A stretch of 64,000 nucleotides of DNA from Loktanella sp. D2R18 (GTDB lineage Bacteria; Pseudomonadota; Alphaproteobacteria; Rhodobacterales; Rhodobacteraceae), in contig NZ_QOCG01000011.1 in the NCBI RefSeq assembly GCF_003318235.1, positions 310,001-374,000 of the forward strand, read 5' to 3'. This document shows positions 1 through 64,000 of this stretch, one piece after another. The position numbers and the translations under genes were made by a program. The notes under the pieces were generated by a model. The model saw only the letters and a list, made by a program, of their open reading frames with translations, searched no databases and was not told the DNA's origin. Position 1 is the first letter of the stretch, and each line of letters starts with the position of its first letter.

Positions 1-1269
1 CGCCCCTTTGCCTTGCTCGCGGCTGATCTGCATACGGTTTGGGCCAATACCAAAACGCTTGAAATGGCAGGCCTGCTCCACGGCGCCTATATGCCCGAAG
101 GCAGCACCGTCGTCATGGGTGACGATGGGCTTGCGACCGGCCTGCTGCTGGAAACCGGGGCGTTTGGCCCGGCCCTCGCGCTTTCGCGAACGGGTGGCCG
201 CGACATGCTGGGCTATGTGACAGGCGCTGACCCCGACCCCGCCGCGACGTCGGCTGAACGTGAGGCCGATAAGGCGCTGCTGCTTAAGGGGATCGCGCAC
301 GTCGCGTCGCACGGGATTACGACGCTGCACAATATGGATGGCAATTTTTACCAGCTCGAATTGCTGAGTGAGCTTGAGGCAGAAGGCCGCCTGAATTTGC
401 GCATTCAAATTCCGTTTCATCTAAAGAATTTCGACTCCCTCGACCGACTTGAAGAAGCCGCCGAAATGCATAGGCGGTACACCGGCGACAAAGTCTGGTC
501 AGGGCGGGTAAAGATGTTCATCGATGGCGTATTGGAGAGCCGCACCGCGCTAAAATCGCGGGCCTATCCGGATGATCCACACAACCACGGCGAAGCAGTT
601 TTTGATGCGGAGCACTTCAATGCGGCCTGTGTTAGGGCCGATGCGCTTGGGCTTCAGATCAGCGTGCATGCGGTCGGCGACCTTGCGGTCACCCGTGTGT
701 TGGATGGCTATGAATTGGCCGTAAAAACGAACGGCACGCGTGACGCCCGCCACCGTGTGGAGCATCTAGAGATTATCACCGACGCAGATCTTGAACGTAT
801 GAAAGCCCTCAATGTCGTTGCCTCAATGCAGCCGCGGCATGCGGTCTTTGGCGGATTCTTTGATCCACCGGCCCCGAACACTATATTCTTCGAAGACGAA
901 TGCGCGCGCGCCTATGCGTGGGCGCGGGTGCGGCAGAGCGGCATCCCACTTGCCTTTTCAACAGATTGGCCTGTTGTCCCCGTCGATGTCATGGCGAATA
1001 TCCAAAGCGCCGTTGCGCCAATGGCGCTTGGCTCCGACTGGCCTGATCAAAGCCAGACTTTGCAAGATACGCTGACGTCCTACACCGCAACAAATGCATG
1101 GATGGCCTTTAAGGAGGATCACCACGGCACCCTACGTCCGGGTCTGGCGGCTGATCTGGTCATCCTTGATGGCGACGTTGAAGCGCAGGACCTGCAAGGT
1201 ATGGCTAAGCTGCCCATCGCCATGACGATCTGCGATGGCGAAATATCCTATGACGCAGGTACCTTATGA
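1..1269 (+). CDS. YtcJ-like amidohydrolase, 5' end outside window
   Basis: The frame is open from base 1, so the N-terminus lies to the left and about 422 residues are visible. The protein belongs to the metal-dependent amidohydrolase superfamily, YtcJ/AepA-like branch: it has the HAVGD motif, an RVEHLE motif and a late STDWPV motif carrying the expected metal and catalytic histidines and aspartate, then the usual C-terminal segment in which LRPGLAADLVILD closes the composite beta domain. It would hydrolyse an amide, cyclic amide or imine bond in a small substrate; which one is not readable. Its stop overlaps the ATG of the following glutamine-synthetase-family pseudogene (ATGA), so the two were once one operon with the amine-oxidase pseudogene. 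This gene looks intact over the visible part. Confidence 0.85.
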   Translation, partial: RPFALLAADLHTVWANTKTLEMAGLLHGAYMPEGSTVVMGDDGLATGLLLETGAFGPALALSRTGGRDMLGYVTGADPDPAATSAEREADKALLLKGIAHVASHGITTLHNMDGNFYQLELLSELEAEGRLNLRIQIPFHLKNFDSLDRLEEAAEMHRRYTGDKVWSGRVKMFIDGVLESRTALKSRAYPDDPHNHGEAVFDAEHFNAACVRADALGLQISVHAVGDLAVTRVLDGYELAVKTNGTRDARHRVEHLEIITDADLERMKALNVVASMQPRHAVFGGFFDPPAPNTIFFEDECARAYAWARVRQSGIPLAFSTDWPVVPVDVMANIQSAVAPMALGSDWPDQSQTLQDTLTSYTATNAWMAFKEDHHGTLRPGLAADLVILDGDVEAQDLQGMAKLPIAMTICDGEISYDAGTL

Positions 1270-2574
1270 CACTGTCATAATCATCGCCAAAAGACGGTCA
1301 CGTGCTGGCGTCGGTCTGCGATCTTAACGGACGCTTGCGCGGTAAAATGTACCGTGCGTCGGCCGCGGAAAAGCTGCTTAAGTCTGGCCTGCGGATGCCA
1401 CTCTCAAGCATTTGCGGCGACATTTAGGGCAATGACGTGCTGGCGTCCGCGTTTATTCAGGAACACGGCGATCTTGATGGCATTTGCACGCCCCTATCGG
1501 ACGGATCTATTACCGATTCAACCAACGACCCAATGCGCGGGCCTTGTTCCACTTTGGATGCACATGGAAGGCGGCAGCCCGTTTCAGGCAGCCCCCGGCC
1601 AAGCTCTGGCCAAGGTGCTCGCTGGATTTGCACGGCTTGGCCTAAAACCTGTCGTGGCCAATGAACTGGAGTTCTATCTGCTGGACCCGTCTTAGCCACG
1701 AGCCAAACCCGTTGGACTGCCCTCGTTGGGAGATCAAATCTACGCATTAGACCAGATCTTAGACCATGCCGCGTTTCTTGATGATGTTTACGCGACTGCG
1801 GCATAGAAGTAGAGGCCGCGATCCCAGAGGGAGGACAAGGGCAGTTCGAATTCAACCTGCTGCATATCGACGACGCGCTGCTGGCGGCGGATCACGCGGT
1901 TTACTTTAAACAGATCGTCAAAACATGCGCCCGCAAACATGACCTTTCTGCCAGCTTTATGGCCAAGCCGTTTCTAGAAAACTCTGGATGTGAGTTTCAT
2001 GTGCATTTCAGCTTACTCGATGCCGTCGGTCGCAATGTTTTTGATGACGGGACGGAGGCCGGGACACCGCTGATGAAACATCCTGTGGCTGGGTTGATCG
2101 ACAGTATGGCGGAAATGACGTTGTTTTTTTGCGCCGCATCTGAATTCTTACCGCCGTATGGCACAGGGCAATTTCGCACCCACCAAAGCGCTATGGGGAT
2201 ATGAAAACCAGTCCGCCGCCGTGCGCATTCCGCGCGGGCCAACGGTCGCGCGGCGGATCGAACATCGGGTCGCAGGGGCCGACGCCAACCCTTATCTTGC
2301 CTTCGCCGCCATTCTGGGGGCCTCACTTATCGGCATTAAACAAAGCCTTACGCCCACCACCCCTGTCAGGGGCAACGCCCATGGCGTCGACGCACCGGAC
2401 CTGCCCTCCCAATGGCCAGATGCAGTATCGCTGTTTGGAATGGGGCCCATATCCAACTCGGTCTTTCACCAGGCTATGGTTCGGGCCTTTATCGCGTGTA
2501 AACGGCAAGAAATTAAAACGTTCAACGACCGGTTTTCAACCTTTGAATACGAATCCTACCTCGACGCGGTCTAA
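1266..2574 (+). pseudogene. glutamine synthetase family gene (glutamylpolyamine synthetase-like), degraded
   Basis: Family blocks can be read in order but in alternating frames: an N-terminal VCDLNGRLRGK segment, then GDLDGI, then ELEFYLLDP, then GQFEFNLLH, and finally the ATP-site region with RIPRGP and EHRVAGADANPYL. The ATG at 1266 overlaps the stop of the gene upstream. There are in-frame stops at 1278 (TAA), 1425 (TAG, where the family usually has Trp) and 1693 (TAG), and frame changes near 1500, 1800 and 2160-2200. Intact members (PuuA-like) ligate glutamate to putrescine or another amine using ATP. The amine-oxidase pseudogene next door supports that pathway. At least six lesions make a sequencing artefact unlikely. 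The substrate is an inference from the neighbour. Confidence 0.88.
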
Positions 2575-2607
2575 CCGCCCAAACGCAAATCAAAAGAGGC
2601 AAAACCG

Positions 2608-3945
2608 ATGTCTGAAGACCACGTTGAGACCTATTATTCCGCAACTGCACGCGACAAACGCGGCTTTCCGACACTTCATGGTGATATATCAGCCGATGTT
2701 GCCATCATCGGCGGAGGCTTCACTGGAATTGCCTCGGCCGTCGAGCTCGCAGAGCGCGGATTGAGCGTTGTTGTGCTGGAAGCCAACAAAATTGGCTGGG
2801 GTGCAACGGGGCGGAATGGCGGGCAAGTCACCGGCAGCCTTTCAGGCGATACCGCGGCAGTTCAGTAAACCATTGGGAGTGAAAGGGGCTTCTGATTATG
2901 TTTGTAACCCACGCTGGCGCGGGCATGACATCATTCGCGACCGCGTTGCAAAATACGGGATCGAATGCGATCTCACCGCTGTCCATATAGAAGCCGCGAT
3001 CAAACCCAGCCATATGGACCAACTCAAGGCGATCGAAGCTGAAGGGCGCCAGCGCGGTTTTGGCGATGACATGACCCTGATCGGGCAGGACGAGATCCAG
3101 AAACAAAGCTCTACATCGGCGGGCTGCGCAATATGCGCAATATGCACCTGCATTCGCTGGATCTATGCCTGGGCGAAGCGCGCGCAGCTGAAACCCTCGG
3201 CGCAAAGGTTTTTGAGAACAGCAAGGTCATGCACATCGAACACGGACCGCGATCACGCGTGGTGACCGAAAGCGGCAGCGTTCAAACTGATCAGGTGTTG
3301 ATTGCTGGCAATGCGCTACACCTTTTGGAACAAAAGGCACTCGGCGGCGCGTTATTTCCCGCAAGCCTTGCGAATATGGCAACCGCGCCACTCAGTGCAG
3401 CGCAAGTCGAGGCGATCAATCCGCACAACCTCGCCGTCTACGATTGCCGCTTTGTACTCGACTATTACCGGCTGACCGCTGACAAACGCCCGATGTTCGG
3501 GAGCGGCACCAACTATTCCGGTAGGCCCACCACGGATGGCGCAGCCGAACTGAGGCCCGCGATGGAGCGCACGTTCCCGCAACTTAAAGGGATTTCGATC
3601 GATTACGCTTGGAATTGCAGCGATGGGATCATCGCCAATCGTATTCCGCACGTGGGTCGCGCTGCCGCTAATATTATGTTTATCCAAGGTTATTCCGGTC
3701 GCGGGATTGGCTTGACGCATATCATGGCAGAAATCGCGGCGCAGGCCATGACCGGGGACACCAAAGAGTTCGACCTTTTCGCTGGCGTCAAACACCTCAA
3801 ACTGCCTTTTGCACGTAGTTTTGGCAGCCAAATCCAAGCCTTTGGTATGGGCTTTTATGCCCTTGCGCGACATGCTTCGTTAAGCGCGGTTCTCGTCCCG
3901 AAAGCAGTCATTCCCACAGCCGCGGCGAACGGCAGCATTGTTTAA
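2608..3945 (+). pseudogene. FAD-dependent amine oxidoreductase (PuuB-like, DAO family), frameshifted
   Basis: The start has a good ribosome site (AAGAGG) and an N-terminal Rossmann motif, VAIIGGGFTGI, followed by GATGRNGGQVTGS, typical of DAO-family gamma-glutamylputrescine oxidases. Frame 1 ends at TAA 2866-2868. The homologous middle (DRVAKYGIECDL...) continues in another frame from about 2860 to 3110, then returns to the first frame with GGLRNM and runs to the stop at 3945. The last part has the family's FAD-binding C-terminal block, with SGRGIGLTHIMAEI. So there are two frameshifts of opposite effect. Intact homologues oxidise gamma-glutamylputrescine at the inner face of the membrane or in the cytosol. 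It followed the broken ligase gene by 33 bases, so the pair decayed together. Confidence 0.86.
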
Positions 3946-4266
3946 GGTTTTTCGATGCGTGCCTGAGCGCAGGGTTTTGTTTCTGTGCGACGGTGGCCTG
4001 CGTTTGGAAACATGACTAGGAGGAAGCCGTGGGGTCTGGATGAGCCCTACTGGGAAAGGGTGAAGCGCGCCCTGCCAAGGTTAATCCAAGATGATGAGGC
4101 TGTGTTTTTCTGGCGCTGATCTGAAGTGGCCGAACTTCTTTTACGAGAAGGGTTTTAGCCAATTCATGCACATTGAGCATCTTAAATGGCGTTGCAGGCA
4201 AGCCGGTATCGGCCTCGAACGCGTTGCTGTTCAGGGTGTGGCCGTTGGATGGTGACGTGCGTCTCG
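3946..4266. other. non-coding stretch between amine-oxidase pseudogene and IS91 transposase
   Basis: There is no convincing gene. A 35-codon open stretch on the plus strand at 4012-4119 (begins MTRRKPWGLDEPYW) could be the stub of an interrupted gene or another element, but I do not recognise it. From about 4135 downward in coordinate the sequence looks like the end of the IS91-type element (see the hairpin at 4135-4150). Confidence 0.5.
4132..4150 (-). other. candidate IS91 origin end (hairpin plus GTTC)
   Basis: On the minus strand, about 115 bases beyond the transposase stop, a small hairpin (5-bp stem CTTCT/AGAAG, 6-base loop, at 4135-4150) is immediately followed by GTTC (4132-4135 read in reverse). 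IS91-family elements insert beside a GTTC or CTTG tetranucleotide next to their origin end, which carries hairpins. The assignment of this as the element boundary is an inference; it needs an intact copy for comparison. Confidence 0.35.
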
Positions 4267-5460
4267 TCATGCGGCGGCCTCTTGGGGTGGTGCGCGGGAT
4301 TGCGGTTTCTGGCCGCGTCGGAAAGTCTCGATGATGCGCATTGCGCCGCCACAGTCTGGGCATGGTTCTCGCAATGTGAGTGGGACGGCTTCTGCGGCTG
4401 ATGTGTCTTCTAGTTTTTTTGGGGGTGCGCCAAGCAACGTGAACACTTTTGCAATATTAACCTTGCGCTTTGAACTGGCCAACAGGCCCTAGTGGCGGAT
4501 ACGGTGGAAGCGATCGGGCAGCACATGGATCAGAAAGCGCCGGATGACCTCGGAGGTTGAGAGGCGCATAACGCTCTGTCTGTCGTCGGATTTGATGCGG
4601 TAATTTTTCCATTTGAACGCGACAGTGTTGGCATCGGCGTTGATCAGACGACTGTTTAAAATTGCCACGCGATGCGTATATCGGCTGAAATAGGCCAGCA
4701 CTGCCTCGGGGCCACCGAAGGGTGGTTTGGCGTAGACCACCCAATCTATTTTACACAATGGGGCGAGATACGCGGCAAGAGCGTGAGCCTCTGACAGTCC
4801 AGTCAGATCACCGAAGAAGACCAGTTCGCCTGTGCGATGTAAGGCCAGCAGCCCTTCGATAAACAGGCGGCGGAACAATCGAGACAACACCCGCACCTGC
4901 AGAAAGAACCCCGGCTTGCAGGCGACCCAGCGGTTGCCACTTGGCGACAGGCCGCCACCCGGAATGATCATATGAATGTGCGGGTGATGGGTCAGTGCCG
5001 ATCCCCAAGTGTGCAGTACAGATGTCATGCCAACCTTTGCACCGAGGCGCTTGGAATCAGCTGCAATTGTCATCACCGTTTGCGCAGACGCTTTGAACAG
5101 AAGGCCATAGACGGCCTTCTTGTTCCAGTAGGCGATGCGGGCGATCTCAGCGGGCAACGTGAAGACGACGTGGAAGTATTCCACCGGCAGCAGATCCTCT
5201 GCCCGCGCCGCCATCCAGTCGCGCGCAGCCGGACCCTGACATTTGGGGCCGTGGCGGTTCTTGCAGCTGTTGTACGCGATGTGGTGATGGTTGCACTTGG
5301 TACAGGCCGCTACATGCCCGCCGAGCGCCTCGGTTCGGCAGGCCTCAATGGAGGACATCCCTTTGAGCTGGCTGAGGCTGACATGTCCCCTATTGGCCCG
5401 CCGCCAAGCAGGGCCATGGGTGCGGAAGATGTCAGCGGTCTCCAGCTTGAACTTTGGCAA
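4267..5460 (-). pseudogene. IS91-family transposase with internal amber codon
   Basis: The reading frame runs for 397 residue positions but is interrupted by TAG at 4489-4491 (position 324). Before it come an N-terminal cysteine/histidine-rich zinc-binding region (CRTEALGGHVAAC, CTKC, CKNRHGPKC), the HUH-type nuclease motif HPHIH, and the conserved FSRYTHRVAI block. After it, in the same frame, the normal C-terminus follows (GLLASSKRKVN, then CPDCGG and FRRG). In relatives the interrupted block reads RHYGLLA, so a single base change turned Tyr into a stop. It starts with TTG, 11 bases after the companion integrase gene. The enzyme would nick and rolling-circle transpose the element; here it is probably dead. 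Confidence 0.9.
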
Positions 5461-5471
5461 CTGACCAGTAC

Positions 5472-5965
5472 TTATCCCGGTCGGTGATGCAGGTTCTCGA
5501 TGTTCAGCCTCTTCAGCGCTTCGAATGGGCTGGGCGTATCCCGGATCGTCTTGGTGGCGACATGGGTATAGCGCGCCGCCGTGCTCAACACTTCAGAACC
5601 GGGCCAGGGGCCGCAGCAAGAAGCTCCGAAACGTCCTCGATACTTAGCACCGTCGGCAACTTCCGTGGTTGCGTGCGGGACTGCATGTACTTCTTCATCT
5701 CTTCGCGCCCGCAGGTCTTCCCATACAGAAACCTGAACGCCATGATCCGCGCATTATATGTAGGCGGCGTGACCCCAGTATCGGTCATGTGCAGCTGATA
5801 GGCGCGCAGGTCGTCAGGCGTCGCCGTATCAGGTGATCGCTTCAAGAACCCGGCAAAATGCTTGATCGCCCGGATATGAGCCTTTTGCGCTTTATCGCCC
5901 ATCCCATGAATGCGCATATCTGCGATCATCCGCTCACGCAGCGGAGTTGTCTTCTCATGTGTCAT
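5472..5965 (-). pseudogene. IS91-associated tyrosine recombinase, catalytic core deleted
   Basis: The first 126 codons give an intact N-terminal SAM-like core-binding domain (MTHEKTTPLRERMI start, DLRAYQLHM, PPTYNARIMAFRFLYG) and then hit a stop at 5585. The very C-terminal segment of the same family (TAARYTHVATKTIRD... to LHHRPG, with the catalytic Tyr context) follows at once in a different frame and ends at TAA 5472-5474. The catalytic middle with the Arg-His-Arg residues is missing, so roughly half of the protein has been removed by one internal deletion whose junction is near 5585-5600. Ribosome site GGAG precedes the ATG. Confidence 0.82.
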
Positions 5966-6301
5966 GGAAATCTCCTGTCCGTTGATTGAGAAGGCTCAAT
6001 CGTCAGACAGGTGCGTCAGATATCAAAATGCACAGCGTTCACAGCAACGTGCCACGTTCAAAACAAACGCCATTGCCGCGGTAGCAGCTTCGTCCAAATC
6101 CCGCTAAGTGGTCATCCACTCAAAAATTCCTGAAAGTCGGGATTGCATCAGCATCGTTTGTCGCGCCTCAGTCGTCAGTGCAAAAATTCTGCACGATCAT
6201 GTCATGGATCTAGGTCGATACACACTGCCCCTTGAGCCTTGGTCCCCTGCCCCTTATGACGCAGGGGAATATAGCTGCTCACCCCAAGAAAGGTGCCACC
6301 C
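5966..6301. other. intergenic region upstream of purB
   Basis: This 336-base gap has no credible gene. Its first 36 bases hold the hairpin that probably belongs to the IS91 end (stem GATTGAG at 5984-5990 with CTCAATC at 5995-6001). The rest must contain the purB promoter, but I cannot point to clear -35 and -10 boxes. A hairpin sits near its right end (see 6244-6267). Confidence 0.5.
6244..6267 (+). promoter_or_regulatory. hairpin in purB leader
   Basis: A perfect 7-bp inverted repeat (CCCCTGC and GCAGGGG) with a 10-base loop ends 34 bases before the purB ATG. It could be a leader structure or an operator. No T-run follows, so it is not a standard terminator. Its function is unknown. Confidence 0.35.
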
Positions 6302-7609
6302 ATGATTCCACGCTATTCCCGCCCAGAAATGACCGCCATCTGGGAGCCCGCTGCCAAATTCAAAATCTGGTACGAGATCGAAGCCTATGCCTGCGACGCC
6401 CAAGCTGCGATCGGCGTGATTCCTGCTGAAAGCGCCGCTGCCGTTTGGAAAGCCAAGGACGTGGAATTTGATGTGGCCCGCATCGACGAAATCGAAGCTG
6501 TAACCAAACACGACGTTATCGCGTTCCTGACGCATCTGGCCGAACATATCGGATCAACCGAAGCCCGTTTTGTGCATCAGGGTATGACATCTTCCGATGT
6601 TCTTGACACAACATTCAACGTACAGCTTGTGCGCGCCGCCGACCTGCTTTTGTCTGGCATGGACCGTGTTCTTGCTGCGCTGAAAACTCGCGCGATTGAG
6701 CACAAGGAAACCATCCGCATTGGACGCAGCCACGGTATCCACGCAGAACCGACAACAATGGGGCTGACTTTTGCCCGGTTTTACGCGGAAATGGACCGGG
6801 GCCGCGCGCGTCTGGTTGCCGCACGCGCGGAAATCGCAACGGGTGCTATTTCTGGCGCTGTTGGCACATTCGCCAATATTGACCCATCCGTTGAAGAACA
6901 TGTTTGCGCAAAACTTGGCCTATCCCCAGAGCCGATCAGCACACAAGTCATTCCACGTGACCGCCACGCGATGTTCTTTGCCACGCTGGGTGTGATCGCA
7001 TCCTCTATTGAGAACATCGCCACTGAAGTCCGCCACATGCAGCGCACCGAAGTTCTTGAGGCCGAAGAGTTTTTCTCAAAAGGCCAAAAGGGATCTTCTG
7101 CGATGCCGCACAAACGCAACCCTGTTCTGACTGAAAACCTGACAGGGCTTGCACGTTTGGTGCGCATGTCAGTTGTTCCTGCAATGGAAAACGTGACGCT
7201 TTGGCACGAACGCGATATCAGCCACTCGTCCGTAGAGCGCGCGATTGGCCCTGACACAACCGTCACATTGGATTTCGCCCTGCACCGTTTGGCAGGCGTC
7301 ATCGAAAAGCTGGTGATCTACCCTGACAACATGTTGGCCAACATGAACAAATTCCGTGGCCTCGTGATGTCACAGCGCGTCCTTCTTGCACTGACCCAAG
7401 CCGGAGTCAGCCGCGAAGACGCCTACAAGCTGGTGCAACGCAACGCGATGAAGGTTTGGGAGCAAGGCAAAGACTTCCAAACCGAACTTTTGGGTGATGA
7501 CGACGTGCTTGCTGCGCTATCCGCCGAAGAAATCAAAGAAAAATTCGACCTCGGCTATCACACCAAACACGTTGAGACGATCTTTAAGCGGGTCTTTGGC
7601 GACAGCTAA
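6302..7609 (+). CDS. purB: adenylosuccinate lyase
   Basis: This 435-residue enzyme of the fumarase/aspartase superfamily catalyses two steps of purine synthesis: release of fumarate from SAICAR and from adenylosuccinate. The superfamily signature GSSAMPHKRNP is present near residue 262, and the early block MTSSDVLDT and the histidine-containing HGIHAEPTT block are intact. The ATG at 6302 (MIPRYSRPEM, the usual family N-terminus) is preferred over the in-frame GTG at 6293 because AAGAAAGG lies at the right distance before it. The gene stands alone and ends just before a strong hairpin terminator. Confidence 0.97.
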   Translation: MIPRYSRPEMTAIWEPAAKFKIWYEIEAYACDAQAAIGVIPAESAAAVWKAKDVEFDVARIDEIEAVTKHDVIAFLTHLAEHIGSTEARFVHQGMTSSDVLDTTFNVQLVRAADLLLSGMDRVLAALKTRAIEHKETIRIGRSHGIHAEPTTMGLTFARFYAEMDRGRARLVAARAEIATGAISGAVGTFANIDPSVEEHVCAKLGLSPEPISTQVIPRDRHAMFFATLGVIASSIENIATEVRHMQRTEVLEAEEFFSKGQKGSSAMPHKRNPVLTENLTGLARLVRMSVVPAMENVTLWHERDISHSSVERAIGPDTTVTLDFALHRLAGVIEKLVIYPDNMLANMNKFRGLVMSQRVLLALTQAGVSREDAYKLVQRNAMKVWEQGKDFQTELLGDDDVLAALSAEEIKEKFDLGYHTKHVETIFKRVFGDS

Positions 7610-7615
7610 GCCTAT

Positions 7616-7648
7616 GCGGTCGGTAAGGAAATCGTCCTTTCCGACCGC
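7616..7648. terminator. bidirectional terminator between purB and luxI
   Basis: An inverted repeat with 14-base arms and one mismatch (GCGGTCGGTAAGGA paired with TCCTTTCCGACCGC) and a 5-base loop starts 6 bases after the purB stop and ends 9 bases before the luxI stop on the other strand. The convergent genes can share it. The T-run is poor on both strands. Confidence 0.75.
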
Positions 7649-7657
7649 AACAAGTGT

Positions 7658-8329
7658 CTAACTCACAGATGGCGCATGAACCGCAGCTAACGGCGCACCG
7701 CTTGCCGCCTTGGCTGAGTGTGCAACAGCGGCTGCTTTTGGCCGGCGTGGTTTTGCGGGCATGCTCATCGCGACATAACGGCGTTCATCGTGGCAATTCA
7801 CATACGAGTCACCAATCAGCTCCACATCGTAACCAAGTTGACGTAGCGTTCTGGAAAATACCGGCGGGCACAGCGCGATAATCTCGGTCCCACCGTGCGC
7901 TTTTGTCTGTTCTACGACGCCATCCAACACCAACCCCAAGCATTCTGCCCGCTCGGCTTGGGTTGTGACCTCATCGGAAATGACCACGCGCGTCGCTTCC
8001 CAAACATCGGGCGTCACAGTTGAGATGTCGATAATATCTTCTGGAATACCAATCAATTTGCCCGCAACTGCATCGCCCAACATATAGGTATGTGAACCCC
8101 ATTGAGCCGTCGTTGACATCGCTCGCATCCCGCCGATGACTTTGCCGTCACGCAAAACCAGAGAATAGTGCGCATTTGGGTTGTCATATTGATCCATCTC
8201 GACGGTGTCATCGTGTGGAATCTGCCAGCCAAGCTGGTCTACGAAGAATTGCTTACGCAGAGCAAGAAATTCATAAAAAGCGGTGCCGTGTAGGTGAAGC
8301 TGTGCGAAACTGAACGAAATATTTTCCAT
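7658..8329 (-). CDS. luxI: acyl-homoserine-lactone synthase
   Basis: This LuxI-family autoinducer synthase (223 residues) makes an N-acyl-homoserine lactone from S-adenosylmethionine and an acyl donor. The invariant residues sit at the expected places: R25, F29, W35, E44, D46, D49, R69, E111 and R114 (blocks LRKQFFVDQLGW, MDQYD, GGMRAM, WEATRVV). Beyond about residue 190 there is an Ala/Pro/Lys-rich tail with no family counterpart that I recognise. It lies 126 bases downstream of the luxR-type gene on the same strand, the classic regulator-synthase pair. An inverted repeat at 8377-8414 lies 48-85 bases before its start. The acyl chain length cannot be told from the sequence. Confidence 0.93.
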   Translation of the reverse strand: MENISFSFAQLHLHGTAFYEFLALRKQFFVDQLGWQIPHDDTVEMDQYDNPNAHYSLVLRDGKVIGGMRAMSTTAQWGSHTYMLGDAVAGKLIGIPEDIIDISTVTPDVWEATRVVISDEVTTQAERAECLGLVLDGVVEQTKAHGGTEIIALCPPVFSRTLRQLGYDVELIGDSYVNCHDERRYVAMSMPAKPRRPKAAAVAHSAKAASGAPLAAVHAPSVS

Positions 8330-8376
8330 GGTGTTTTCTCTCTACCGATAAGCGATCTGGTCGCCAAATTACATCT

Positions 8377-8414
8377 GCTAATTGTCACGAAGGCCGTGCC
8401 TAGTACAAATTAGC
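8377..8414. promoter_or_regulatory. inverted repeat upstream of luxI, candidate operator
   Basis: Nested dyads share one centre region: outer arms GCTAATT (8377-8383) and AATTAGC (8408-8414), and inner arms CACG (8386-8389) and CGTG (8395-8398). The site lies in the luxR-luxI gap, 48 to 85 bases before the luxI start, where a lux box would be expected. It does not match a textbook lux box, so its role is inferred from position and symmetry only. Confidence 0.35.
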
Positions 8415-8455
8415 GTCAAATTTTATATAAGTAAGAAAAAAATAAACGGCCCGGT

Positions 8456-9064
8456 TCAGATCAGGCCGTACTGGTTCGCGAGCGCCGCAGCTTGGGTGCC
8501 CGTTTTCGCTCCTAATTTTAGCTTTGCGTTCTTAAGACGTTGCTTCACAGCGCCTTCACTAACACTCAACTCAAAGGCGATCTCCTTGAGCCGTTTTCCG
8601 TCCTTGACCATCCCTAACGCTTCAAGCTCTGCACGGGTTAAATTGGTTGGCGGGGCGGTCTCGCCATGCCGTCTTACAAGCAAAGCCTTGAGCAGTTTGA
8701 CTTCAAGGTCACTATATTCGCGATCCCCACGCGTGAATGAAGCAAAAGAACGCTGGGCATCAATATTCCCATCAAACACTGACACAGTAACCCCAAAGCG
8801 CATCCCAAATGTCTTCGCTTGTGCAATCACACGTTTAGGATCATCAAGTGGTAGTTCGCTCCAGCGGCACATCCCGGTATTGCTGAATGCCCACCTAACC
8901 GCCGGATCAAAAAGCATAAACCTTTGGGTTGTGTAGTGATGCACCCAACCGGCAGGAAATGCATTCACTTCCTCCATCGGAAAAGCAAAGCCGATCCGAA
9001 GTGCAATATAATACCCGGAAGGAGCAAGCTGCTCGATTTCCTCCGGCCCCATCAACGTCGACAT
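8456..9064 (-). CDS. luxR: LuxR-family AHL-responsive transcriptional regulator
   Basis: The protein has 202 residues with two domains. Residues 1-135 are an autoinducer-binding domain with W40, Y44, D53, P54 and W68, the same spacing as the acyl-homoserine-lactone contacts of TraR (W57, Y61, D70, P71, W85). Residues 140-202 are a GerE-type helix-turn-helix (LTRAELEAL, LKEIAFELSVSEGAVKQRL). It is expected to bind the signal made by the adjacent synthase and control transcription, including probably luxI. It is on the short side for the family (usually about 235-250). A paralogue lacking the DNA-binding domain is transcribed divergently 137 bases away. Confidence 0.93.
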   Translation of the reverse strand: MSTLMGPEEIEQLAPSGYYIALRIGFAFPMEEVNAFPAGWVHHYTTQRFMLFDPAVRWAFSNTGMCRWSELPLDDPKRVIAQAKTFGMRFGVTVSVFDGNIDAQRSFASFTRGDREYSDLEVKLLKALLVRRHGETAPPTNLTRAELEALGMVKDGKRLKEIAFELSVSEGAVKQRLKNAKLKLGAKTGTQAAALANQYGLI

Positions 9065-9201
9065 TCTATTTCCCCGAGCCTCAAATTTTTTTAAGGTCTT
9101 GTTGCTGAACCACTGTTATCTGTAGAATGCGGAAAACGCGGTGCTTCGATTAGTAGTATTGCTATATTATCGCCCTTGGCAACCGGAAAGCGAGTTTAGA
9201 C

Positions 9202-9690
9202 ATGTCGCAAACACAAAACAAAATTGGCGAAATTTTGGAACAACTCGGTGAACTTGCGCCGGCTGGCTATGCGCTTGGTTTCCACATCGCATACACGACA
9301 CCTAAATTTATGTTCCAATCATATCCTAAAGCTTGGCTGGACTATTATTCGCAAAATGGGCTGGTGATGTCCGACCCGATGGTTGCTTGGGGATTCGAAC
9401 ACATAGGGACATGTCGTTGGTCTGAACTTGATGACCCAGCAGACGTCCTACAAAAGGCGACTGAATTTGGAATGCCATATGGCATTGTTTGTACAACAAA
9501 GTCCGGCGACAGCCTCAGTATTTGCGGTTTTGCACGCGCGGATCGCGAATTTTCCAACACTGAAATTCAAGATATATCCGGCAAAATTGAATCTTTGCAC
9601 AAATGGACCGCAGACAAGGCGCATTTGTCACCTGAGACCATTCAGGAACTTAAGAACATGTCAATTTCATTCACCCATCCGGGATCTTAA
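9202..9690 (+). CDS. HTH-less LuxR-type autoinducer-binding protein
   Basis: This 162-residue protein is a clear paralogue of the neighbouring LuxR regulator in its ligand domain: both share LAP(S/A)GY, the W-3x-Y motif, DP, G-x-CRWSEL, DP and FGM. W45, Y49, D58, P59 and W73 reproduce exactly the spacing of the TraR ligand contacts, so signal binding is likely. It ends after LSPETIQELKNMS, where the regulator's helix-turn-helix begins, and no DNA-binding segment can be found in any frame before the next gene. It may bind AHL as a sink, or form inactive heterodimers as HTH-less TrlR does with TraR; that role is inference. GGAAAGCGAG precedes the ATG. fliG follows after 47 bases on the same strand. 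Confidence 0.88.
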   Translation: MSQTQNKIGEILEQLGELAPAGYALGFHIAYTTPKFMFQSYPKAWLDYYSQNGLVMSDPMVAWGFEHIGTCRWSELDDPADVLQKATEFGMPYGIVCTTKSGDSLSICGFARADREFSNTEIQDISGKIESLHKWTADKAHLSPETIQELKNMSISFTHPGS

Positions 9691-9737
9691 ATAGAAGTTA
9701 TAACCTTTCATTTACCCCCATCCTATAGGCTGTGGGG

Positions 9738-10787
9738 ATGAGCATGCAGTTTGACACCCCGGCCGCATCGGCATTATCTCGCCGACGCAAAGCGGCAATG
9801 ATCGTTCAAATGATGATCAGCGACGGCGGCAACCTTTCGTTGTCTCAGTTACCCGAATCACTTCAAGAAGTTTTGACGAATGAATTGGGCGCAATAAAAC
9901 TGGTTGATCGGGATACCGTTGCGGATGTTGCGGCTGAATTCACCGCACAGCTTGACGCCATAGGTCTGTCGGCCCCAGGTTCGCGCGATGGGGCCATTGC
10001 AGCCCTATCTGATCACCTAAGCCCCTCTTTGGCGGAACGGTTGCGCGCCCAAATGGAGAGCGTGCGCAACGGTGATCATTGGCCTACAGTCGCCGATCTT
10101 TCAATTGAACGGCTGGTGGATATCATGACCCGTGAAAGCATCGAAATTTGCGCCGTCGCCCTATCAAAATTACAGGTTGGCAAAGCGGCAGAGGTTCTGA
10201 CACAAACGCCAGGTGAACGGGCACGCCGGATCACTTATGCAATGTCCCTGACATCTGAAATCTCGCCGGATGCCGTCCGCCGTATTGGGGCATCACTGGC
10301 CCAAGACTATGGGCAACCTACCAAATCCGCGTTTGAAAAACCCCCGGTGCAACGATTGGGCGCGATCTTGAATTCGACCATCACAGACACACGCGAAGAT
10401 GTGCTGACCTCACTGGGCGAAACGGACCCTGATTTTGCGAGCAATGTCCGCAAAGCTATCTTTACATTCAAAGACATCGCGCCACGCGTCAAACCCACCG
10501 ATATCCCCGGCTGCATTCGCGCTGTCGATGCAGAGGTGCTGACGCGCGCTATTGCGGCTGGTCTCGCGGGGGAACCGCAAATCGTGGCTTCGGCCGAATT
10601 CATCCTAGGCAGCGTGTCGCAACGTATGGCCGGACAAATGCGCGAAGACGCCGAAGAGATGGGGCGCATCAAAAAAGCTGACGCAGAGGCGGCGATGTCA
10701 GCCATCACCACGGCGATCCGCGAAATGGCGGAAAGCGGTGTCATCACATTGATTGACCCGGATGAGGATGACGACGAGGATGATTAG
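9738..10787 (+). CDS. fliG: flagellar motor switch protein FliG homologue
   Basis: The protein has about 349 residues. The C-terminal domain matches FliG: IFTFKDIAPRVKPTDI, then a torque helix in which the four charged positions known from E. coli (R281, D288, D289, R297) appear as R, E, D and K (SQRMAGQMREDAEEMG, then RIK). The N-terminal part is more divergent and the C-terminus is very acidic (EDDDEDD). FliG sits on the cytoplasmic face of the flagellar MS ring and receives torque from the stator. It is not in a flagellar cluster here but directly downstream of the HTH-less AHL receptor. The start is uncertain: GTG 9732, ATG 9738 and ATG 9744 are all in frame, and none has a strong ribosome site. 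Confidence 0.85.
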   Translation: MSMQFDTPAASALSRRRKAAMIVQMMISDGGNLSLSQLPESLQEVLTNELGAIKLVDRDTVADVAAEFTAQLDAIGLSAPGSRDGAIAALSDHLSPSLAERLRAQMESVRNGDHWPTVADLSIERLVDIMTRESIEICAVALSKLQVGKAAEVLTQTPGERARRITYAMSLTSEISPDAVRRIGASLAQDYGQPTKSAFEKPPVQRLGAILNSTITDTREDVLTSLGETDPDFASNVRKAIFTFKDIAPRVKPTDIPGCIRAVDAEVLTRAIAAGLAGEPQIVASAEFILGSVSQRMAGQMREDAEEMGRIKKADAEAAMSAITTAIREMAESGVITLIDPDEDDDEDD

Positions 10788-10856
10788 CGCGTGGACAGGC
10801 CCTAGGGATTAGCCCTATTCTTGCCCGATGATTCCTCACGCGTTTATAGGCCGCAA

Positions 10857-11744
10857 ATGACTCGGCGCAAATCCTCCCAAGGCACCAATGTCGATTGGGT
10901 CGCAGACCGTGTTCTGCGAGGGTTGATCGGCACGTTGCTCCGACTGCCCTATGAAACACGGGTGCCTGCGATGGGGGGCGCGCTAAGCGGTGCAATCGCC
11001 CCGCTCGCGGGCTACCGCAAGCGGGCTGAAGCCAACCTTGCGATGATTTACCCTCAGATGTCAGTCAGCCGGCGCCAAGAGCTTGCGCGGGGTTGCTGCG
11101 ATAACTTTGGGCGCACATTGATCGAAAACTATGCGTGGCAAGAGTTTTCTGAGCGTTTAGCAGGGACCAAACCCACTGGTGCAGGCCTCTCCGCTGTTAA
11201 AAAGGCTGCGTCCGATCAGCGCCCAGTGATGTTTGTCACCGCCCATTACGGCAATCACGAAGCCCCGCGTCAGGTACTGACCAACATGGGTTACACGATT
11301 GGCGGGCTCTACCGTCCGATGCTGAACCCCTATTTTAACTCCCATTACGCGAAAACCATGACCTCATGGGGCGGGCCCGTTTTCGAACAAGGGCGGCGCG
11401 GCACGATGGGGTTTGCGCGGCACCTGAAATCCGGCGGAATGGGAACTTTGCTGTTTGACGTTTCAGCCAAAGGGATCAGCCTGCCGTTTCTGGGGCACCC
11501 CGCACATACGGCCACCTCGGCCGCTGACATTGCGCTGCGTATGAATGCGGTCGTTATCCCTTATTTCGGTATTCGCCAACCCGACGGGCTGTCCTTCGCG
11601 GTTGAAGTCGAAGCCCCGATCACCCCTGCAAGCCCCGAACAAATGATGACGGAAATGACCGCACGGCTAGAGGCTCAGATCGCGCGAGATCCGGCACAAT
11701 GGTTTTGGGTGCATCGGCGTTGGAAAGCCCGGGGAAAGTCCTAG
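10857..11744 (+). CDS. lysophospholipid acyltransferase, lipid A late acyltransferase family
   Basis: The protein has 295 residues and belongs to the LpxL/HtrB family, which adds secondary acyl chains to lipid A at the inner membrane from acyl-ACP. The catalytic H-x4-E motif is visible as HYGNHE, followed by the family blocks GLYRPMLNPYF and LLFDVSAKG, and the C-terminal WFWVHRRWK. An N-terminal amphipathic or membrane-anchoring stretch precedes the domain. A TTG at 10821 would add 12 residues; the ATG at 10857 gives the more usual length. The stop overlaps the stop of the convergent DUF1223 gene in a shared CTAG. Confidence 0.9.
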   Translation: MTRRKSSQGTNVDWVADRVLRGLIGTLLRLPYETRVPAMGGALSGAIAPLAGYRKRAEANLAMIYPQMSVSRRQELARGCCDNFGRTLIENYAWQEFSERLAGTKPTGAGLSAVKKAASDQRPVMFVTAHYGNHEAPRQVLTNMGYTIGGLYRPMLNPYFNSHYAKTMTSWGGPVFEQGRRGTMGFARHLKSGGMGTLLFDVSAKGISLPFLGHPAHTATSAADIALRMNAVVIPYFGIRQPDGLSFAVEVEAPITPASPEQMMTEMTARLEAQIARDPAQWFWVHRRWKARGKS

Positions 11745-12433
11745 CGCAGCTGCGCTGCACCCACGATCGGCCCATACCCGGCCCGCTGAACCAAGACCGC
11801 AACAGGATCATCGCCCGGTGCAGCAGCCCGAATGGTCATCACACCTGCCCCGTCCCATTCCGCGACCTGATCAAAATCCGTCACGATATTGGAATAGGTC
11901 AATTGTTTACCGGCATTTTCGCCCCTGCGGATATCGACACTTGCCTGCGGCGTATATCGTACGATTTCAAAGACATAATCGCCCGACTGACTAGCCGTCG
12001 CGGAAATTTCGATATAATCTTCGGACCGCGTGAGCGTCACAGAAACCGGATACTCTTGCTGGTTATGCGCTTGTATAAGATCCATCACCTGCATCGGCCG
12101 CGACCCAATCACATGATCGACGCCTCCAATAATCATCTGTGGCGTATAGACTGACGCCGCATGCGCTGCACGCGCATAGGCATGTTGGCGGGCAGTGTAT
12201 TCGGGGTTAGCAAAACTATCAGCCCAGCCAATGTAATCCCAGTAATCAACATGCAACGCCAATGCGATGACATCATCGCGTTGTGCCAAATCATGTAGGA
12301 TCGCGTCCGCCGGCGGGCAAGACGAGCACCCTTGCGAGGTATACAGTTCAACCACGACTGGATCGGCGTGCCCAACACCTGGTGCAGCAAACAGGAACCC
12401 ACAAACTGCAAAGCCCGATAAAATTCTAAACAT
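11741..12433 (-). CDS. DUF1223 domain-containing thioredoxin-fold protein
   Basis: The protein has 230 residues with an N-terminal signal peptide (MFRILSGFAVCGFLFAAPGVGHA), so it is exported to the periplasm. Straight after it comes VELYTSQGCSSCPPADA, the CxxC motif that defines DUF1223, a thioredoxin-like family of unknown function found widely in alphaproteobacteria. The DYWDYIGWAD block is also family-typical. No partner gene suggests a substrate. It converges on the lipid A acyltransferase gene with a 3-base overlap. Confidence 0.88.
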   Translation of the reverse strand: MFRILSGFAVCGFLFAAPGVGHADPVVVELYTSQGCSSCPPADAILHDLAQRDDVIALALHVDYWDYIGWADSFANPEYTARQHAYARAAHAASVYTPQMIIGGVDHVIGSRPMQVMDLIQAHNQQEYPVSVTLTRSEDYIEISATASQSGDYVFEIVRYTPQASVDIRRGENAGKQLTYSNIVTDFDQVAEWDGAGVMTIRAAAPGDDPVAVLVQRAGYGPIVGAAQLR

Positions 12434-12552
12434 TTCACATCCCGATACAAGTTACCTATCGGTTTAGCCCGGCCCCGCTGTAATAACCAATCAATGAATT
12501 GCGAACAGTTTGTTATGTATGTTTCAACTGCAACAGCCGGGAATACGCAAAT

Positions 12553-12570
12553 TTGTATACAACAGTATAC
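12553..12570. promoter_or_regulatory. double GTATAC palindrome upstream of acnA, candidate operator
   Basis: A perfect 10-bp palindrome, TTGTATACAA (12553-12562), is followed after two bases by a second GTATAC core (12565-12570), with the two cores spaced 10 bp apart, about one helical turn. T-GTATAC-A palindromes are typical operators of GntR-family regulators of the FadR subgroup. The site lies about 92-109 bases before the aconitase start. Which regulator binds is unknown and none is encoded nearby. Confidence 0.5.
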
Positions 12571-12661
12571 GTAATGTAAAAACATCCTCTTGATCACACG
12601 CGCACCATGACGCAAGTTCATCGTGTAGCCTTGCACAGCAACCGCCATGAAAGGGATAGCC

Positions 12662-15439
12662 ATGACGATCACAGTCGGCGCCGATACAGCCAAAACCCGT
12701 AAAACCCTAACCGTCGGGGATCAATCCGTCGCTTATTACTCAATTCCCGCGGCACAAGCCGCGGGCTTAGGCGATTTTTCGAAACTTCCAGCGGCGTTGA
12801 AAGTCGTGCTCGAAAACCTGCTACGTTTTGAAGACGGTGGGTTTTCTGTATCCGTCGATGACATCAAAGCGTTTTCTGAATGGGCCGACAATGGCGGGAA
12901 AAACCCGCGTGAAATCGCCTACCGCCCTGCCCGTGTCCTGATGCAAGATTTCACGGGCGTGCCCGCTGTTGTTGATCTTGCAGCGATGCGCGATGGGATT
13001 GTGGCACTTGGGGGTGACGCCCAGCAGATTAACCCACTCAACCCCGTTGATTTGGTTATCGATCACTCTGTGATGATTGATGAATTTGGCACCCCACGTG
13101 CGTTCCAAATGAATGTCGACCGCGAATATGAACGCAATATGGAACGCTACCAGTTCCTCAAATGGGGCCAAAGCGCATTCAGCAATTTCCGCGTGGTGCC
13201 GCCGGGTACAGGGATCTGTCACCAGGTGAACCTTGAATACCTGGCCCAAACCGTTTGGACAGACAAAGACCAAAACGGAGTCGAAGTCGCCTATCCCGAT
13301 ACGCTTGTCGGGACAGATTCGCACACTACAATGGTCAACGGTTTAGCCGTTCTAGGTTGGGGCGTTGGCGGGATCGAAGCCGAGGCCGCCATGCTCGGCC
13401 AGCCGATATCAATGCTGATCCCAGAAGTCGTCGGATTTGAGCTGACAGGAGAAATGGTCGAAGGCACCACAGGCACCGATCTGGTCCTTAAGGTCGTCGA
13501 AATGCTGCGTGAACTGGGCGTCGTTGGCAAATTTGTGGAATTCTACGGCGCAGGTCTGGACGCGTTGCCGCTGGCCGACCGGGCGACCATCGCCAACATG
13601 GCACCGGAATATGGCGCGACCTGCGGGTTCTTCCCCATCGATGGCGAAACACTGCGCTATCTGCGCAATACCGGCCGCGACGAAGATCGGATCGCATTGG
13701 TCGAAGCCTACGCCAAAGAAAATGGTTTCTGGCGCGATGAAAACTATGCACCGATTTATACCGATACGCTAACCTTGGACATGGGCAGCATCGTCCCTGC
13801 GATTTCAGGACCGAAGCGCCCGCAGGATTACATCGCGCTTGATGTGGCGGGTAAGGAATTTGGCAAATACGTCAAAGGCATCCGCGAAGGCAAAGAAGCG
13901 AGCACCAGTGCCGAAATCCGTTGGGAAGGTGAAGGTGGACAGCCCGAACCATGCGACATCCCTGGTGATGAAGGCCATCATCAACGCGGCTATGTGATGA
14001 CCGATGACGGCCATTATCAACTGCATGACGGGTCCATCGTGATTGCCTCGATCACCTCCTGCACCAACACATCCAACCCTTACGTGATGATCGGCGCCGG
14101 TTTGGTAGCCCGTAAGGCACGCGAACTGGGGCTGAATCGCAAACCATGGGTCAAAACATCGCTCGCCCCCGGGTCTCAGGTGGTGTCCGAATATCTTGAA
14201 GCGGCTGGTCTGCAAGAAGACCTTGACGCAATCGGTTTCAACCTTGTTGGGTATGGCTGCACGACCTGCATCGGCAATTCCGGTCCACTGGAAGCGCCGA
14301 TCAGCAAAGCAATCAATGACTATGACCTGATCGCCACGTCTGTCCTGTCGGGCAACCGGAACTTTGAAGGCCGGATCAGCCCCGATGTGCGCGCCAACTA
14401 CCTTGCCTCTCCACCGCTTGTGGTGGCCTATGCACTGGTTGGTGACATGAATGTGGATCTGGCCAAGGACGTGATCGGTCAGGATAAAAGCGGCAATGAT
14501 GTCTATCTCAAAGACATCTGGCCATCCTCAGCCGAGATCAACGAACTGGTCGAAAAAACAGTCACCCGCGAGGCCTTTATCAGCAAATACGCGGAAGTCT
14601 TCAAAGGCGACGATAAATGGCAGGCCGTTGAAACGACCGGGTCTGAAACCTACGATTGGCCCGCTGCATCAACCTATGTGCAAAACCCGCCCTATTTCCA
14701 AGGCATGTCCAAAGACGCAGGCAAAATCGCCGATGTTGAAAACGCCAAAGTGCTTGCGGTACTGGGTGATATGGTCACGACTGACCACATCAGCCCAGCC
14801 GGATCGTTCAAAGACACGTCGCCTGCGGGGCAATATTTGATCGACCACCAGGTGCCTGTGCGCGAATTCAACTCTTACGGCTCGCGACGTGGCAATCACG
14901 AGGTCATGATGCGCGGCACATTCGCCAATATTCGCATAAAAAACGAAATGCTCGACGGCGTTGAAGGCGGCTACACCAAAGGGCCCGACGGCGCGCAAAC
15001 CTCAATCTTTGAAGCCGCAATGGCGCATCAGGCGGCTGGCACCCCGCTCGTCATCTTTGGGGGTGAACAATATGGTGCAGGGTCATCACGCGACTGGGCA
15101 GCAAAAGGTACATCGCTACTCGGCGTGAAGGCTGTGATTTGCGAAAGCTTTGAGCGTATCCACCGGTCAAACCTTGTGGGCATGGGCGTCGTACCTTTTG
15201 AATTCACTGGCGGAGACACCCGCAAAACACTGGGCCTGACCGGCGAAGAAACCGTCACCATCAAGGGCCTTGATACAGTCAAACCGTTGCAAGAATTGAC
15301 CGCCAATATCACGATGGCCGATGGTTCAACCAAAGACATCACCGTCAAATGCCGGATCGATACGGCGGTCGAGATTGAATATGTCGAAAACGGTGGCGTG
15401 CTGCACTATGTACTACGCAATTTGGCAAAGGTATCTTGA
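12662..15439 (+). CDS. acnA: aconitate hydratase A
   Basis: The enzyme has 925 residues and interconverts citrate and isocitrate in the TCA cycle and glyoxylate shunt. The [4Fe-4S] cluster cysteines are present in SCTNTSNP and in GYGCTTCIGNSGPL, and the C-terminal swivel domain has GSSRDWAAKG and FERIHRSNLVGMGV. Length fits the AcnA/IRP1 type. The ATG at 12662 is preferred to the ATG at 12647 because AAAGGG stands 7 bases before it. It is monocistronic: a palindromic candidate operator lies upstream and a strong hairpin follows the stop. AcnA-type enzymes can bind RNA when the cluster is lost; nothing here shows whether this one does. Confidence 0.97.
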   Translation: MTITVGADTAKTRKTLTVGDQSVAYYSIPAAQAAGLGDFSKLPAALKVVLENLLRFEDGGFSVSVDDIKAFSEWADNGGKNPREIAYRPARVLMQDFTGVPAVVDLAAMRDGIVALGGDAQQINPLNPVDLVIDHSVMIDEFGTPRAFQMNVDREYERNMERYQFLKWGQSAFSNFRVVPPGTGICHQVNLEYLAQTVWTDKDQNGVEVAYPDTLVGTDSHTTMVNGLAVLGWGVGGIEAEAAMLGQPISMLIPEVVGFELTGEMVEGTTGTDLVLKVVEMLRELGVVGKFVEFYGAGLDALPLADRATIANMAPEYGATCGFFPIDGETLRYLRNTGRDEDRIALVEAYAKENGFWRDENYAPIYTDTLTLDMGSIVPAISGPKRPQDYIALDVAGKEFGKYVKGIREGKEASTSAEIRWEGEGGQPEPCDIPGDEGHHQRGYVMTDDGHYQLHDGSIVIASITSCTNTSNPYVMIGAGLVARKARELGLNRKPWVKTSLAPGSQVVSEYLEAAGLQEDLDAIGFNLVGYGCTTCIGNSGPLEAPISKAINDYDLIATSVLSGNRNFEGRISPDVRANYLASPPLVVAYALVGDMNVDLAKDVIGQDKSGNDVYLKDIWPSSAEINELVEKTVTREAFISKYAEVFKGDDKWQAVETTGSETYDWPAASTYVQNPPYFQGMSKDAGKIADVENAKVLAVLGDMVTTDHISPAGSFKDTSPAGQYLIDHQVPVREFNSYGSRRGNHEVMMRGTFANIRIKNEMLDGVEGGYTKGPDGAQTSIFEAAMAHQAAGTPLVIFGGEQYGAGSSRDWAAKGTSLLGVKAVICESFERIHRSNLVGMGVVPFEFTGGDTRKTLGLTGEETVTIKGLDTVKPLQELTANITMADGSTKDITVKCRIDTAVEIEYVENGGVLHYVLRNLAKVS

Positions 15440-15461
15440 AGCCTCAGCAAGAAAATTAACC

Positions 15462-15492
15462 ATAAGGCCCGCGCAACTTGCGCGGGCCTTAT
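15462..15492 (+). terminator. acnA terminator
   Basis: A nearly uninterrupted 15-bp inverted repeat (ATAAGGCCCGCGCAA with its complement) begins 22 bases after the acnA stop. It is very GC-rich in the stem, with only a short T-rich end, but is a strong hairpin. Confidence 0.8.
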
Positions 15493-15603
15493 CGAGCAAA
15501 ATCCGCACCGAAACTTAAACGGTTTGTGCGGACCTAGCGCGTTGATCATTTTGCAGAATTTCGGTAGACTAGGTTTGTCATTTCTCAAAATTTTAGGATT
15601 ATC

Positions 15604-16263
15604 GTGGACTGGGCCAACCTTCTTCGTGAATTTGTAACATTGTTCGTCGTCATCGACCCGGTGGGTTCAATTCCTGTGTTCCTCTTTGCGGTAGCAACTG
15701 TACCGGCGCGTCTGCACCGTCGCTATGCGCTTCGGGCGGTGTTCATTGCGACGCTCGTCTTGTTAACGTTCTTAGTTGCCGGACAATACGTCTTAGAGAC
15801 CTTAGGCTTGCGCTTTGGATCATTCCAAATTGCGGGTGGGATCATCCTATTCCTCTTTGCGCTTTCAATGATTTTCGGGAGTTCGAAACCAGAGACCGAA
15901 ATCGAAGAAGCGGGCAAAGATCATCTCGCTGGCGCAGTTTTTCCGCTTGCAATGCCTTCTATTGCATCGCCTGGCGCGATGCTGGCTGTCGTTGTTCTGA
16001 CGGACAATCATGAACAAGCGTTGACCGAGCAAGCCATTACGGCAGGCCTACTGATCATAGTTATGTTTTTCACCTTTGTATTGCTGTTGGCTGCAACCTA
16101 CGTGCACCGCGTCATAGGCAACACAGGCGCCAGTGTGATTAGTCGGGTAATGGGGATGATATTAGCAACAATCGCAGTCGATTCAGTTATTGGCGGGATG
16201 GAGGCGCTTGCCCTCATCGACCTTCCCGCTGCGCAATCCACAGATGGGCTACTGAACGAATAA
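15604..16263 (+). CDS. MarC family integral membrane protein
   Basis: The protein has 219 residues and about six hydrophobic segments. The family-defining start, FVTLFVVIDPVGSIPVF, and the second half-repeat, PLAMPSIASPGAML, are both clear. MarC/UPF0056 proteins sit in the inner membrane; an early link to antibiotic resistance in E. coli was not upheld and the transported substrate is not known. The start is GTG at 15604. Its stop abuts the stop of the convergent ccmG gene with no gap. Confidence 0.9.
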   Translation: MDWANLLREFVTLFVVIDPVGSIPVFLFAVATVPARLHRRYALRAVFIATLVLLTFLVAGQYVLETLGLRFGSFQIAGGIILFLFALSMIFGSSKPETEIEEAGKDHLAGAVFPLAMPSIASPGAMLAVVVLTDNHEQALTEQAITAGLLIIVMFFTFVLLLAATYVHRVIGNTGASVISRVMGMILATIAVDSVIGGMEALALIDLPAAQSTDGLLNE

Positions 16264-16800
16264 TTACTCTACCGCCTCCATCAACGCGGGCAAAAACCGT
16301 TGCTCATAATCCGATCCAACCAGTGGTCCGACGTAGCGGAACAAAACCGTACCATCCCCATCGACGATGAAGGTTTCGGGTGGTGCGGTGACGCCCCAGT
16401 CAATCGCCACCCTCCCCCGCAGGTCGAACCCAGTAGCGAAAAACGGGTCTTCGTAATCGGTCAGATATGTCGACGCGTGATCCTGTTGGTCGCGGAAATT
16501 GATGCCTGCAACACGGTAGCCTTCTTCGGCCAATTCCAGTAATTTCGGGTGCTCTGCACGGCACGGCGGGCACCAGCTGGCCCAGAAATTCACGATTGTG
16601 ATCTCACCAGCCCGCAGGTCCGCATCGGTGAGTTGCGTGGTGCCTGATACGGCCTCCAATGGGACAGCAGGCGCTTGCTGCCCGATGAAGGTCGACGGCA
16701 AATCGTCAGACTTTCCCTGAATCATGCTGACCGCGAACATACCCGCGAGCCCCGCAAATATGACCGGCGGTAAAATCACAAGCGACGATATTTTAGCCAT
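16264..16800 (-). CDS. ccmG: cytochrome c maturation thioredoxin CcmG/DsbE
   Basis: This 178-residue periplasmic thioredoxin is anchored by an N-terminal membrane helix. The active site WASWCPPC and the CcmG-type INFRDQ block, plus GVTAPPETF, identify it as the reductase that keeps apocytochrome or heme-handling cysteines reduced during System I cytochrome c maturation. The ATG at 16800 overlaps the ccmD stop; an upstream ATG at 16809 is also possible. It is the last gene of the yajC-secDF-ccmABCDG run. Confidence 0.93.
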   Translation of the reverse strand: MAKISSLVILPPVIFAGLAGMFAVSMIQGKSDDLPSTFIGQQAPAVPLEAVSGTTQLTDADLRAGEITIVNFWASWCPPCRAEHPKLLELAEEGYRVAGINFRDQQDHASTYLTDYEDPFFATGFDLRGRVAIDWGVTAPPETFIVDGDGTVLFRYVGPLVGSDYEQRFLPALMEAVE

Positions 16801-16936
16801 TGTTTTCAATCCGTTCCAGTGCCGCGCGCATACGCACAGACCGTCGCCAGCTAAGCACGATCAGCACAGCCAGCAACCCAAGGCTCACCCCGTAAGCGGC
16901 GAGAACTTCAACAGCATATTTTCCTAAATCAGGCAC
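16793..16936 (-). CDS. ccmD: heme exporter protein CcmD
   Basis: This is a 47-residue protein with one central membrane helix (VSLGLLAVLIVLSW) and a basic C-terminal half ending RAALERIENNG. It starts with GTG at 16936, overlapping the last codons of ccmC, and its stop overlaps the ccmG start. Position between ccmC and ccmG, size and topology all match CcmD, which helps release holo-CcmE from the CcmABC complex. Confidence 0.9.
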   Translation of the reverse strand: MPDLGKYAVEVLAAYGVSLGLLAVLIVLSWRRSVRMRAALERIENNG

Positions 16937-17657
16937 GGCGGGCCCTCGCTTCTAGGGCCCGGATGCGTCGGGCGCGGATTTCGGTACGGGTACGCATCAG
17001 CACAAGGCCAACGAACAAAAGCACAAACCCCACGATACAGATCACCAGCGGTTGCCAGAACACATCAGACACGTGTTCTTCGGCATCCAGTGAAAGAGAC
17101 GCGCCTTGGTGCAACCCTTGGTTCCAGAAATTCACCGCATAACGCGACAGAATGGCAAAGACCGATCCCACCATACACAGCACAGAGGTCAAATCGGCAG
17201 CTGTATCCGGATCCTCGATCGCTTCCCACATGGCGATATAGCCAAGGTAGAACAGGAACAGGATCAAAAATGACGTCAACCGCGGGTCCCAAGCCCAATA
17301 GGTGCCCCACATCGGTTGCCCCCAGATCGCGCCGGTCAGCAGTCCGATCAATGTCATCGTCAGACCAATTGGCGCAGCGGCGCGCGCGGCAAGTGCGGAA
17401 ACGTGATGGCGTCGTACGACCCAAATCAGCGAGGCAGCAAGCATCATGAACCAAGTGCCTGTTGCCATCGTCGCAGCCGGCACATGCAGGTAGATGATTT
17501 TGACTGTTGATCCTTGCCGGAAATCGTCAGGCGTAAAGAAGAACCCCCAAATCAGCCCAACCGTGAGACACAGTGCAGCCGCCCCAAAAACATAGGGAAG
17601 AACGGGTGCGGTCCAGCCCATAAATTTCTTCGGATTTGCATATTCCCAAAACGACAT
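16929..17657 (-). CDS. ccmC: heme ABC transporter permease CcmC
   Basis: The protein has 242 residues and six membrane helices. The periplasmic tryptophan-rich motif WGTYWAWDPRLTS, which binds heme, is intact, as is the flanking histidine in YLHVPAA. CcmC attaches heme to CcmE in the periplasm. It follows ccmB after 31 bases and overlaps ccmD. Confidence 0.96.
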   Translation of the reverse strand: MSFWEYANPKKFMGWTAPVLPYVFGAAALCLTVGLIWGFFFTPDDFRQGSTVKIIYLHVPAATMATGTWFMMLAASLIWVVRRHHVSALAARAAAPIGLTMTLIGLLTGAIWGQPMWGTYWAWDPRLTSFLILFLFYLGYIAMWEAIEDPDTAADLTSVLCMVGSVFAILSRYAVNFWNQGLHQGASLSLDAEEHVSDVFWQPLVICIVGFVLLFVGLVLMRTRTEIRARRIRALEARARRA

Positions 17658-17688
17658 ACTATTTACCTACCCTGCCCCATGCGCGCCT

Positions 17689-18345
17689 TCAACGCAGATT
17701 CATGCGTAATGTGGCCGCAGTCGCAAATGGCAGCAACGCAAAGCATCCAGCGGTGATCGTGCCCAGCAAGATCAGCGCGCCTGTCGCGTCCAGCCCGTCA
17801 GCCCCACGCCGCACAGCCTCTGCCCCGAATATCAACGTAGGCACATATAATGGCAAGACAAGCAGCGACAAAAGCAAACCACCACGCCGCAGCCCCACCG
17901 TAAGCGCCGCACCAAAGGTGCCGATCATCGACAGCGCGGGAGTCCCCAAAAGGAGCGAAAGCAGAAGATAGCTGTAAGCCTCTGGCGCCAGCGACAACAA
18001 GAACCCAAGCGCAGGTGCCACGATCGTCAACGGCAACCCGGTTGTGATCCAATGCGCGAGCGCCTTCATCAACGCCGCCCCTTCAAGCGGTAGTGGTGAG
18101 GTCGCCAAGAGACCGAGCGATCCATCCTCAAAGTCGAGCGCGAATATCCGGTCGAGCGACAAAAGCGCCGCGAGCAGTGACGCGATCCACAATATCCCCG
18201 GCGCGATCCGTGTCAGCAAGTCCACCTGCGGCCCGACCCCAAACGGGACCAGAATGATAACAATCAGAAAAAACGCGAGCCCCAGCCCAAATCCGCCGCC
18301 CGCGCGTACCGCTAGCCGCAAGTCGCGCAGCAGCAGGGCAATCAC
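17689..18345 (-). CDS. ccmB: heme exporter permease CcmB
   Basis: The protein has 218 residues, is highly hydrophobic with about six membrane helices, and has the family segment [19 protein letters not shown] in the first half. It forms the membrane part of the CcmAB ABC complex that drives release of holo-CcmE. Its start overlaps the ccmA stop by four bases (ATGA). Confidence 0.95.
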
Positions 18346-18956
18346 AAGAATGCCTCGTCAGCGCCACCGCCGATATTCAGGTCAGCCTTGAACGGGGTCA
18401 AATCAAGTTCGGGCGCATCAATCCCCAGATCGATATGTGTGGCGATCACTGCGATTCCGCCGCCCGCCAGATGGGTATCTTGCAGCCATTTCGCGAAAAG
18501 CTTGACGGAAAACCCATCCAGCGACACGGTGGGTTCGTCCAAAAACAATATTTTGCGCCCAATCACGCCTAGCCGCGCCAGCCCAAGACGCCGCTTTTGC
18601 CCGGCGGACAATGTGCCTGCGATACGGTCTTGCAAATCGGCCAGATCGAAGGCCTCCCAGATCGTATCAGGCACGGGATTGCCATAGATATCAGCCCAGA
18701 ATTTTAGGTTTTCGGTCACGCTGAGCGCGGTTTTGATCCCATCGGCATGGCTTGCATAGGCAAGATCATCCACGTCTGCGTCAACATCGCCTCCTAAGGC
18801 GGGTTGCAACCCTGCGAGCGTGCGCAGCAATGTCGTCTTGCCGATCCCATTGGGGCCGCGCAAGATCAGCGCCTTGCTTGCGGTAACATCAAAGCTCACT
18901 TCGCTGAGCACCGGAATCCCGCCGCGCGCGCAAGTCACATCTGTGACGCGCAACAT
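18342..18956 (-). CDS. ccmA: heme exporter ATP-binding protein CcmA
   Basis: This 204-residue ABC ATPase has Walker [10 protein letters not shown], signature LSAGQKRR and Walker [12 protein letters not shown]. The ATG at 18956 (MLRVTDVTC) overlaps the stop of the Mth938-like gene as TGATG and gives the usual short CcmA length; a longer frame to 19022 exists but lies inside the upstream gene. It energises the CcmABCD complex. Confidence 0.95.
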
Positions 18957-19309
18957 CAAACTGGGATCAGGGCGACAGCGACGCGGCGCCCTTCGGACAA
19001 AAGCACATTGTAGGTGCGGCAAGCGGCGGGTGACGCCATGGCCTCTACCCCGATCCCAGCGTCTTCAAGTGCGCTGCGAAAATCGGTTGGCAGATGGGCA
19101 ATCTCGGCCCCTGTGCCGACAAAGAGCACATCCAATGTATCAGCCTGCGCAATCAATGTGGCGGTGTCGTCATAGCCGCCCCAAGGCTGAACACCCGTTG
19201 CAAAGGCGGCAATTGGCCCATCAAACCGGGTGCCCCCAATACGAAAGAAACCAGCGCCATAGCCGTCGACCGGGGCCGCGTTATCATAGCTGATTTCATT
19301 TAGGCGCAT
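18956..19309 (-). CDS. Mth938-like domain-containing protein
   Basis: The protein has 117 residues and belongs to the Mth938/NDUFAF3-like family (DUF498): blocks [21 protein letters not shown] and [20 protein letters not shown] are characteristic. The eukaryotic relative NDUFAF3 assists respiratory complex I assembly; the bacterial role is not settled. In alphaproteobacteria the gene is often next to secF, as here (9 bases downstream of secF and overlapping ccmA), which may reflect work at the membrane. Confidence 0.88.
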
Positions 19310-19318
19310 GGGCGATCC

Positions 19319-20287
19319 TTAGTTATCGATATGGGCGTAACGAGTGCCCGCGCTTGGGTCTTTCTTAGACCAATCGCGTTTGACGCCCAAGATCAGCAAG
19401 ACTGTCGAAGCCACAAAGATCGATGAATAGGTCCCGATCACAACGCCCCAGATCATCGCAAAGACAAAGCCGCGGATCACATCGCCGCCCAGCACATAAA
19501 GCGATACTAGCGCCAGCAACGTCGTGACCGATGTCATCAAGGTCCGCGAAAGCGTTTCGTTGATCGACAGGTTCAGCACCTCTTTGAGGTCCTTTTGTTT
19601 ATATTTGCGCAGGTTTTCACGCACCCGGTCAAACACAATCACAGTATCATTGATCGAATAGCCGACAATCGTCAGCAACGCCGCGATAATGGCCAAATCA
19701 AATTTAATCTGCAATTCCGAAAAAATCCCGATGGTTAGTAACACATCATGCGTCAATGCCAGCACGGCGCCGACGGCAAATTGCCATTCAAATCGCATCC
19801 AAATATACAACAGGATCGCACCAATCGCCAAGGATACGGCCAAAATCGCGGTGTTGATCAATTCACCCGACACTTTGGGGCCTACGGATTCGATGGATTG
19901 AAATGTGAGCGTTGGCTCAAGCGTCGTTAACGCGATTTCAATCGCTTCAACGGTTTCCGTCGCGATGCGTTCGTCGCCTTCTTGGGCTTGAATGCGGACC
20001 ATCGCGACGTGTTGATTGTCGTCAAAACTTGGGTCGTTGACCTCTGCAATTGACACGTCTCCTAGCCCCAGCGGTTCAAGCGCAGACCGGTAGGCGGCGA
20101 CGTCAACGGATACTTCGGATTGGGTGCGGATGCTTGTCCCACCTTGGAAATCAATCCCAAAGGCCAGCCCTTGGATCAGGAATGACCCCAAGGCAACGAC
20201 CATCATGACCAACGAGATACCCAGCCAAATCCGGGCCTTGCTAAAGAAATCGATGTTGATGTTTTCGCGAACGAGTTTCAGGCGCAT
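19319..20287 (-). CDS. secF: protein translocase subunit SecF
   Basis: The protein has 322 residues and six membrane helices. GIDFQGGTSI follows the first helix, and the ALTHDVLLTIGIFS and GYSINDTVIVFDRVRENLR blocks of the SecF membrane domain are present. With SecD and YajC it uses the proton-motive force to pull exported proteins out of the SecYEG channel. The ATG at 20287, one base after the secD stop, is preferred over an earlier start that lies inside secD. Confidence 0.97.
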   Translation of the reverse strand: MRLKLVRENINIDFFSKARIWLGISLVMMVVALGSFLIQGLAFGIDFQGGTSIRTQSEVSVDVAAYRSALEPLGLGDVSIAEVNDPSFDDNQHVAMVRIQAQEGDERIATETVEAIEIALTTLEPTLTFQSIESVGPKVSGELINTAILAVSLAIGAILLYIWMRFEWQFAVGAVLALTHDVLLTIGIFSELQIKFDLAIIAALLTIVGYSINDTVIVFDRVRENLRKYKQKDLKEVLNLSINETLSRTLMTSVTTLLALVSLYVLGGDVIRGFVFAMIWGVVIGTYSSIFVASTVLLILGVKRDWSKKDPSAGTRYAHIDN

Positions 20288-20288
20288 G

Positions 20289-21950
20289 TTAAACCTCGAT
20301 TGTCTTAGGACGGGCACGCGCGAAGTAAATCGCGATCAGCGAGCGGGTCACAAAAATGGCCGTAAAGACCGATGTCAAAATGCCAAAGCCAAGCGTCACA
20401 GCAAAGCCAGACACCGGACCAGAGCCGAAGACGAACAAGATCACGGCAGTCATGAACGTGGTAATGTTCGCGTCAACGATGGATGACAACGCTTTTTCAT
20501 AGCCCAGTTCAACCGCGCGTGCGGCCCCTTTGGCCGATTTTAGTTCTTCGCGTATCCGTTCAAAGATGATCACATTGGCATCCACGGCCATCCCGATGGT
20601 CAGCACGATCCCTGCAATCCCCGGCAGGGTCAGCGTGGCCCCAATGATCGACAGCAAACCGAAAATCAGCCCAACGTTGATAATCAACGCGATATTGGCG
20701 AAGACACCGAACAGACCATAGCTCAGCACCATAAACACAAGGATCGCGATGCCGGCAACGATACAGGCAATTTTACCGGCATCAATACTGTCTTGGCCCA
20801 ACTCGGGGCCAACTGTACGCTCTTCAAGCACAGTTAAATCCGCAGGCAAGGCCCCCGCACGCAGCAAAATCGCAAGGTTCGTGGCCTCTTCAACCGAGAA
20901 ACTGCCCGAAATAATCCCAGAGCCACCCGGAATATGGCTGTTGATACGCGGCGCAGAAATCACTTCGCCATCCAGCACAATCGCGAAAAGCGATCCGATG
21001 TTTTCCAGCGTGTAATCCCCAAAATCGCGGGCTGCTGATGTGTTAAACCGAAACGCCACCGCAGGTGATCCGTTTTGGTCAAAATCAAGCTGCGCATTTT
21101 CAAGATCTTCGCCAGTAACAACCGAACGCTTTTCAAGGATATAGAATACCCCGTCATTTTCAGCATCTGGTGCAAGAATATTGCCCGTCCCCGGCGATTG
21201 TCCCGGATCAGTCGTGCTGCCCAGAACAGCGTTAAACGTCAACTGTGCGGTGGTGCCAATCAGATCAATCACCTCTTGCGCAGACCCGACACCCGGCACT
21301 TGGATCAGTACGCGGTCGCTGCCTTGGCGTTGAATAGTGGGTTCGCGTGTACCAGATTCGTCAATCCGGCGACGTACGATCTCAAGCGTTTGCGCCATCG
21401 TGCGATCATTCATCGCAGCGATTTCTGCTTCGCTCAGCTTCACCGTCAGCACAGGACCAGTGATAGACACATCCAAGTTGCTGCCAGCAGCCCCCGTCAG
21501 CGATGTGACAGGCTGGCCCAAGCCACGGACGATTTCAAGTGCGCGTGCAGCGCCCGCTTCTTGCGAAATACGCACGCGCAATTCATCAGCGGGGCTATCA
21601 TCACGGGTCACAAAACCGATGGTATCGCGTTCGGCGGCCAACGCATCACGTACGTTTGGCCAGAACCCTTCGAGGTAAGTGGCTTGCACGTCGGCAAGCT
21701 GCACTTCGACCAGCAAATGCGCCCCGCCGCGCAGATCAAGCCCTAGGTTCACAAGGCCAGAAGGCAAGAAACGCGGCCACTGTGCTGCATCAGCGGCAAG
21801 CGCGTCATTGGACAGCCCACCTTCGATGATCGCAACCGCGTCATTATGTGTTTCAACCCGCGTGTAAAACGCATTTGGCATTGCAAACAGCAAGCCTAGC
21901 ACCACAGTGCCCCAAATCAGGAACTGTTTGGTAAAGGAAAAATTCAGCAT
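20289..21950 (-). CDS. secD: protein translocase subunit SecD
   Basis: The protein has 553 residues. After the N-terminal helix comes the LGLDLRGGAHLL motif, then the large periplasmic P1 domain with IDESGTREPTIQRQG and IQVPG, then five further helices with GMAVDANVIIFERIREE. It partners SecF and YajC. It sits 18 bases after yajC and forms the second gene of a nine-gene minus-strand run. Confidence 0.97.
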   Translation of the reverse strand: MLNFSFTKQFLIWGTVVLGLLFAMPNAFYTRVETHNDAVAIIEGGLSNDALAADAAQWPRFLPSGLVNLGLDLRGGAHLLVEVQLADVQATYLEGFWPNVRDALAAERDTIGFVTRDDSPADELRVRISQEAGAARALEIVRGLGQPVTSLTGAAGSNLDVSITGPVLTVKLSEAEIAAMNDRTMAQTLEIVRRRIDESGTREPTIQRQGSDRVLIQVPGVGSAQEVIDLIGTTAQLTFNAVLGSTTDPGQSPGTGNILAPDAENDGVFYILEKRSVVTGEDLENAQLDFDQNGSPAVAFRFNTSAARDFGDYTLENIGSLFAIVLDGEVISAPRINSHIPGGSGIISGSFSVEEATNLAILLRAGALPADLTVLEERTVGPELGQDSIDAGKIACIVAGIAILVFMVLSYGLFGVFANIALIINVGLIFGLLSIIGATLTLPGIAGIVLTIGMAVDANVIIFERIREELKSAKGAARAVELGYEKALSSIVDANITTFMTAVILFVFGSGPVSGFAVTLGFGILTSVFTAIFVTRSLIAIYFARARPKTIEV

Positions 21951-21968
21951 GACGCGGCCCTTCGGCGT

Positions 21969-22247
21969 TTAGGATTTCGCCGGTTCGGTTTTGTTCAAAA
22001 CAGTTGCGATCGTAGAGGTCACAATGCGCACGTTCACGCCCGCCGCAATTTCGACTTCAACTTCGTTGTCGTCTTTGACCTTCACAATTTTGCCCTTGAC
22101 GCCGCCTTGGGTCACGATCTGGTCTCCACGACGCAACGCATCAAGCATAGCTTGGTGTTCTTTCATCTTGCGTTGCTGCGGACGGATTAGCAGAAAATAC
22201 ATGATCCCAAAGATCAGCGTGAGCATTAACAGGTCGGCAGGTCTCAT
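21969..22247 (-). CDS. yajC: preprotein translocase subunit YajC
   Basis: The protein has 92 residues, a single N-terminal membrane helix (LLMLTLIFGIMYFLLI) followed by the family signature RPQQRKMKEH, then a small cytoplasmic domain with GDQIVTQGGVKGKI. It forms a complex with SecDF. It is the first gene of the yajC-secD-secF-Mth938-ccmABCDG run, so the promoter for the run should be in 22248-22400. Confidence 0.95.
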   Translation of the reverse strand: MRPADLLMLTLIFGIMYFLLIRPQQRKMKEHQAMLDALRRGDQIVTQGGVKGKIVKVKDDNEVEVEIAAGVNVRIVTSTIATVLNKTEPAKS

Positions 22248-22461
22248 ATCGTAATCCTTTAATTCGCAGGGGCCATAGGGCCCTAAAGTCGCGGCACGTT
22301 ACTGGCGAGATAAGCAATTAGCAACCAGATGCAAGGCTATATCAGACGCGATACCGTGATTTGAAAGCTTATCAAGCGGCCGCCGACAATTACGGGTTCA
22401 CTTGCCGCGCGCGATGATGCATATCACGCGCACGCTAAACACCCAATAAAGGACCGATGCT
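22248..22461. other. divergent promoter region yajC / serS
   Basis: This 214-base gap between divergent genes must hold two promoters. I see a GGGCCC-centred short palindrome near 22270 and a GC-rich dyad at 22407-22433 (TGAT and ATCA arms around GCAT, flanked by GCGCG repeats) 29-55 bases before serS. Neither matches a regulator site that I know. Confidence 0.35.
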
Positions 22462-23754
22462 ATGCATGATATCCGCGCCATCCGTGACAACCCCGCTGCT
22501 TTTGACGCAGCTCTGTCTCGTCGTGGGATGTCACCTGCGTCGTCCGATATTTTGGCAATCGATGAGGCCCGCCGCGCCAAAATTTTGGCTGCCGAGACGG
22601 CCCAAGCCGAAGCCAATAAAGCCGCCAAAGAAGTGGGTGCTGCCAAAGGCCGCGGAGACGAGGATGAATTCCAGCGTCTGCGCGCACTCGTCGGCGAAAA
22701 GAAAGCCGAAATCGCCGCCCTCAACGACGAAGCCAAAGCCCAAGATGTTGCCCTCACTGATCTGCTAATGGCGATCCCGAACCTGCCCGACCCGTCAATT
22801 CCCGACGGCGCAGACGAAGAAGATAACGTCGAGATCAACCGCGCAGGCAGCCCGCGTAATTTTGCCTTCACCCCCGTTGAACATTACGACATCCCCGGTA
22901 TTCGCCCCGGCATGGATTTCGAAACGGCAGCCAAACTATCCGGCAGCCGCTTTGTGTTGCTATCAGGTGCGGTCGCACGTTTACACCGCGCATTGGCGCA
23001 ATTCATGCTCGACACACATGTTGACGAACACGGGCTGACCGAAACCATCACCCCCGTGCTCGTGCGCGAAGAAATGATGTATGGCACCGGGCAATTGCCG
23101 AAATTCGGCGATGACAGCTATCAAACCACCAACGGCTGGTGGTTGATCCCAACGGCAGAGGTCACGCTGACCAACATCGTGAATGGGTTGACGGTCGATG
23201 AATCCTACCTGCCCCGCCGCTATGTCGCGCACACACAGTGTTTCCGATCAGAAGCAGGGTCGGCAGGCCGTGATACATCAGGCATGTTGCGCCAGCACCA
23301 GTTCGAAAAAGTCGAAATGGTCAGCGTGACCAAGCCCGAAGACAGCGCCGCAGAACACGACGCGATGACAAAACGCGCCGAGGCGATTTTGGACAAGCTG
23401 GGCATCCCCTACCGCACAGTTGTGCTTTGCACCGGTGATCTGGGCGCGGGCATGCGCAAAACCCATGATATTGAGGTTTGGCTGCCTGGCCAAAACGCCT
23501 ACCGCGAGATCGCGTCGGTTTCGGTCGCAGGCGATTACCAAGCCCGCCGGATGAACGCACGGTTCAAACCGACTGCGGGCGGCAAACCCGAATATCTGCA
23601 TACGCTGAACGGGTCAGGCCTAGCCGTCGGGCGTTGCCTGATCGCCGTGGTCGAAAACGGCCAGCAAGAAGACGGGTCAGTTGATCTGCCGGCCGTGCTG
23701 CACCCTTACCTGCGCGGCAAAACAAAAATCACAGCCGACGGCCAACTGGCCTAA
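22462..23754 (+). CDS. serS: seryl-tRNA synthetase
   Basis: This 430-residue class II aminoacyl-tRNA synthetase charges tRNA-Ser. The N-terminal coiled-coil tRNA-binding arm (roughly residues 30-100, rich in Ala, Glu and Lys) is followed by the catalytic domain with motif 2 [21 protein letters not shown] and motif 3 near the end ([14 protein letters not shown]). It is monocistronic. Its last bases overlap the stop of the convergent DUF2235 gene. Confidence 0.98.
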
Positions 23755-24947
23755 TCAGGTGGGAGAAGATCATCTTTGGTGATCTGCTCTTGCAGATGTT
23801 GCATGACCTTTTCAAGCGTCTTGGGTTGATAATCCTTGTCACAAGCGATGCGATCGCGGGCCACCTTGCTGATATCCGCTATGCGGTCAGGCCCAATGCG
23901 GTCCTTTTTTGTAAGCATCATTAAACGGGTCACTATGTTCAGCTTGCTTTTATTCACTAAATGCTCGCGAATATTCTGCCCCTCGCGCACCTCTTGCAAA
24001 ACACGCTGATCCATCTCGAGCCCGACGCGTTCGGCGCCTTGGGCGACCCAATCGCATGAAAATGACGACAGCCCCACGCGGTCGCCGCCACCGCCAACCG
24101 ATCCGTGATCGCCTGGAAACCATTCTTGGCGATACGCCCAGTTGTCGCGCGTTTGCGGGTCTAACGCCGCATCACTTTCCAATCCAAGTGCACGTAAATT
24201 CATTTCGTCCAATTTCTCGGACCATAATGCCGGCGGGAAGGTTTTACGGTGTTCATCAATCGAAACCGCGTGACGCGCCGAAGCTACCATGCTGCTCAGG
24301 TGTTGGTCATGAAATTCATGGCGCTTGTTGAATAGCTTTGCTGACATCCAATGCCCGGGAACCCCCAAAGCTCCGACCGTATCCCAAACGCCCAGATAAT
24401 TCACAGCAAGCTTGACACACAGGCCCGGCCGGGTCTTCAGCCGCCATTGCCATTCCATTTCGCTTGTGGCGGTAAAAGGAGAAAATTCGGAGCGAAACAA
24501 GAAGCTTTCTGGATCATCTGGGTGCGTATTCTTGTCGCGCGACCGATAGCGGGCCATTGCCTCTCCCAGCCGGTGAACATGTTTACGGGGCGGAATACCG
24601 CAAGAACGGATCAGCCCGGCCAGAGAGCGTGCGGTATAAGCCCCGCGCGAAAACCCAAAGATAAAAATCTCGTCACCCGGTTCATACGAAAAAACCAATG
24701 CGCGGTAGGCATCTTCGATGTTTTCCACCAGCCCCATACCCATCGCGCCGCCCAGCTTGCGGTCCAAGAACCGTGCAACGGCATTCGATCCGCGCCCCGC
24801 GCCCACGCCAAGCACATAAAACACCTCTTGCTTAACGCCGTCATCAGCCGTGTGTTTGACCGCCTGAGCCAACTGCACAACATTTGTCGGGTGGGCCGCA
24901 TCATGGCGGTTCCATGTCCCGTCACAAAAAATAGCAATGCGTTTCAT
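23751..24947 (-). CDS. DUF2235 domain-containing alpha/beta hydrolase-like protein
   Basis: The protein has 398 residues. It starts [16 protein letters not shown], as DUF2235 proteins do, and carries the nucleophile elbow [10 protein letters not shown] (G-x-S-x-G) and a [10 protein letters not shown] block. Some DUF2235 members are type VI secretion phospholipase effectors of the Tle1 group; others are cytosolic proteins of unknown substrate. There is no VgrG, PAAR or immunity gene beside it, and no signal peptide, so a secretion effector role is not supported here. AGAGGTGA precedes the ATG. The stop overlaps the serS stop. Confidence 0.88.
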
Positions 24948-25020
24948 GTCAAATCACCTCTTAAGAACGCGCCAATGGTGCGCACCCTTGGGATGAGAGA
25001 CAAGTCAGAAAATCCCGACC

Positions 25021-26478
25021 TTAGCGGTCAGACCCACCCTTTTTAAGGTGCTTAGACAAGCGCGACGGTTGGGATGATTTTTTGTCCTTATAAGGATTTT
25101 TGTCGCCTTGATCACGCAGGAACAGCCGGATTGGCGTGCCGGGCATGTCAAAGTCGACACGCAACCCATTGACCAGATAGCGTTTATAGCTTTCGGGCAT
25201 CATGTCGGGGTGCGATGTCATCACCACAAACGCAGGCGGCCGGGTTTTCACTTGGGTCATGTAGCGCATTTTAATGCGCTTGCCGCCCGGTGCGGGTGGC
25301 GGGTGCTGCTCAAGCATCCCCACAAGCCAACGGTTCAAGTTGGCGGTGCTGACACGGCGGTTCCAGACCTCATGCGCACGCATGATGGCTTGTTGTAATT
25401 TATCGACGCCCTTACCCGTTTTCGCAGATACGGTGACCAAGGGGGCGCCGCGCAGCTGTGGCAGCAGGCGCTCAAAGCTTTGCCGCAGCTCTTTAAGTTT
25501 CGTCTGCTTTTCGTCCTCAATATCCCACTTATTAACCGCGACCACCACGGCACGGCCTTCGCGTTCGGCCAAATCGGCAATCCGCAAATCTTGTTGCTCA
25601 AACGGGATTTCGACATCCAGCAAGACAACGACAACCTCGGCAAATTTAACGGCCCGCAAACCATCTGAGACCGACAATTTTTCAAGCTTTTCTTGCACCT
25701 TGGCCTTACGGCGCATGCCGGCGGTATCAAAAATCCGCATCGGCACGCCGCCCCAATCCTGCTGGACTGAAATCGCATCGCGGGTGATCCCGGCTTCGGG
25801 CCCGGTCAGTAACCGCTCTTCACCGATGATTTGGTTAATCAGGGTGGATTTACCCGCATTCGGGCGGCCAACCACGGCGATTTGCAGCGGTTTGGATTGC
25901 GTCGGAACACGTGGGGCGTCTTCGTCATCATCGCCCACTACGACGTCGATTTCAGGCGCGTCAGCGGCGGCACGTTCTTCGTGTTCATCAAAGATCGGGC
26001 GCAGCATATCCATCAGTTCGCCCATGCCTTCGCCATGTTCGGCAGACATACGGATCGGTTCACCAAGGCCCAGCGAATAAGCCTCTAGGATGGTTGCGTC
26101 AGCCGCTTTGCCTTCGCCCTTGTTAGCGGCAAGGATAACGTTGGCGTTTTTCTTGCGCAGAATTTCGGCAAAGACCATATCCGCAGGCAGCACCCCTGCC
26201 CGCGCGTCAATCATGAACAGGCAGACATCAGCCATTTCGACCGCGCGCTCCGTCAGGCGGCGCATCCGGCCCTGCAAGCTGTCATCTGTGGCTTCTTCAA
26301 GCCCGGCACTGTCCAGAACCGTGAACCGCAGATCTGCGATCCGGCCTTCGCCTTCGCGCAAATCACGCGTTACCCCCGGCTGGTCATCGACCAAAGCCAG
26401 CTTTTTGCCAACCAAACGGTTGAATAGCGTGGATTTGCCCACATTTGGACGGCCCACAATCGCGAGGGTAAAACTCAT
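25021..26478 (-). CDS. der: ribosome biogenesis GTPase Der
   Basis: This 485-residue protein has two tandem GTPase domains: P-loops GRPNVGKST near residue 9 and GRPNAGKST near residue 205, each with its NKxD-type motif (second one NKWD), and a C-terminal KH-like domain containing [14 protein letters not shown]. Der (EngA) is an essential 50S assembly factor. A long acidic linker ([12 protein letters not shown]) separates the G domains. It is the last gene of the yfgM-bamB-der run. Confidence 0.97.
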
Positions 26479-26528
26479 CTTTTCGGCTCCTGACGGATGT
26501 TGAGGCCCGCCGATACACCAATCAGAGG

Positions 26529-27821
26529 CTAACGGAAAGCATGCAATTTGCCATCTTTACTGACAACATAAAGCACCTGCCCTGCAACAACAGGCGCAGA
26601 GGCCGCGCCACCAGGCAATTCGACGGTTCCAATTAATGCCCCTGAGGCTGGATCAAACTGGCGGATAAGCCCGTCTGACGATGTCACAATCAGCCGCCCA
26701 CCGGCCAAAATCGGGCCATAATGCGCAAAAACGCTGCGCTGGCGCGCGGTTTTACCAGTTGTAAAATTCGGCAAGTTCACGCGCCACACAGGATCTCCAG
26801 TGTTCGCGTCAAGCCGCACCAATTCATTCAGGTCGTTGACCAAGAAAACCGCATTGCCGACTGGCCAAACCGGGCTCAGCGCGCCTTCGGCCGCAGTCCA
26901 GATACGGCTACCGTCGCTCAGATCAAGCGCAACGATTCGTCCGCCAAAGTTGCCGACATAAACGCGGTCCCCCATTACGACAGGGTCACCAGCGATATCA
27001 GTGACCAGCGACGCAGCACTGCCCAAGCGATCACCTGAGACAACCGTGCTCCAACGTTGAATACCACCTTCAGGGTAGGTCGCGACGACTTCACCAGATG
27101 GGAACGGCAGGATTACTGTATCCCCTGCAACCGCTGGGGATGCCCCGCCATCGAAGTTGGCAATCGACGGCGTGCCGCTTTGTTGCCAACGGATGCGGCC
27201 GTCATTGACGTCAATTGCCCATGCTGTGCTATCGCGGCCAACAACATAGACCAAATCCCCGCGCAATGTTGCAGAGGCATTGACCGGCGCGTCAAGATCT
27301 TGGACCCAAACGACATCACCAGTCACCGCATCAAGCGATGTGATTTCACCAAAACCAGTTGTGGCATAGACGCGTCCGCCACCAACCATGACCGCCCCAC
27401 CGGAGGCGTCGCGCACGCGGGCGCGGTCTGGCGTCAAATCTCGGGACCAAACCGGTCGGCCATCTACAGTGGTGGCCGTAACGGTTGCACGCGCATCAAT
27501 AGTATAGACGATACCGCCTGCGACCACCGGCTCAGCGGTGATCCGTGCCCGGCGACTATCGCCTTCGCCGATAGAAACGGCGAACAGCTGAGTCAGGTTC
27601 GCCCCCAGCGCAGGATGGTTTATCTGATGCGACGGGCCACCATTACGGTCGCTCCAATCGGCATTCACCTGCGCTTGCGGCAAGCTCACGGGTTGCACGC
27701 TGTTTTCGAAAACAGGTGTGTTGCGCAGGGCAAAGCGTTCACCCGGCAGGATCACGTCTTTTTCACCACATGCGGACAACAGCGCTAGTGCGAGCCCCGC
27801 GCCGAGGAAAGATTTTGCCAT
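26529..27821 (-). CDS. bamB: outer membrane assembly lipoprotein BamB-like
   Basis: The protein has 430 residues. A lipoprotein signal with lipobox LLSAC is followed by an eight-bladed PQQ-like beta-propeller; the repeated blade motif (for example [33 protein letters not shown]) recurs about every 40 residues. BamB helps BamA fold outer-membrane proteins. The ATG at 27821 (MAKSFLG) puts the signal peptide at the N-terminus; an upstream in-frame start at 27836 would add five residues. It sits between yfgM and der, the usual order. Confidence 0.92.
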
Positions 27822-27844
27822 CACGGTGCGTTCCAATCCGGGTA

Positions 27845-28501
27845 CTATTGTGTCACAGGCTCGGGCAATGGTTCGCCCAAGGCAATCATCATATTTTGCA
27901 CGCGTTCACGCAAGCCCTGCGTTGATGCTGCGTCTTCTTCGATCTGACGCAGCAACACCAGTGCGGCCTCTGTGTCTTGGGTCTCTAGATGCACATAGGC
28001 GATCTGTTCCATCGCAAGCAAATAATAGGGCTGACCGGGCTGTGACAGTGGCGTCAAAGCAGCGATCTTGGCGGCGCTGTCGTCATTGGGCAGCATCGCC
28101 GCCTTTAACGCCGCGAGGTCGCGATACATCTGCGGTGCCGTTTCATCGGCTGACAGCGCAGCAAATGCGCGCGCCGCTGCGTCAAAATCGCCAGCTTCCA
28201 CCAGCGCGGATGCCGCAAGCATATTCGCGACAGCCGCGGCGCCAGCGTCAACGGGTGCAGCGGCTAGGTTAGTGGCGCGCGTTGCGGGGTCGGCCTCTAC
28301 CAATGCATCATAAAGCGCGTCGCCTGCGGCTTGGGCGCGGGCATTTTCTTGGGCGAATTTATACTCGGACCATGCCGCACCCCCAACCAATGCCAAAACC
28401 AACGCAACAGCGATAGGCCCATATTTACGCATCTGCGCATATAGCTTGTCGCGTTTCACCTCATCGGTGACTTCGTCGATAAAACTGTCCGAGTTGCTCA
28501 C
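27845..28501 (-). CDS. YfgM-like TPR protein
   Basis: The protein has 218 residues: a short cytosolic N-terminus (SNSDSFIDEVTDEVKRDKLY), one membrane helix (GPIAVALVLALVGGAAW), then an Ala-rich helical periplasmic domain with TPR-like repeats. This matches the YfgM/TPR_21 family, an ancillary SecYEG and periplasmic chaperone-linked protein. The GTG at 28501 matches the usual start; an ATG at 28513 would add four residues. It heads the yfgM-bamB-der operon. Confidence 0.87.
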   Translation of the reverse strand: MSNSDSFIDEVTDEVKRDKLYAQMRKYGPIAVALVLALVGGAAWSEYKFAQENARAQAAGDALYDALVEADPATRATNLAAAPVDAGAAAVANMLAASALVEAGDFDAAARAFAALSADETAPQMYRDLAALKAAMLPNDDSAAKIAALTPLSQPGQPYYLLAMEQIAYVHLETQDTEAALVLLRQIEEDAASTQGLRERVQNMMIALGEPLPEPVTQ

Positions 28502-28575
28502 CCTGGCCCCCATTTAACGCTGAATGTTTCGCATCCTTTGCGCGTTCATATCGCGAAGCTGCCCAGATGGACAAG

Positions 28576-28602
28576 TAAGAAGGCGCGCCCTGCGCCTTCT
28601 TA
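28576..28602 (-). terminator. terminator after the Bcr/CflA transporter gene
   Basis: A perfect 11-bp inverted repeat (TAAGAAGGCGC with GCGCCTTCTTA) with a 5-base loop starts 7 bases beyond the stop of the minus-strand transporter gene. It separates that gene from the yfgM operon. Confidence 0.8.
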
Positions 28603-28608
28603 TCCGAT

Positions 28609-29820
28609 TTACACGCTGATTTTACCGTCGTTTTTCGGTGTCTCACGGCTCATCAGGCGAAATGTCCGCAAAGCCGTCGCCAATGCAAGTACAGAACAAA
28701 GCGCAATACCTGCGACCATTGGCACCGCTGTTCCGTCAAAGAACAGCCCTGTGACAACAACCATTAGCCCGCCCGTCACCATCTGCAATGTGCCCCCTAG
28801 GCTCGAGGCGAGGCCCGCAATTTCGCCGTGCGGGTCAAGTGCAACGACCATCGTGGTTGGCAGAATCAGCCCCAAACAAGCGTTGGCACAAAACAATCCC
28901 GCGATGACGACGTAAAGATTAGCAAAGCCTGCGAATCCGATCACCAGCAGTACAATCGAAAACCCCGCGAACCCAATGACCGCCCGGCGCATCACTGGTA
29001 GAATGCCGTATTTTTCACCCAAAGGGGCCGCCAATTGTGATGCAGCGAAAAAGCCAACCGCGTTCACCGCAAAGGCCAGGCTGAATCCTGTCGGGGTTAG
29101 CCCAAATTGATCAGTGTAAACAAAAGATGCGCTGGCGATGAACACCATAAAACTTGAAAAGCCAAAGCCGCCAATCAGTGTAAGCCCCATGAACACTGGA
29201 TCGCACACCAATATTTTCGTCCCAGCCCATAGATTCGCGATATTCACGGGCACGCGGTGTTCCGATGCGAGTGTTTCGGGCAAAGCACCTCCCACCAAAA
29301 CGAGGCTCAATATGGCAACCAGTGCCAGCACCCAAAATATGATTTGCCACCCGCCAAAGACGATCAGCCCTGACCCAACCAACGGCGCGAGCATCGGGGA
29401 TACTGAAATCACCAACATGATCATCGCCATTAATCTGGTGGCTTGGGTGCCCGTGTGCATATCGCGCACAATCGCCCGCGGCACGACCATCAACACAGCC
29501 CCGCCCAAACCTTGCAACGCACGCGCGGCAATCAGCCAGCCAATGCTTGGGGCTAATGCACAGCCAATGGCCCCCAAAATGAATATCCCAACACCGACAT
29601 AAAGCGGCCGCTTGCGCCCAACTTGGTCGGCCCAAGGCCCGTAGAAAAGCTGGGCCAGACCAAACGCCACGAAATACGATGTCAGCGTGAGCTGTACCGT
29701 CGTCACCTCAGCATCAAGCGCCAAAGCAATTGCAGGCAACGCGGGAAGATACATATCAATCGCAAATGGACCAACAGCAGATAGAAGCCCTAGGATTAGG
29801 GCGGCACGAAGCATCGACAT
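28609..29820 (-). CDS. Bcr/CflA family multidrug efflux MFS transporter
   Basis: The protein has 403 residues, 12 predicted membrane helices, and belongs to the DHA1 group of the major facilitator superfamily. GPFAIDMYLPALPAIA in helix 1, the GPWADQVGRKRPLYVG loop between helices 2 and 3 (motif A) and RALQGLGGAVLMVVPRAIVRD are the Bcr/CflA hallmarks. It exports drugs or metabolites by proton antiport; the substrate cannot be predicted. It is a single gene with its own terminator. Confidence 0.92.
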   Translation of the reverse strand: MSMLRAALILGLLSAVGPFAIDMYLPALPAIALALDAEVTTVQLTLTSYFVAFGLAQLFYGPWADQVGRKRPLYVGVGIFILGAIGCALAPSIGWLIAARALQGLGGAVLMVVPRAIVRDMHTGTQATRLMAMIMLVISVSPMLAPLVGSGLIVFGGWQIIFWVLALVAILSLVLVGGALPETLASEHRVPVNIANLWAGTKILVCDPVFMGLTLIGGFGFSSFMVFIASASFVYTDQFGLTPTGFSLAFAVNAVGFFAASQLAAPLGEKYGILPVMRRAVIGFAGFSIVLLVIGFAGFANLYVVIAGLFCANACLGLILPTTMVVALDPHGEIAGLASSLGGTLQMVTGGLMVVVTGLFFDGTAVPMVAGIALCSVLALATALRTFRLMSRETPKNDGKISV

Positions 29821-29889
29821 AGGTAGACCTGATATTGTGTGGAGTCTCCTTATCAGTAGGGGCAGTCTTCGCGCATTGCAACCGCTGTA

Positions 29890-31710
29890 TTAGGCCGCAT
29901 TCTCTTCGGATTGGCGGTTCCACAACAGCGCGTAGCGCCCCGCTATGGCCAACAATTCATCGTGCTTGCCCTGCTCGACAATGACCCCGTTTTCTAACAC
30001 CACAATTTGATCCGCATCCGCAATGGTCGACAGGCGGTGCGCGATGGTGATCACGGTGCGGCCCTTCCCCATTGCTTTCAACTCGGCCTGAATTTCCATC
30101 TCAGTCTGGGTATCCAGCGCCGATGTCGCCTCGTCCAACAAAAGAATTGGCGGGTTCTTGAGCAATGTCCGAGCAATGCCCACACGCTGTTTTTCTCCGC
30201 CGGAAAGTTTCAACCCGCGCTCTCCGACGCTGGTCTGATAGCCATCGGGCAGACTGATCACAAAATCGTGGATTTTAGCCGCTTTAGCGGCCGCGATGAT
30301 TTCATCCTCACGCGCGCCGGGACGGCCATATGCGATATTATAATGAATGGTATCGTTAAATAGCACCGTGTCCTGCGGCACCACGCCAATTTGCGCATGC
30401 AGGCTTTCTTGGGTGACATCGCGCAGGTCTTGCCCGTCGATTTTCATCGCGCCGCCGTTCACATCGTAAAAGCGAAACAACAGCCGCCCGATAGTCGATT
30501 TACCCGACCCAGAAGAGCCGACAATCGCTACCGTTTGGCCCGGTTCAGCCGTCAGATTGATACCCTTCAGAATCGGACGCGCGACGTCATAGCCAAAGGC
30601 AACGTCATGCAATGTAACCTGACCGCCATTCACATCCAGCGCAGGCGCGTTTGGTTTGTCTTGCACCTCGGCTGGTTGTTCAAGCAGATCAAACATATCG
30701 CCCATATCGATCAGCGCTTGACGAATTTCGCGGTAGACCGTGCCAAGGAAATTAAGCGGCATGGTGATCTGGATCATATAGGCGTTAACCATGACAAAAT
30801 CGCCCACGGTCAAAGTGCCGGTTTGCACCCCAATTGCCGCCATCACCATCACGGCGACAAGACCGCTGGTGATCAAAACCGACTGACCAAAGTTCAAGAA
30901 TGCCAGTGAATAATTAGTGCGCACAGCCGCTTTCTGATATTCGGCCATGGCCGCGTCGTAGCGGTCAGCCTCCCATTTTTCGGCACCAAAATATTTGACG
31001 GTCTCAAAATTCAGCAGGCTATCAATCGCCTTTTGGTTGGCGTCGGTGTCTTGTTCGTTCATTATTTTGCGAATTTTCACGCGCCATTCAGTCACCTTGA
31101 ACGTGAACAGAATATAGAGCGAAATCGTCACAAAAACGACGGCCAAGTACCAGACATCAAACAAGAAAAATAAAACCGCTGCGATCATCAGCAACTCGAG
31201 GATCAGCGGCCCGATGCTAAACAATAAGAAGCGCAGTAGGAATTCGACGCCCTTGACACCACGCTCAATGACCCGGCTTAACCCGCCTGTTTTGCGCATG
31301 ATATGATAGCGCATCGAGAGGTTGTGAATATGGGTAAATGTCTCAAGCGCGAGCTGGCGCAGCGCACGTTGCCCCACGGGCGTAAACACCACGTCACGCA
31401 GTTGCTGAAAGCCCACGGTCATCAGCCGCGCGATCCCGTAAGACAGTGTCAGCCCAACCGCGCCAAACCCTAAAAATGCAGCAGCGGATGCACCTTCGGG
31501 GGCCAAAGTATCGACCGCTTGTTTGTAGAATAGCGGCGTTGTGACCGCGATCAGCTTGGCCGTGAACAAAATCGCCAAGGCCAGCACAACCCGCCGCTTA
31601 ACCCATGCTTGGGATTGCGGCCACAAATAAGGCACGACGCGCCGAATAACATCCCAGCCCTGCACTTTGGTATCATCAAGGTTGGCTGATGTTGTCGCTA
31701 AATGACGCAT
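29890..31710 (-). CDS. Atm1-type ABC exporter (membrane and ATPase fused)
   Basis: This 606-residue half-transporter has an N-terminal membrane domain of six helices (residues about 40-330) and a C-terminal ATPase with Walker A GSSGSGKST, signature LSGGEKQR and Walker B ILLLDEATSALD. The N-terminal part (VVPYLWPQSQAWVKRRVVLA, TTPLFYKQAVDTL) is that of the ATM1/HMT1 family. Bacterial Atm1 exports glutathione-type conjugates and supports iron-sulfur or heavy-metal homeostasis. It acts as a homodimer in the inner membrane. It starts 64 bases after the LysM gene's stop on the same strand. Confidence 0.93.
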   Translation of the reverse strand: MRHLATTSANLDDTKVQGWDVIRRVVPYLWPQSQAWVKRRVVLALAILFTAKLIAVTTPLFYKQAVDTLAPEGASAAAFLGFGAVGLTLSYGIARLMTVGFQQLRDVVFTPVGQRALRQLALETFTHIHNLSMRYHIMRKTGGLSRVIERGVKGVEFLLRFLLFSIGPLILELLMIAAVLFFLFDVWYLAVVFVTISLYILFTFKVTEWRVKIRKIMNEQDTDANQKAIDSLLNFETVKYFGAEKWEADRYDAAMAEYQKAAVRTNYSLAFLNFGQSVLITSGLVAVMVMAAIGVQTGTLTVGDFVMVNAYMIQITMPLNFLGTVYREIRQALIDMGDMFDLLEQPAEVQDKPNAPALDVNGGQVTLHDVAFGYDVARPILKGINLTAEPGQTVAIVGSSGSGKSTIGRLLFRFYDVNGGAMKIDGQDLRDVTQESLHAQIGVVPQDTVLFNDTIHYNIAYGRPGAREDEIIAAAKAAKIHDFVISLPDGYQTSVGERGLKLSGGEKQRVGIARTLLKNPPILLLDEATSALDTQTEMEIQAELKAMGKGRTVITIAHRLSTIADADQIVVLENGVIVEQGKHDELLAIAGRYALLWNRQSEENAA

Positions 31711-31774
31711 GTTGGCACTCCGGCTGGCGGCCCCTACTTAGGCTGCACCCGGCCTGATTACCAGCGGCCTTTGC

Positions 31775-32956
31775 CTATTGGCTGACCTCGGGCATCCGAA
31801 AAATCTGCCCCGGATAAATCAAATCAGGATCACGGATCAGGTCGCTATTCGCCTCGTAGACTTGTACATAGTAGACACCGTTACCTAGGCTTTCTTCCGC
31901 AATCGCCCAAAGCGTCGCACCCGGCTGTACGGTCCGCACCGCAACCTCAAACCCGTCCGCGCCGGTTTCTTCAGCCAAAACAGCGGCCACATCCGCAGCT
32001 TCTTCGCGCTTAAACGGTGTTTCCAGCCGCGATACCACATCGCCCGCGTTATCGACCTCATCAACGCGCAACGTATAGATCCCAGTTTCAATTTCTGGCA
32101 GGTCAATTTGCCAATCGCCGCCTTCGGTCACCGGTGAGGTCGTCACAGGTTCATTATCAAGGTAAATTTGCACTGCACCATCGCCCACCGCACGACCTGA
32201 CAATTGCACTTCGCCTTCGGGGTCATAGGTAATTGCGTCCAACCCGACATTTGGCGCGGGAAGCTCTGGACCAGATTGCACAACGCGCACCCCTTGCGCA
32301 TCGGCCTGAAGCACTGTTGGCGCTGCTGGACGTTCAGGGGCCGCAATCGGCGCAGCAGCGACTTCGGGTGCTGCGGGTGCCGCTGGTGCAGCAGGCTGGG
32401 TCGCACTGCTGGTTTGCGTAGGTGCGGCCGTCGGTGCCTGCGGCGCGGCTATTTGGTTTGGCAATTCGGGCACTGCAAGCTGTGCCACAACGGGCGCAGG
32501 TGCGGCGATCGGGGCCACGATATAGCTGGTTTCAGACCGCAGCGCCGCCGCGTCTGGGTCCGCAACAAGCGTCAGGCTGCGCGGCGTATCCGACACGCCC
32601 GCCATCGGCAAAGCCACGAAATTGCCGGCGCCATCGGCCGTCACGCGCTCTAATTCGGTGCCACCAAGCATGATCGCAATCTCTTGTCCCGGATCTGCGC
32701 GGCCTGCAATCACCATAGCCCCATCCGTTTCAACACGAAACGTATCAAATTGAGGGCCTTGGGGTGCTGCGGGTTCTTCTGGTGTGACTTGCGCGATCTC
32801 TTCAGCTGGGGCGGCGTTTGCCGGGCTGTCCACCTGCGCGATTGGATCAGAGGTTTCGCGTTCAGGCCCGAACAACAAGCTAACCGCCCAGACGGCGACA
32901 AGGGCAATCGCGCCAAGCGCAAGCCGCACAACTTTAGATTTGGATGCTTCGGTCAC
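31775..32956 (-). CDS. LysM domain-containing membrane-anchored protein
   Basis: The protein has 393 residues: a short cytosolic start, one membrane helix (LALGAIALVAVWAVSLLF), a long Ala/Pro-rich region (about residues 140-215) and Ig-like segments (EVQLSGRAVGDGAVQIYLD), then a C-terminal LysM domain (GATLWAIAEESLGNG ... DLIYPGQIFRMP) that binds peptidoglycan. The GTG at 32956 is chosen because GAGGGG lies just upstream and it puts the helix near the N-terminus. The family is usually annotated as LysM peptidoglycan-binding protein; an envelope role is likely but the function is unknown. Confidence 0.87.
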   Translation of the reverse strand: MTEASKSKVVRLALGAIALVAVWAVSLLFGPERETSDPIAQVDSPANAAPAEEIAQVTPEEPAAPQGPQFDTFRVETDGAMVIAGRADPGQEIAIMLGGTELERVTADGAGNFVALPMAGVSDTPRSLTLVADPDAAALRSETSYIVAPIAAPAPVVAQLAVPELPNQIAAPQAPTAAPTQTSSATQPAAPAAPAAPEVAAAPIAAPERPAAPTVLQADAQGVRVVQSGPELPAPNVGLDAITYDPEGEVQLSGRAVGDGAVQIYLDNEPVTTSPVTEGGDWQIDLPEIETGIYTLRVDEVDNAGDVVSRLETPFKREEAADVAAVLAEETGADGFEVAVRTVQPGATLWAIAEESLGNGVYYVQVYEANSDLIRDPDLIYPGQIFRMPEVSQ

Positions 32957-33067
32957 GTCTTTTCCCCTCACAGGCCATTGTATTCGGCGCCCCCACCGCA
33001 CATGGTTAGGCCACCGTAACCACGCCACATTCGGGCGTCAAAGCGAAGCTGCACAAAAAGGGTCCTT

Positions 33068-33625
33068 ATGTCTACATTTCCAAAATCTGTCTGCGTCTAT
33101 TGCGGCTCGCGCGATGGGGTGTCCGCTGCCTATGCAGACGCCGCCGAAGCCACAGGCAAAATGCTGGTACGCAACGATTGGCGCTTGGTTTATGGCGCAG
33201 GCGATGTGGGCTTAATGGGGCGGGTCGCAAACGCGGTGCAAGCAGCGAACGGGAAAACCTTTGGTGTTATCCCAACGCATTTGTTGGATTGGGAGGTCGG
33301 TAAACGCGATCTCGATAGCTTTGTCATCACCGAAACCATGCATGAACGTAAAAAAGTGATGTTTATGAATGCCGACGCGGTTGTGGTTTTACCGGGCGGC
33401 GCAGGATCACTGGATGAATTTTTTGAAGCGCTGACATGGCGACAGCTGAATTTGCACGCCAAGCCGATTGTCTTGCTGAATATTGACGGGTTTTGGGACC
33501 CGTTGTGGGGACTACTGGAACATGTCGTGACGCAAGGATTCGCAGGCGATGATATCTTGTCCTATGTCACTATTGTGCCCGATGTCGCCGCGCTTGAAAC
33601 CCGTTTGCGCGAGGCCCTTTCCTGA
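33068..33625 (+). CDS. LOG family protein (nucleoside 5'-monophosphate phosphoribohydrolase)
   Basis: The protein has 185 residues with a Rossmann-like fold; VYCGSRDG at the N-terminus and the family signature PGGAGSLDEFFEALTW are intact. LOG enzymes remove ribose 5-phosphate from cytokinin or purine nucleotides. The related LonelyGuy enzymes make active cytokinins, but most bacterial members probably act in nucleotide turnover. The last 64 bases overlap the 3' end of the convergent rarD gene. Confidence 0.92.
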   Translation: MSTFPKSVCVYCGSRDGVSAAYADAAEATGKMLVRNDWRLVYGAGDVGLMGRVANAVQAANGKTFGVIPTHLLDWEVGKRDLDSFVITETMHERKKVMFMNADAVVVLPGGAGSLDEFFEALTWRQLNLHAKPIVLLNIDGFWDPLWGLLEHVVTQGFAGDDILSYVTIVPDVAALETRLREALS

Positions 33626-34500
33626 CGCAAGGCCGTAACGGAATAGATAATCACCCCGCCCCATATCATCGGAAAAGCGATCATATGCACGGTGCCGAAT
33701 GGTTCAGCAAAGATAAGCACCGCAACCAAAAATTGCAAAGTGGGATTGATATAAAACGCGATGCCGGTTGTCGCCATTGACACCCGGCGCGCGCCATAGC
33801 TGAACATCAGAAGCGGGATAGATGTGATCGGCCCCGCAAACATCAGCATCAAGCTGTCGGATAGGTCGTTGCCAAATGCACCGCCTGCCCCACTACGGAA
33901 CCCTTCGAACCCGGCAAAATGCACACCGACCAGCCAGATGATCCCCAGCGGTAGAACAAGCGTCACCTCGGCGGCGACCGTCAACATTGGTCCGGCCGTG
34001 ATACCCTTTTTGATCAACCCGTATACAGCAAACGTACCTGCCAACGAAAGCGCAACAATCGGAACGGTCCCAAGCCCCACGGTCAACACCGTGACCGCCG
34101 TAAGCGCCAGCCCGATCGCCAGCCACTTCAGCGTGCTTAAGGTTTCCCCCAAGACAAAGCGACCGATCAAGACCGCCAACATAGGGTAAATATAATAACC
34201 GACGCTTGCCTCGGTTGACCGATCAATTTGCGATGACAGGATAAAGATAAACCAATTCGCCGATACCATCAGCGCCGCAAGGGATATGACCGTAAACTTT
34301 GTGCGAATCAGCTCGAACATCTGTTTCATGCGGCCTTGGATCAGCAAAATCGCCGCGAAGAATACAAAGGACCAAAGCGCCCGGTGCGACAACACCTCTA
34401 GCGGGGGCACATGCGACAAGGCCTTATAATATATCGGCGATAGCCCCCAGATCACACAGGTCGCGATGATGGCAATGATCCCTTTGCCAGTTTCCGTCAT
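33562..34500 (-). CDS. rarD: EamA family transporter RarD
   Basis: The protein has 312 residues with ten membrane helices of the drug/metabolite transporter superfamily. The start TGKGIIAIIATCVIWGLSPIYYK and the LSHRALWSF, NWFIFIL and GYYIYPMLAVLIG blocks are those of RarD. The ATG at 34500 overlaps the stop of the dehydratase gene (ATGA); the open frame extends further but into that gene. The transported metabolite is unknown. Its 3' end overlaps the LOG gene by 64 bases. Confidence 0.92.
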   Translation of the reverse strand: MTETGKGIIAIIATCVIWGLSPIYYKALSHVPPLEVLSHRALWSFVFFAAILLIQGRMKQMFELIRTKFTVISLAALMVSANWFIFILSSQIDRSTEASVGYYIYPMLAVLIGRFVLGETLSTLKWLAIGLALTAVTVLTVGLGTVPIVALSLAGTFAVYGLIKKGITAGPMLTVAAEVTLVLPLGIIWLVGVHFAGFEGFRSGAGGAFGNDLSDSLMLMFAGPITSIPLLMFSYGARRVSMATTGIAFYINPTLQFLVAVLIFAEPFGTVHMIAFPMIWGGVIIYSVTALRQERASRKRVSSAATSGTIVT

Positions 34501-35474
34501 TGAGCCAAAGCGCCCATCAATTCTGCATATCGGGTCAACGAAATATTTGATCCGCAGGCGATGATCCCAACATGACGTCCCGTCAAATCGCCTGACAACG
34601 GCCCCAGCACAGCCGCCAAAGACGCAGCACAAGCAGGTTCGGCGGTGATCCGTAGATTGCGTTGATAGTAGTTCATCGCGTGCCGCATCTCATCATCTGC
34701 GACCCGCACGATCCGGTCCACATATTTGGCGGAAACCCCATAAGAATAAGGCATCGCATAGGGTGCCCCAAGGCTATCTGCAATCGTATCGATATTAGCC
34801 AACGTGGCAGGTGCACCGTTGGCAAAGCTTTGGTACATACTATCCGCGCCAAAGGGTTCAACCCCAATGACTGTTGCTGATGGGTTCAACTGCTTAATCG
34901 CGCACCCCATGCCCGAAATCAGCCCGCCGCCGCCGATCGGGACGACATAGGTATCAATCTGCGGGGCTTGGCGGTGGTACTCGGCCCCGCAAGTCGCGGC
35001 TCCCAATGTCATATGCGCGCCTTCAAACGGATGCATCAGGGTGCGCCCTGCATCCGCGCAGGCATTCATCGCGGCGAATGCATCGGCCATGGTATCATAG
35101 AGCTCAACCGTCGCGCCCAGCGTCTCGCAGCCTGCGATCCGCGAAGGATCAACTGCGCGGGGCATGCAAATAAGCGCATCGACACCGGCAGCCTGTGCAG
35201 CCCAAGACACTGCCAATGCGTGATTGCCACCGCTTGCGGCAACAACGCCGGCGGCGCGTTGATCGGCGTCAAGCTGCAGAATACCAAGATAGGCCCCGCG
35301 CGCTTTAAACGATCCTGCCTGTTGAAACAGTTCCAGCTTAACCGTCACACTTGCGCAGTCAGGCAAGACGTTTTCCCAGCGCGCCGCGGCCAATGGGAGG
35401 ACGGGCGTTTTCAGCAAAACCCCGTCTAACTGCTTGGCAGCCGTATCAATTGCCGACAGATTTGGAATGGACAT
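34497..35474 (-). CDS. threonine/serine dehydratase-like PLP enzyme
   Basis: The enzyme has 325 residues, fold type II. The PLP lysine lies in QAGSFKARGA, the phosphate loop in VPIGGGGLISG, and SGGNHALAVSW is the substrate-side loop. There is no C-terminal ACT-like regulatory domain, so this is the short catabolic type (threonine ammonia-lyase or serine dehydratase or racemase), not the biosynthetic IlvA. The exact substrate is uncertain. Start ATG 35474; a GTG directly before it is in frame. It is followed by rarD with a 4-base overlap, so the two are co-transcribed. Confidence 0.86.
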   Translation of the reverse strand: MSIPNLSAIDTAAKQLDGVLLKTPVLPLAAARWENVLPDCASVTVKLELFQQAGSFKARGAYLGILQLDADQRAAGVVAASGGNHALAVSWAAQAAGVDALICMPRAVDPSRIAGCETLGATVELYDTMADAFAAMNACADAGRTLMHPFEGAHMTLGAATCGAEYHRQAPQIDTYVVPIGGGGLISGMGCAIKQLNPSATVIGVEPFGADSMYQSFANGAPATLANIDTIADSLGAPYAMPYSYGVSAKYVDRIVRVADDEMRHAMNYYQRNLRITAEPACAASLAAVLGPLSGDLTGRHVGIIACGSNISLTRYAELMGALAQ

Positions 35475-35510
35475 CACACACCGATTTTGGAGAGTTCAGG
35501 CGACTATTTC

Positions 35511-35553
35511 ACGGCCCCTATTCATTGTCTACACGTGAAATGAACAGGGCCGT
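35511..35553 (-). terminator. hairpin after the unknown membrane protein gene
   Basis: An imperfect inverted repeat (ACGGCCCCTATTCATT with AATGAACAGGGCCGT) with a loop of about 12 bases lies 32 bases past the stop of the membrane protein gene and 37 bases before the dehydratase gene. It looks like a transcription terminator with little T-run. Confidence 0.6.
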
Positions 35554-35584
35554 AAGGCGGCGCGGTCATAAACAACATAACACA

Positions 35585-36553
35585 TTATTTTCGCATATTA
35601 TTTTTAGCCATACGCGCACGCAAAAGCGCACCGATATCTTGCTGATCACGTTCCCTTTTTGCTTCATTTTCCGCGCGTTCCGCCTGCGCCTGATGGGCGC
35701 GTCTTTCATAGCTCAATGCCGCCCCCGCGCATTGCAAACAAAACACCCAAATCGCAAACATGATGGCCCCCGACACAATCACCGCGTGGCGCAGGGTAAA
35801 GACTGCATCTTTTTTACCAGCCAAAATGAAAATCACGTCGTCCAGCTTTTCACGCAGGACCGTCGAAAAATCCAGAAACGACACGGCCCCTTCTACAAAA
35901 TACCCTGTCGCCGCCGTAAGCCCGGTAATCATCAGCATCAATAAAAACATGATGCCAAAACCGGCGCCAAAACCATCAAAGTTCGAAAAACTGATCCCCT
36001 TTGGGTTTGTTCCCGCCACAAAGTTTGCAAGTGCCGGCAGCAAAGCCGCGCGCATGGCCATAACGATAAGACTGCTGAGCAACGACACAAACGTCAGCGT
36101 GCCCAAAGCAATGTCTGTCGAAAGCTGACCAACTGGACCATCAGGGGCATCAGCGGCGCTGATCCCGAGCTGCCCAGAAACGACAAAGGCCGAAACACTG
36201 GTCACAACCACAAGCAAAGCCCCCACAGTGACCGTTTCAAACAGTCCGTAACCAGCCGCGCCCGCAAACAGCCGTTGTTGTGAGTTTTTGGTAGCAAACC
36301 CAAGCGACCGCAGGCCAAATCGGATCCCAATCAAATAGGGATGCATCGAAATCATCGCGAACATAATGGGGACCACAATCGCAAACACGAGGATCCCAAG
36401 AAAGCCGATCACCGGAATGCCCAGCATCGCGGGAAATGTGCCAAACACAAAGAAAAGCGTCATCGCCGTGTAGGCGACAATCCAAAAAGGCAGCACAAGC
36501 ACAAACCGCCACAGGATCGAAAACGACAGAGGAATACTACGCAATAAAAGCAA
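35585..36553 (-). CDS. membrane protein of unknown function
   Basis: The protein has 322 residues. It has about seven hydrophobic segments, including a run of three in the first 75 residues, then pairs near residues 105-130, 150-175 and 190-215, and one near 260. The C-terminus is cytosolic-looking, highly charged and likely coiled coil (ERRAHQAQAERAENEAKRERD). I recognise no family motif. It is flanked by terminator-like hairpins on both sides, so it is probably a single-gene unit. The continuous frame and Rhodobacterales-like codon use support it as a real gene. Confidence 0.75.
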   Translation of the reverse strand: MLLLRSIPLSFSILWRFVLVLPFWIVAYTAMTLFFVFGTFPAMLGIPVIGFLGILVFAIVVPIMFAMISMHPYLIGIRFGLRSLGFATKNSQQRLFAGAAGYGLFETVTVGALLVVVTSVSAFVVSGQLGISAADAPDGPVGQLSTDIALGTLTFVSLLSSLIVMAMRAALLPALANFVAGTNPKGISFSNFDGFGAGFGIMFLLMLMITGLTAATGYFVEGAVSFLDFSTVLREKLDDVIFILAGKKDAVFTLRHAVIVSGAIMFAIWVFCLQCAGAALSYERRAHQAQAERAENEAKRERDQQDIGALLRARMAKNNMRK

Positions 36554-36767
36554 AGAAAGCTCCTTTCAAATTGGTTGCGACACGGCGCACAAATACGGGC
36601 GCTGCACGGATCAGCGCAGCGGCGAGTATTGTCTGTGTCGGGTGGCGCCTGCGCGCAAAAAACGGCGCGGCACGGGCTAGATGCGCATGATATGCGCTTA
36701 CAAAAATTGTTTGGTTAGAATGATCTAGCTATATAGATATAGGAACGCGCAGTGATGTTTTCAAGAC

Positions 36768-36800
36768 AAAGGCCCGCCGCGAGATACGCGACGGGCCTTT
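36768..36800 (-). terminator. sodB terminator
   Basis: An inverted repeat with 14-base arms and one mismatch (AAAGGCCCGCCGCG with CGCGACGGGCCTTT) and a 5-base loop lies 23 bases beyond the sodB stop on the minus strand. Confidence 0.8.
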
Positions 36801-36822
36801 TCGATAGCTTTAAAAGCGAAAG

Positions 36823-37422
36823 TTACAGGCGGCCTGCAACATTTTCCCAGTTCACCAGATTGTCCAAGAAATTGGTCAGGTAAACAGGGCGTTTGTTGCG
36901 GAAATCGATGTAATAGGAATGCTCCCAGACATCGCAGCCCAGCAGCGCAGTTTGACCAAAGCAAAGCGGGTTCACGCCGTTTTCAGTCTTGGTCACTTTC
37001 AGCGCGCCGTCAGTGTCTTTGACCAACCAGCACCAGCCTGAACCAAACTGGCCAGCACCAGCGGCAGAAAACTGCTTTTTGAACTCATCAACAGAACCAA
37101 AGCTTTCAACCAATGCTTTTTCTAGCTCAGTTGGGATCGCATTGCCATTTGGGCCCATCATTTCCCAGAACTGGTTATGGTTCCAAAGCTGAGAGATGTT
37201 GTTGAAGATGCCGTTTTGCGCAACCGAGGTTGCGTCATACGTGCCGGTGATGATTTCTTCGAGGCTCTTGCCTTCCCACTCAGTACCCGCAATCGCCGCG
37301 TTGCCATTGGTGACATAGGCGTTGTGGTGCAGGTCGTGGTGGAATTCGAGCGTCTCAGCGGACATGCCTTTGGCGGCAAGTGCGTCGTGTGCATATGGAA
37401 GATCAGGAAGTTCAAAAGCCAT
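36823..37422 (-). CDS. sodB: superoxide dismutase, iron type
   Basis: The enzyme has 199 residues. Metal ligands are visible in FHHDLHHNAYV (first His region), LWNHNQFW, and DVWEHSYYIDFRN (Asp and His). The overall sequence is of the Fe-SOD type, which removes superoxide in the cytosol. The start has AGAAAGAGAG before ATG. It is monocistronic with its own terminator; the promoter is in the 214-base gap shared with the divergent Hint-protein gene. Confidence 0.95.
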   Translation of the reverse strand: MAFELPDLPYAHDALAAKGMSAETLEFHHDLHHNAYVTNGNAAIAGTEWEGKSLEEIITGTYDATSVAQNGIFNNISQLWNHNQFWEMMGPNGNAIPTELEKALVESFGSVDEFKKQFSAAGAGQFGSGWCWLVKDTDGALKVTKTENGVNPLCFGQTALLGCDVWEHSYYIDFRNKRPVYLTNFLDNLVNWENVAGRL

Positions 37423-37454
37423 GGTGCTCTCTTTCTGCGTTGCGAATTTATATA

Positions 37455-37468
37455 GTGATACATGTCAC
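37455..37468. promoter_or_regulatory. short palindrome upstream of sodB
   Basis: GTGATACATGTCAC, an imperfect 14-bp palindrome with GTGA and TCAC arms, lies 33-46 bases before the sodB ATG. Symmetry and position suggest an operator. No regulator can be named. Confidence 0.3.
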
Positions 37469-37636
37469 ATGGCAGGCAGAGGTCAAGCCCGTGATGAAAC
37501 AACGCAGTCCAACATACGAGCAAAAGTAATCAAAATTTGATAAATGGCCCCTAAACTATACTTTTGAATACCTTTCATGCTGCGCAAAACGGTTTAAAAT
37601 CTGGAACAGAGACTATCGACGCCGAAGGATCAACAG

Positions 37637-38734
37637 ATGGCACTGACAAACCTGATCATCAATGGTGACTTTTCAAGCAGCACCAATAATAGTGCAACCG
37701 GCTGGTCCGGCACCGACATTGAGACACGCGTGTCATCGGTCTACATTTCAGGGACAGGCAACAGCCGCGTTGCCGAACTTAATGGTGGCACCGGGAACGT
37801 GACCGTCATGGAACAGACATTCACAGTCGACAGCGCACGGGACGCAGACTTAAACTTTGACTATGCGTTGCGTGACAGTGGGACACTGGGCGTTGACGGA
37901 TTCAAAGTCGAGGTCTTGGACAGCAATGGCGTCGTTATATTCACGCAAGATATCGTACCAGACGTGCAATCGACCTATATTGAATTCTCAGATGTGGTGA
38001 CGTTCCCTGCCGCAGGTGACTACACGATACGGTTCACCGAAATCGGCGACAATGCCGACGGATCTGGCGCCCTTTTGGACAATGTTGAACTTCTTGTTTG
38101 TTTTTCCGGTGACACGCTGATCAAAACACCGACCGGATATGCTATGGCCCGTGATTTGAAAGCCGGGCAATTGGTCATAACACAGAATGGACGCAAACCT
38201 ATCCGTTGGATTGGACGCCGTACCGTTGACGCTGCGATGATCGATGATGATGCACGTTTCTTGCCTGTGCGTATCTGTCAGGGCGCGCTGGGCAACGGAC
38301 TGCCAACCCGTGATTTACTAGTTTCACGCCAGCACCGCGTCATGGCCCGGTCTCCGATCGCACAACGCATGTTTGGGCAGGCCGAAATATTATTGGCCGC
38401 GATCCGGTTAACAGATTTGCCTGGAATTTACGTTGATACGTCTATCCGCGAGATCGATTATTTCCACTTTCTTCTAGACGAACACGAGGTGCTTCTGGCC
38501 GAGGATGCCCCCGCCGAAACATTGTATTTGGGCGACCACGCCAATGCCGCACTTGGCGATGATGCGGTTGCAGAAATCGACCTGATTTTTCCAGGCCTAC
38601 GCGCCCGCCACAGTGAGGCCCTGCCCGCACGCGCAGTTCCAACCCGCGAAAAGCAGATCCGTTTTATGTCACGCGTTGTCAAAAACGCGCGCCCCGTATT
38701 GGAAGACTTCACCCAAAACACAGGTGAGTGCTAA
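37637..38734 (+). CDS. Hint-domain protein with N-terminal jelly-roll-like domain
   Basis: The protein has 365 residues. Residues 1-150 look like a galactose-binding-like beta domain (LIINGDFSS, ATGWSG, LDNVELLV), as in secreted carbohydrate-binding proteins. Residues from about 154 form a Hint (Hedgehog/intein) domain: CFSGDTLIKTPTG with the nucleophilic Cys, then KPIRWIGRR, SRQHRVM and FHFLLDEHEVL. Such proteins are common in Rhodobacterales and are thought to self-process and be exported, but their role is unknown. No signal peptide is visible. AAGGA precedes the ATG by the right distance. A second Hint protein is encoded at 50226. Confidence 0.85.
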   Translation: MALTNLIINGDFSSSTNNSATGWSGTDIETRVSSVYISGTGNSRVAELNGGTGNVTVMEQTFTVDSARDADLNFDYALRDSGTLGVDGFKVEVLDSNGVVIFTQDIVPDVQSTYIEFSDVVTFPAAGDYTIRFTEIGDNADGSGALLDNVELLVCFSGDTLIKTPTGYAMARDLKAGQLVITQNGRKPIRWIGRRTVDAAMIDDDARFLPVRICQGALGNGLPTRDLLVSRQHRVMARSPIAQRMFGQAEILLAAIRLTDLPGIYVDTSIREIDYFHFLLDEHEVLLAEDAPAETLYLGDHANAALGDDAVAEIDLIFPGLRARHSEALPARAVPTREKQIRFMSRVVKNARPVLEDFTQNTGEC

Positions 38735-38742
38735 AATTCGGT

Positions 38743-39691
38743 TCAGCGGGCACTGCGGGCATGAAAGATAAAGCCCAAAAAGTTCAATAGAATCTGCGCG
38801 GCCAAGACCTGTGTACTTTCGGTGGGGTCATAGGCTGGGGCAACTTCGACCAGATCGATGCCCACGACATCACCGCGCTGCGCCAATCCTTGCAAGATTT
38901 CGAGCACATCATAGTACAAGAACCCCCCGTGGCTTGGTGTCCCTGTGCCGGGCGCAATAGAGGGGCAAAAGGCGTCGATATCAATCGTGACGTAATAGCG
39001 CGCACCAGCGGGAATTCGGTCAAGCACGGCTTGCGTGCCAAGCTTGCGCACATGGCGCACTGACAAAACATCAGAGCCGCGCGCGCGCGCATCTGCGTAG
39101 CCTTCTTTGGCGGTTGATGACACATTGCGAATGCCCAATTGGGTCATGCCCGACACGTAATCTTTTTCAATGGCGCGGCGCATTGGATTGCCGTGCCCTG
39201 CGGTCACCCCGTGGCGTTCATCGACGAAATCTAAATGCGCATCAATTTGCACCACATGGATGTCGCCGTTTTTCGCGCAATCATCTGCAAAGGCGTTGAT
39301 ACAAGGAATGTTGATCGAATGATCCCCGCCGATGGTGACAGGCAATGCGCCCGCGGCCAAAATCTTTTCCACGCCGTAAGCAATATTGGCGTGGCTTTCT
39401 TCGGTTTTGGTGTGGATGATATCAGCATCGCCTATATCGACGATCCGCACGTCTTCGGCGAGATAGGTCGCGTCATCCTCAAAATCATAGGCACCTGCAT
39501 GGCCAAAGCTAAACAGGGTTGATGCCTCGCGCACCGGGCCGCCACTGCGTTCCAAAATCGAACGGAGCCCCCAACACGGCGACATCCGCATCAATCTGAT
39601 CCCAATCCGCGACATAGGGTTTCTTGCCAAAGGTCGAAATCCCCACGAACGGAAGATTCAACCGCCCTGCATCATAGCCGTGTTTTGTCAT
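38743..39691 (-). pseudogene. agmatinase-family ureohydrolase, frameshifted
   Basis: The N-terminal 58 codons (MTKHGYDAGRLNLPFVG start, then LGAPFDFGTQWRPGAR) end at a stop at 39509, while the rest of the family (REASTLFSFGHAG, GGDHSIN, DAHLDF, DIDAFCPSIAPGTGTP with the manganese ligands) runs in another frame to 38743. The junction lies at 39527-39535. Relatives read PGARFGPRAVREAS there; GGTGCGCGA would occur twice in such a sequence, and one copy plus the DNA between is gone, equivalent to about 23 bases. The enzyme would have released urea from agmatine or another guanidino compound. Everything else is intact, so the loss looks recent. Confidence 0.85.
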
Positions 39692-39768
39692 GTGATGCCC
39701 TTATGCTTTCTTTCAGCCAGCTTGCCTGAAATCTGCGTGACATCAGGGCATGAAACGGCGGCCGCCCG

Positions 39769-40335
39769 TTAGTCGAAATAGCCCACAGGCCCCGCTTTCG
39801 CTGACATCGCCAAGAGATCAAACGCGTAATCCGCGACCGAACGGAAACAGATCACTTCGATCGTGTCTGCATCACGCATCCAAAACGCAGCGGCCACTTG
39901 GCCGATATGCGAGCGGCGGAATTCACCGGGCTGAAACGCTTCGGGGTGCAGATCGACGGGCGCAAGTTTTGCAATCACTTCACGTGCAAATGCGCCTTCA
40001 ACGGTGATCAACGCCCGTGCGTCTGATACGTTTTCAGCCAAATGGTGTTTCTTTTTAAGCGTCTTAGCAATCTGGGCAAGCGCGTCATTCACCTCTGCAT
40101 AGGGCACCAGGATCAACAGTTCATCTGGCGACATCCAGCACAGGCCTTTTTCGCCAACGCAATTGGCTTGGCCCACGGCTGGGAAATTCACGCCGGTCAG
40201 CCCGGTGCAGACGGATTTGATTTTACTGTCGCTTAGGTCGCCGCGCAGGGTGATCATGCCGCGCAGGCCCGCCTCGCGGATCGTGACTTCTCCGGCGGCG
40301 ATCTTGCCATTCAAGGCGCTGACTGCATTAGACAT
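39769..40335 (-). CDS. soxG: sarcosine oxidase gamma subunit
   Basis: The protein has 188 residues. It has the SoxG-type ISPDELLILVP-like block (here WMSPDELLILV) and C-terminal FWMRDADTIEVICFRSVADY. The gamma subunit is a structural member of heterotetrameric sarcosine oxidase. The ATG at 40335 overlaps the soxA stop by 8 bases, which fits the usual coupling; upstream in-frame starts lie inside soxA. It is the last gene of the soxBDAG operon. Confidence 0.92.
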   Translation of the reverse strand: MSNAVSALNGKIAAGEVTIREAGLRGMITLRGDLSDSKIKSVCTGLTGVNFPAVGQANCVGEKGLCWMSPDELLILVPYAEVNDALAQIAKTLKKKHHLAENVSDARALITVEGAFAREVIAKLAPVDLHPEAFQPGEFRRSHIGQVAAAFWMRDADTIEVICFRSVADYAFDLLAMSAKAGPVGYFD

Positions 40336-43300
40336 TTTGCTTTGCCCCTTCTTTGTCATAGAACACCGGATCAACGATTTTGGCGGCGATCGTGGTGCCA
40401 TCGACCTTGTTGAATTCAATCACTTCACCCATGCGGTCAGGGCCATTATGGACCAAACCCATCGCGATACCACGATCAAGCGTTGCTGAATAATAGGTCG
40501 ATGTCACACGGCCTTGAGTCGCTATTTGAGCATTCGCGTTTGCACCAACATCACGATGATCGGTCCATTCAAGCGTCTCATCGTAGCGACCGGTATCAAA
40601 ATCAATCGCATAGGCACCATCAGGCAACACAGACCCATCGACAGTTTCCAGCCCCACCAGCTTCCAGCGGTTCGGATCGGCCATATGGCTGCGCAGGTGC
40701 GCGCGTTTGCCCAGGTAATCCTCTTTCTTCTTGGACAGCGCCCAATTCAGGTTCAAATCCTGTGGGATCACTGTCCCGTCGGTTTCATCGCCAATCATGA
40801 TAAAGCCTTTTTCGGCACGCAGGATGTGCAAGGCCTCGGTCCCATAGGGCATGACGCCGAATTCTTCCCCTGCGGCCATCAACGCATCCCAGAATGCAGC
40901 ACCCTGCCCGGCTGGCACGGCAACCTCGTACGACAATTCACCCGAGAAACTGATCCGGAACACCCGCGCGTCGAATTCACCAATTTTCCCGGCTTTCCAC
41001 TGCATGAACGGCAGCGCTTCGGCGGATAGGTCCATATCGCCGCCCAATTTTTGCAGCAGTTTGCGCGCCTTTGGCCCGACAACCGCGATCTGCGCGTATT
41101 GTTCGGTGACATTGGCAACATAGACCTGCATGTCCCACCATTCGCATTGCAGCCAGTCTTCCATATGGGCGTGAATGCTTTCGGCACCGCCTGTGGTGGT
41201 GTGACAAAGCCAAGTGTCATCATCCATGCGCACGACAACACCGTCATCCATCAAGAACCCATTCTCTGAGCACATCAGCCCATAGCGGCATTTCCCAACG
41301 TGCAATGTGGACATCATGTTGGTGTACATCAAATCAAGGAATTTACCTGCGTCCGGCCCTTTGACGATCAGCTTACCGAGCGTCGACGCATCCAACAGGC
41401 TGACGTTTTCGCGTGCATTGCGTACTTCGCGGTTTACTGCGTCATGCACCGTTTCATCGCCACGGATATAAGTATAGGGCCTGCGCCATTGGCCGACAGG
41501 TTCGTTATCAGCACCGTTCGCGTTGGACCATTCGGACACCGGGGTCTTGCGGACCGGTTGGAACAGATCATCACGCGCAGCACCCGTAATCGCCCCCATT
41601 GAAATAGGTGTATATGGCGGGCGGAACGTGGTCGTGCCCACATTCGGGATATCCGCGTTCAATGATTGCGAAAGGATCGCAAGACCGTTGATATTGCTTA
41701 GCTTCCCTTGATCCGTCGCCATACCCAGCGTGGTATAGCGTTTGGTGTGTTCGACGCTTTCAAAGCCTTCTTGGGCTGCAAGCTGCACATCCGAAACTTT
41801 TACGTCATTTTGGAAATCAAGCCATGCCTTAGACCGCAACGCGTGTTTGGCACCTTGCGGCATTAGCCAGACGGGGGAAATCGGGCCTTCTTCGGTATCT
41901 GCGCCAATCGGCGCTTCTGACCCGCGTTTGCTATGGCCAGCCACATTTGCTGCAGCACGCCCAGCGGCCCAACCGTCGCCAACGACCTCGGCGCAAAATA
42001 AATGCCCATTGGCAGTGCCTGCGGTGATCACAAACGGCTGCCCGTCTGCGCCTGTTGGCGGCTTTTCATGATCAGGGCGGAACATAACCTGATCCGCGTC
42101 CCAAATCAGTTTGCCACCGCAATGCGACCAGAGGTGCACAACAGGTGACCAACCGCCCGACATCGCAACGCAATCGCATGCGATGTCTTCTAGCACGGCA
42201 CCTTCGCCGGCTTGCGCGCAAATCCCTACCGATTTAACCCGCTTGCCGCCTTTAACTTTGGCGATACCTTTGCCCAGTTCAACCCGAATGCCCAATGCGC
42301 GGGCCTCATCGATCAACGGGCCTTCGGCGTTTGGACGTGCATCAATGATCGCGGGAATATCAAGCCCGGCCTGTTTTAGGATCAGCGCCGTGCGGTACGC
42401 GTCATCATTGTTGGTGACAACAACCGTACGGTCGCCCATCGAGACGCCAAAGTTCACTGCATAATCACGGACCGCAGCCGCCAAAACCACGCCCGGGATA
42501 TCATTTCCCGCGAATGACAACGGACGTTCAATTGCGCCCGTTGCAGTGATGATCTGCTTGGCACGAATGCGCCAGAGGCGGTGGCGTGGGCCGTCTGCAT
42601 CCGGTGTATGATCAGTTAACCGCTCATAGCCCAGCGCATAACCGTGATCATAAACGCCAGCGCCCATACAACGCAAACGCAGCTCAACATTTCGCATATT
42701 TTCAAGCTCTTGCAGCGTAGATTTAATCCACTTTTGCGCAGGAATTTCGTCAATCACTGGCGTATCGACGACAGCACGACCGCCCCAATCCGCGGTTTGT
42801 TCCATGATCAGAACACGCGCGCCGGCCTCACCCGCAGCGCGCGCCGCAGCAAGCCCGGCAATACCACCGCCGACCACAAGCACATCAACATGCGCGTGAA
42901 AATGTTCGTAGGTGCTGGTATCGCGGTCCTTGGGTGCGCGGCCCAGACCCGCGGATTTACGGATGATCGGTTCATAAACATGTTTCCAAAATGCGCGTGG
43001 ATACATGAACATTTTGTAGTAAAATCCCGCGGGCAGGAACCGCGAGAATGCCGTATTAATTGCGCCCACGTCGTATTCAAGACTTGGCCAGTGGTTTTGT
43101 GATTGCGCCGTCAAACCATCAAAAGCTTCGGTTGTTGTGGCACGTTGGTTCGGTTCGAACTGTCCGCCCTCGCCCAGATTAACCAGCGCGTTCGGCTCTT
43201 CTGCCCCAGCACCGACGACGCCGCGTGGACGGTGATATTTGAACGACCGGCCCATCAGCATTTGGTCATTGGCGAGCAAGGCCGAAGCCAGCGTATCGCC

Positions 43301-43393
43301 TTCAAACCCACGTAGATTTTTACCATTAAACTTGAATGATACCGATTTGTTTTTGTTAATCAAACGGCCCATGTCGGAAAGACGGGTGCTCAT
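40328..43393 (-). CDS. soxA: sarcosine oxidase alpha subunit
   Basis: The protein has 1021 residues. Order of parts: N-terminal 2Fe-2S-ferredoxin-like fold (SVSFKFNGKNLRGFEGDTLASALL), NAD-binding domain with VLVVGGGIAGLAAARAAGEAG near residue 170, then a C-terminal aminomethyltransferase (GcvT-like) domain that binds tetrahydrofolate (from about residue 620, with GMGL-like ends). With SoxB, SoxD and SoxG it oxidises sarcosine to glycine and 5,10-methylene-THF plus hydrogen peroxide. Its start overlaps the soxD stop by four bases. Confidence 0.97.
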   Translation of the reverse strand: MSTRLSDMGRLINKNKSVSFKFNGKNLRGFEGDTLASALLANDQMLMGRSFKYHRPRGVVGAGAEEPNALVNLGEGGQFEPNQRATTTEAFDGLTAQSQNHWPSLEYDVGAINTAFSRFLPAGFYYKMFMYPRAFWKHVYEPIIRKSAGLGRAPKDRDTSTYEHFHAHVDVLVVGGGIAGLAAARAAGEAGARVLIMEQTADWGGRAVVDTPVIDEIPAQKWIKSTLQELENMRNVELRLRCMGAGVYDHGYALGYERLTDHTPDADGPRHRLWRIRAKQIITATGAIERPLSFAGNDIPGVVLAAAVRDYAVNFGVSMGDRTVVVTNNDDAYRTALILKQAGLDIPAIIDARPNAEGPLIDEARALGIRVELGKGIAKVKGGKRVKSVGICAQAGEGAVLEDIACDCVAMSGGWSPVVHLWSHCGGKLIWDADQVMFRPDHEKPPTGADGQPFVITAGTANGHLFCAEVVGDGWAAGRAAANVAGHSKRGSEAPIGADTEEGPISPVWLMPQGAKHALRSKAWLDFQNDVKVSDVQLAAQEGFESVEHTKRYTTLGMATDQGKLSNINGLAILSQSLNADIPNVGTTTFRPPYTPISMGAITGAARDDLFQPVRKTPVSEWSNANGADNEPVGQWRRPYTYIRGDETVHDAVNREVRNARENVSLLDASTLGKLIVKGPDAGKFLDLMYTNMMSTLHVGKCRYGLMCSENGFLMDDGVVVRMDDDTWLCHTTTGGAESIHAHMEDWLQCEWWDMQVYVANVTEQYAQIAVVGPKARKLLQKLGGDMDLSAEALPFMQWKAGKIGEFDARVFRISFSGELSYEVAVPAGQGAAFWDALMAAGEEFGVMPYGTEALHILRAEKGFIMIGDETDGTVIPQDLNLNWALSKKKEDYLGKRAHLRSHMADPNRWKLVGLETVDGSVLPDGAYAIDFDTGRYDETLEWTDHRDVGANANAQIATQGRVTSTYYSATLDRGIAMGLVHNGPDRMGEVIEFNKVDGTTIAAKIVDPVFYDKEGAKQNV

Positions 43394-43719
43394 TTAAAAT
43401 TCCCCCATGACCAACCGGGACGCTGCGCGGATATGGCATCTTTGATATCTTGTGGTGGTTCCAGCGTCTGCGCCGAATAGGTGCCGAACACTTGTAAAGT
43501 CGTGGTGCACCGCGCGGCCAAAAACCATTTACCGCAACCGTAGGCATGGCGCCAACGCTCAAAATGCACACCCTTGGGGTTTTTGCGCATGAATAGGTAG
43601 TCCTCGAATGCATCATCGGATGCGCCCGGCCCTTCGCGTTTGAGATGGGCTTCGCCACCTGCTTGCAAATCAGTTTCATCGGCGTCCACGCCGCAATAGG
43701 GGCAACGAAGGGTCAGCAT
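43390..43719 (-). CDS. soxD: sarcosine oxidase delta subunit
   Basis: The protein has 109 residues. Zinc-binding cysteines are visible in CPYCGVDADE at the N-terminus and in the later GCGKWF and ARCTTT segments, as is the family block YLFMRKNPKGVHFERWRHAYGCGKWF. It is a small structural zinc subunit of heterotetrameric sarcosine oxidase. It sits between soxB (49 bases upstream) and soxA (4-base overlap). Confidence 0.95.
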   Translation of the reverse strand: MLTLRCPYCGVDADETDLQAGGEAHLKREGPGASDDAFEDYLFMRKNPKGVHFERWRHAYGCGKWFLAARCTTTLQVFGTYSAQTLEPPQDIKDAISAQRPGWSWGNFK

Positions 43720-43768
43720 TGGGAAACCTCGGGCTTAGAAAAATTGTATGTGCGGGCCGTGTTCAACA

Positions 43769-45013
43769 TCAGTGTGCCACCCCTGCCGCGACGCTTTCGT
43801 CGATGAACTTACCTTCACGGAAACGGTACATGCTGAATTCATCTGTGAGCGGAGATTCACCTTTGGCCATCAGTTCGGCCATCGCCCAGCCGGACCCCGG
43901 GATCGCTTTGAACCCGCCAGTGCCCCAACCACAATTGACGAAGATACCATCAACCGGTGTCTTTGATAGAATAGGTGATCGGTCGCCCGTTACATCGACA
44001 ATACCGCCCCATTGGCGCAGCATTTTTAGGCGTGACACCATTGGGAATGTCTCAACCAATGCGCGCACGGTTTCTTCGATATGGTGGAACGACCCGCGTT
44101 GGGTGTAGTTGTTAAACGCGTCGGTACCGCCGCCGATGACCATTTCGCCCTTGTCGGATTGGGACATATAGCCATGCACGGTGTTCGCCATCACGACCAC
44201 ATCCATGCAAGGTTTAATCGGCTCTGACACAAGCGCCTGTAGGGCCACCGATTCAACAGGTAGCCGGAAGCCCGCCATTTTCGCCATGACACCCGCGTGC
44301 CCGGCAACAACCATGCCCAGTTTATCGCAGTCGATTGGCCCTTTTGAGGTATCAACGCCAACAACCTTGCCGTTTTCCTGACGGACACCCGTGACTTCGC
44401 ATTGTTGGATGATATCCATACCCATATCCGAACAGGCCCGCGCATAGCCCCATGCCACCGCATCGTGACGCGCGGTGCCGCCGCGTTCTTGGTAAAGCCC
44501 GCCCAAAACAGGGTAGCGCGGCCCGTCGATATTCATAATCGGGCACAGTTCTTTAACCCGTTGCGGGCCGATCCATTCTGTCTGAACGCCTTGCAACGCA
44601 TTGGCTTGCGCCGTGCGTTGATAGCCGCGAATTTCGTGCTGGGTTTGGGCAAGCATGATCACGCCGCGCGGGCTGAACATCACATTGTAGTTCAGGTCTT
44701 GCGACATGGTTTCATACAGGCTGCGCGCCTTTTCATAGATCGCAGCGGATGGGTCTTGCAGGTAATTCGAGCGGATAATGGTCGTATTGCGCCCGGTGTT
44801 CCCACCGCCAAGCCAGCCTTTTTCCAGCACTGCAACGTTTGTGATGCCAAAATTCTTACCTAGATAGTAAGCCGTGGCGAGCCCATGCCCCCCTGCGCCC
44901 ACGATAATTACATCGTATTTCTTCTTGGGTGCGGGTTTGGCCCAGGCGCGGTCCCAACCGGTATGTTGGCGCATAGCTTCACGGGCGATGGCAAAGGCGG
45001 AATAACGTTTCAT
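43769..45013 (-). CDS. soxB: sarcosine oxidase beta subunit
   Basis: The protein has 414 residues. The FAD-binding motif YDVIIVGAGGHGLATAYYL is near residue 34, and GGGNTGRNTTIIRSNY covers the covalent/noncovalent FMN and FAD region of the DAO-fold catalytic subunit. The C-terminus has GWGTGGFKAIPGSGWAMAEL. It performs the amine oxidation. It is the first gene of the soxBDAG operon; the 188 bases to the divergent ccmI gene contain its promoter. I looked for a glycine-riboswitch core there and did not find one. Confidence 0.96.
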   Translation of the reverse strand: MKRYSAFAIAREAMRQHTGWDRAWAKPAPKKKYDVIIVGAGGHGLATAYYLGKNFGITNVAVLEKGWLGGGNTGRNTTIIRSNYLQDPSAAIYEKARSLYETMSQDLNYNVMFSPRGVIMLAQTQHEIRGYQRTAQANALQGVQTEWIGPQRVKELCPIMNIDGPRYPVLGGLYQERGGTARHDAVAWGYARACSDMGMDIIQQCEVTGVRQENGKVVGVDTSKGPIDCDKLGMVVAGHAGVMAKMAGFRLPVESVALQALVSEPIKPCMDVVVMANTVHGYMSQSDKGEMVIGGGTDAFNNYTQRGSFHHIEETVRALVETFPMVSRLKMLRQWGGIVDVTGDRSPILSKTPVDGIFVNCGWGTGGFKAIPGSGWAMAELMAKGESPLTDEFSMYRFREGKFIDESVAAGVAH

Positions 45014-45201
45014 GCGATCATCGATTCCCTGATTTGTCGGACGAGCTTATATTCTAACTGGACCCATCGCGGTGCCAAGAGGATACTCTCAGCGGCGTCT
45101 GGCTGCTATTTTGCGACATCACCCCTGCCACGTGGTCGCAGTCCCCTTTCCACAGCCGCCTGTGATGGTTATGTCAGCGTGACGTTATTTAGGTGGATAG
45201 C

Positions 45202-46398
45202 ATGATTTTCTGGCTCATTTGTGTGGTGTTAACTCTTGGGGTTGCCGGTGTTCTGGCAGCGCCATTGTTGCGGACGGCCCAAACCGAAACGGTCAACCCC
45301 GATATCGCGGTCTATAAGGCCCAGCTTTCAGAAATCACCCGCGACCTTGAACGTGGCATCCTGCCCGAAGCAGAAGCCGAACGCGCGCGCGCAGAAATCG
45401 CGCGACGGCTTTTGGCGGCCAACAAAGAAGTCACCACAACCCCGCAATCAGGAAGGGCATCGCCGCTGCTTATGGGGGGAATTGCCATCGCGATTTGCGC
45501 TTTTACATTTGGCACCTACGCGTACTTGGGCGCACCGGGCTATGATGATCTGCCGCTAGAAGCCCGGATCGCAACCAGCGACGAGATGCGCGAAAGCCGC
45601 CCCAGTCAAGCCGCACTTGAGGCGCTCGCCCCACCGCGGGTTCCTGTTGATGCGCCGCAAGATTTTATGGACGCCATGGAGCAGCTTCGCACCATCGCCC
45701 CCATGCGCCCTGACGATCCCGAAGCATGGTCGCGCCTTGCCTATTACGAAGGTGAATTGCGTAATTTCGCCGCAGCGGCGGCGGCGCAAGCCCATCTGCT
45801 GGACATATATGGAGCAGAAGCCACGATTGATGAAATGCGCTTGCTTGTTGATTTTCAGGTCGCCGCCGCCAACGGGTTTGTCTCACCCGAGGCCGAGGCC
45901 GTCATTCGCATAATCCTTGACCGCGACCCGCAAAACATCGGCGCGCGCTATTATCTGGGGTCGCTTTATAACATGACGGATCGCCCCGATTTCGCCTACC
46001 AACTGTGGCGCGATTTCGCAGAGAATGGCGATCCGAACAGCTTTTACGTTACTTCTGCGCGCGCACAAATCGAAGACGCCGCCTACCGCGCTGGAATCGA
46101 TTACAGCTTGCCCGAAGTGCGCGGCCCCTCTGCCGCTGACATTGCCAACGCGGAAAGCATGACCGAAGAAGACCGCACCGCGATGATCAACGGGATGGTT
46201 GCCGGGCTCGCAGAACGTTTAGCCTCTGAGGGCGGTCCGGCCACTGACTGGGCGCGGTTGATCACGGCCTACGGCGCACTAGGCGAGACGGACAATGCAC
46301 GCATGGTCTGGGTTGAAGCCCAAGAGGTGTTTGGCGCGAATGCGGATTCAATGGCCACCCTGCGTGATGCGGCGCAAACGGCGGGGCTGCTAGAATGA
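45202..46398 (+). CDS. ccmI: cytochrome c biogenesis protein CcmI
   Basis: The protein has 398 residues. It starts with a membrane helix (MIFWLICVVLTLGVAGVLAAPLL), then a cytosolic heptad-rich loop (YKAQLSEITRDLERGILPEAEAERARAEIARRLL), a second helix, and a periplasmic TPR domain (MRPDDPEAWSRLAYYEGEL and following repeats). This is CcmI, the chaperone that hands apocytochromes to the heme ligation complex. AGGTGG precedes the ATG at 45202. Other ccm genes lie about 28 kb away. It overlaps ruvX by four bases. Confidence 0.92.
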   Translation: MIFWLICVVLTLGVAGVLAAPLLRTAQTETVNPDIAVYKAQLSEITRDLERGILPEAEAERARAEIARRLLAANKEVTTTPQSGRASPLLMGGIAIAICAFTFGTYAYLGAPGYDDLPLEARIATSDEMRESRPSQAALEALAPPRVPVDAPQDFMDAMEQLRTIAPMRPDDPEAWSRLAYYEGELRNFAAAAAAQAHLLDIYGAEATIDEMRLLVDFQVAAANGFVSPEAEAVIRIILDRDPQNIGARYYLGSLYNMTDRPDFAYQLWRDFAENGDPNSFYVTSARAQIEDAAYRAGIDYSLPEVRGPSAADIANAESMTEEDRTAMINGMVAGLAERLASEGGPATDWARLITAYGALGETDNARMVWVEAQEVFGANADSMATLRDAAQTAGLLE

Positions 46399-46871
46399 TA
46401 TGTGAGACACCGCAAGAATTCGCGGCGGCAATCCCCGCATACGGGGCGCTCGCGGGGCTCGATTTAGGCACTGTCACCATTGGGGTCGCCGTGTCCGATT
46501 TAATGAAATCCGTGGCGACACCGTTGGAAACGATCAAGCGCAAGAAATTCGGCGTAGACGCGGCGAAGCTTTTGGAAATTACCACGGCGCGCCAGATCAC
46601 GGGGATCGTGTTGGGCCTGCCGATGAATATGGACGGATCAGAGGGACCGCGCTGTCAGGCGACACGGGCATTTGCGCGCAATCTTGAACGGCTGACCGAC
46701 TTACCGATCACATATTGGGACGAACGGCTATCGACCGTCGCCGCCGAACGCGCACTACTCGAAGCAGATACATCACGCCAGCGCCGCTCCGAAGTCATCG
46801 ATCACGTTGCGGCCGCCTATATTTTGCAGGGGATGTTGGACCGTCTGGGCAATCTGCGAGCAGCAACATGA
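46395..46871 (+). CDS. ruvX: RuvX/YqgF family RNase H-like nuclease
   Basis: The protein has 158 residues. The RNase H-like motifs are LDLGTVTIGVAVSD, GIVLGLPMNMDGSEG and WDERLSTVAAERALLE. YqgF/RuvX is a conserved resolvase-like protein, also implicated in pre-16S rRNA 5' maturation. It is translationally coupled on both sides (ATGA overlaps with ccmI and the DUF1289 gene). Confidence 0.94.
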   Translation: MICETPQEFAAAIPAYGALAGLDLGTVTIGVAVSDLMKSVATPLETIKRKKFGVDAAKLLEITTARQITGIVLGLPMNMDGSEGPRCQATRAFARNLERLTDLPITYWDERLSTVAAERALLEADTSRQRRSEVIDHVAAAYILQGMLDRLGNLRAAT

Positions 46872-47137
46872 CCGATGACATCTGGGCGCGTGATGAAATC
46901 GAAAGCCCCTGCATCAAGATTTGCGTCATTCACCCGCAAAGCAGGCTTTGCACTGGCTGCCTGCGTACGATTGATGAAATTGGTGCATGGTCGCAAATGG
47001 GGCCGGATGCGCGGCGGGCGGTTTTGGATGAACTCGAAAGCCGACGCAGCCAAATCACCAAGCGGCGCGGTGGACGGTCTGCACGTGTTGCGGCTAGTCG
47101 TGCGGGAACACAAAACACCGATCCCGACGGATCATAA
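46868..47137 (+). CDS. DUF1289 domain-containing protein
   Basis: The protein has 89 residues. The short cysteine cluster SPCIKICVIHPQSRLCTGCLRTIDEIGAW defines DUF1289, a probable metal or cluster-binding module of unknown function. The C-terminal half is basic and Ser/Arg-rich. Start ATG overlaps the ruvX stop. The last 44 bases overlap the convergent ABC ATPase gene. Confidence 0.88.
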   Translation: MTDDIWARDEIESPCIKICVIHPQSRLCTGCLRTIDEIGAWSQMGPDARRAVLDELESRRSQITKRRGGRSARVAASRAGTQNTDPDGS

Positions 47138-48167
47138 TCCAAAGCGGCGTGCCGATTTGTGGCAAGAAGACCGACGGCACGCTGGCCTGTAAAAGCGATC
47201 CATCATAATCCATCCGCAACGAAACCAAGCTTGACGCACCAACAAACCGCGCGCGCTCAACCACGCCGCGCGCAGGCGCGCCATCTCCGGCAGTAGGGTT
47301 TGGTCCGTGTCCGGCCCGATCAAAATCGATTTTCAAGTGCTGCGGGCGGATCACAATATCGACCTCTGTGCCATCAGGCACGCCAGGGGCCAGAAACTGC
47401 CCAAAGGGTGTTTCAGTCAATGCGCCCTCAACTGTGCCCGTGATCACATTGATATCGCTAAAAAATGCCGCCGCCTTGCGATCCACAGGGGTGTTATAAA
47501 TATTATAGGGCGCGCCTTGCTGCACGATTTTGCCATCACGCATCAACGCAATTTCATCAGCCATACGCATGGCTTCGCCCGGTTCGTGGGTGACTAGCAG
47601 CACCGCAGTGCCCTCACCCTTGAGAACCTCAAGCGTTTCATCACGGATTTCATCGCGCAACCGGTCATCAAGGCCGGAAAAGGGTTCATCCATCAGCATC
47701 ATTTGGGGACGGGGAGCCAAGGCACGCGCCAATGCGACCCGCTGCTGTTCGCCACCTGACAATTGATGCGGATAGTCGTCGATGAAACGGGCCATGCCGA
47801 CCTTTTGCAAAAGCTCTTGCACACGCGCCGCCGCGTTTCGGTCACCGCGCAGACCAAACGCAACATTTTGCCCAACACTCAGATGCGGAAACAGCGCAAA
47901 ATCCTGGAACATCAACCCGATTGAGCGCCCTTCTGGCGGGACACGAAAAACCGTATCGCAAACAAGATGGCCGTCAACATGGATGGTGCCGCTGTCTTGC
48001 ATCTCGACGCCGGCAATGATGCGCAGCGTCGTGGATTTCCCGCACCCTGATGGGCCCAGCAAACAGGTCACCTGCCCCGGCATCACGCTCAGGCTCAGGT
48101 CGTCGACAACCTGCCGCCCGCCAAAGGATTTGACGATATTCTTGATCTCAAGGCGGGGGGTCAGCAT
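47094..48167 (-). CDS. ABC transporter ATP-binding protein, iron(III)/polyamine importer type
   Basis: The protein has 357 residues: ATPase with Walker A GPSGCGKST, signature LSGGEQQR, Walker B MMLMDEPFSGLD, and a C-terminal TOBE regulatory domain. The segment VPPEGRSIGLMFQDFALFPHLSV is typical of the CUT1/FbpC/PotA branch of importer ATPases. No permease or binding-protein gene is next to it, so its partners are elsewhere and the substrate is unknown. Start ATG 48167 (MLTPRLEIKNI); an in-frame start at 48218 is less likely. Coupled loosely (67 bases) to the AlkC-like gene. Confidence 0.88.
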   Translation of the reverse strand: MLTPRLEIKNIVKSFGGRQVVDDLSLSVMPGQVTCLLGPSGCGKSTTLRIIAGVEMQDSGTIHVDGHLVCDTVFRVPPEGRSIGLMFQDFALFPHLSVGQNVAFGLRGDRNAAARVQELLQKVGMARFIDDYPHQLSGGEQQRVALARALAPRPQMMLMDEPFSGLDDRLRDEIRDETLEVLKGEGTAVLLVTHEPGEAMRMADEIALMRDGKIVQQGAPYNIYNTPVDRKAAAFFSDINVITGTVEGALTETPFGQFLAPGVPDGTEVDIVIRPQHLKIDFDRAGHGPNPTAGDGAPARGVVERARFVGASSLVSLRMDYDGSLLQASVPSVFLPQIGTPLWIMIRRDRCFVFPHD

Positions 48168-48234
48168 AAGGCGCGCAATCCCAGACGGAAACATTGGTTC
48201 TCCGCACCTAGCAAGCACGGCCGATCAGGGCAAG

Positions 48235-49353
48235 CTAATGCAAAGCGAAATCGCGGCTTTGGACGATCTTCCCATTGATTTGCACGTGAAGACGGTGGGC
48301 ACCGGGATGCAGGCGAAACGTCGTGGCATCGCCTTTGAACTTATGTTTCTTGCTGATTACGATGGGCACGCCCGCTTTGGCCGACACCTGCTTACATTTG
48401 AACACTTTGGGAGAAGTTTTGCCCTGCGCCTTCACAAAGTCCATGACGTAATCGATGATCAGCGGCGCATCTTCTGCCGCCTCCACGATAAAAGAAATCG
48501 CTGCTGTCTCATCAATTTGGATGGGATTGGGCGCAATGGTAAGTTGCGTCACTGTGACACCCACATCTGGCCGATATCCCAAGTGCAGCATCGCCGCTGG
48601 GTGCCCGGCTTTCACCAAACCGCGCAAAGCATGTCTGCGCATATAGCTTAATTCAGGCGTGGTCTGCGCGGCTTTGGTTTGCCAATCGGACAATCGCCCA
48701 ATCACGGCGTCCGGGTCTTTTTTGCTGATGTCGTTCAAATGGTTCGCGACCGATCGGGTCACAAAGCGTGTATTGTCCGCGTGCAGCTGGTCCAACAACG
48801 GAAGGGTCTGCGCCGTATTCACCCCAATCCCCTGCCCCCAAGGTAAATTGGGTCGCGTCCCTTCGGAAACGAGCCTGCGCACGTGATAGCTGTCATGCTT
48901 GACCCAATCATGCATGCGTTCCAACGTCGCGGCTTCATGCGTATTCAAGAATGCGCGTATAGAATATTCCATTGAAAATCGTTGGGTGATCTGCGCAATC
49001 AGGTCGAGGCTTAAATCGCGGTGATCGGTGATCCCCATGGTTTCAACAACCACACCCAAAGGGGCATAGATAAAATGCCCAAAATCATCGTCGGATTTAG
49101 TCGGATCAAGCGCCGGAGGCAAGGCAGCCAAAATAGATTCTGCCGCAGCCGGAAAGTTATTGGGCAAGTAGCGCACTAAAACCTCGGCGATCCAATTGAT
49201 CCGCGCCTTCAGTTCAAGCGGGCCCATCTGCGCCAATACGTCGCGGGTAAAGGGGGCGGCTTCAAAGACGCCCGCCTTTTCAAAGTGATCGCCCAAACGA
49301 CCAACCGTTTCAGGATTGAACAGTTGGTCTTTCAGGCTAAACCCTTGTGCCAT
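48235..49353 (-). CDS. DNA alkylation repair protein, AlkC-like
   Basis: The protein has 372 residues. Residues 1-250 are helical HEAT-like repeats with motifs such as WVKHDSYHVRRLVSEGTRPNLPW (a conserved Arg-containing groove). Residues about 260-372 form a beta-rich Ig-like domain (VTVTQLTIAPNPIQIDE, KHKFKGDATTFRLHPGAHRLHVQING), the extension that separates AlkC from AlkD. AlkC removes N3-alkyl purines without base flipping. Its ATG overlaps the SDR stop (TAATG). The call rests on architecture; a catalytic residue was not checked by alignment. Confidence 0.85.
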   Translation of the reverse strand: MAQGFSLKDQLFNPETVGRLGDHFEKAGVFEAAPFTRDVLAQMGPLELKARINWIAEVLVRYLPNNFPAAAESILAALPPALDPTKSDDDFGHFIYAPLGVVVETMGITDHRDLSLDLIAQITQRFSMEYSIRAFLNTHEAATLERMHDWVKHDSYHVRRLVSEGTRPNLPWGQGIGVNTAQTLPLLDQLHADNTRFVTRSVANHLNDISKKDPDAVIGRLSDWQTKAAQTTPELSYMRRHALRGLVKAGHPAAMLHLGYRPDVGVTVTQLTIAPNPIQIDETAAISFIVEAAEDAPLIIDYVMDFVKAQGKTSPKVFKCKQVSAKAGVPIVISKKHKFKGDATTFRLHPGAHRLHVQINGKIVQSRDFALH

Positions 49354-50132
49354 TAGATCGTCGCGTTCAGCGCGCCGCCATCAACTACAAGGTTTTGACC
49401 AACGATAAAGCCCGCTTGGTTTGAACATAAGAACGCACATGCCGCACCAAATTCAGCAGCTGTGCCGTACCGGCGCGCGGGAATTGTTGCTTTGCGTTGG
49501 GCAGTTGCGGCAGCGATATCAATGCCTTGTGCCTTTGACACGCCAGCATCAAGGCTTGCGGCGCGATCGGTAGCATGAATTCCCGGCAACAGGTTGTTGA
49601 TGTTTACACCGTGTTGCGCGACCTGACGTGAGGTGCCTGCAACAAAACCTGTCAGCCCAGCGCGCGCTGAATTCGACAGGCCAAGCGCCGGGATCGGCGC
49701 CTTAACAGACCCCGATGTGATGTTCACAACGCGGCCCCAGCCACGGTCGATCATTCCGGGCATCAATGCTTTCATCAGTGCAATCGGGGCCAGCATATTG
49801 GCGTCCAAAGCGGCGATAAAATCGTCACGGTCCCAATCAGACCACATCCCCGGAGGCGGCCCACCCGCGTTGTTCACCAAGATATCAACGTCGCCTGCAG
49901 CAGCAAGCAAGGCCGCGCGCCCTTCTTCGGTCGCCACATCAGCAGCGACAGTGGTGACATCGACGCCATATTTACTACGGATATCTGCTGCGGTCGCCTC
50001 TAGAGCCTCTGCCCCGCGCGCGTTCAATACCAGATCAACGCCTGCTTCAGCTAGCGCCTCTGCGCAGCCGCGCCCCAAACCTTTTGATGACGCACATACC
50101 AACGCGCGTTTGCCCTTAATTCCCAGATCCAT
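49353..50132 (-). CDS. short-chain dehydrogenase/reductase, non-canonical active site
   Basis: The protein has 259 residues. The nucleotide-binding motif ASSKGLGRG and NNAG are clear. In the catalytic block, NITSGSVKAPIPALGLSNSARAGL, the usual Y-x3-K is replaced by S-N-S-A-R (Ser in the Tyr position and Arg in the Lys position, Ser 13 before kept). This is the pattern of a known BKR-like SDR subgroup without the standard tetrad. Substrate unknown; it may have lost normal oxidoreductase chemistry. It is the first gene of SDR-alkC. Confidence 0.85.
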   Translation of the reverse strand: MDLGIKGKRALVCASSKGLGRGCAEALAEAGVDLVLNARGAEALEATAADIRSKYGVDVTTVAADVATEEGRAALLAAAGDVDILVNNAGGPPPGMWSDWDRDDFIAALDANMLAPIALMKALMPGMIDRGWGRVVNITSGSVKAPIPALGLSNSARAGLTGFVAGTSRQVAQHGVNINNLLPGIHATDRAASLDAGVSKAQGIDIAAATAQRKATIPARRYGTAAEFGAACAFLCSNQAGFIVGQNLVVDGGALNATI

Positions 50133-50225
50133 CCGTTTTCTCCATCGGTGATTTATCGCACTCCTATCACCGCAAGTTCACCGGGTCTATTCCCTTCTAA
50201 AACTGTCACGTATACCAATACGGAT

Positions 50226-51188
50226 ATGACTGACCACAAGCTGACCATAGACGTCTACCGCGCCGAAGATTTCACCGTATCCGAAGGCGTGCGCATTGGT
50301 GAACCGCTGTCGTTTGCAGATGATTTGCTAATGGACGACCAGTTTCAGATGGGCGCGGACGCGGACATATTTGGTCTTACGCTGCTTGACGATGGGCATA
50401 CGCTACGGCCCACAGCGAGGCCCGATAACCTCGTCCATATTGATTGTTGCCTGACGCTAATCGCGCCAGACGGTGGCACGCACGAGGCAGTCGTACTTGT
50501 CGAGGTGACAGGTGATCTCATCGCCGGTGTGCATGTGCTTGCGCTTGGCGATTTTGTGCCTGCGACGGATTACCGGCTAATCGGAGTCGAACGCCACAGC
50601 GCCACCAAACGGTTCGCGCAATCTGCTGGGGGCTCTTTCGCGCGCGGCACGTTAATCACGATGGGGAATGGCATGATGCGCCCCATCGAATCCCTTGCCG
50701 TTGGTGATGAAATATTAACCCGCGATAGCGGCAAACAACCGCTCCGTATGATTGGGCAATGCACATTACGCGCCACCGGGCGTTTTGCCCCGGTCGTAAT
50801 CACCAAAGGCACGCTGCACAATGAAAACGATTTGGTGCTGCGCCCCGATCATCGGCTTATGGTTTACCAAAGGGCCGACTACCTTGGGGCGGGCCGCCCA
50901 GAGGTTTTGATCAAGGCCCGCCAGCTTGTCGATGGCACATCTGTCGTACGCCGCAAGGGCGGATTTGTGGACTATTTTCAGCTCATTTTGGACGAGCACT
51001 TCATCATTTTTGCCGAAGGGATCGCCGCCGAGTCGCATCTTGTCGACCCGCGCAGCCGTGCCGTGCTATCGACAAATATTACCCCCAAGAACCATACCCC
51101 ACGCGACCCACAAGACTACGAATTTCAAGGTGATATTACGCCAAGCGCCGATATTGCTCACCTGCTACGACGCGCATCGCGTGGCTAG
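50226..51188 (+). CDS. Hint-domain protein, Cys-to-Ser variant
   Basis: The protein has 320 residues. A beta-rich N-terminal region (residues 1-130) precedes a Hint domain: SFARGTLITMGNGMMRPIESLAVGDEILTR, QPLRMIGQ, RPDHRLMVYQ and FVDYFQLILDEHFIIFAEG. The position of the catalytic Cys in the 37637 paralogue (CFSGDTL) is Ser here (SFARGTL). Ser can replace Cys in some inteins, so activity is not excluded. The ATG at 50226 is preferred; an upstream frame to 50148 exists. No signal peptide. It is a single gene; the stop overlaps the convergent lipoprotein gene by four bases. Confidence 0.83.
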   Translation: MTDHKLTIDVYRAEDFTVSEGVRIGEPLSFADDLLMDDQFQMGADADIFGLTLLDDGHTLRPTARPDNLVHIDCCLTLIAPDGGTHEAVVLVEVTGDLIAGVHVLALGDFVPATDYRLIGVERHSATKRFAQSAGGSFARGTLITMGNGMMRPIESLAVGDEILTRDSGKQPLRMIGQCTLRATGRFAPVVITKGTLHNENDLVLRPDHRLMVYQRADYLGAGRPEVLIKARQLVDGTSVVRRKGGFVDYFQLILDEHFIIFAEGIAAESHLVDPRSRAVLSTNITPKNHTPRDPQDYEFQGDITPSADIAHLLRRASRG

Positions 51189-51742
51189 GGTGCCTGTTGA
51201 CCCACAAATGTGCCATCAAAAATATCGACGGCGACGCCTTGGGTGATATCTCCAAAGACCACGCCTGCGATCCCCTCCCATTGCGCGCCATAAAAATCGC
51301 CTGCGACCGTGCCATCGATGCTGTAAATCGTCCCGCCTTCATCCACTGCGCCGCCGATGTTCGCTGTGAACTGATAGTCGAGGCTGGGTACCGCGCCAGG
51401 GTTCATTGCCCCGTTGTCGATCTGCAATGTGCCCGTCAAGGATATCGCATCCGAGGCTAAATCCGTCACGCTGCCCGTCACCGGGGTTCCGCCTGCGTCA
51501 AAGCCCAAGGTGACGTCAAACGCGCCCTCAAACGTTTGCGCTGTCCCGTCAATCGGCAAATCAAGCTGAATGAGCCCTGCATAGGCCGCACTGCCTTGCG
51601 TCGGCAGATCACCAGCCGGGGTCACGCCAAGCCCGGTCACCTCATCGTGCACCCCAACAAAACCCGCAGGAGCAGTTTCTCCCCCCGCGCCCCCGCCGCC
51701 ACAGGCGGTCAGCATCCCCCACATGATCCAATGATACTTCAT
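51185..51742 (-). CDS. small TbpB-like lipoprotein
   Basis: The protein has 185 residues. A lipoprotein signal (MWGMLTAC, lipobox LTAC) leads to a Gly-rich tether (CGGGGAGG) and a beta-rich domain with repeated Gly/Asp and threonine strands (TFEGAFDVTLGFDAGG, GSVTDLASDAISLTGTL, GTVAGDFYGAQWEGIAGVVFG). The last block resembles the small eight-stranded barrel of transferrin-binding protein B-like lipoproteins. It likely faces the periplasm or the outside via the outer membrane. Function unknown. Its paralogue lies 35 bases upstream. Confidence 0.75.
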   Translation of the reverse strand: MKYHWIMWGMLTACGGGGAGGETAPAGFVGVHDEVTGLGVTPAGDLPTQGSAAYAGLIQLDLPIDGTAQTFEGAFDVTLGFDAGGTPVTGSVTDLASDAISLTGTLQIDNGAMNPGAVPSLDYQFTANIGGAVDEGGTIYSIDGTVAGDFYGAQWEGIAGVVFGDITQGVAVDIFDGTFVGQQAP

Positions 51743-51777
51743 CGCATCAAATTGCGCGCAACATCGTTAACGTGAGG

Positions 51778-52389
51778 TTAAGGCGGCGGGGGCGTTTCTG
51801 CGACAACGACCAATGTCGCGTTTATGAGGCCGTCATTATAAATCACCTCGGCCTCAAGATCAGAGGTGGTTAAAGCAGCCATCGGATCCCCTAAGAAGGC
51901 GCCAGTCATGGTGCCATCAAATACCAATGTGTTAGTCCCTTCGGTCAGCACCCCGCCGTAGTCGAGCGAAACATCCGTCGCGATACGCCCCGCGTCAATG
52001 GCAATTTCACCTGCATAGTCAACAACTTCACCCGTCGCGTTCGTGCCAAAAAACGCTGACATCGCCCCTGTCGCATCGCCTGTGTCAAACCCAACCGTAA
52101 CAAGTGTATCACCATAAAGCACAAGCGGTGCGCCCGGGTTTTCAACCCGTATCGTCGCGAACCCATCAAAATCTGCCGCCCCTGTCACCGGAATGGCGGC
52201 ATCAGGCGTTGGAGCCATTCCAATCGCGCCTGTTTCCACGTCACCTAATACCCGAACGCGCTGCGCATCAAATGCATCCAAACGGGCAACACGCGGATCG
52301 ATCCCAGAGCCGGGATCATCACCGCCGCCACCGCCGCCGCAACCCGCTGCAAGCAAAACCAACGCAAGACAAAAAATCTGTAATTTCAT
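51778..52389 (-). CDS. small TbpB-like lipoprotein, paralogue
   Basis: The protein has 203 residues. Signal peptide LQIFCLALVLLAAGC (lipobox LAAGC), a Gly-rich tether (CGGGGGGDD), then a beta-rich domain (FDGFATIRVENPG, VTVGFDTGDATGAMSAFFG, GTMTGAFLGDPMAALTTS) of the same kind as the next gene, ending in a Pro tail (ETPPPP). The two adjacent genes look like a duplicated pair. ATG at 52389 is chosen because it places the signal peptide at the N-terminus. Function unknown. Confidence 0.76.
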   Translation of the reverse strand: MKLQIFCLALVLLAAGCGGGGGGDDPGSGIDPRVARLDAFDAQRVRVLGDVETGAIGMAPTPDAAIPVTGAADFDGFATIRVENPGAPLVLYGDTLVTVGFDTGDATGAMSAFFGTNATGEVVDYAGEIAIDAGRIATDVSLDYGGVLTEGTNTLVFDGTMTGAFLGDPMAALTTSDLEAEVIYNDGLINATLVVVAETPPPP

Positions 52390-52476
52390 ACATCCCATTT
52401 AGACAACAAAACCCGAAGCAATCGTTAAGCGCGCAGTGGATTGCCCTTTGCTCGTCAACCGCATAAAGCATGCGCC

Positions 52477-54075
52477 ATGACAAATCGCCTTGACCTGCCC
52501 GCTGAAATTGCCCGTCGCCGCACCTTTGCGATCATTTCGCATCCTGATGCGGGCAAGACGACATTGACCGAAAAATTCCTTTTGTATGGTGGGGCCATTC
52601 AAATGGCCGGACAGGTGCGTGCCAAAGGCGAAGCACGCCGCACGCGGTCCGACTTTATGCAGATGGAAAAAGATCGCGGGATCTCGGTTTCGGCGTCGGC
52701 AATGTCCTTTGACTTTGAACAGTATCGCTTTAACCTTGTTGATACGCCCGGTCACTCTGATTTTTCCGAAGACACTTACCGCACGCTGACAGCTGTCGAT
52801 GCGGCGGTGATGGTGATCGACGGGGCCAAAGGAGTGGAAAGCCAGACCCAAAAACTATTCGAAGTTTGCCGGCTGCGCGACCTGCCGATCTTGACCTTTT
52901 GTAACAAAATGGACCGCGAAAGCCGCGATACGTTCGATATTATTGACGAAATTCAAGAAAACCTTGCAATTGACGTGACACCAGCCTCTTGGCCGATCGG
53001 CGTTGGGCGCGAGTTTATCGGCTGCTACGATATCCTGCGCGACAAGTTGGAACTCATGGATCGCGCGGATCGCAACAAGATTGCCGAAAGCATCCAGATC
53101 AGTGGGTTGGACGACCCCAAACTAGCCGAACATGTGCCCGCCCATTTGCTTGAAAAATTTCTGGAAGAAATCGAAATGGCAAAAGAGCTGCTTCCGGCAT
53201 TGGACCCAGAGGCACTGCTGAACGGGTCCATGACCCCGATTTGGTTTGGCTCTGCGATGAACTCCTTTGGCGTCAAAGAACTGATGGACGGCATAGCAAC
53301 ATACGGCCCACAGCCACAGGTGCAGTCGGCGCATCCGCGTGATGTCGCACCAGAAGAACCCAAAGTCGCGGGCTTCGTGTTCAAGGTGCAGGCGAATATG
53401 GACCCCAAACACCGCGACCGCGTGGCCTTTGTGCGATTAGCCTCCGGGCATTTTCATCGCGGCATGAAGCTGACCCATGTGCGTGCAAAAAAGCAAATGG
53501 CGATCTCGAACCCTGTTCTGTTCCTTGCCGCTGATCGCGAATTGGCTGAAGAGGCTTGGGCAGGTGATATCATCGGTATCCCCAACCACGGGCAGTTGCG
53601 CATCGGTGATACATTGACCGAAGGTGAAGACATTCGTGTGTCCGGCATCCCGTCATTCGCGCCCGAATTGCTACAATCATGTCGCGCGGGCGACCCGATG
53701 AAGGCCAAGCACCTTGAAAAAGCGTTGATGCAATTTGCCGAGGAAGGTGCTGCGAAAGTGTTCAAACCCACCTTTGGGTCAGGCTTTATCGTGGGCGTTG
53801 TCGGTGCGTTGCAGTTCGAAGTGCTCGCCAGCCGGATCGAATTGGAATACGGGCTACCGGTCCGGTTTGAACAATCCCAGTTCACGTCTGCCCGCTGGGT
53901 GACAGGCGACAAAGACGCCGTTGAGAAATTCAGCGCGTCCAATAAGCAGCACATCGCGACAGATAACGACGGCGACACCGTGTTTTTGACGCGTTTGCAG
54001 TGGGATATCGACCGGGTTGGGCGGGATTACCCTGATGTGTCTTTGACCGCTACTAAAGAAATGATGGTCTGGTAA
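52477..54075 (+). CDS. prfC: peptide chain release factor 3
   Basis: This 532-residue translational GTPase frees RF1/RF2 from the ribosome. G1 SHPDAGKTTL, the RF3 switch region EKDRGISVSASAMSF, G3 DTPGHSDFSEDTYRTL and G4 NKMD identify it. The length is normal for RF3. The ATG at 52477 (MTNRLDLPAEI) is preferred over the in-frame start 36 bases earlier. No operon partner. Confidence 0.96.
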   Translation: MTNRLDLPAEIARRRTFAIISHPDAGKTTLTEKFLLYGGAIQMAGQVRAKGEARRTRSDFMQMEKDRGISVSASAMSFDFEQYRFNLVDTPGHSDFSEDTYRTLTAVDAAVMVIDGAKGVESQTQKLFEVCRLRDLPILTFCNKMDRESRDTFDIIDEIQENLAIDVTPASWPIGVGREFIGCYDILRDKLELMDRADRNKIAESIQISGLDDPKLAEHVPAHLLEKFLEEIEMAKELLPALDPEALLNGSMTPIWFGSAMNSFGVKELMDGIATYGPQPQVQSAHPRDVAPEEPKVAGFVFKVQANMDPKHRDRVAFVRLASGHFHRGMKLTHVRAKKQMAISNPVLFLAADRELAEEAWAGDIIGIPNHGQLRIGDTLTEGEDIRVSGIPSFAPELLQSCRAGDPMKAKHLEKALMQFAEEGAAKVFKPTFGSGFIVGVVGALQFEVLASRIELEYGLPVRFEQSQFTSARWVTGDKDAVEKFSASNKQHIATDNDGDTVFLTRLQWDIDRVGRDYPDVSLTATKEMMVW

Positions 54076-54270
54076 CGGCAAGAGTTGCGATCACGGCATT
54101 GCACGGTGGCCACAATTGGCCGCTGTCTGTATGCGAAATGCTGCTTCGCTTGACGCTAAAGGCTAATTTCGCTATCCGCAGACCGGACGGCACGGGCCGT
54201 CGAGACCGGGGCGTTCGGGGAAATGCGTCCTTTCACAAATGCGGATCGATCCCGCACACTTAGGACGCAC
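54076..54270 (+). promoter_or_regulatory. structured leader of the RNA helicase gene
   Basis: This 195-base gap contains several hairpins: GGCC-6-GGCC (near 54110), GACGG/CCGTC (54186-54201), and a nested pair next to the start codon. In the nested pair, TGCGTCCT (54224-54231) is exactly complementary to AGGACGCA (54262-54269), with TGCGG/CCGCA (54240-54256) inside. AGGA at 54262-54265 is the Shine-Dalgarno site, 5 bases from the ATG, so the stem hides it. This suggests control of helicase translation by RNA folding. The stretch may also be a dispersed intergenic repeat. Confidence 0.6.
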
Positions 54271-55728
54271 ATGACGAAATTCACTGATTTGAACCTTGAT
54301 GCCAAGGTTCTAAAAGCTGTAGCCGAAACAGGTTACGATACACCAACACCTATTCAGGCTGGTGCAATTGCCCCCGCACTAGAAGGACGCGACGTTCTTG
54401 GAATCGCGCAGACCGGCACAGGGAAAACCGCGGCGTTTACCTTGCCGATGATCACGCTTTTGGGCCGAGGCCGCGCCCGCGCCCGTATGCCACGTTCGCT
54501 GGTGCTGGCCCCGACCCGCGAATTGGCGGCACAGGTTGCAGAAAACTTTGACGCCTATGCAAAATACACCAAACTTAGCAAAGCCTTGCTGATCGGCGGG
54601 ACGTCTTTCAAAGACCAAGACAAGCTGATCGACAAAGGTGTCGACGTGTTGATCGCGACGCCGGGCCGCCTGTTGGACCATTTGGAACGCGGCAAACTGA
54701 TCCTGACCGACGTGAAAGTCATGGTCGTCGATGAAGCCGACCGCATGCTGGACATGGGGTTCATCCCCGACATCGAAGAAATCTTTAAACGCACGCCGTT
54801 CACCCGCCAAACGCTGTTCTTCTCGGCGACGATGGCCCCAGAAATTGAACGGATCACGAATACATTCCTGTCCAACCCCGCCAAGGTCGAAGTCGCGCGC
54901 GCGGCAACGACAAACACCAACATCAAACAAAGTGTTGTGATGTTCAAAGGCTCATCCAAGCCCAAAGAGCCTTCCGAGAAACGCGCGCTTTTGCGTGATC
55001 TAATTGATAGCGAAGGCGATAGCTGTACCAACGCAATCATCTTTTGTAACCGCAAGTCAGATGTCGATATCGTCGCCAAGTCACTGAATAAATACGGCTA
55101 TGAGGCTGCGCCGATCCACGGAGATTTGGATCAGACACACCGCACCCGGACGCTCGAAGCCTTCCGCGATAACAAACTGCGTTTCCTTGTGGCCTCTGAC
55201 GTGGCTGCGCGTGGGCTTGATATTCCGGCAGTGACCCATGTGTTTAACTTTGACGTGCCAAGCCACGCCGAAGACTATGTGCACCGCATTGGCCGCACAG
55301 GCCGTGCCGGGCGCACGGGCACCGCGATCATGATCTGCGTCGGACGCGACGACAAAAACCTCGCTGACGTCGAAGCCTTGGTCAAAGAAGAAATTCCACG
55401 CCAAGAAGCCCCGGTCAAAGCAGCCCCTGCCCCCAAGGCACCGGCAGCCGACGCGGATGAGAAACCAAAGCGTTCACGCACACGTACGCGTCGTAAGCCT
55501 GTTGAACCAAAGCAGGCCGAAGAGAATACACCTGCGGAACCGGCAGCCCCCGTTGCCGAAAAAGCCCCAGCTCCAAAGCAAGAACAAGACCACAAACCAC
55601 GCGAAAACCGCCAGCGCGGCGGACGCGGACGCAATCAGCCGCGCGATAACGGCCCTGCGATTGTCGGCATGGGTGAAGATACCCCCGCTTTTATCGCGAT
55701 GAGCTTTGAGGAGCGCGCGAAGGCGTAA
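54271..55728 (+). CDS. DEAD-box RNA helicase, RhlE-like
   Basis: The protein has 485 residues. Motifs in order: Q motif TPTPIQ, Walker A AQTGTGKT, PTRELA, TPGR, DEAD (VVDEADRMLDMGF), FSAT, ARGLDIPAVTHV and HRIGRTGRAG. After residue 385 comes a low-complexity basic/Ala/Pro/Glu-rich tail with RGG-like repeats (RQRGGRGRNQ), as in RhlE-type helicases. It unwinds RNA in ribosome assembly, mRNA decay and the cold response. The ATG at 54271 has AGGA 5 bases upstream. The leader is structured (see 54076-54270). Confidence 0.93.
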   Translation: MTKFTDLNLDAKVLKAVAETGYDTPTPIQAGAIAPALEGRDVLGIAQTGTGKTAAFTLPMITLLGRGRARARMPRSLVLAPTRELAAQVAENFDAYAKYTKLSKALLIGGTSFKDQDKLIDKGVDVLIATPGRLLDHLERGKLILTDVKVMVVDEADRMLDMGFIPDIEEIFKRTPFTRQTLFFSATMAPEIERITNTFLSNPAKVEVARAATTNTNIKQSVVMFKGSSKPKEPSEKRALLRDLIDSEGDSCTNAIIFCNRKSDVDIVAKSLNKYGYEAAPIHGDLDQTHRTRTLEAFRDNKLRFLVASDVAARGLDIPAVTHVFNFDVPSHAEDYVHRIGRTGRAGRTGTAIMICVGRDDKNLADVEALVKEEIPRQEAPVKAAPAPKAPAADADEKPKRSRTRTRRKPVEPKQAEENTPAEPAAPVAEKAPAPKQEQDHKPRENRQRGGRGRNQPRDNGPAIVGMGEDTPAFIAMSFEERAKA

Positions 55729-55828
55729 TCCGTCATGGGTCCCCAATTACTTCATTGGAGGGAAAATCGTTATTTCGGATAAAATTATGTCTGAAATACA
55801 TTACCTCAACACTAATATGGTTTCTGAC

Positions 55829-55859
55829 GCTGCCAAGGATTGAATTAATCCTTGGCAGC
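55829..55859 (+). terminator. hairpin downstream of the RNA helicase gene
   Basis: A perfect 13-bp inverted repeat (GCTGCCAAGGATT with AATCCTTGGCAGC) and a 5-base loop lies 100 bases past the helicase stop. No T-run follows, so it could also be an mRNA-end or processing structure. Confidence 0.55.
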
Positions 55860-55951
55860 TAGCCTATCTTGGTTGCCAAGCCCCCTAAAAAACCGCTATT
55901 TTTAACCTCAAAGGCAAAGACAACGACGCAACTAAAGCGAGGAGTCTGCCT

Positions 55952-56173
55952 TTGGAACTAATTCATTTAATTGAGAACGCTGAACTGAGCCTATTTGGCA
56001 TGAAACGAAGCGGCCTAGGAGCAGTACTCCTGTTTCTTATCGCAATTACGTATATCGTAAGCAGTCGAAAACAGGGGGGCGGCTTCTGGCCATTTTGGCA
56101 GCGCGTTATCCTGCATGTATCAAAAGGACATCACAACAAAAAGAGGCCCCCAAAAGGCGCCTCAAGACGATAA
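55952..56173 (+). CDS. small membrane protein ORF, TTG start
   Basis: 73 codons beginning TTG, with GCGAGGAG 7 bases upstream. One hydrophobic helix (GAVLLFLIAITYIVSS) is followed by a Gly/Trp/Lys-rich cytosolic tail (GGGFWPFWQR, then HHNKKRPPKG). The strong ribosome site and the transmembrane segment argue for a real gene; the TTG start, lack of a known family and the AT-rich surroundings argue against. It converges on rnj with 12 bases between. Confidence 0.45.
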   Translation: MELIHLIENAELSLFGMKRSGLGAVLLFLIAITYIVSSRKQGGGFWPFWQRVILHVSKGHHNKKRPPKGASRR

Positions 56174-56185
56174 AATGCGAACATT

Positions 56186-57850
56186 TTAGCTCAATCGAGA
56201 TACAATCACTGTCACCTCAGGCTTTTTACCTATCTCTGCCGCAGCAGAGCGGCGCGCGATTGTTTTGAGCTCTTTTTCCAGCTTCACTTCGTCGCGCAGC
56301 GTTTTGGCGTTGGCACGATTCATGAATTGGCTCAGGTCTTGTTCGACCACATCCACAAGGGCGGCATTGTTACGACCTGTTTCCGCGATGCCAGAGATTT
56401 CAACCCACGGATCACCTAATGGTTCATCGTTTTCGTCGATGATCAGCGTCACGATCATATGGCCGTTCAGCGCCATACGGATCCGGTCGCGCACGATGCC
56501 GTCCATCGCGCCGATTTGCACGGTGCCATCAAGATAAGTGCGGCCCGTTTCGATGTATTCTGCAACTTTTGGTGCGTTGCCTGACAGGTCAATCATCATA
56601 CCGTTAACGGCAACAATCCCAGTCAGGCCTTTGGCATTCCCGACTTTGACGTGTTCTCGCAAGTGACGGTGCTCGCCGTGCATTGGGATCAAGATTTGCG
56701 GTTTGACGATCTCGTGCATGGTTTCCAGATCGGGGCGGTTGGCGTGACCTGACGTATGGTACTTGCCGCCTGCGTCATCGATCACATCAACGCCCAATTC
56801 GGACAGTTGGTTCATGATCCGGATCACGCCGCGTTCATTGCCGGGGATCGTTTTGGACGAGAATAGGAAGGTATCCCCTTCTTTCAGTTTCAGGCCCAAA
56901 TACGACCCTTGGGCCAGTTGTGCAGATGCAGCGCGGCGTTCGCCTTGCGATCCCGTCACCAGCAGCATCACGTTCTCGCGTGGCATGTTCAGCGCGTCCT
57001 CTGGGGATACGACAGGTGGGAAGCCGGACAAGATGCCGACCTCGGTTGCAGCTTCGACCATGCGGCGCATCGCGCGGCCGAGTAACACAACAGACCGTCC
57101 GCCCTTTTCCGCTGCAATCGCCAAAGTCTTTAGGCGCGCGATGTTGGATGCGAAGGTGGTCGCGACAACCATGCCGGTTGCTTCTTTCATCATATCGGCG
57201 ATAGCATCGCCAATTGTCGCCTCGGATCGGCCTGCCGCGTCAGAAAAAATGTTTGTACTGTCACAGACAAGCGCTTTGACGCCATCTTTAGACACCTCTT
57301 CCCACAGCGCCGCATTCCACGGATCGCCCACCACCGGGGTTTCATCGATCTTAAAATCACCGGAGTGCAAGATGCGCCCATCAGGGCTATCGATCAAAAG
57401 ACCAGCACTTTCAGGGATCGAATGGCTGATTGGCAGGTAAGACACTTTGAACGGGCCGCAATCGATGACTTGTGGGTAGACGTCCACGACCGTCACAACG
57501 CTTTCGGGCAAACCGTGTTCACCCAATTTGCGACGCGCGATATTCGCGGTGAACGGCCGCGCATATACAGGCGCACCAAGCTGTTCCCAATAATGCCCAA
57601 TGGCACCGACGTGGTCTTCGTGGGCGTGGGTAATAAAGATGCCTTCGATCTGGGATTTGCGTTTTTCAAGCCATGAAATGTCCGGCAGGATCAGATTAAC
57701 ACCCGGCGTGCCGTCCATGTCAGGAAATGTCACGCCAAGATCAACCACGATCAACCGTTCTTTGCCTGGTGCGCCATAGCCATAGACATAGGCGTTCATG
57801 CCGATCTCGCCGGCACCCCCAAGAGGCAAGTAGATCAGGCGGTCGGTCAT
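56186..57850 (-). CDS. rnj: ribonuclease J
   Basis: This 554-residue metallo-beta-lactamase/beta-CASP nuclease carries the zinc motif THAHEDHVGAIGHYW, HSIPESAGLLID, the SGDFKID motif and the beta-CASP block (GSQGERRAA, SKTIPGNE, SGHANRPDL, MHGEHRHLREH). RNase J matures and degrades RNA by 5'-3' exo and endo cleavage. Start overlaps the coaX stop by four bases (ATGA), so it ends a nuo-birA-coaX-rnj run. Confidence 0.95.
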   Translation of the reverse strand: MTDRLIYLPLGGAGEIGMNAYVYGYGAPGKERLIVVDLGVTFPDMDGTPGVNLILPDISWLEKRKSQIEGIFITHAHEDHVGAIGHYWEQLGAPVYARPFTANIARRKLGEHGLPESVVTVVDVYPQVIDCGPFKVSYLPISHSIPESAGLLIDSPDGRILHSGDFKIDETPVVGDPWNAALWEEVSKDGVKALVCDSTNIFSDAAGRSEATIGDAIADMMKEATGMVVATTFASNIARLKTLAIAAEKGGRSVVLLGRAMRRMVEAATEVGILSGFPPVVSPEDALNMPRENVMLLVTGSQGERRAASAQLAQGSYLGLKLKEGDTFLFSSKTIPGNERGVIRIMNQLSELGVDVIDDAGGKYHTSGHANRPDLETMHEIVKPQILIPMHGEHRHLREHVKVGNAKGLTGIVAVNGMMIDLSGNAPKVAEYIETGRTYLDGTVQIGAMDGIVRDRIRMALNGHMIVTLIIDENDEPLGDPWVEISGIAETGRNNAALVDVVEQDLSQFMNRANAKTLRDEVKLEKELKTIARRSAAAEIGKKPEVTVIVSRLS

Positions 57851-58620
57851 GTGTTTTCCTTATTGTACTTATTGATCACGGTCAGCCCGTGCATCGTCAG
57901 ATCGTCGTCATATGAATCGAACAGATTGTCCGCTTGTTGGAACAGGGGTGCGAGCCCCCCGGTTGCGATAACTTTCATGGGCGTATCGCGTTCCGCTTTG
58001 ATCCGCGCACATATCTCGCGGACCAACCCGATGTAACCCCAAAAGACACCAGATTGCATGCAAGCCACAGTATTTGTGCCCACAACACGCTGCGGCATGG
58101 TGATATCGACATGCGGCAATGCGGCGGCAGCATTGTGCAGCGCTTCAAGGCTCAGATTGACGCCCGGTGCGATCACACCACCGACATAGGCCCCGTCTGT
58201 GTCAACCACGTCAAATGTGGTCGCCGTGCCAAAATCAACAACGATCAGGTTACCACCAAAACGGTCATAGGCGCCGGCCGCGTTCACAATCCGGTCTGGC
58301 CCGACGGCTGTTCCTTCATCGACACGCGGCTGCTGTGCAAGCAAGCAATCAGATTTGCCAACCACCAAGGGGCGACAATTGAAATAGCGATCGGACAGGA
58401 CACGCAGATTGAACACGACGCGCGGAACAGTCGAGCTGATGATCATCTCAGTAATTTCAACATCCAGCTGTTGCACAGCCATCAAGGTGGACAGCCAGAC
58501 GTAATATTGATCCGCCGTGCGCTGCCATTCAGTACTGGTGCGCCATGTCGCGATAAAGCTGTCTCCATCCCATATAGAGAACACAGTATTGGTATTGCCG
58601 CAGTCAATCGCCAAAAGCAT
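57847..58620 (-). CDS. coaX: type III pantothenate kinase
   Basis: This 257-residue enzyme of the ASKHA superfamily phosphorylates pantothenate, the first step of coenzyme A synthesis. The phosphate-1 motif is MLLAIDCGNTNTVFSIW, and the block GPDRIVNAAGAY, IVVDFGTATTFDVV and GGVIAPGVNLS are typical. Overlaps rnj by four bases; 14 bases after birA. Confidence 0.95.
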   Translation of the reverse strand: MLLAIDCGNTNTVFSIWDGDSFIATWRTSTEWQRTADQYYVWLSTLMAVQQLDVEITEMIISSTVPRVVFNLRVLSDRYFNCRPLVVGKSDCLLAQQPRVDEGTAVGPDRIVNAAGAYDRFGGNLIVVDFGTATTFDVVDTDGAYVGGVIAPGVNLSLEALHNAAAALPHVDITMPQRVVGTNTVACMQSGVFWGYIGLVREICARIKAERDTPMKVIATGGLAPLFQQADNLFDSYDDDLTMHGLTVINKYNKENT

Positions 58621-58634
58621 GGGTTATCTCCCGT

Positions 58635-59393
58635 CTAAAAATACACGTCCGCAGCCGCGATTACACGTTCGCCTCGCGCCGTCTGCAACACCAGATTGCC
58701 ATCCATATCAACCGTATCAAAGCGCCCTGTGATTTCTTCACGCCCGGTGCGGGCGGTGATCACTTCGCCCAAGCGCGCGGCTTTGGACAACCAATCGTCG
58801 CGAATACGCGCGAAACCGAAGCTACGCAAATTTTCTTCTTGGGTCGCGTATGCCTCTGCAAGCACCGATAGGAAATCGACCGGGTCAACATCCCACCCGC
58901 CAGTGGCCCGCAAGCTGGTGGGCGCAAAGGCTGCGTTTTCGACCGCCTGCGGCGTCGTGACAAGGTTCACGCCGATCCCGATTGAAAGCCAATCGACGCG
59001 CGACCCCTGCCCGCTGCTTTCGAGCAAAATCCCAGCGACCTTTCCACCAGACAATAGCACGTCATTCGGCCATTTCTGCGCCAGCTTTTCAGGTTGCACA
59101 TAGACAGATAGCGCTGCCCCCAACGCATTCGCGGCAACAAATGACCGTTGGGCCGCTTCTGCAAGCGTGCAATCAGGCCTAAATACGAGCGTGGCGATCA
59201 GATTACCCGCGGGATCCACCCAAGGCCGCCCACGGCGCCCGCGCCCCGCGGTTTGGGTATGTGCCATTATCCAAGTGGGGTGTTCTAAGGTCGGCGCGAG
59301 GCGTGCCGCCTCGGCCATCGTGCTATCCACACTGTCGAGAATGACACGCGCGTAGCCATCAGGCCAATGCGCGTGTGTATTGTCAGTGAACAA
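58635..59393 (-). CDS. birA: biotin--[acetyl-CoA-carboxylase] ligase
   Basis: This is a monofunctional biotin protein ligase of about 252 residues, without the DNA-binding N-terminus of E. coli BirA. The signature [21 protein letters not shown] and [19 protein letters not shown] are intact, as is GIGVNLV. It biotinylates the carboxyl carrier protein of acetyl-CoA carboxylase. No ATG is available. TTG at 59393 or 59417 are the possible starts, both inside the nuoN end. Lies between nuoN and coaX. Confidence 0.9.
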
Positions 59394-60819
59394 GCGCTTC
59401 TGCCGCAGCTTGGGCAATCGGTTCGATTCCGAACAGGTTGATCACGCCGATCAACATCGCCAAGGAAGCCGCCATCAAGAAGCCCCATAGAACAGGGTTC
59501 ATCTTGCCATCCAATTGCTCCGTTTCTTCGCCGAAGTACATGTAGTACACGATGCGCAGGTAATAAAACGCGCCGATCACAGAAGCGATCACACCCGCAA
59601 CTGCCAACCACGCCAAACCGGCATCAAAGGCCGCACGCAGCACGTAGAACTTACCAAAAAAGCCAACCATTGGCGGCACCCCTGCAAGGCTGAACATCAA
59701 GACCAGCAGCGCAAGTGCGCGTAGCGGCTGGCGCTTGGAATACATCTTGAGGCTCTCGATTGAGGTCACCGGGCGGCCATCACGTTCCATCCCAAGGATA
59801 AACGCAAAGGCGCCGATGTTCATGGTCACATAGATCGCCATGTAGATCAGCATCGCCTGCACGCCCAAAACTGTGCCTGCCGCCAAGCCCATCAAAGCAA
59901 AGCCCATATGCGCAATGGATGAATAAGCCATCAGACGTTTGATGTCTTTTTGTCCAATCGCTGCTACCGCGCCAAGGAACATAGATACGACTGCAAGCAA
60001 AGCTACGATCTGCTGCCAATCGGACACGATGTGGCCAAATGCGTCGTGCACAACCCGTGCAAACATAGCCATTGCTGCGAATTTTGGCGCTGTCGCAAAG
60101 AAAGCCGTCACAGGTGTTGGTGAGCCTTCGTATACATCCGGTGTCCACATGTGGAAAGGTGCCGCCGAGACTTTGAATGCAAGACCCGAGACCAAGAACA
60201 CGATGCCGAACAGCAGGCCCAACGATGGGTGATGCGCGCTCGCCTCGATGATGCCGCTGAACAATGTTGTCCCGGCGAAACCATAAGTCAAAGACGCGCC
60301 GTAAAGCAGCAGACCTGATGACAGCGCGCCAAGAACAAAGTATTTCAGCCCGGCTTCGGTCGATTTCACGCTATCGCGGCGCAATGACGCCACAACGTAA
60401 AGTGACAGCGATTGAAGCTCTAGCCCCATATACAGCGCCATCAGATCGCCAGCCGAGACCATGACCATCATCCCGACGACCGACAGGGCCACAAGGATCG
60501 GGTATTCAAAGCGCAGCAACCCGCGGCGCTTCATATAGGCTTCGGACATCATCAAAACAGCGGCGGCAGAGAGCAAAATCGCGACCTTCGCAAAGCGCGA
60601 GAAGCCATCATCGTTGAACATGCCGTCAAAGGCGGTCTGTGTGCCCTGCCCGTTTATGCCAATCCAAAGGCCCATCAGGACAAAAAGCCCCGATGTCACC
60701 CATGTCAGCAACGACGCGGATTTGTCTTTGTTGGTGTAAACCGCCGCCAGCAAGGCCAGCATGGCATAGATAGCCAGCAGGATTTCAGGCATGACGATTT
60801 GGATATCTGCGGAAATCAT
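59383..60819 (-). CDS. nuoN: NADH-quinone oxidoreductase subunit N
   Basis: This 478-residue antiporter-like subunit of complex I has about 14 membrane helices. The lysine-containing block [30 protein letters not shown] and [22 protein letters not shown] are typical. It is followed by birA. The start ATG at 60819 is 12 bases after the nuoM stop. Confidence 0.96.
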
Positions 60820-60831
60820 GTCATCCGTTCC

Positions 60832-62379
60832 TTAATGCGACGCTACTGGGGTGACGGGAGCAAAGCCCGCGACAGCCGTTTCGTAATTTTCAACCAATGC
60901 TTCAACGCTTGGCCCAATGATATCAAGAACCAGCGCCGGGTAGACACCCAGCAGCAATGTCATGGTAACCAGCGGGACAAAGATCAGCTTTTCACGCTTG
61001 GTCATATCGGTGATGGATTTCAGGCTTTCTTTGATCAGATCACCCATGACAACCCGGCGATAAAGCCAAAGCGCATAAGCCGCCGAGAAAATAACGCCAG
61101 TGGTCGCGATGGCTGCCACCCAAGTGTTCACTTGGAATATCCCGACCAGCACCAAGAATTCGCCGATAAACCCAGACGTCCCCGGCAGGCCAACATTGGC
61201 CATGGTAAAGAACATAAAGATCAGCGCATAGGCCGGCATCCGGTTCACCAACCCGCCATAGGCGTCGATTTCGCGGGTATGCATTCGGTCATAGATCACG
61301 CCGACACATAGGAACAAAGCGCCGGAAATAAAGCCGTGGCTGATCATTTGGAAGATCGCACCGTCTATGCCTTGTTGGTTAACGGCAAAGATCCCCATCG
61401 TCACGTAACCCATGTGGGCAACCGATGAATAGGCTATCAGCTTTTTCATGTCCTCTTGGACCAGTGCAACCAGCGATGTGTAAACAATCGCGATTGCTGA
61501 CAGCCAAAGCACAAGCGGCCCCATGACCTCGGACCCGATTGGGAACATTGGCAAGCTGAACCGCAAGAAACCGTAGCCACCCATTTTCAGCAGGATCGCC
61601 GCCAGCACAACAGAACCCGCTGTCGGGGCTTGCACGTGCGCGTCAGGCAACCATGTGTGAACCGGCCACATAGGCATTTTCACGGCAAATGATGCAAAGA
61701 ACGCAATCCACATCAAGGTCTGCGCGCCGCCCATGATGTTCAGGCCAAGCACAGTGATTGGGTCAGAGGCAAAGCTGACTTCTGGGGACAGCAACAGCGC
61801 AATGTCAGTGGTGCCCGCGTGGTAGAACATCGCGACCATAGCAACCAACATCAACACCGAGCCAAGGAAGGTATAAAGGAAGAACTTGAAAGATGCGTAA
61901 ATCCGGTTCTTGCCGCCCCAGATCCCGATGATCAAGAACATTGGGATCAGACCCGCTTCAAAGAACAGGTAGAACAACACCAGATCAAGCGCCATGAACA
62001 CGCCCAACATCAATGTTTCCAAAAGCAGGAAGGCGATCATGTATTCTTTGACGCGCGTGGTCACATTCCAGCAAGAAGCAAACACAAGCGGCATCAAGAA
62101 TGTGGTCAACATCACGAATAGAATGCTGATCCCGTCAACGCCCATCTTATATTGCAGACCTGCCAACCATGTGCGTTCTTCGACAAACTGAAAACCAGTG
62201 TCAGACGGGTCAAAGTTCGAAAGGATAAACAGAGACACCACAAAGGTAACCAACGATGTGCTCATCGCGACCCATTTTGCATTTCTCTGTGCCGCCGCAT
62301 CATCGCCACGCAATAGAAGCGCGAGAATGATAGCCCCGCCCAGCGGGATGAACGTCGTAAGCGAAAGGATATTGCTCAT
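60832..62379 (-). CDS. nuoM: NADH-quinone oxidoreductase subunit M
   Basis: This 515-residue antiporter-like subunit of complex I has about 14 membrane helices. [20 protein letters not shown] holds the key Glu, and [38 protein letters not shown] and the following [19 protein letters not shown] block are the family proton-channel motifs. It overlaps the nuoL stop by one base (TAATG). Confidence 0.97.
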
Positions 62380-64000
62380 TAGTGCGCCCCCCCTGACATC
62401 GACACAATGGTCAGCAGCACCGTGATCCCAATAACCATGCCCAATGCATAGGTGAACACATAACCAGACTGCGCACGACCGGCGAGCCTTGTGAAGAATG
62501 GAATGATGCCCATGGTCAAACCGTTAATCCCACCATCAATGAGTTGCGTATCTCCGCGTTTCCAGAAGAACCGACCAATGGCCATCGCGGGCCGTACAAA
62601 GATCAGATCGTACAGCTCGTCAAAGTACCATTTGTTAAGCAAGAACCGATAAAGCGGTGCTTGTTGCGTCGCCAGTTTGCCCGGCAGATCAGGACGACGG
62701 ATATACATCAAGAACGCGAGGCCAAAGCCCAAGATCATCGCAATGAACGGCGATACCTTGACCCATGTCGGCGTATGGTGAGCGTCGTCCATCACGTGAT
62801 TGTCGTCAGCCATAAAGATGGCACCTTTACCTGGCACTGAGGCATGTTCTGCATCAGTAGCATGATCATCCGTTGCGTGATCATCGCCATGCGCATCCGC
62901 TTCACCGTGGCCTGCATCTGAATGCATTTCCGCGTCCGCAATCCCAAAGAAAGTTTCGACCTTATGGTGATCGCCAAAGAATGAATTATACCAAAGCATC
63001 CCAGAGAACACCGCACCAAGACCAAGAACACCCAGCGGGATCAGCATAACCATCGGGCTTTCATGCGCGTGGTCATGTGTATGCTTATCGCCACGCGGTT
63101 TGCCGTAGAAAGTCATGAACATCAGACGCCAGCTGTAGAAACTGGTCATGAAGGCCGCAATCACAAGCATCCAGAACGCATAGCCACCGGATGTGCCTGC
63201 AAAGGCGCTCTCGATCACCGCATCCTTAGATAGGAAACCCGCGAAACCAATGTGTGTCAGCGGGATACCCACCCCGGTGATCGCCAAGGTGCCGATCATC
63301 ATCGCCCAGAACGTATAGGGGATCTTTTTACGCAGACCGCCGTAGTTCCGCATGTCTTGTTCATGATGCATCGCGTGGATCACAGAGCCCGCACCAAGGA
63401 ACAGCATTGCTTTAAAGAACGCATGTGTCAGCAAGTGGAACATCGCGACTGAATAAACGCCCACACCCGCAGCCACAAACATGTAGCCCAGCTGCGAACA
63501 GGTTGAATATGCGATGACGCGTTTGATGTCGTTTTGAACAAGGCCCACGGTTGCCGCGAAAAACGCGGTTGTGGCACCCAAGAAAACGATAAACGCGGTG
63601 GTTTCCGGCGCATATTCCATCAATGGCGACATGCGACACACAAGGAAGACACCAGCCGTAACCATGGTCGCAGCGTGGATCAGCGCAGATACAGGCGTTG
63701 GCCCTTCCATCGCGTCTGGCAACCATGTGTGCAGGATCAATTGCGCCGATTTCCCCATCGCACCGATGAACAACAGCATAGCGATCAGGTTCGTTGCGGA
63801 CCAATCTTTCCAAAGGAAGTGCAGGTTTTGTTCGGCTATGTGCGGGATTTCAGCAAAGATATCGTCGAAATCTACACTATCCGTCATCATATACAGCGCA
63901 AAGATACCCAGCGCGAAACCAAAGTCACCGACACGGTTCACGACAAACGCTTTGATCGCAGCAGCACCAGCAGAGGGCTTTTTGTAGTAAAAACCAATCA
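62379..64000 (-). CDS. nuoL: NADH-quinone oxidoreductase subunit L (5' part outside window)
   Basis: The frame is open to the right edge: the last bases encode [28 protein letters not shown], the middle of NuoL. Proton-pathway blocks are [33 protein letters not shown] and [21 protein letters not shown]. The C-terminal lateral helix region is present. An insertion rich in His, Asp and Glu (residues about 335-375 of the visible part, [22 protein letters not shown]) is noteworthy as a metal-binding-like loop. It is followed by nuoM. Confidence 0.97.

Follow-up and report, generated by a model that had tools for sequence, protein, structure and literature searches.

A probable CerN-type antagonist, lacking a helix-turn-helix, faces a CerM-type LuxR in Loktanella and many other Rhodobacteraceae

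The window, a stretch of 64,000 nucleotides from Loktanella sp. D2R18, contains a compact quorum-sensing locus in which a gene for an autoinducer-binding protein without a helix-turn-helix (HTH) is transcribed away from a luxR-luxI pair. Its features, in positions of the window, are as follows.

6293-7609, plus strand: purB (adenylosuccinate lyase, presumed), beyond luxI, a syntenic flank
7658-8329, minus strand: LuxI-type acyl-homoserine-lactone (AHL) synthase (PF00765, E 6e-16), next after luxR, the probable signal source
8456-9064, minus strand: full-length LuxR of the CerM clade, 202 aa, with an autoinducer-binding domain (ABD) and GerE, divergent from the HTH-less gene (from Pfam and tree)
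9065-9201: intergenic region between luxR and the HTH-less gene, 137 bp
9179-9194, plus strand: conserved element GCAACCNNAAAGCGAG, 7 nt ahead of the ATG of the HTH-less gene
9202-9690, plus strand: CerN-type HTH-less autoinducer-binding protein, a 162-aa ORF with an ATG start and pocket residues W45, Y49, D58, P59, W73 and G94
9732-10787, plus strand: fliG, with a FliG_C match; the listed ORF begins 41 nt downstream of the HTH-less gene

The luxI and fliG flanks named in the first-pass annotation, which was made from the letters of the window, are both in place. The name purB for the ORF at 6293-7609 is an assumption that follows the gene order termed topology D, which is discussed below. Co-transcription of the HTH-less gene and fliG across the 41-nt gap is possible. 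Adjoining purB, at 4489-5965, are ORFs whose translations resemble a transposase of the IS91 type and part of a tyrosine recombinase.

The HTH-less protein had been described as a LuxR-type receptor reduced to its ligand domain and facing luxR-luxI, and the Pfam search bears this out: its sole match is PF03472 (E 3e-14), no GerE or other HTH model matches it in Pfam, and the divergent LuxR matches both PF03472 and GerE. The five ligand-contact residues W45, Y49, D58, P59 and W73 are present with the spacing of TraR, as claimed, and a sixth pocket residue, TraR G113, corresponds to G94. Across the alignment, W45, Y49, D58 and P59 are found in all 69 HTH-less rows, W73 in 68 and G94 in 65. The accompanying statement that the protein stops where the HTH begins is not exact, for although the GerE match is absent, residues up to about 150 align with the first ~10 residues of the LuxR's GerE domain. 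The C-terminal tail, L142-S162, is conserved within the genus Yoonia, in which the analysis places the source of the window, and a tail motif is present in 71 of 89 HTH-less sequences, the same sequences on which it was defined; CerN, described below, departs from it. Of five AlphaFold2 models computed from an input of seven sequences, the best reached a mean pLDDT of 79.5 (the other four ranged from 69.0 to 43.7), and Foldseek against the PDB matched it to RhlR, SdiA, QscR, TraR and other LuxR-type proteins, with a best TM of 0.66. The six pocket residues and the modelled ABD fold are those of a LuxR-type AHL receptor, and a PHROGs search with the protein returned zero matches.

A protein of this kind has been characterised in Cereibacter sphaeroides. 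CerN, named in 2024, is an HTH-less LuxR homolog that weakens the DNA binding of CerM in an AHL-dependent manner, and the evidence, obtained in strain WS8N, comprises pull-down, gel shift, lacZ and genetics (PMC11655674). CerM binds DNA without AHL, binding is weakened by CerN plus AHL, the two proteins co-purify solely in the presence of AHL, and loss of CerM restores the motility that is missing in cerN or cerI mutants (PMC11655674). The CerN and CerM sequences used here come from a genome (G106) taken as C. sphaeroides on its RC-L chain, which equals the PDB 4in5 chain over 282 residues; its domain scores are close to those in Table 2 of PMC11655674. In that genome the two genes are also divergent, CerM carries the published W57F, and in our trees CerN groups with the HTH-less proteins, whereas CerM is placed among the partner LuxRs.

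The locus in the window resembles this pair in several respects: an HTH-less LuxR homolog of ~160 aa with an intact AHL pocket is divergent from a short LuxR (~200 aa) of the same clade, and the two proteins fall on the same tree sides as CerN and CerM. It differs in that cerR-cerI follows cerM in C. sphaeroides, whereas here a different, purB-linked luxI stands directly after luxR; moreover, fliG adjoins the HTH-less gene here, and the partner LuxR lacks the W57F of C. sphaeroides CerM. In a binding-domain tree of 155 rows, all 69 HTH-less rows, CerN included, lie on one side of a branch with an SH-aLRT of 90, and in a tree of 73 rows the branch uniting the HTH-less rows has values of 82/76 and appears in 86% of 200 bootstrap trees. 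Support for the grouping with CerN is moderate; CerN sits on a long branch and shares ~35% identity with the HTH-less protein of the window. On the other side, 67 of the 69 partner LuxRs, CerM among them, form together with L179 of C. sphaeroides a single 68-row set (SH-aLRT 99), and a 79-row tree places the window's LuxR in a 28-row set with CerM and other partners at 100/99, apart from GtaR. With a distant outgroup the root of the latter tree falls among the HTH-less rows, which is taken for long-branch attraction. Two proteins first labelled as partners, L114 and L128, fall with GtaR in the same tree. The neighbouring LuxR was also considered as a GtaR/LuxR1 ortholog, which its place in the CerM clade at 100/99 rules out.

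The gene in the window is thus probably a CerN-type antagonist of its CerM-type LuxR neighbour. The LuxI (7658-8329) would make an AHL, the HTH-less protein would bind it via its intact pocket, and the AHL-bound protein would pair with the divergent LuxR and take it off its DNA sites, the partner's regulon being switched by the signal through a receptor that is itself unable to bind DNA. That such a receptor acts on the LuxR of its own locus is very likely. By analogy with CerN, the most likely action is that it switches the neighbouring LuxR off when the signal is present; the source genome would then possess a CerN-like activity and a circuit inverted as in CerM/CerN, with the product of the adjacent LuxI as the presumptive ligand. 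Several points weigh against this reading: the intact W57 of the partner, the moderate tree support with CerN on a long branch, the different luxI, the lack of a published CerM site between the two genes, and three genomes in which the luxR stands alone. A three-component circuit of synthase, activator and decoy had been proposed for this locus; in the form of synthase, regulator and antagonist it agrees with the linkage and purifying selection described below and with CerN, which acts on its LuxR in experiments (PMC11655674).

The earlier proposal was modelled on TrlR of Agrobacterium, which is likewise an ABD-only, AHL-dependent blocker of a LuxR-type protein; TrlR, however, is a near-identical copy of TraR rather than an old gene conserved in its own right, and its target is an AHL-dependent activator (PMC11655674, PMC4338825). 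Read literally, the TrlR model has the HTH-less protein form dead heterodimers with an ordinary AHL-dependent activator LuxR and so set a threshold, and we regard this as unlikely, though the strongest of the alternatives. Besides the missing HTH, it is favoured by the partner's pocket, in which W57, Y61, D70, P71, W85 and G113 are all intact, unlike CerM with its W57F; because W57 is kept, the partner LuxR may itself bind or need AHL. Against it, TrlR is 88% identical to TraR (PMC11655674), whereas the HTH-less protein shares 32% identity with its neighbour, an AU test rejects the union of the two in one clade (p-AU 0.0001), and the one tested relative, CerN, works the CerM/CerN way. The first-pass idea of an antagonist of LuxR is well supported, but that of a decoy for an AHL-dependent activator is uncertain, because CerM needs no AHL to bind DNA and CerN with AHL weakens that binding. 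Its further suggestion, a duplicate of the neighbouring luxR, is rejected by the same p-AU value; the neighbour is the closest visible relative inside the window, but one of the family matches listed, a full-length LuxR encoded by G233 (L128, which falls with GtaR), shares 48% identity with the HTH-less protein. The W57F of CerM was hypothesised to be important by the authors who described CerN (PMC11655674). As a general cause of a LuxR not sensing AHL it was discarded, since 68 of the 69 LuxR rows keep W57 (the window's and 67 of 68 others, two of which were later placed with GtaR) and CerM is the exception.

The distribution of the gene was followed in a family sample of 394 Rhodobacteraceae genomes, approximately one per genus, at least 215 of which match the HTH-less protein when full LuxRs are counted in. 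Sixty regions were selected, not randomly, from the best and longest matches among those listed; L177 (G106) and L182 (G146) brought these to 62, and removal of L114 and L128, which are full-length LuxRs, left 60 with an HTH-less gene. At these loci the gene is divergent from a LuxR in 56 cases, with 81-169 bp between, on the same strand in three, and without a LuxR in one (G299); a luxI-like gene is present in 50, purB in 27 and fliG in 23, counts that are limited by flank length. PF03472 was found in all 59 HTH-less proteins scanned (43 + 16, the window's included) and GerE in none of them, whereas all 32 partner LuxRs scanned in Pfam carry GerE. Absence of the HTH was judged by Pfam for those 59 proteins and by protein length for the remainder; an HTH profile built from Yoonia LuxRs overlooks the HTH of CerR-type proteins.

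Because the score ranges of HTH-less proteins and GtaR-type LuxRs overlap under the HTH-less profile, pairing was counted from the LuxR side, where the LuxR profile separates the classes at hand (CerM-type at least 232 bits, GtaR-type at most 208). A CerM-type LuxR is present in 78 of the 394 genomes (E 1e-65 or better), and in 75 of these an HTH-less gene lies at the luxR locus, the two being divergent neighbours in 72. The 75 comprise 60 genomes from the sets of retrieved regions, among them G000 and G048, 14 checked separately, and G167, counted on match coordinates and frame length only. In three genomes (G149, G238 and G343) the pair is on one strand, with luxI between its members in two. 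The HTH-less gene as a whole is present in 76 of the sampled genomes, from 75 genera. A Fisher test of the association gave 6e-76, with its four counts entered by hand, related genomes treated as independent, and a 'neither' cell that would also hold genomes with an undetected HTH-less gene. The first-pass annotation had named conserved linkage with luxR as a check, and it is seen in 53 of 56 Yoonia genomes and 75 of the 78 with a CerM-type luxR; near-obligate pairing is what is expected of a protein that acts on the CerM-type LuxR.

The same figures weigh on the idea that the HTH-less protein is a signal buffer that sequesters AHL without touching LuxR. The conserved pocket is compatible with such a role, and sequestration has been proposed for ABD-only proteins (PMC4338825). 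A pure sponge, however, need not follow one kind of LuxR as this gene does, and a pull-down showed AHL-dependent contact between CerN and CerM (PMC11655674), so that we consider buffering quite improbable.

The survey also brought to light some variants. In three genomes (G140, G346 and G434; loci L221, L229 and L232) a CerM-type luxR stands alone, lacking an HTH-less gene, and in two of them it adjoins fliG; these are natural cases in which to ask how a CerM-type LuxR acts unaccompanied. Multiple pairs per genome are found in G162 (L117, L233 and L234), which additionally has an unpaired CerM-type luxR, and in G061 (L073 and L123). Six genera (L224, L228, L236, L237, L177 and L182) have a layout like that of C. 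sphaeroides, with a CerR-like luxR beside the pair; five of the six also carry there, in place of the purB-linked luxI, another luxI, which suggests replacement of the synthase.

Within Yoonia, 53 of 56 genomes match the HTH-less protein, and in all 53 the HTH-less and LuxR matches are on opposite strands of one contig (judged by eye), with wider gaps of ~1.3 kb in G055 and ~0.46 kb in G014; G029 has an in-frame stop in the HTH-less gene. The protein is exactly 162 aa in 28 of the 29 Yoonia loci examined, the window's included, and 154 aa in the other, and over 89 loci its length is 143-180 aa with a median of 162. Pairs with dS between 0.05 and 2 were used for dN/dS (n=39 for the HTH-less gene, n=42 for LuxR). 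The median is 0.12 for the HTH-less gene (13 pairs, dS<1.5) and 0.04 for the partner LuxR (17 pairs). Tail and body are under similar constraint, with medians of 0.16 and 0.18, and the paired median dN of HTH-less gene and LuxR is 0.118 vs 0.040 (14 pairs). The HTH-less gene thus evolves more quickly than its LuxR partner, yet it is under clear purifying selection, the second of the checks proposed at first pass. Recent truncation of a luxR, which had been named as a finding that would overturn the proposal, is excluded by the constant length, by the dN/dS of ~0.12 and by GerE being confined to the partner LuxRs among the proteins scanned. A decaying remnant of a duplicated luxR is hardly credible, since the higher dN and the stop in G029, which would fit decay, stand against the narrow range of lengths, an omega of ~0.12 with a tail no less constrained than the body, and presence in 75 genera.

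Two short conserved elements lie between the genes. Across Yoonia, GCAACCNNAAAGCGAG is located 6-9 nt ahead of the HTH-less start codon, exact in 25 of 28 loci and with at most one mismatch in all 28, the loci from which the pattern was derived. In 56 other loci it occurs with at most three mismatches in 24, 5-21 nt before the start, against an average of 0.16 and at most 3 in 200 mononucleotide shuffles; 84 intergenic regions were covered overall. The source genome has one exact copy and two more with two mismatches. The second element, AAAGnnCTTGTTGct, at about 9093-9106 in the window, is upstream of the luxR start and conserved genus-wide, and when read on the luxR strand it has a core, GCAAC, in common with GCAACCNNAAAGCGAG. 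Neither equals the published CerM site, TNT(N5)AAGACA(N2)T, which with at most one mismatch is found nowhere between luxR and the HTH-less gene and has 7 matches in the window, where 7.3 are expected; the recognition site may have diverged together with the HTH. GCAACCNNAAAGCGAG could be an operator or a 5'-leader element.

Taken further, the CerN-type reading leads to a broader picture that we put forward only tentatively, as a joint claim. A split-receptor quorum circuit would be old in Rhodobacteraceae, consisting of an AHL-sensing protein without DNA binding, a divergent DNA-binding partner released by AHL, and a dedicated luxI; the arrangement of C. sphaeroides would be derived, cerI-cerR having replaced that luxI, and GCAACCNNAAAGCGAG would be a feedback site, either an operator or an mRNA element.

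The fliG beside the HTH-less gene carries the only FliG_C match in the source genome; elsewhere there is one match each in G052 and G387 and there are two in G106. In Phaeobacter inhibens, fliG is distant from the flagellar cluster, insertions in the gene leave the cells non-motile, and no quorum-sensing gene was found essential for motility (PMC12363192). In C. sphaeroides, the CerN/CerM pair governs flagellar motility via CtrA (PMC11655674). By analogy with the latter, motility may be among the outputs of the circuit here, and the presence of the only fliG beside the HTH-less gene, together with the motility control by CerN/CerM, makes this link directly testable.

Parts of this arrangement have been recorded before. 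Topology D, an order of fliG, luxR-luxI and the adenylosuccinate lyase gene that occurs in Loktanella, Octadecabacter and their relatives (Cude and Buchan 2013, PMC3824088), has the gene order seen here, and the missing HTH is not mentioned in the accessible text of that paper. Group 4 of a 2015 LuxR-solo survey, 'fliG - [hp - abd] - luxR solo - asl', likewise has an ABD-only 'abd' gene near fliG and luxR, and in the accessible part of that survey the function of ABD-only proteins is speculated only (PMC4338825). In the CerN paper, as far as its accessible text goes, D. shibae, R. capsulatus, Ruegeria KLH11 and S. meliloti serve as the comparison for C. sphaeroides, and synteny is reported for gtaR only (PMC11655674). 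A literature search, with subscription papers mostly outside its scope, gave no report joining CerN/CerM to the fliG-abd-luxR order. What is new here is the link of CerN/CerM to topology D and Group 4, the near-obligate pairing in 75 of 78 genomes, and the conserved 16-nt GCAACCNNAAAGCGAG.

The CerN-type gene is spread more widely than the accessible text of the CerN paper describes (PMC11655674). CerN/CerM no longer looks like a speciality of C. sphaeroides but like a standard quorum-sensing part across many genera of a large, mostly marine family, and a function can now be suggested for the unexplained 'abd' gene of the LuxR-solo survey (PMC4338825). Moreover, the circuit may run with inverted sign, the signal freeing LuxR from DNA, which matters where the luxR-luxI systems of roseobacters are read as plain activators.
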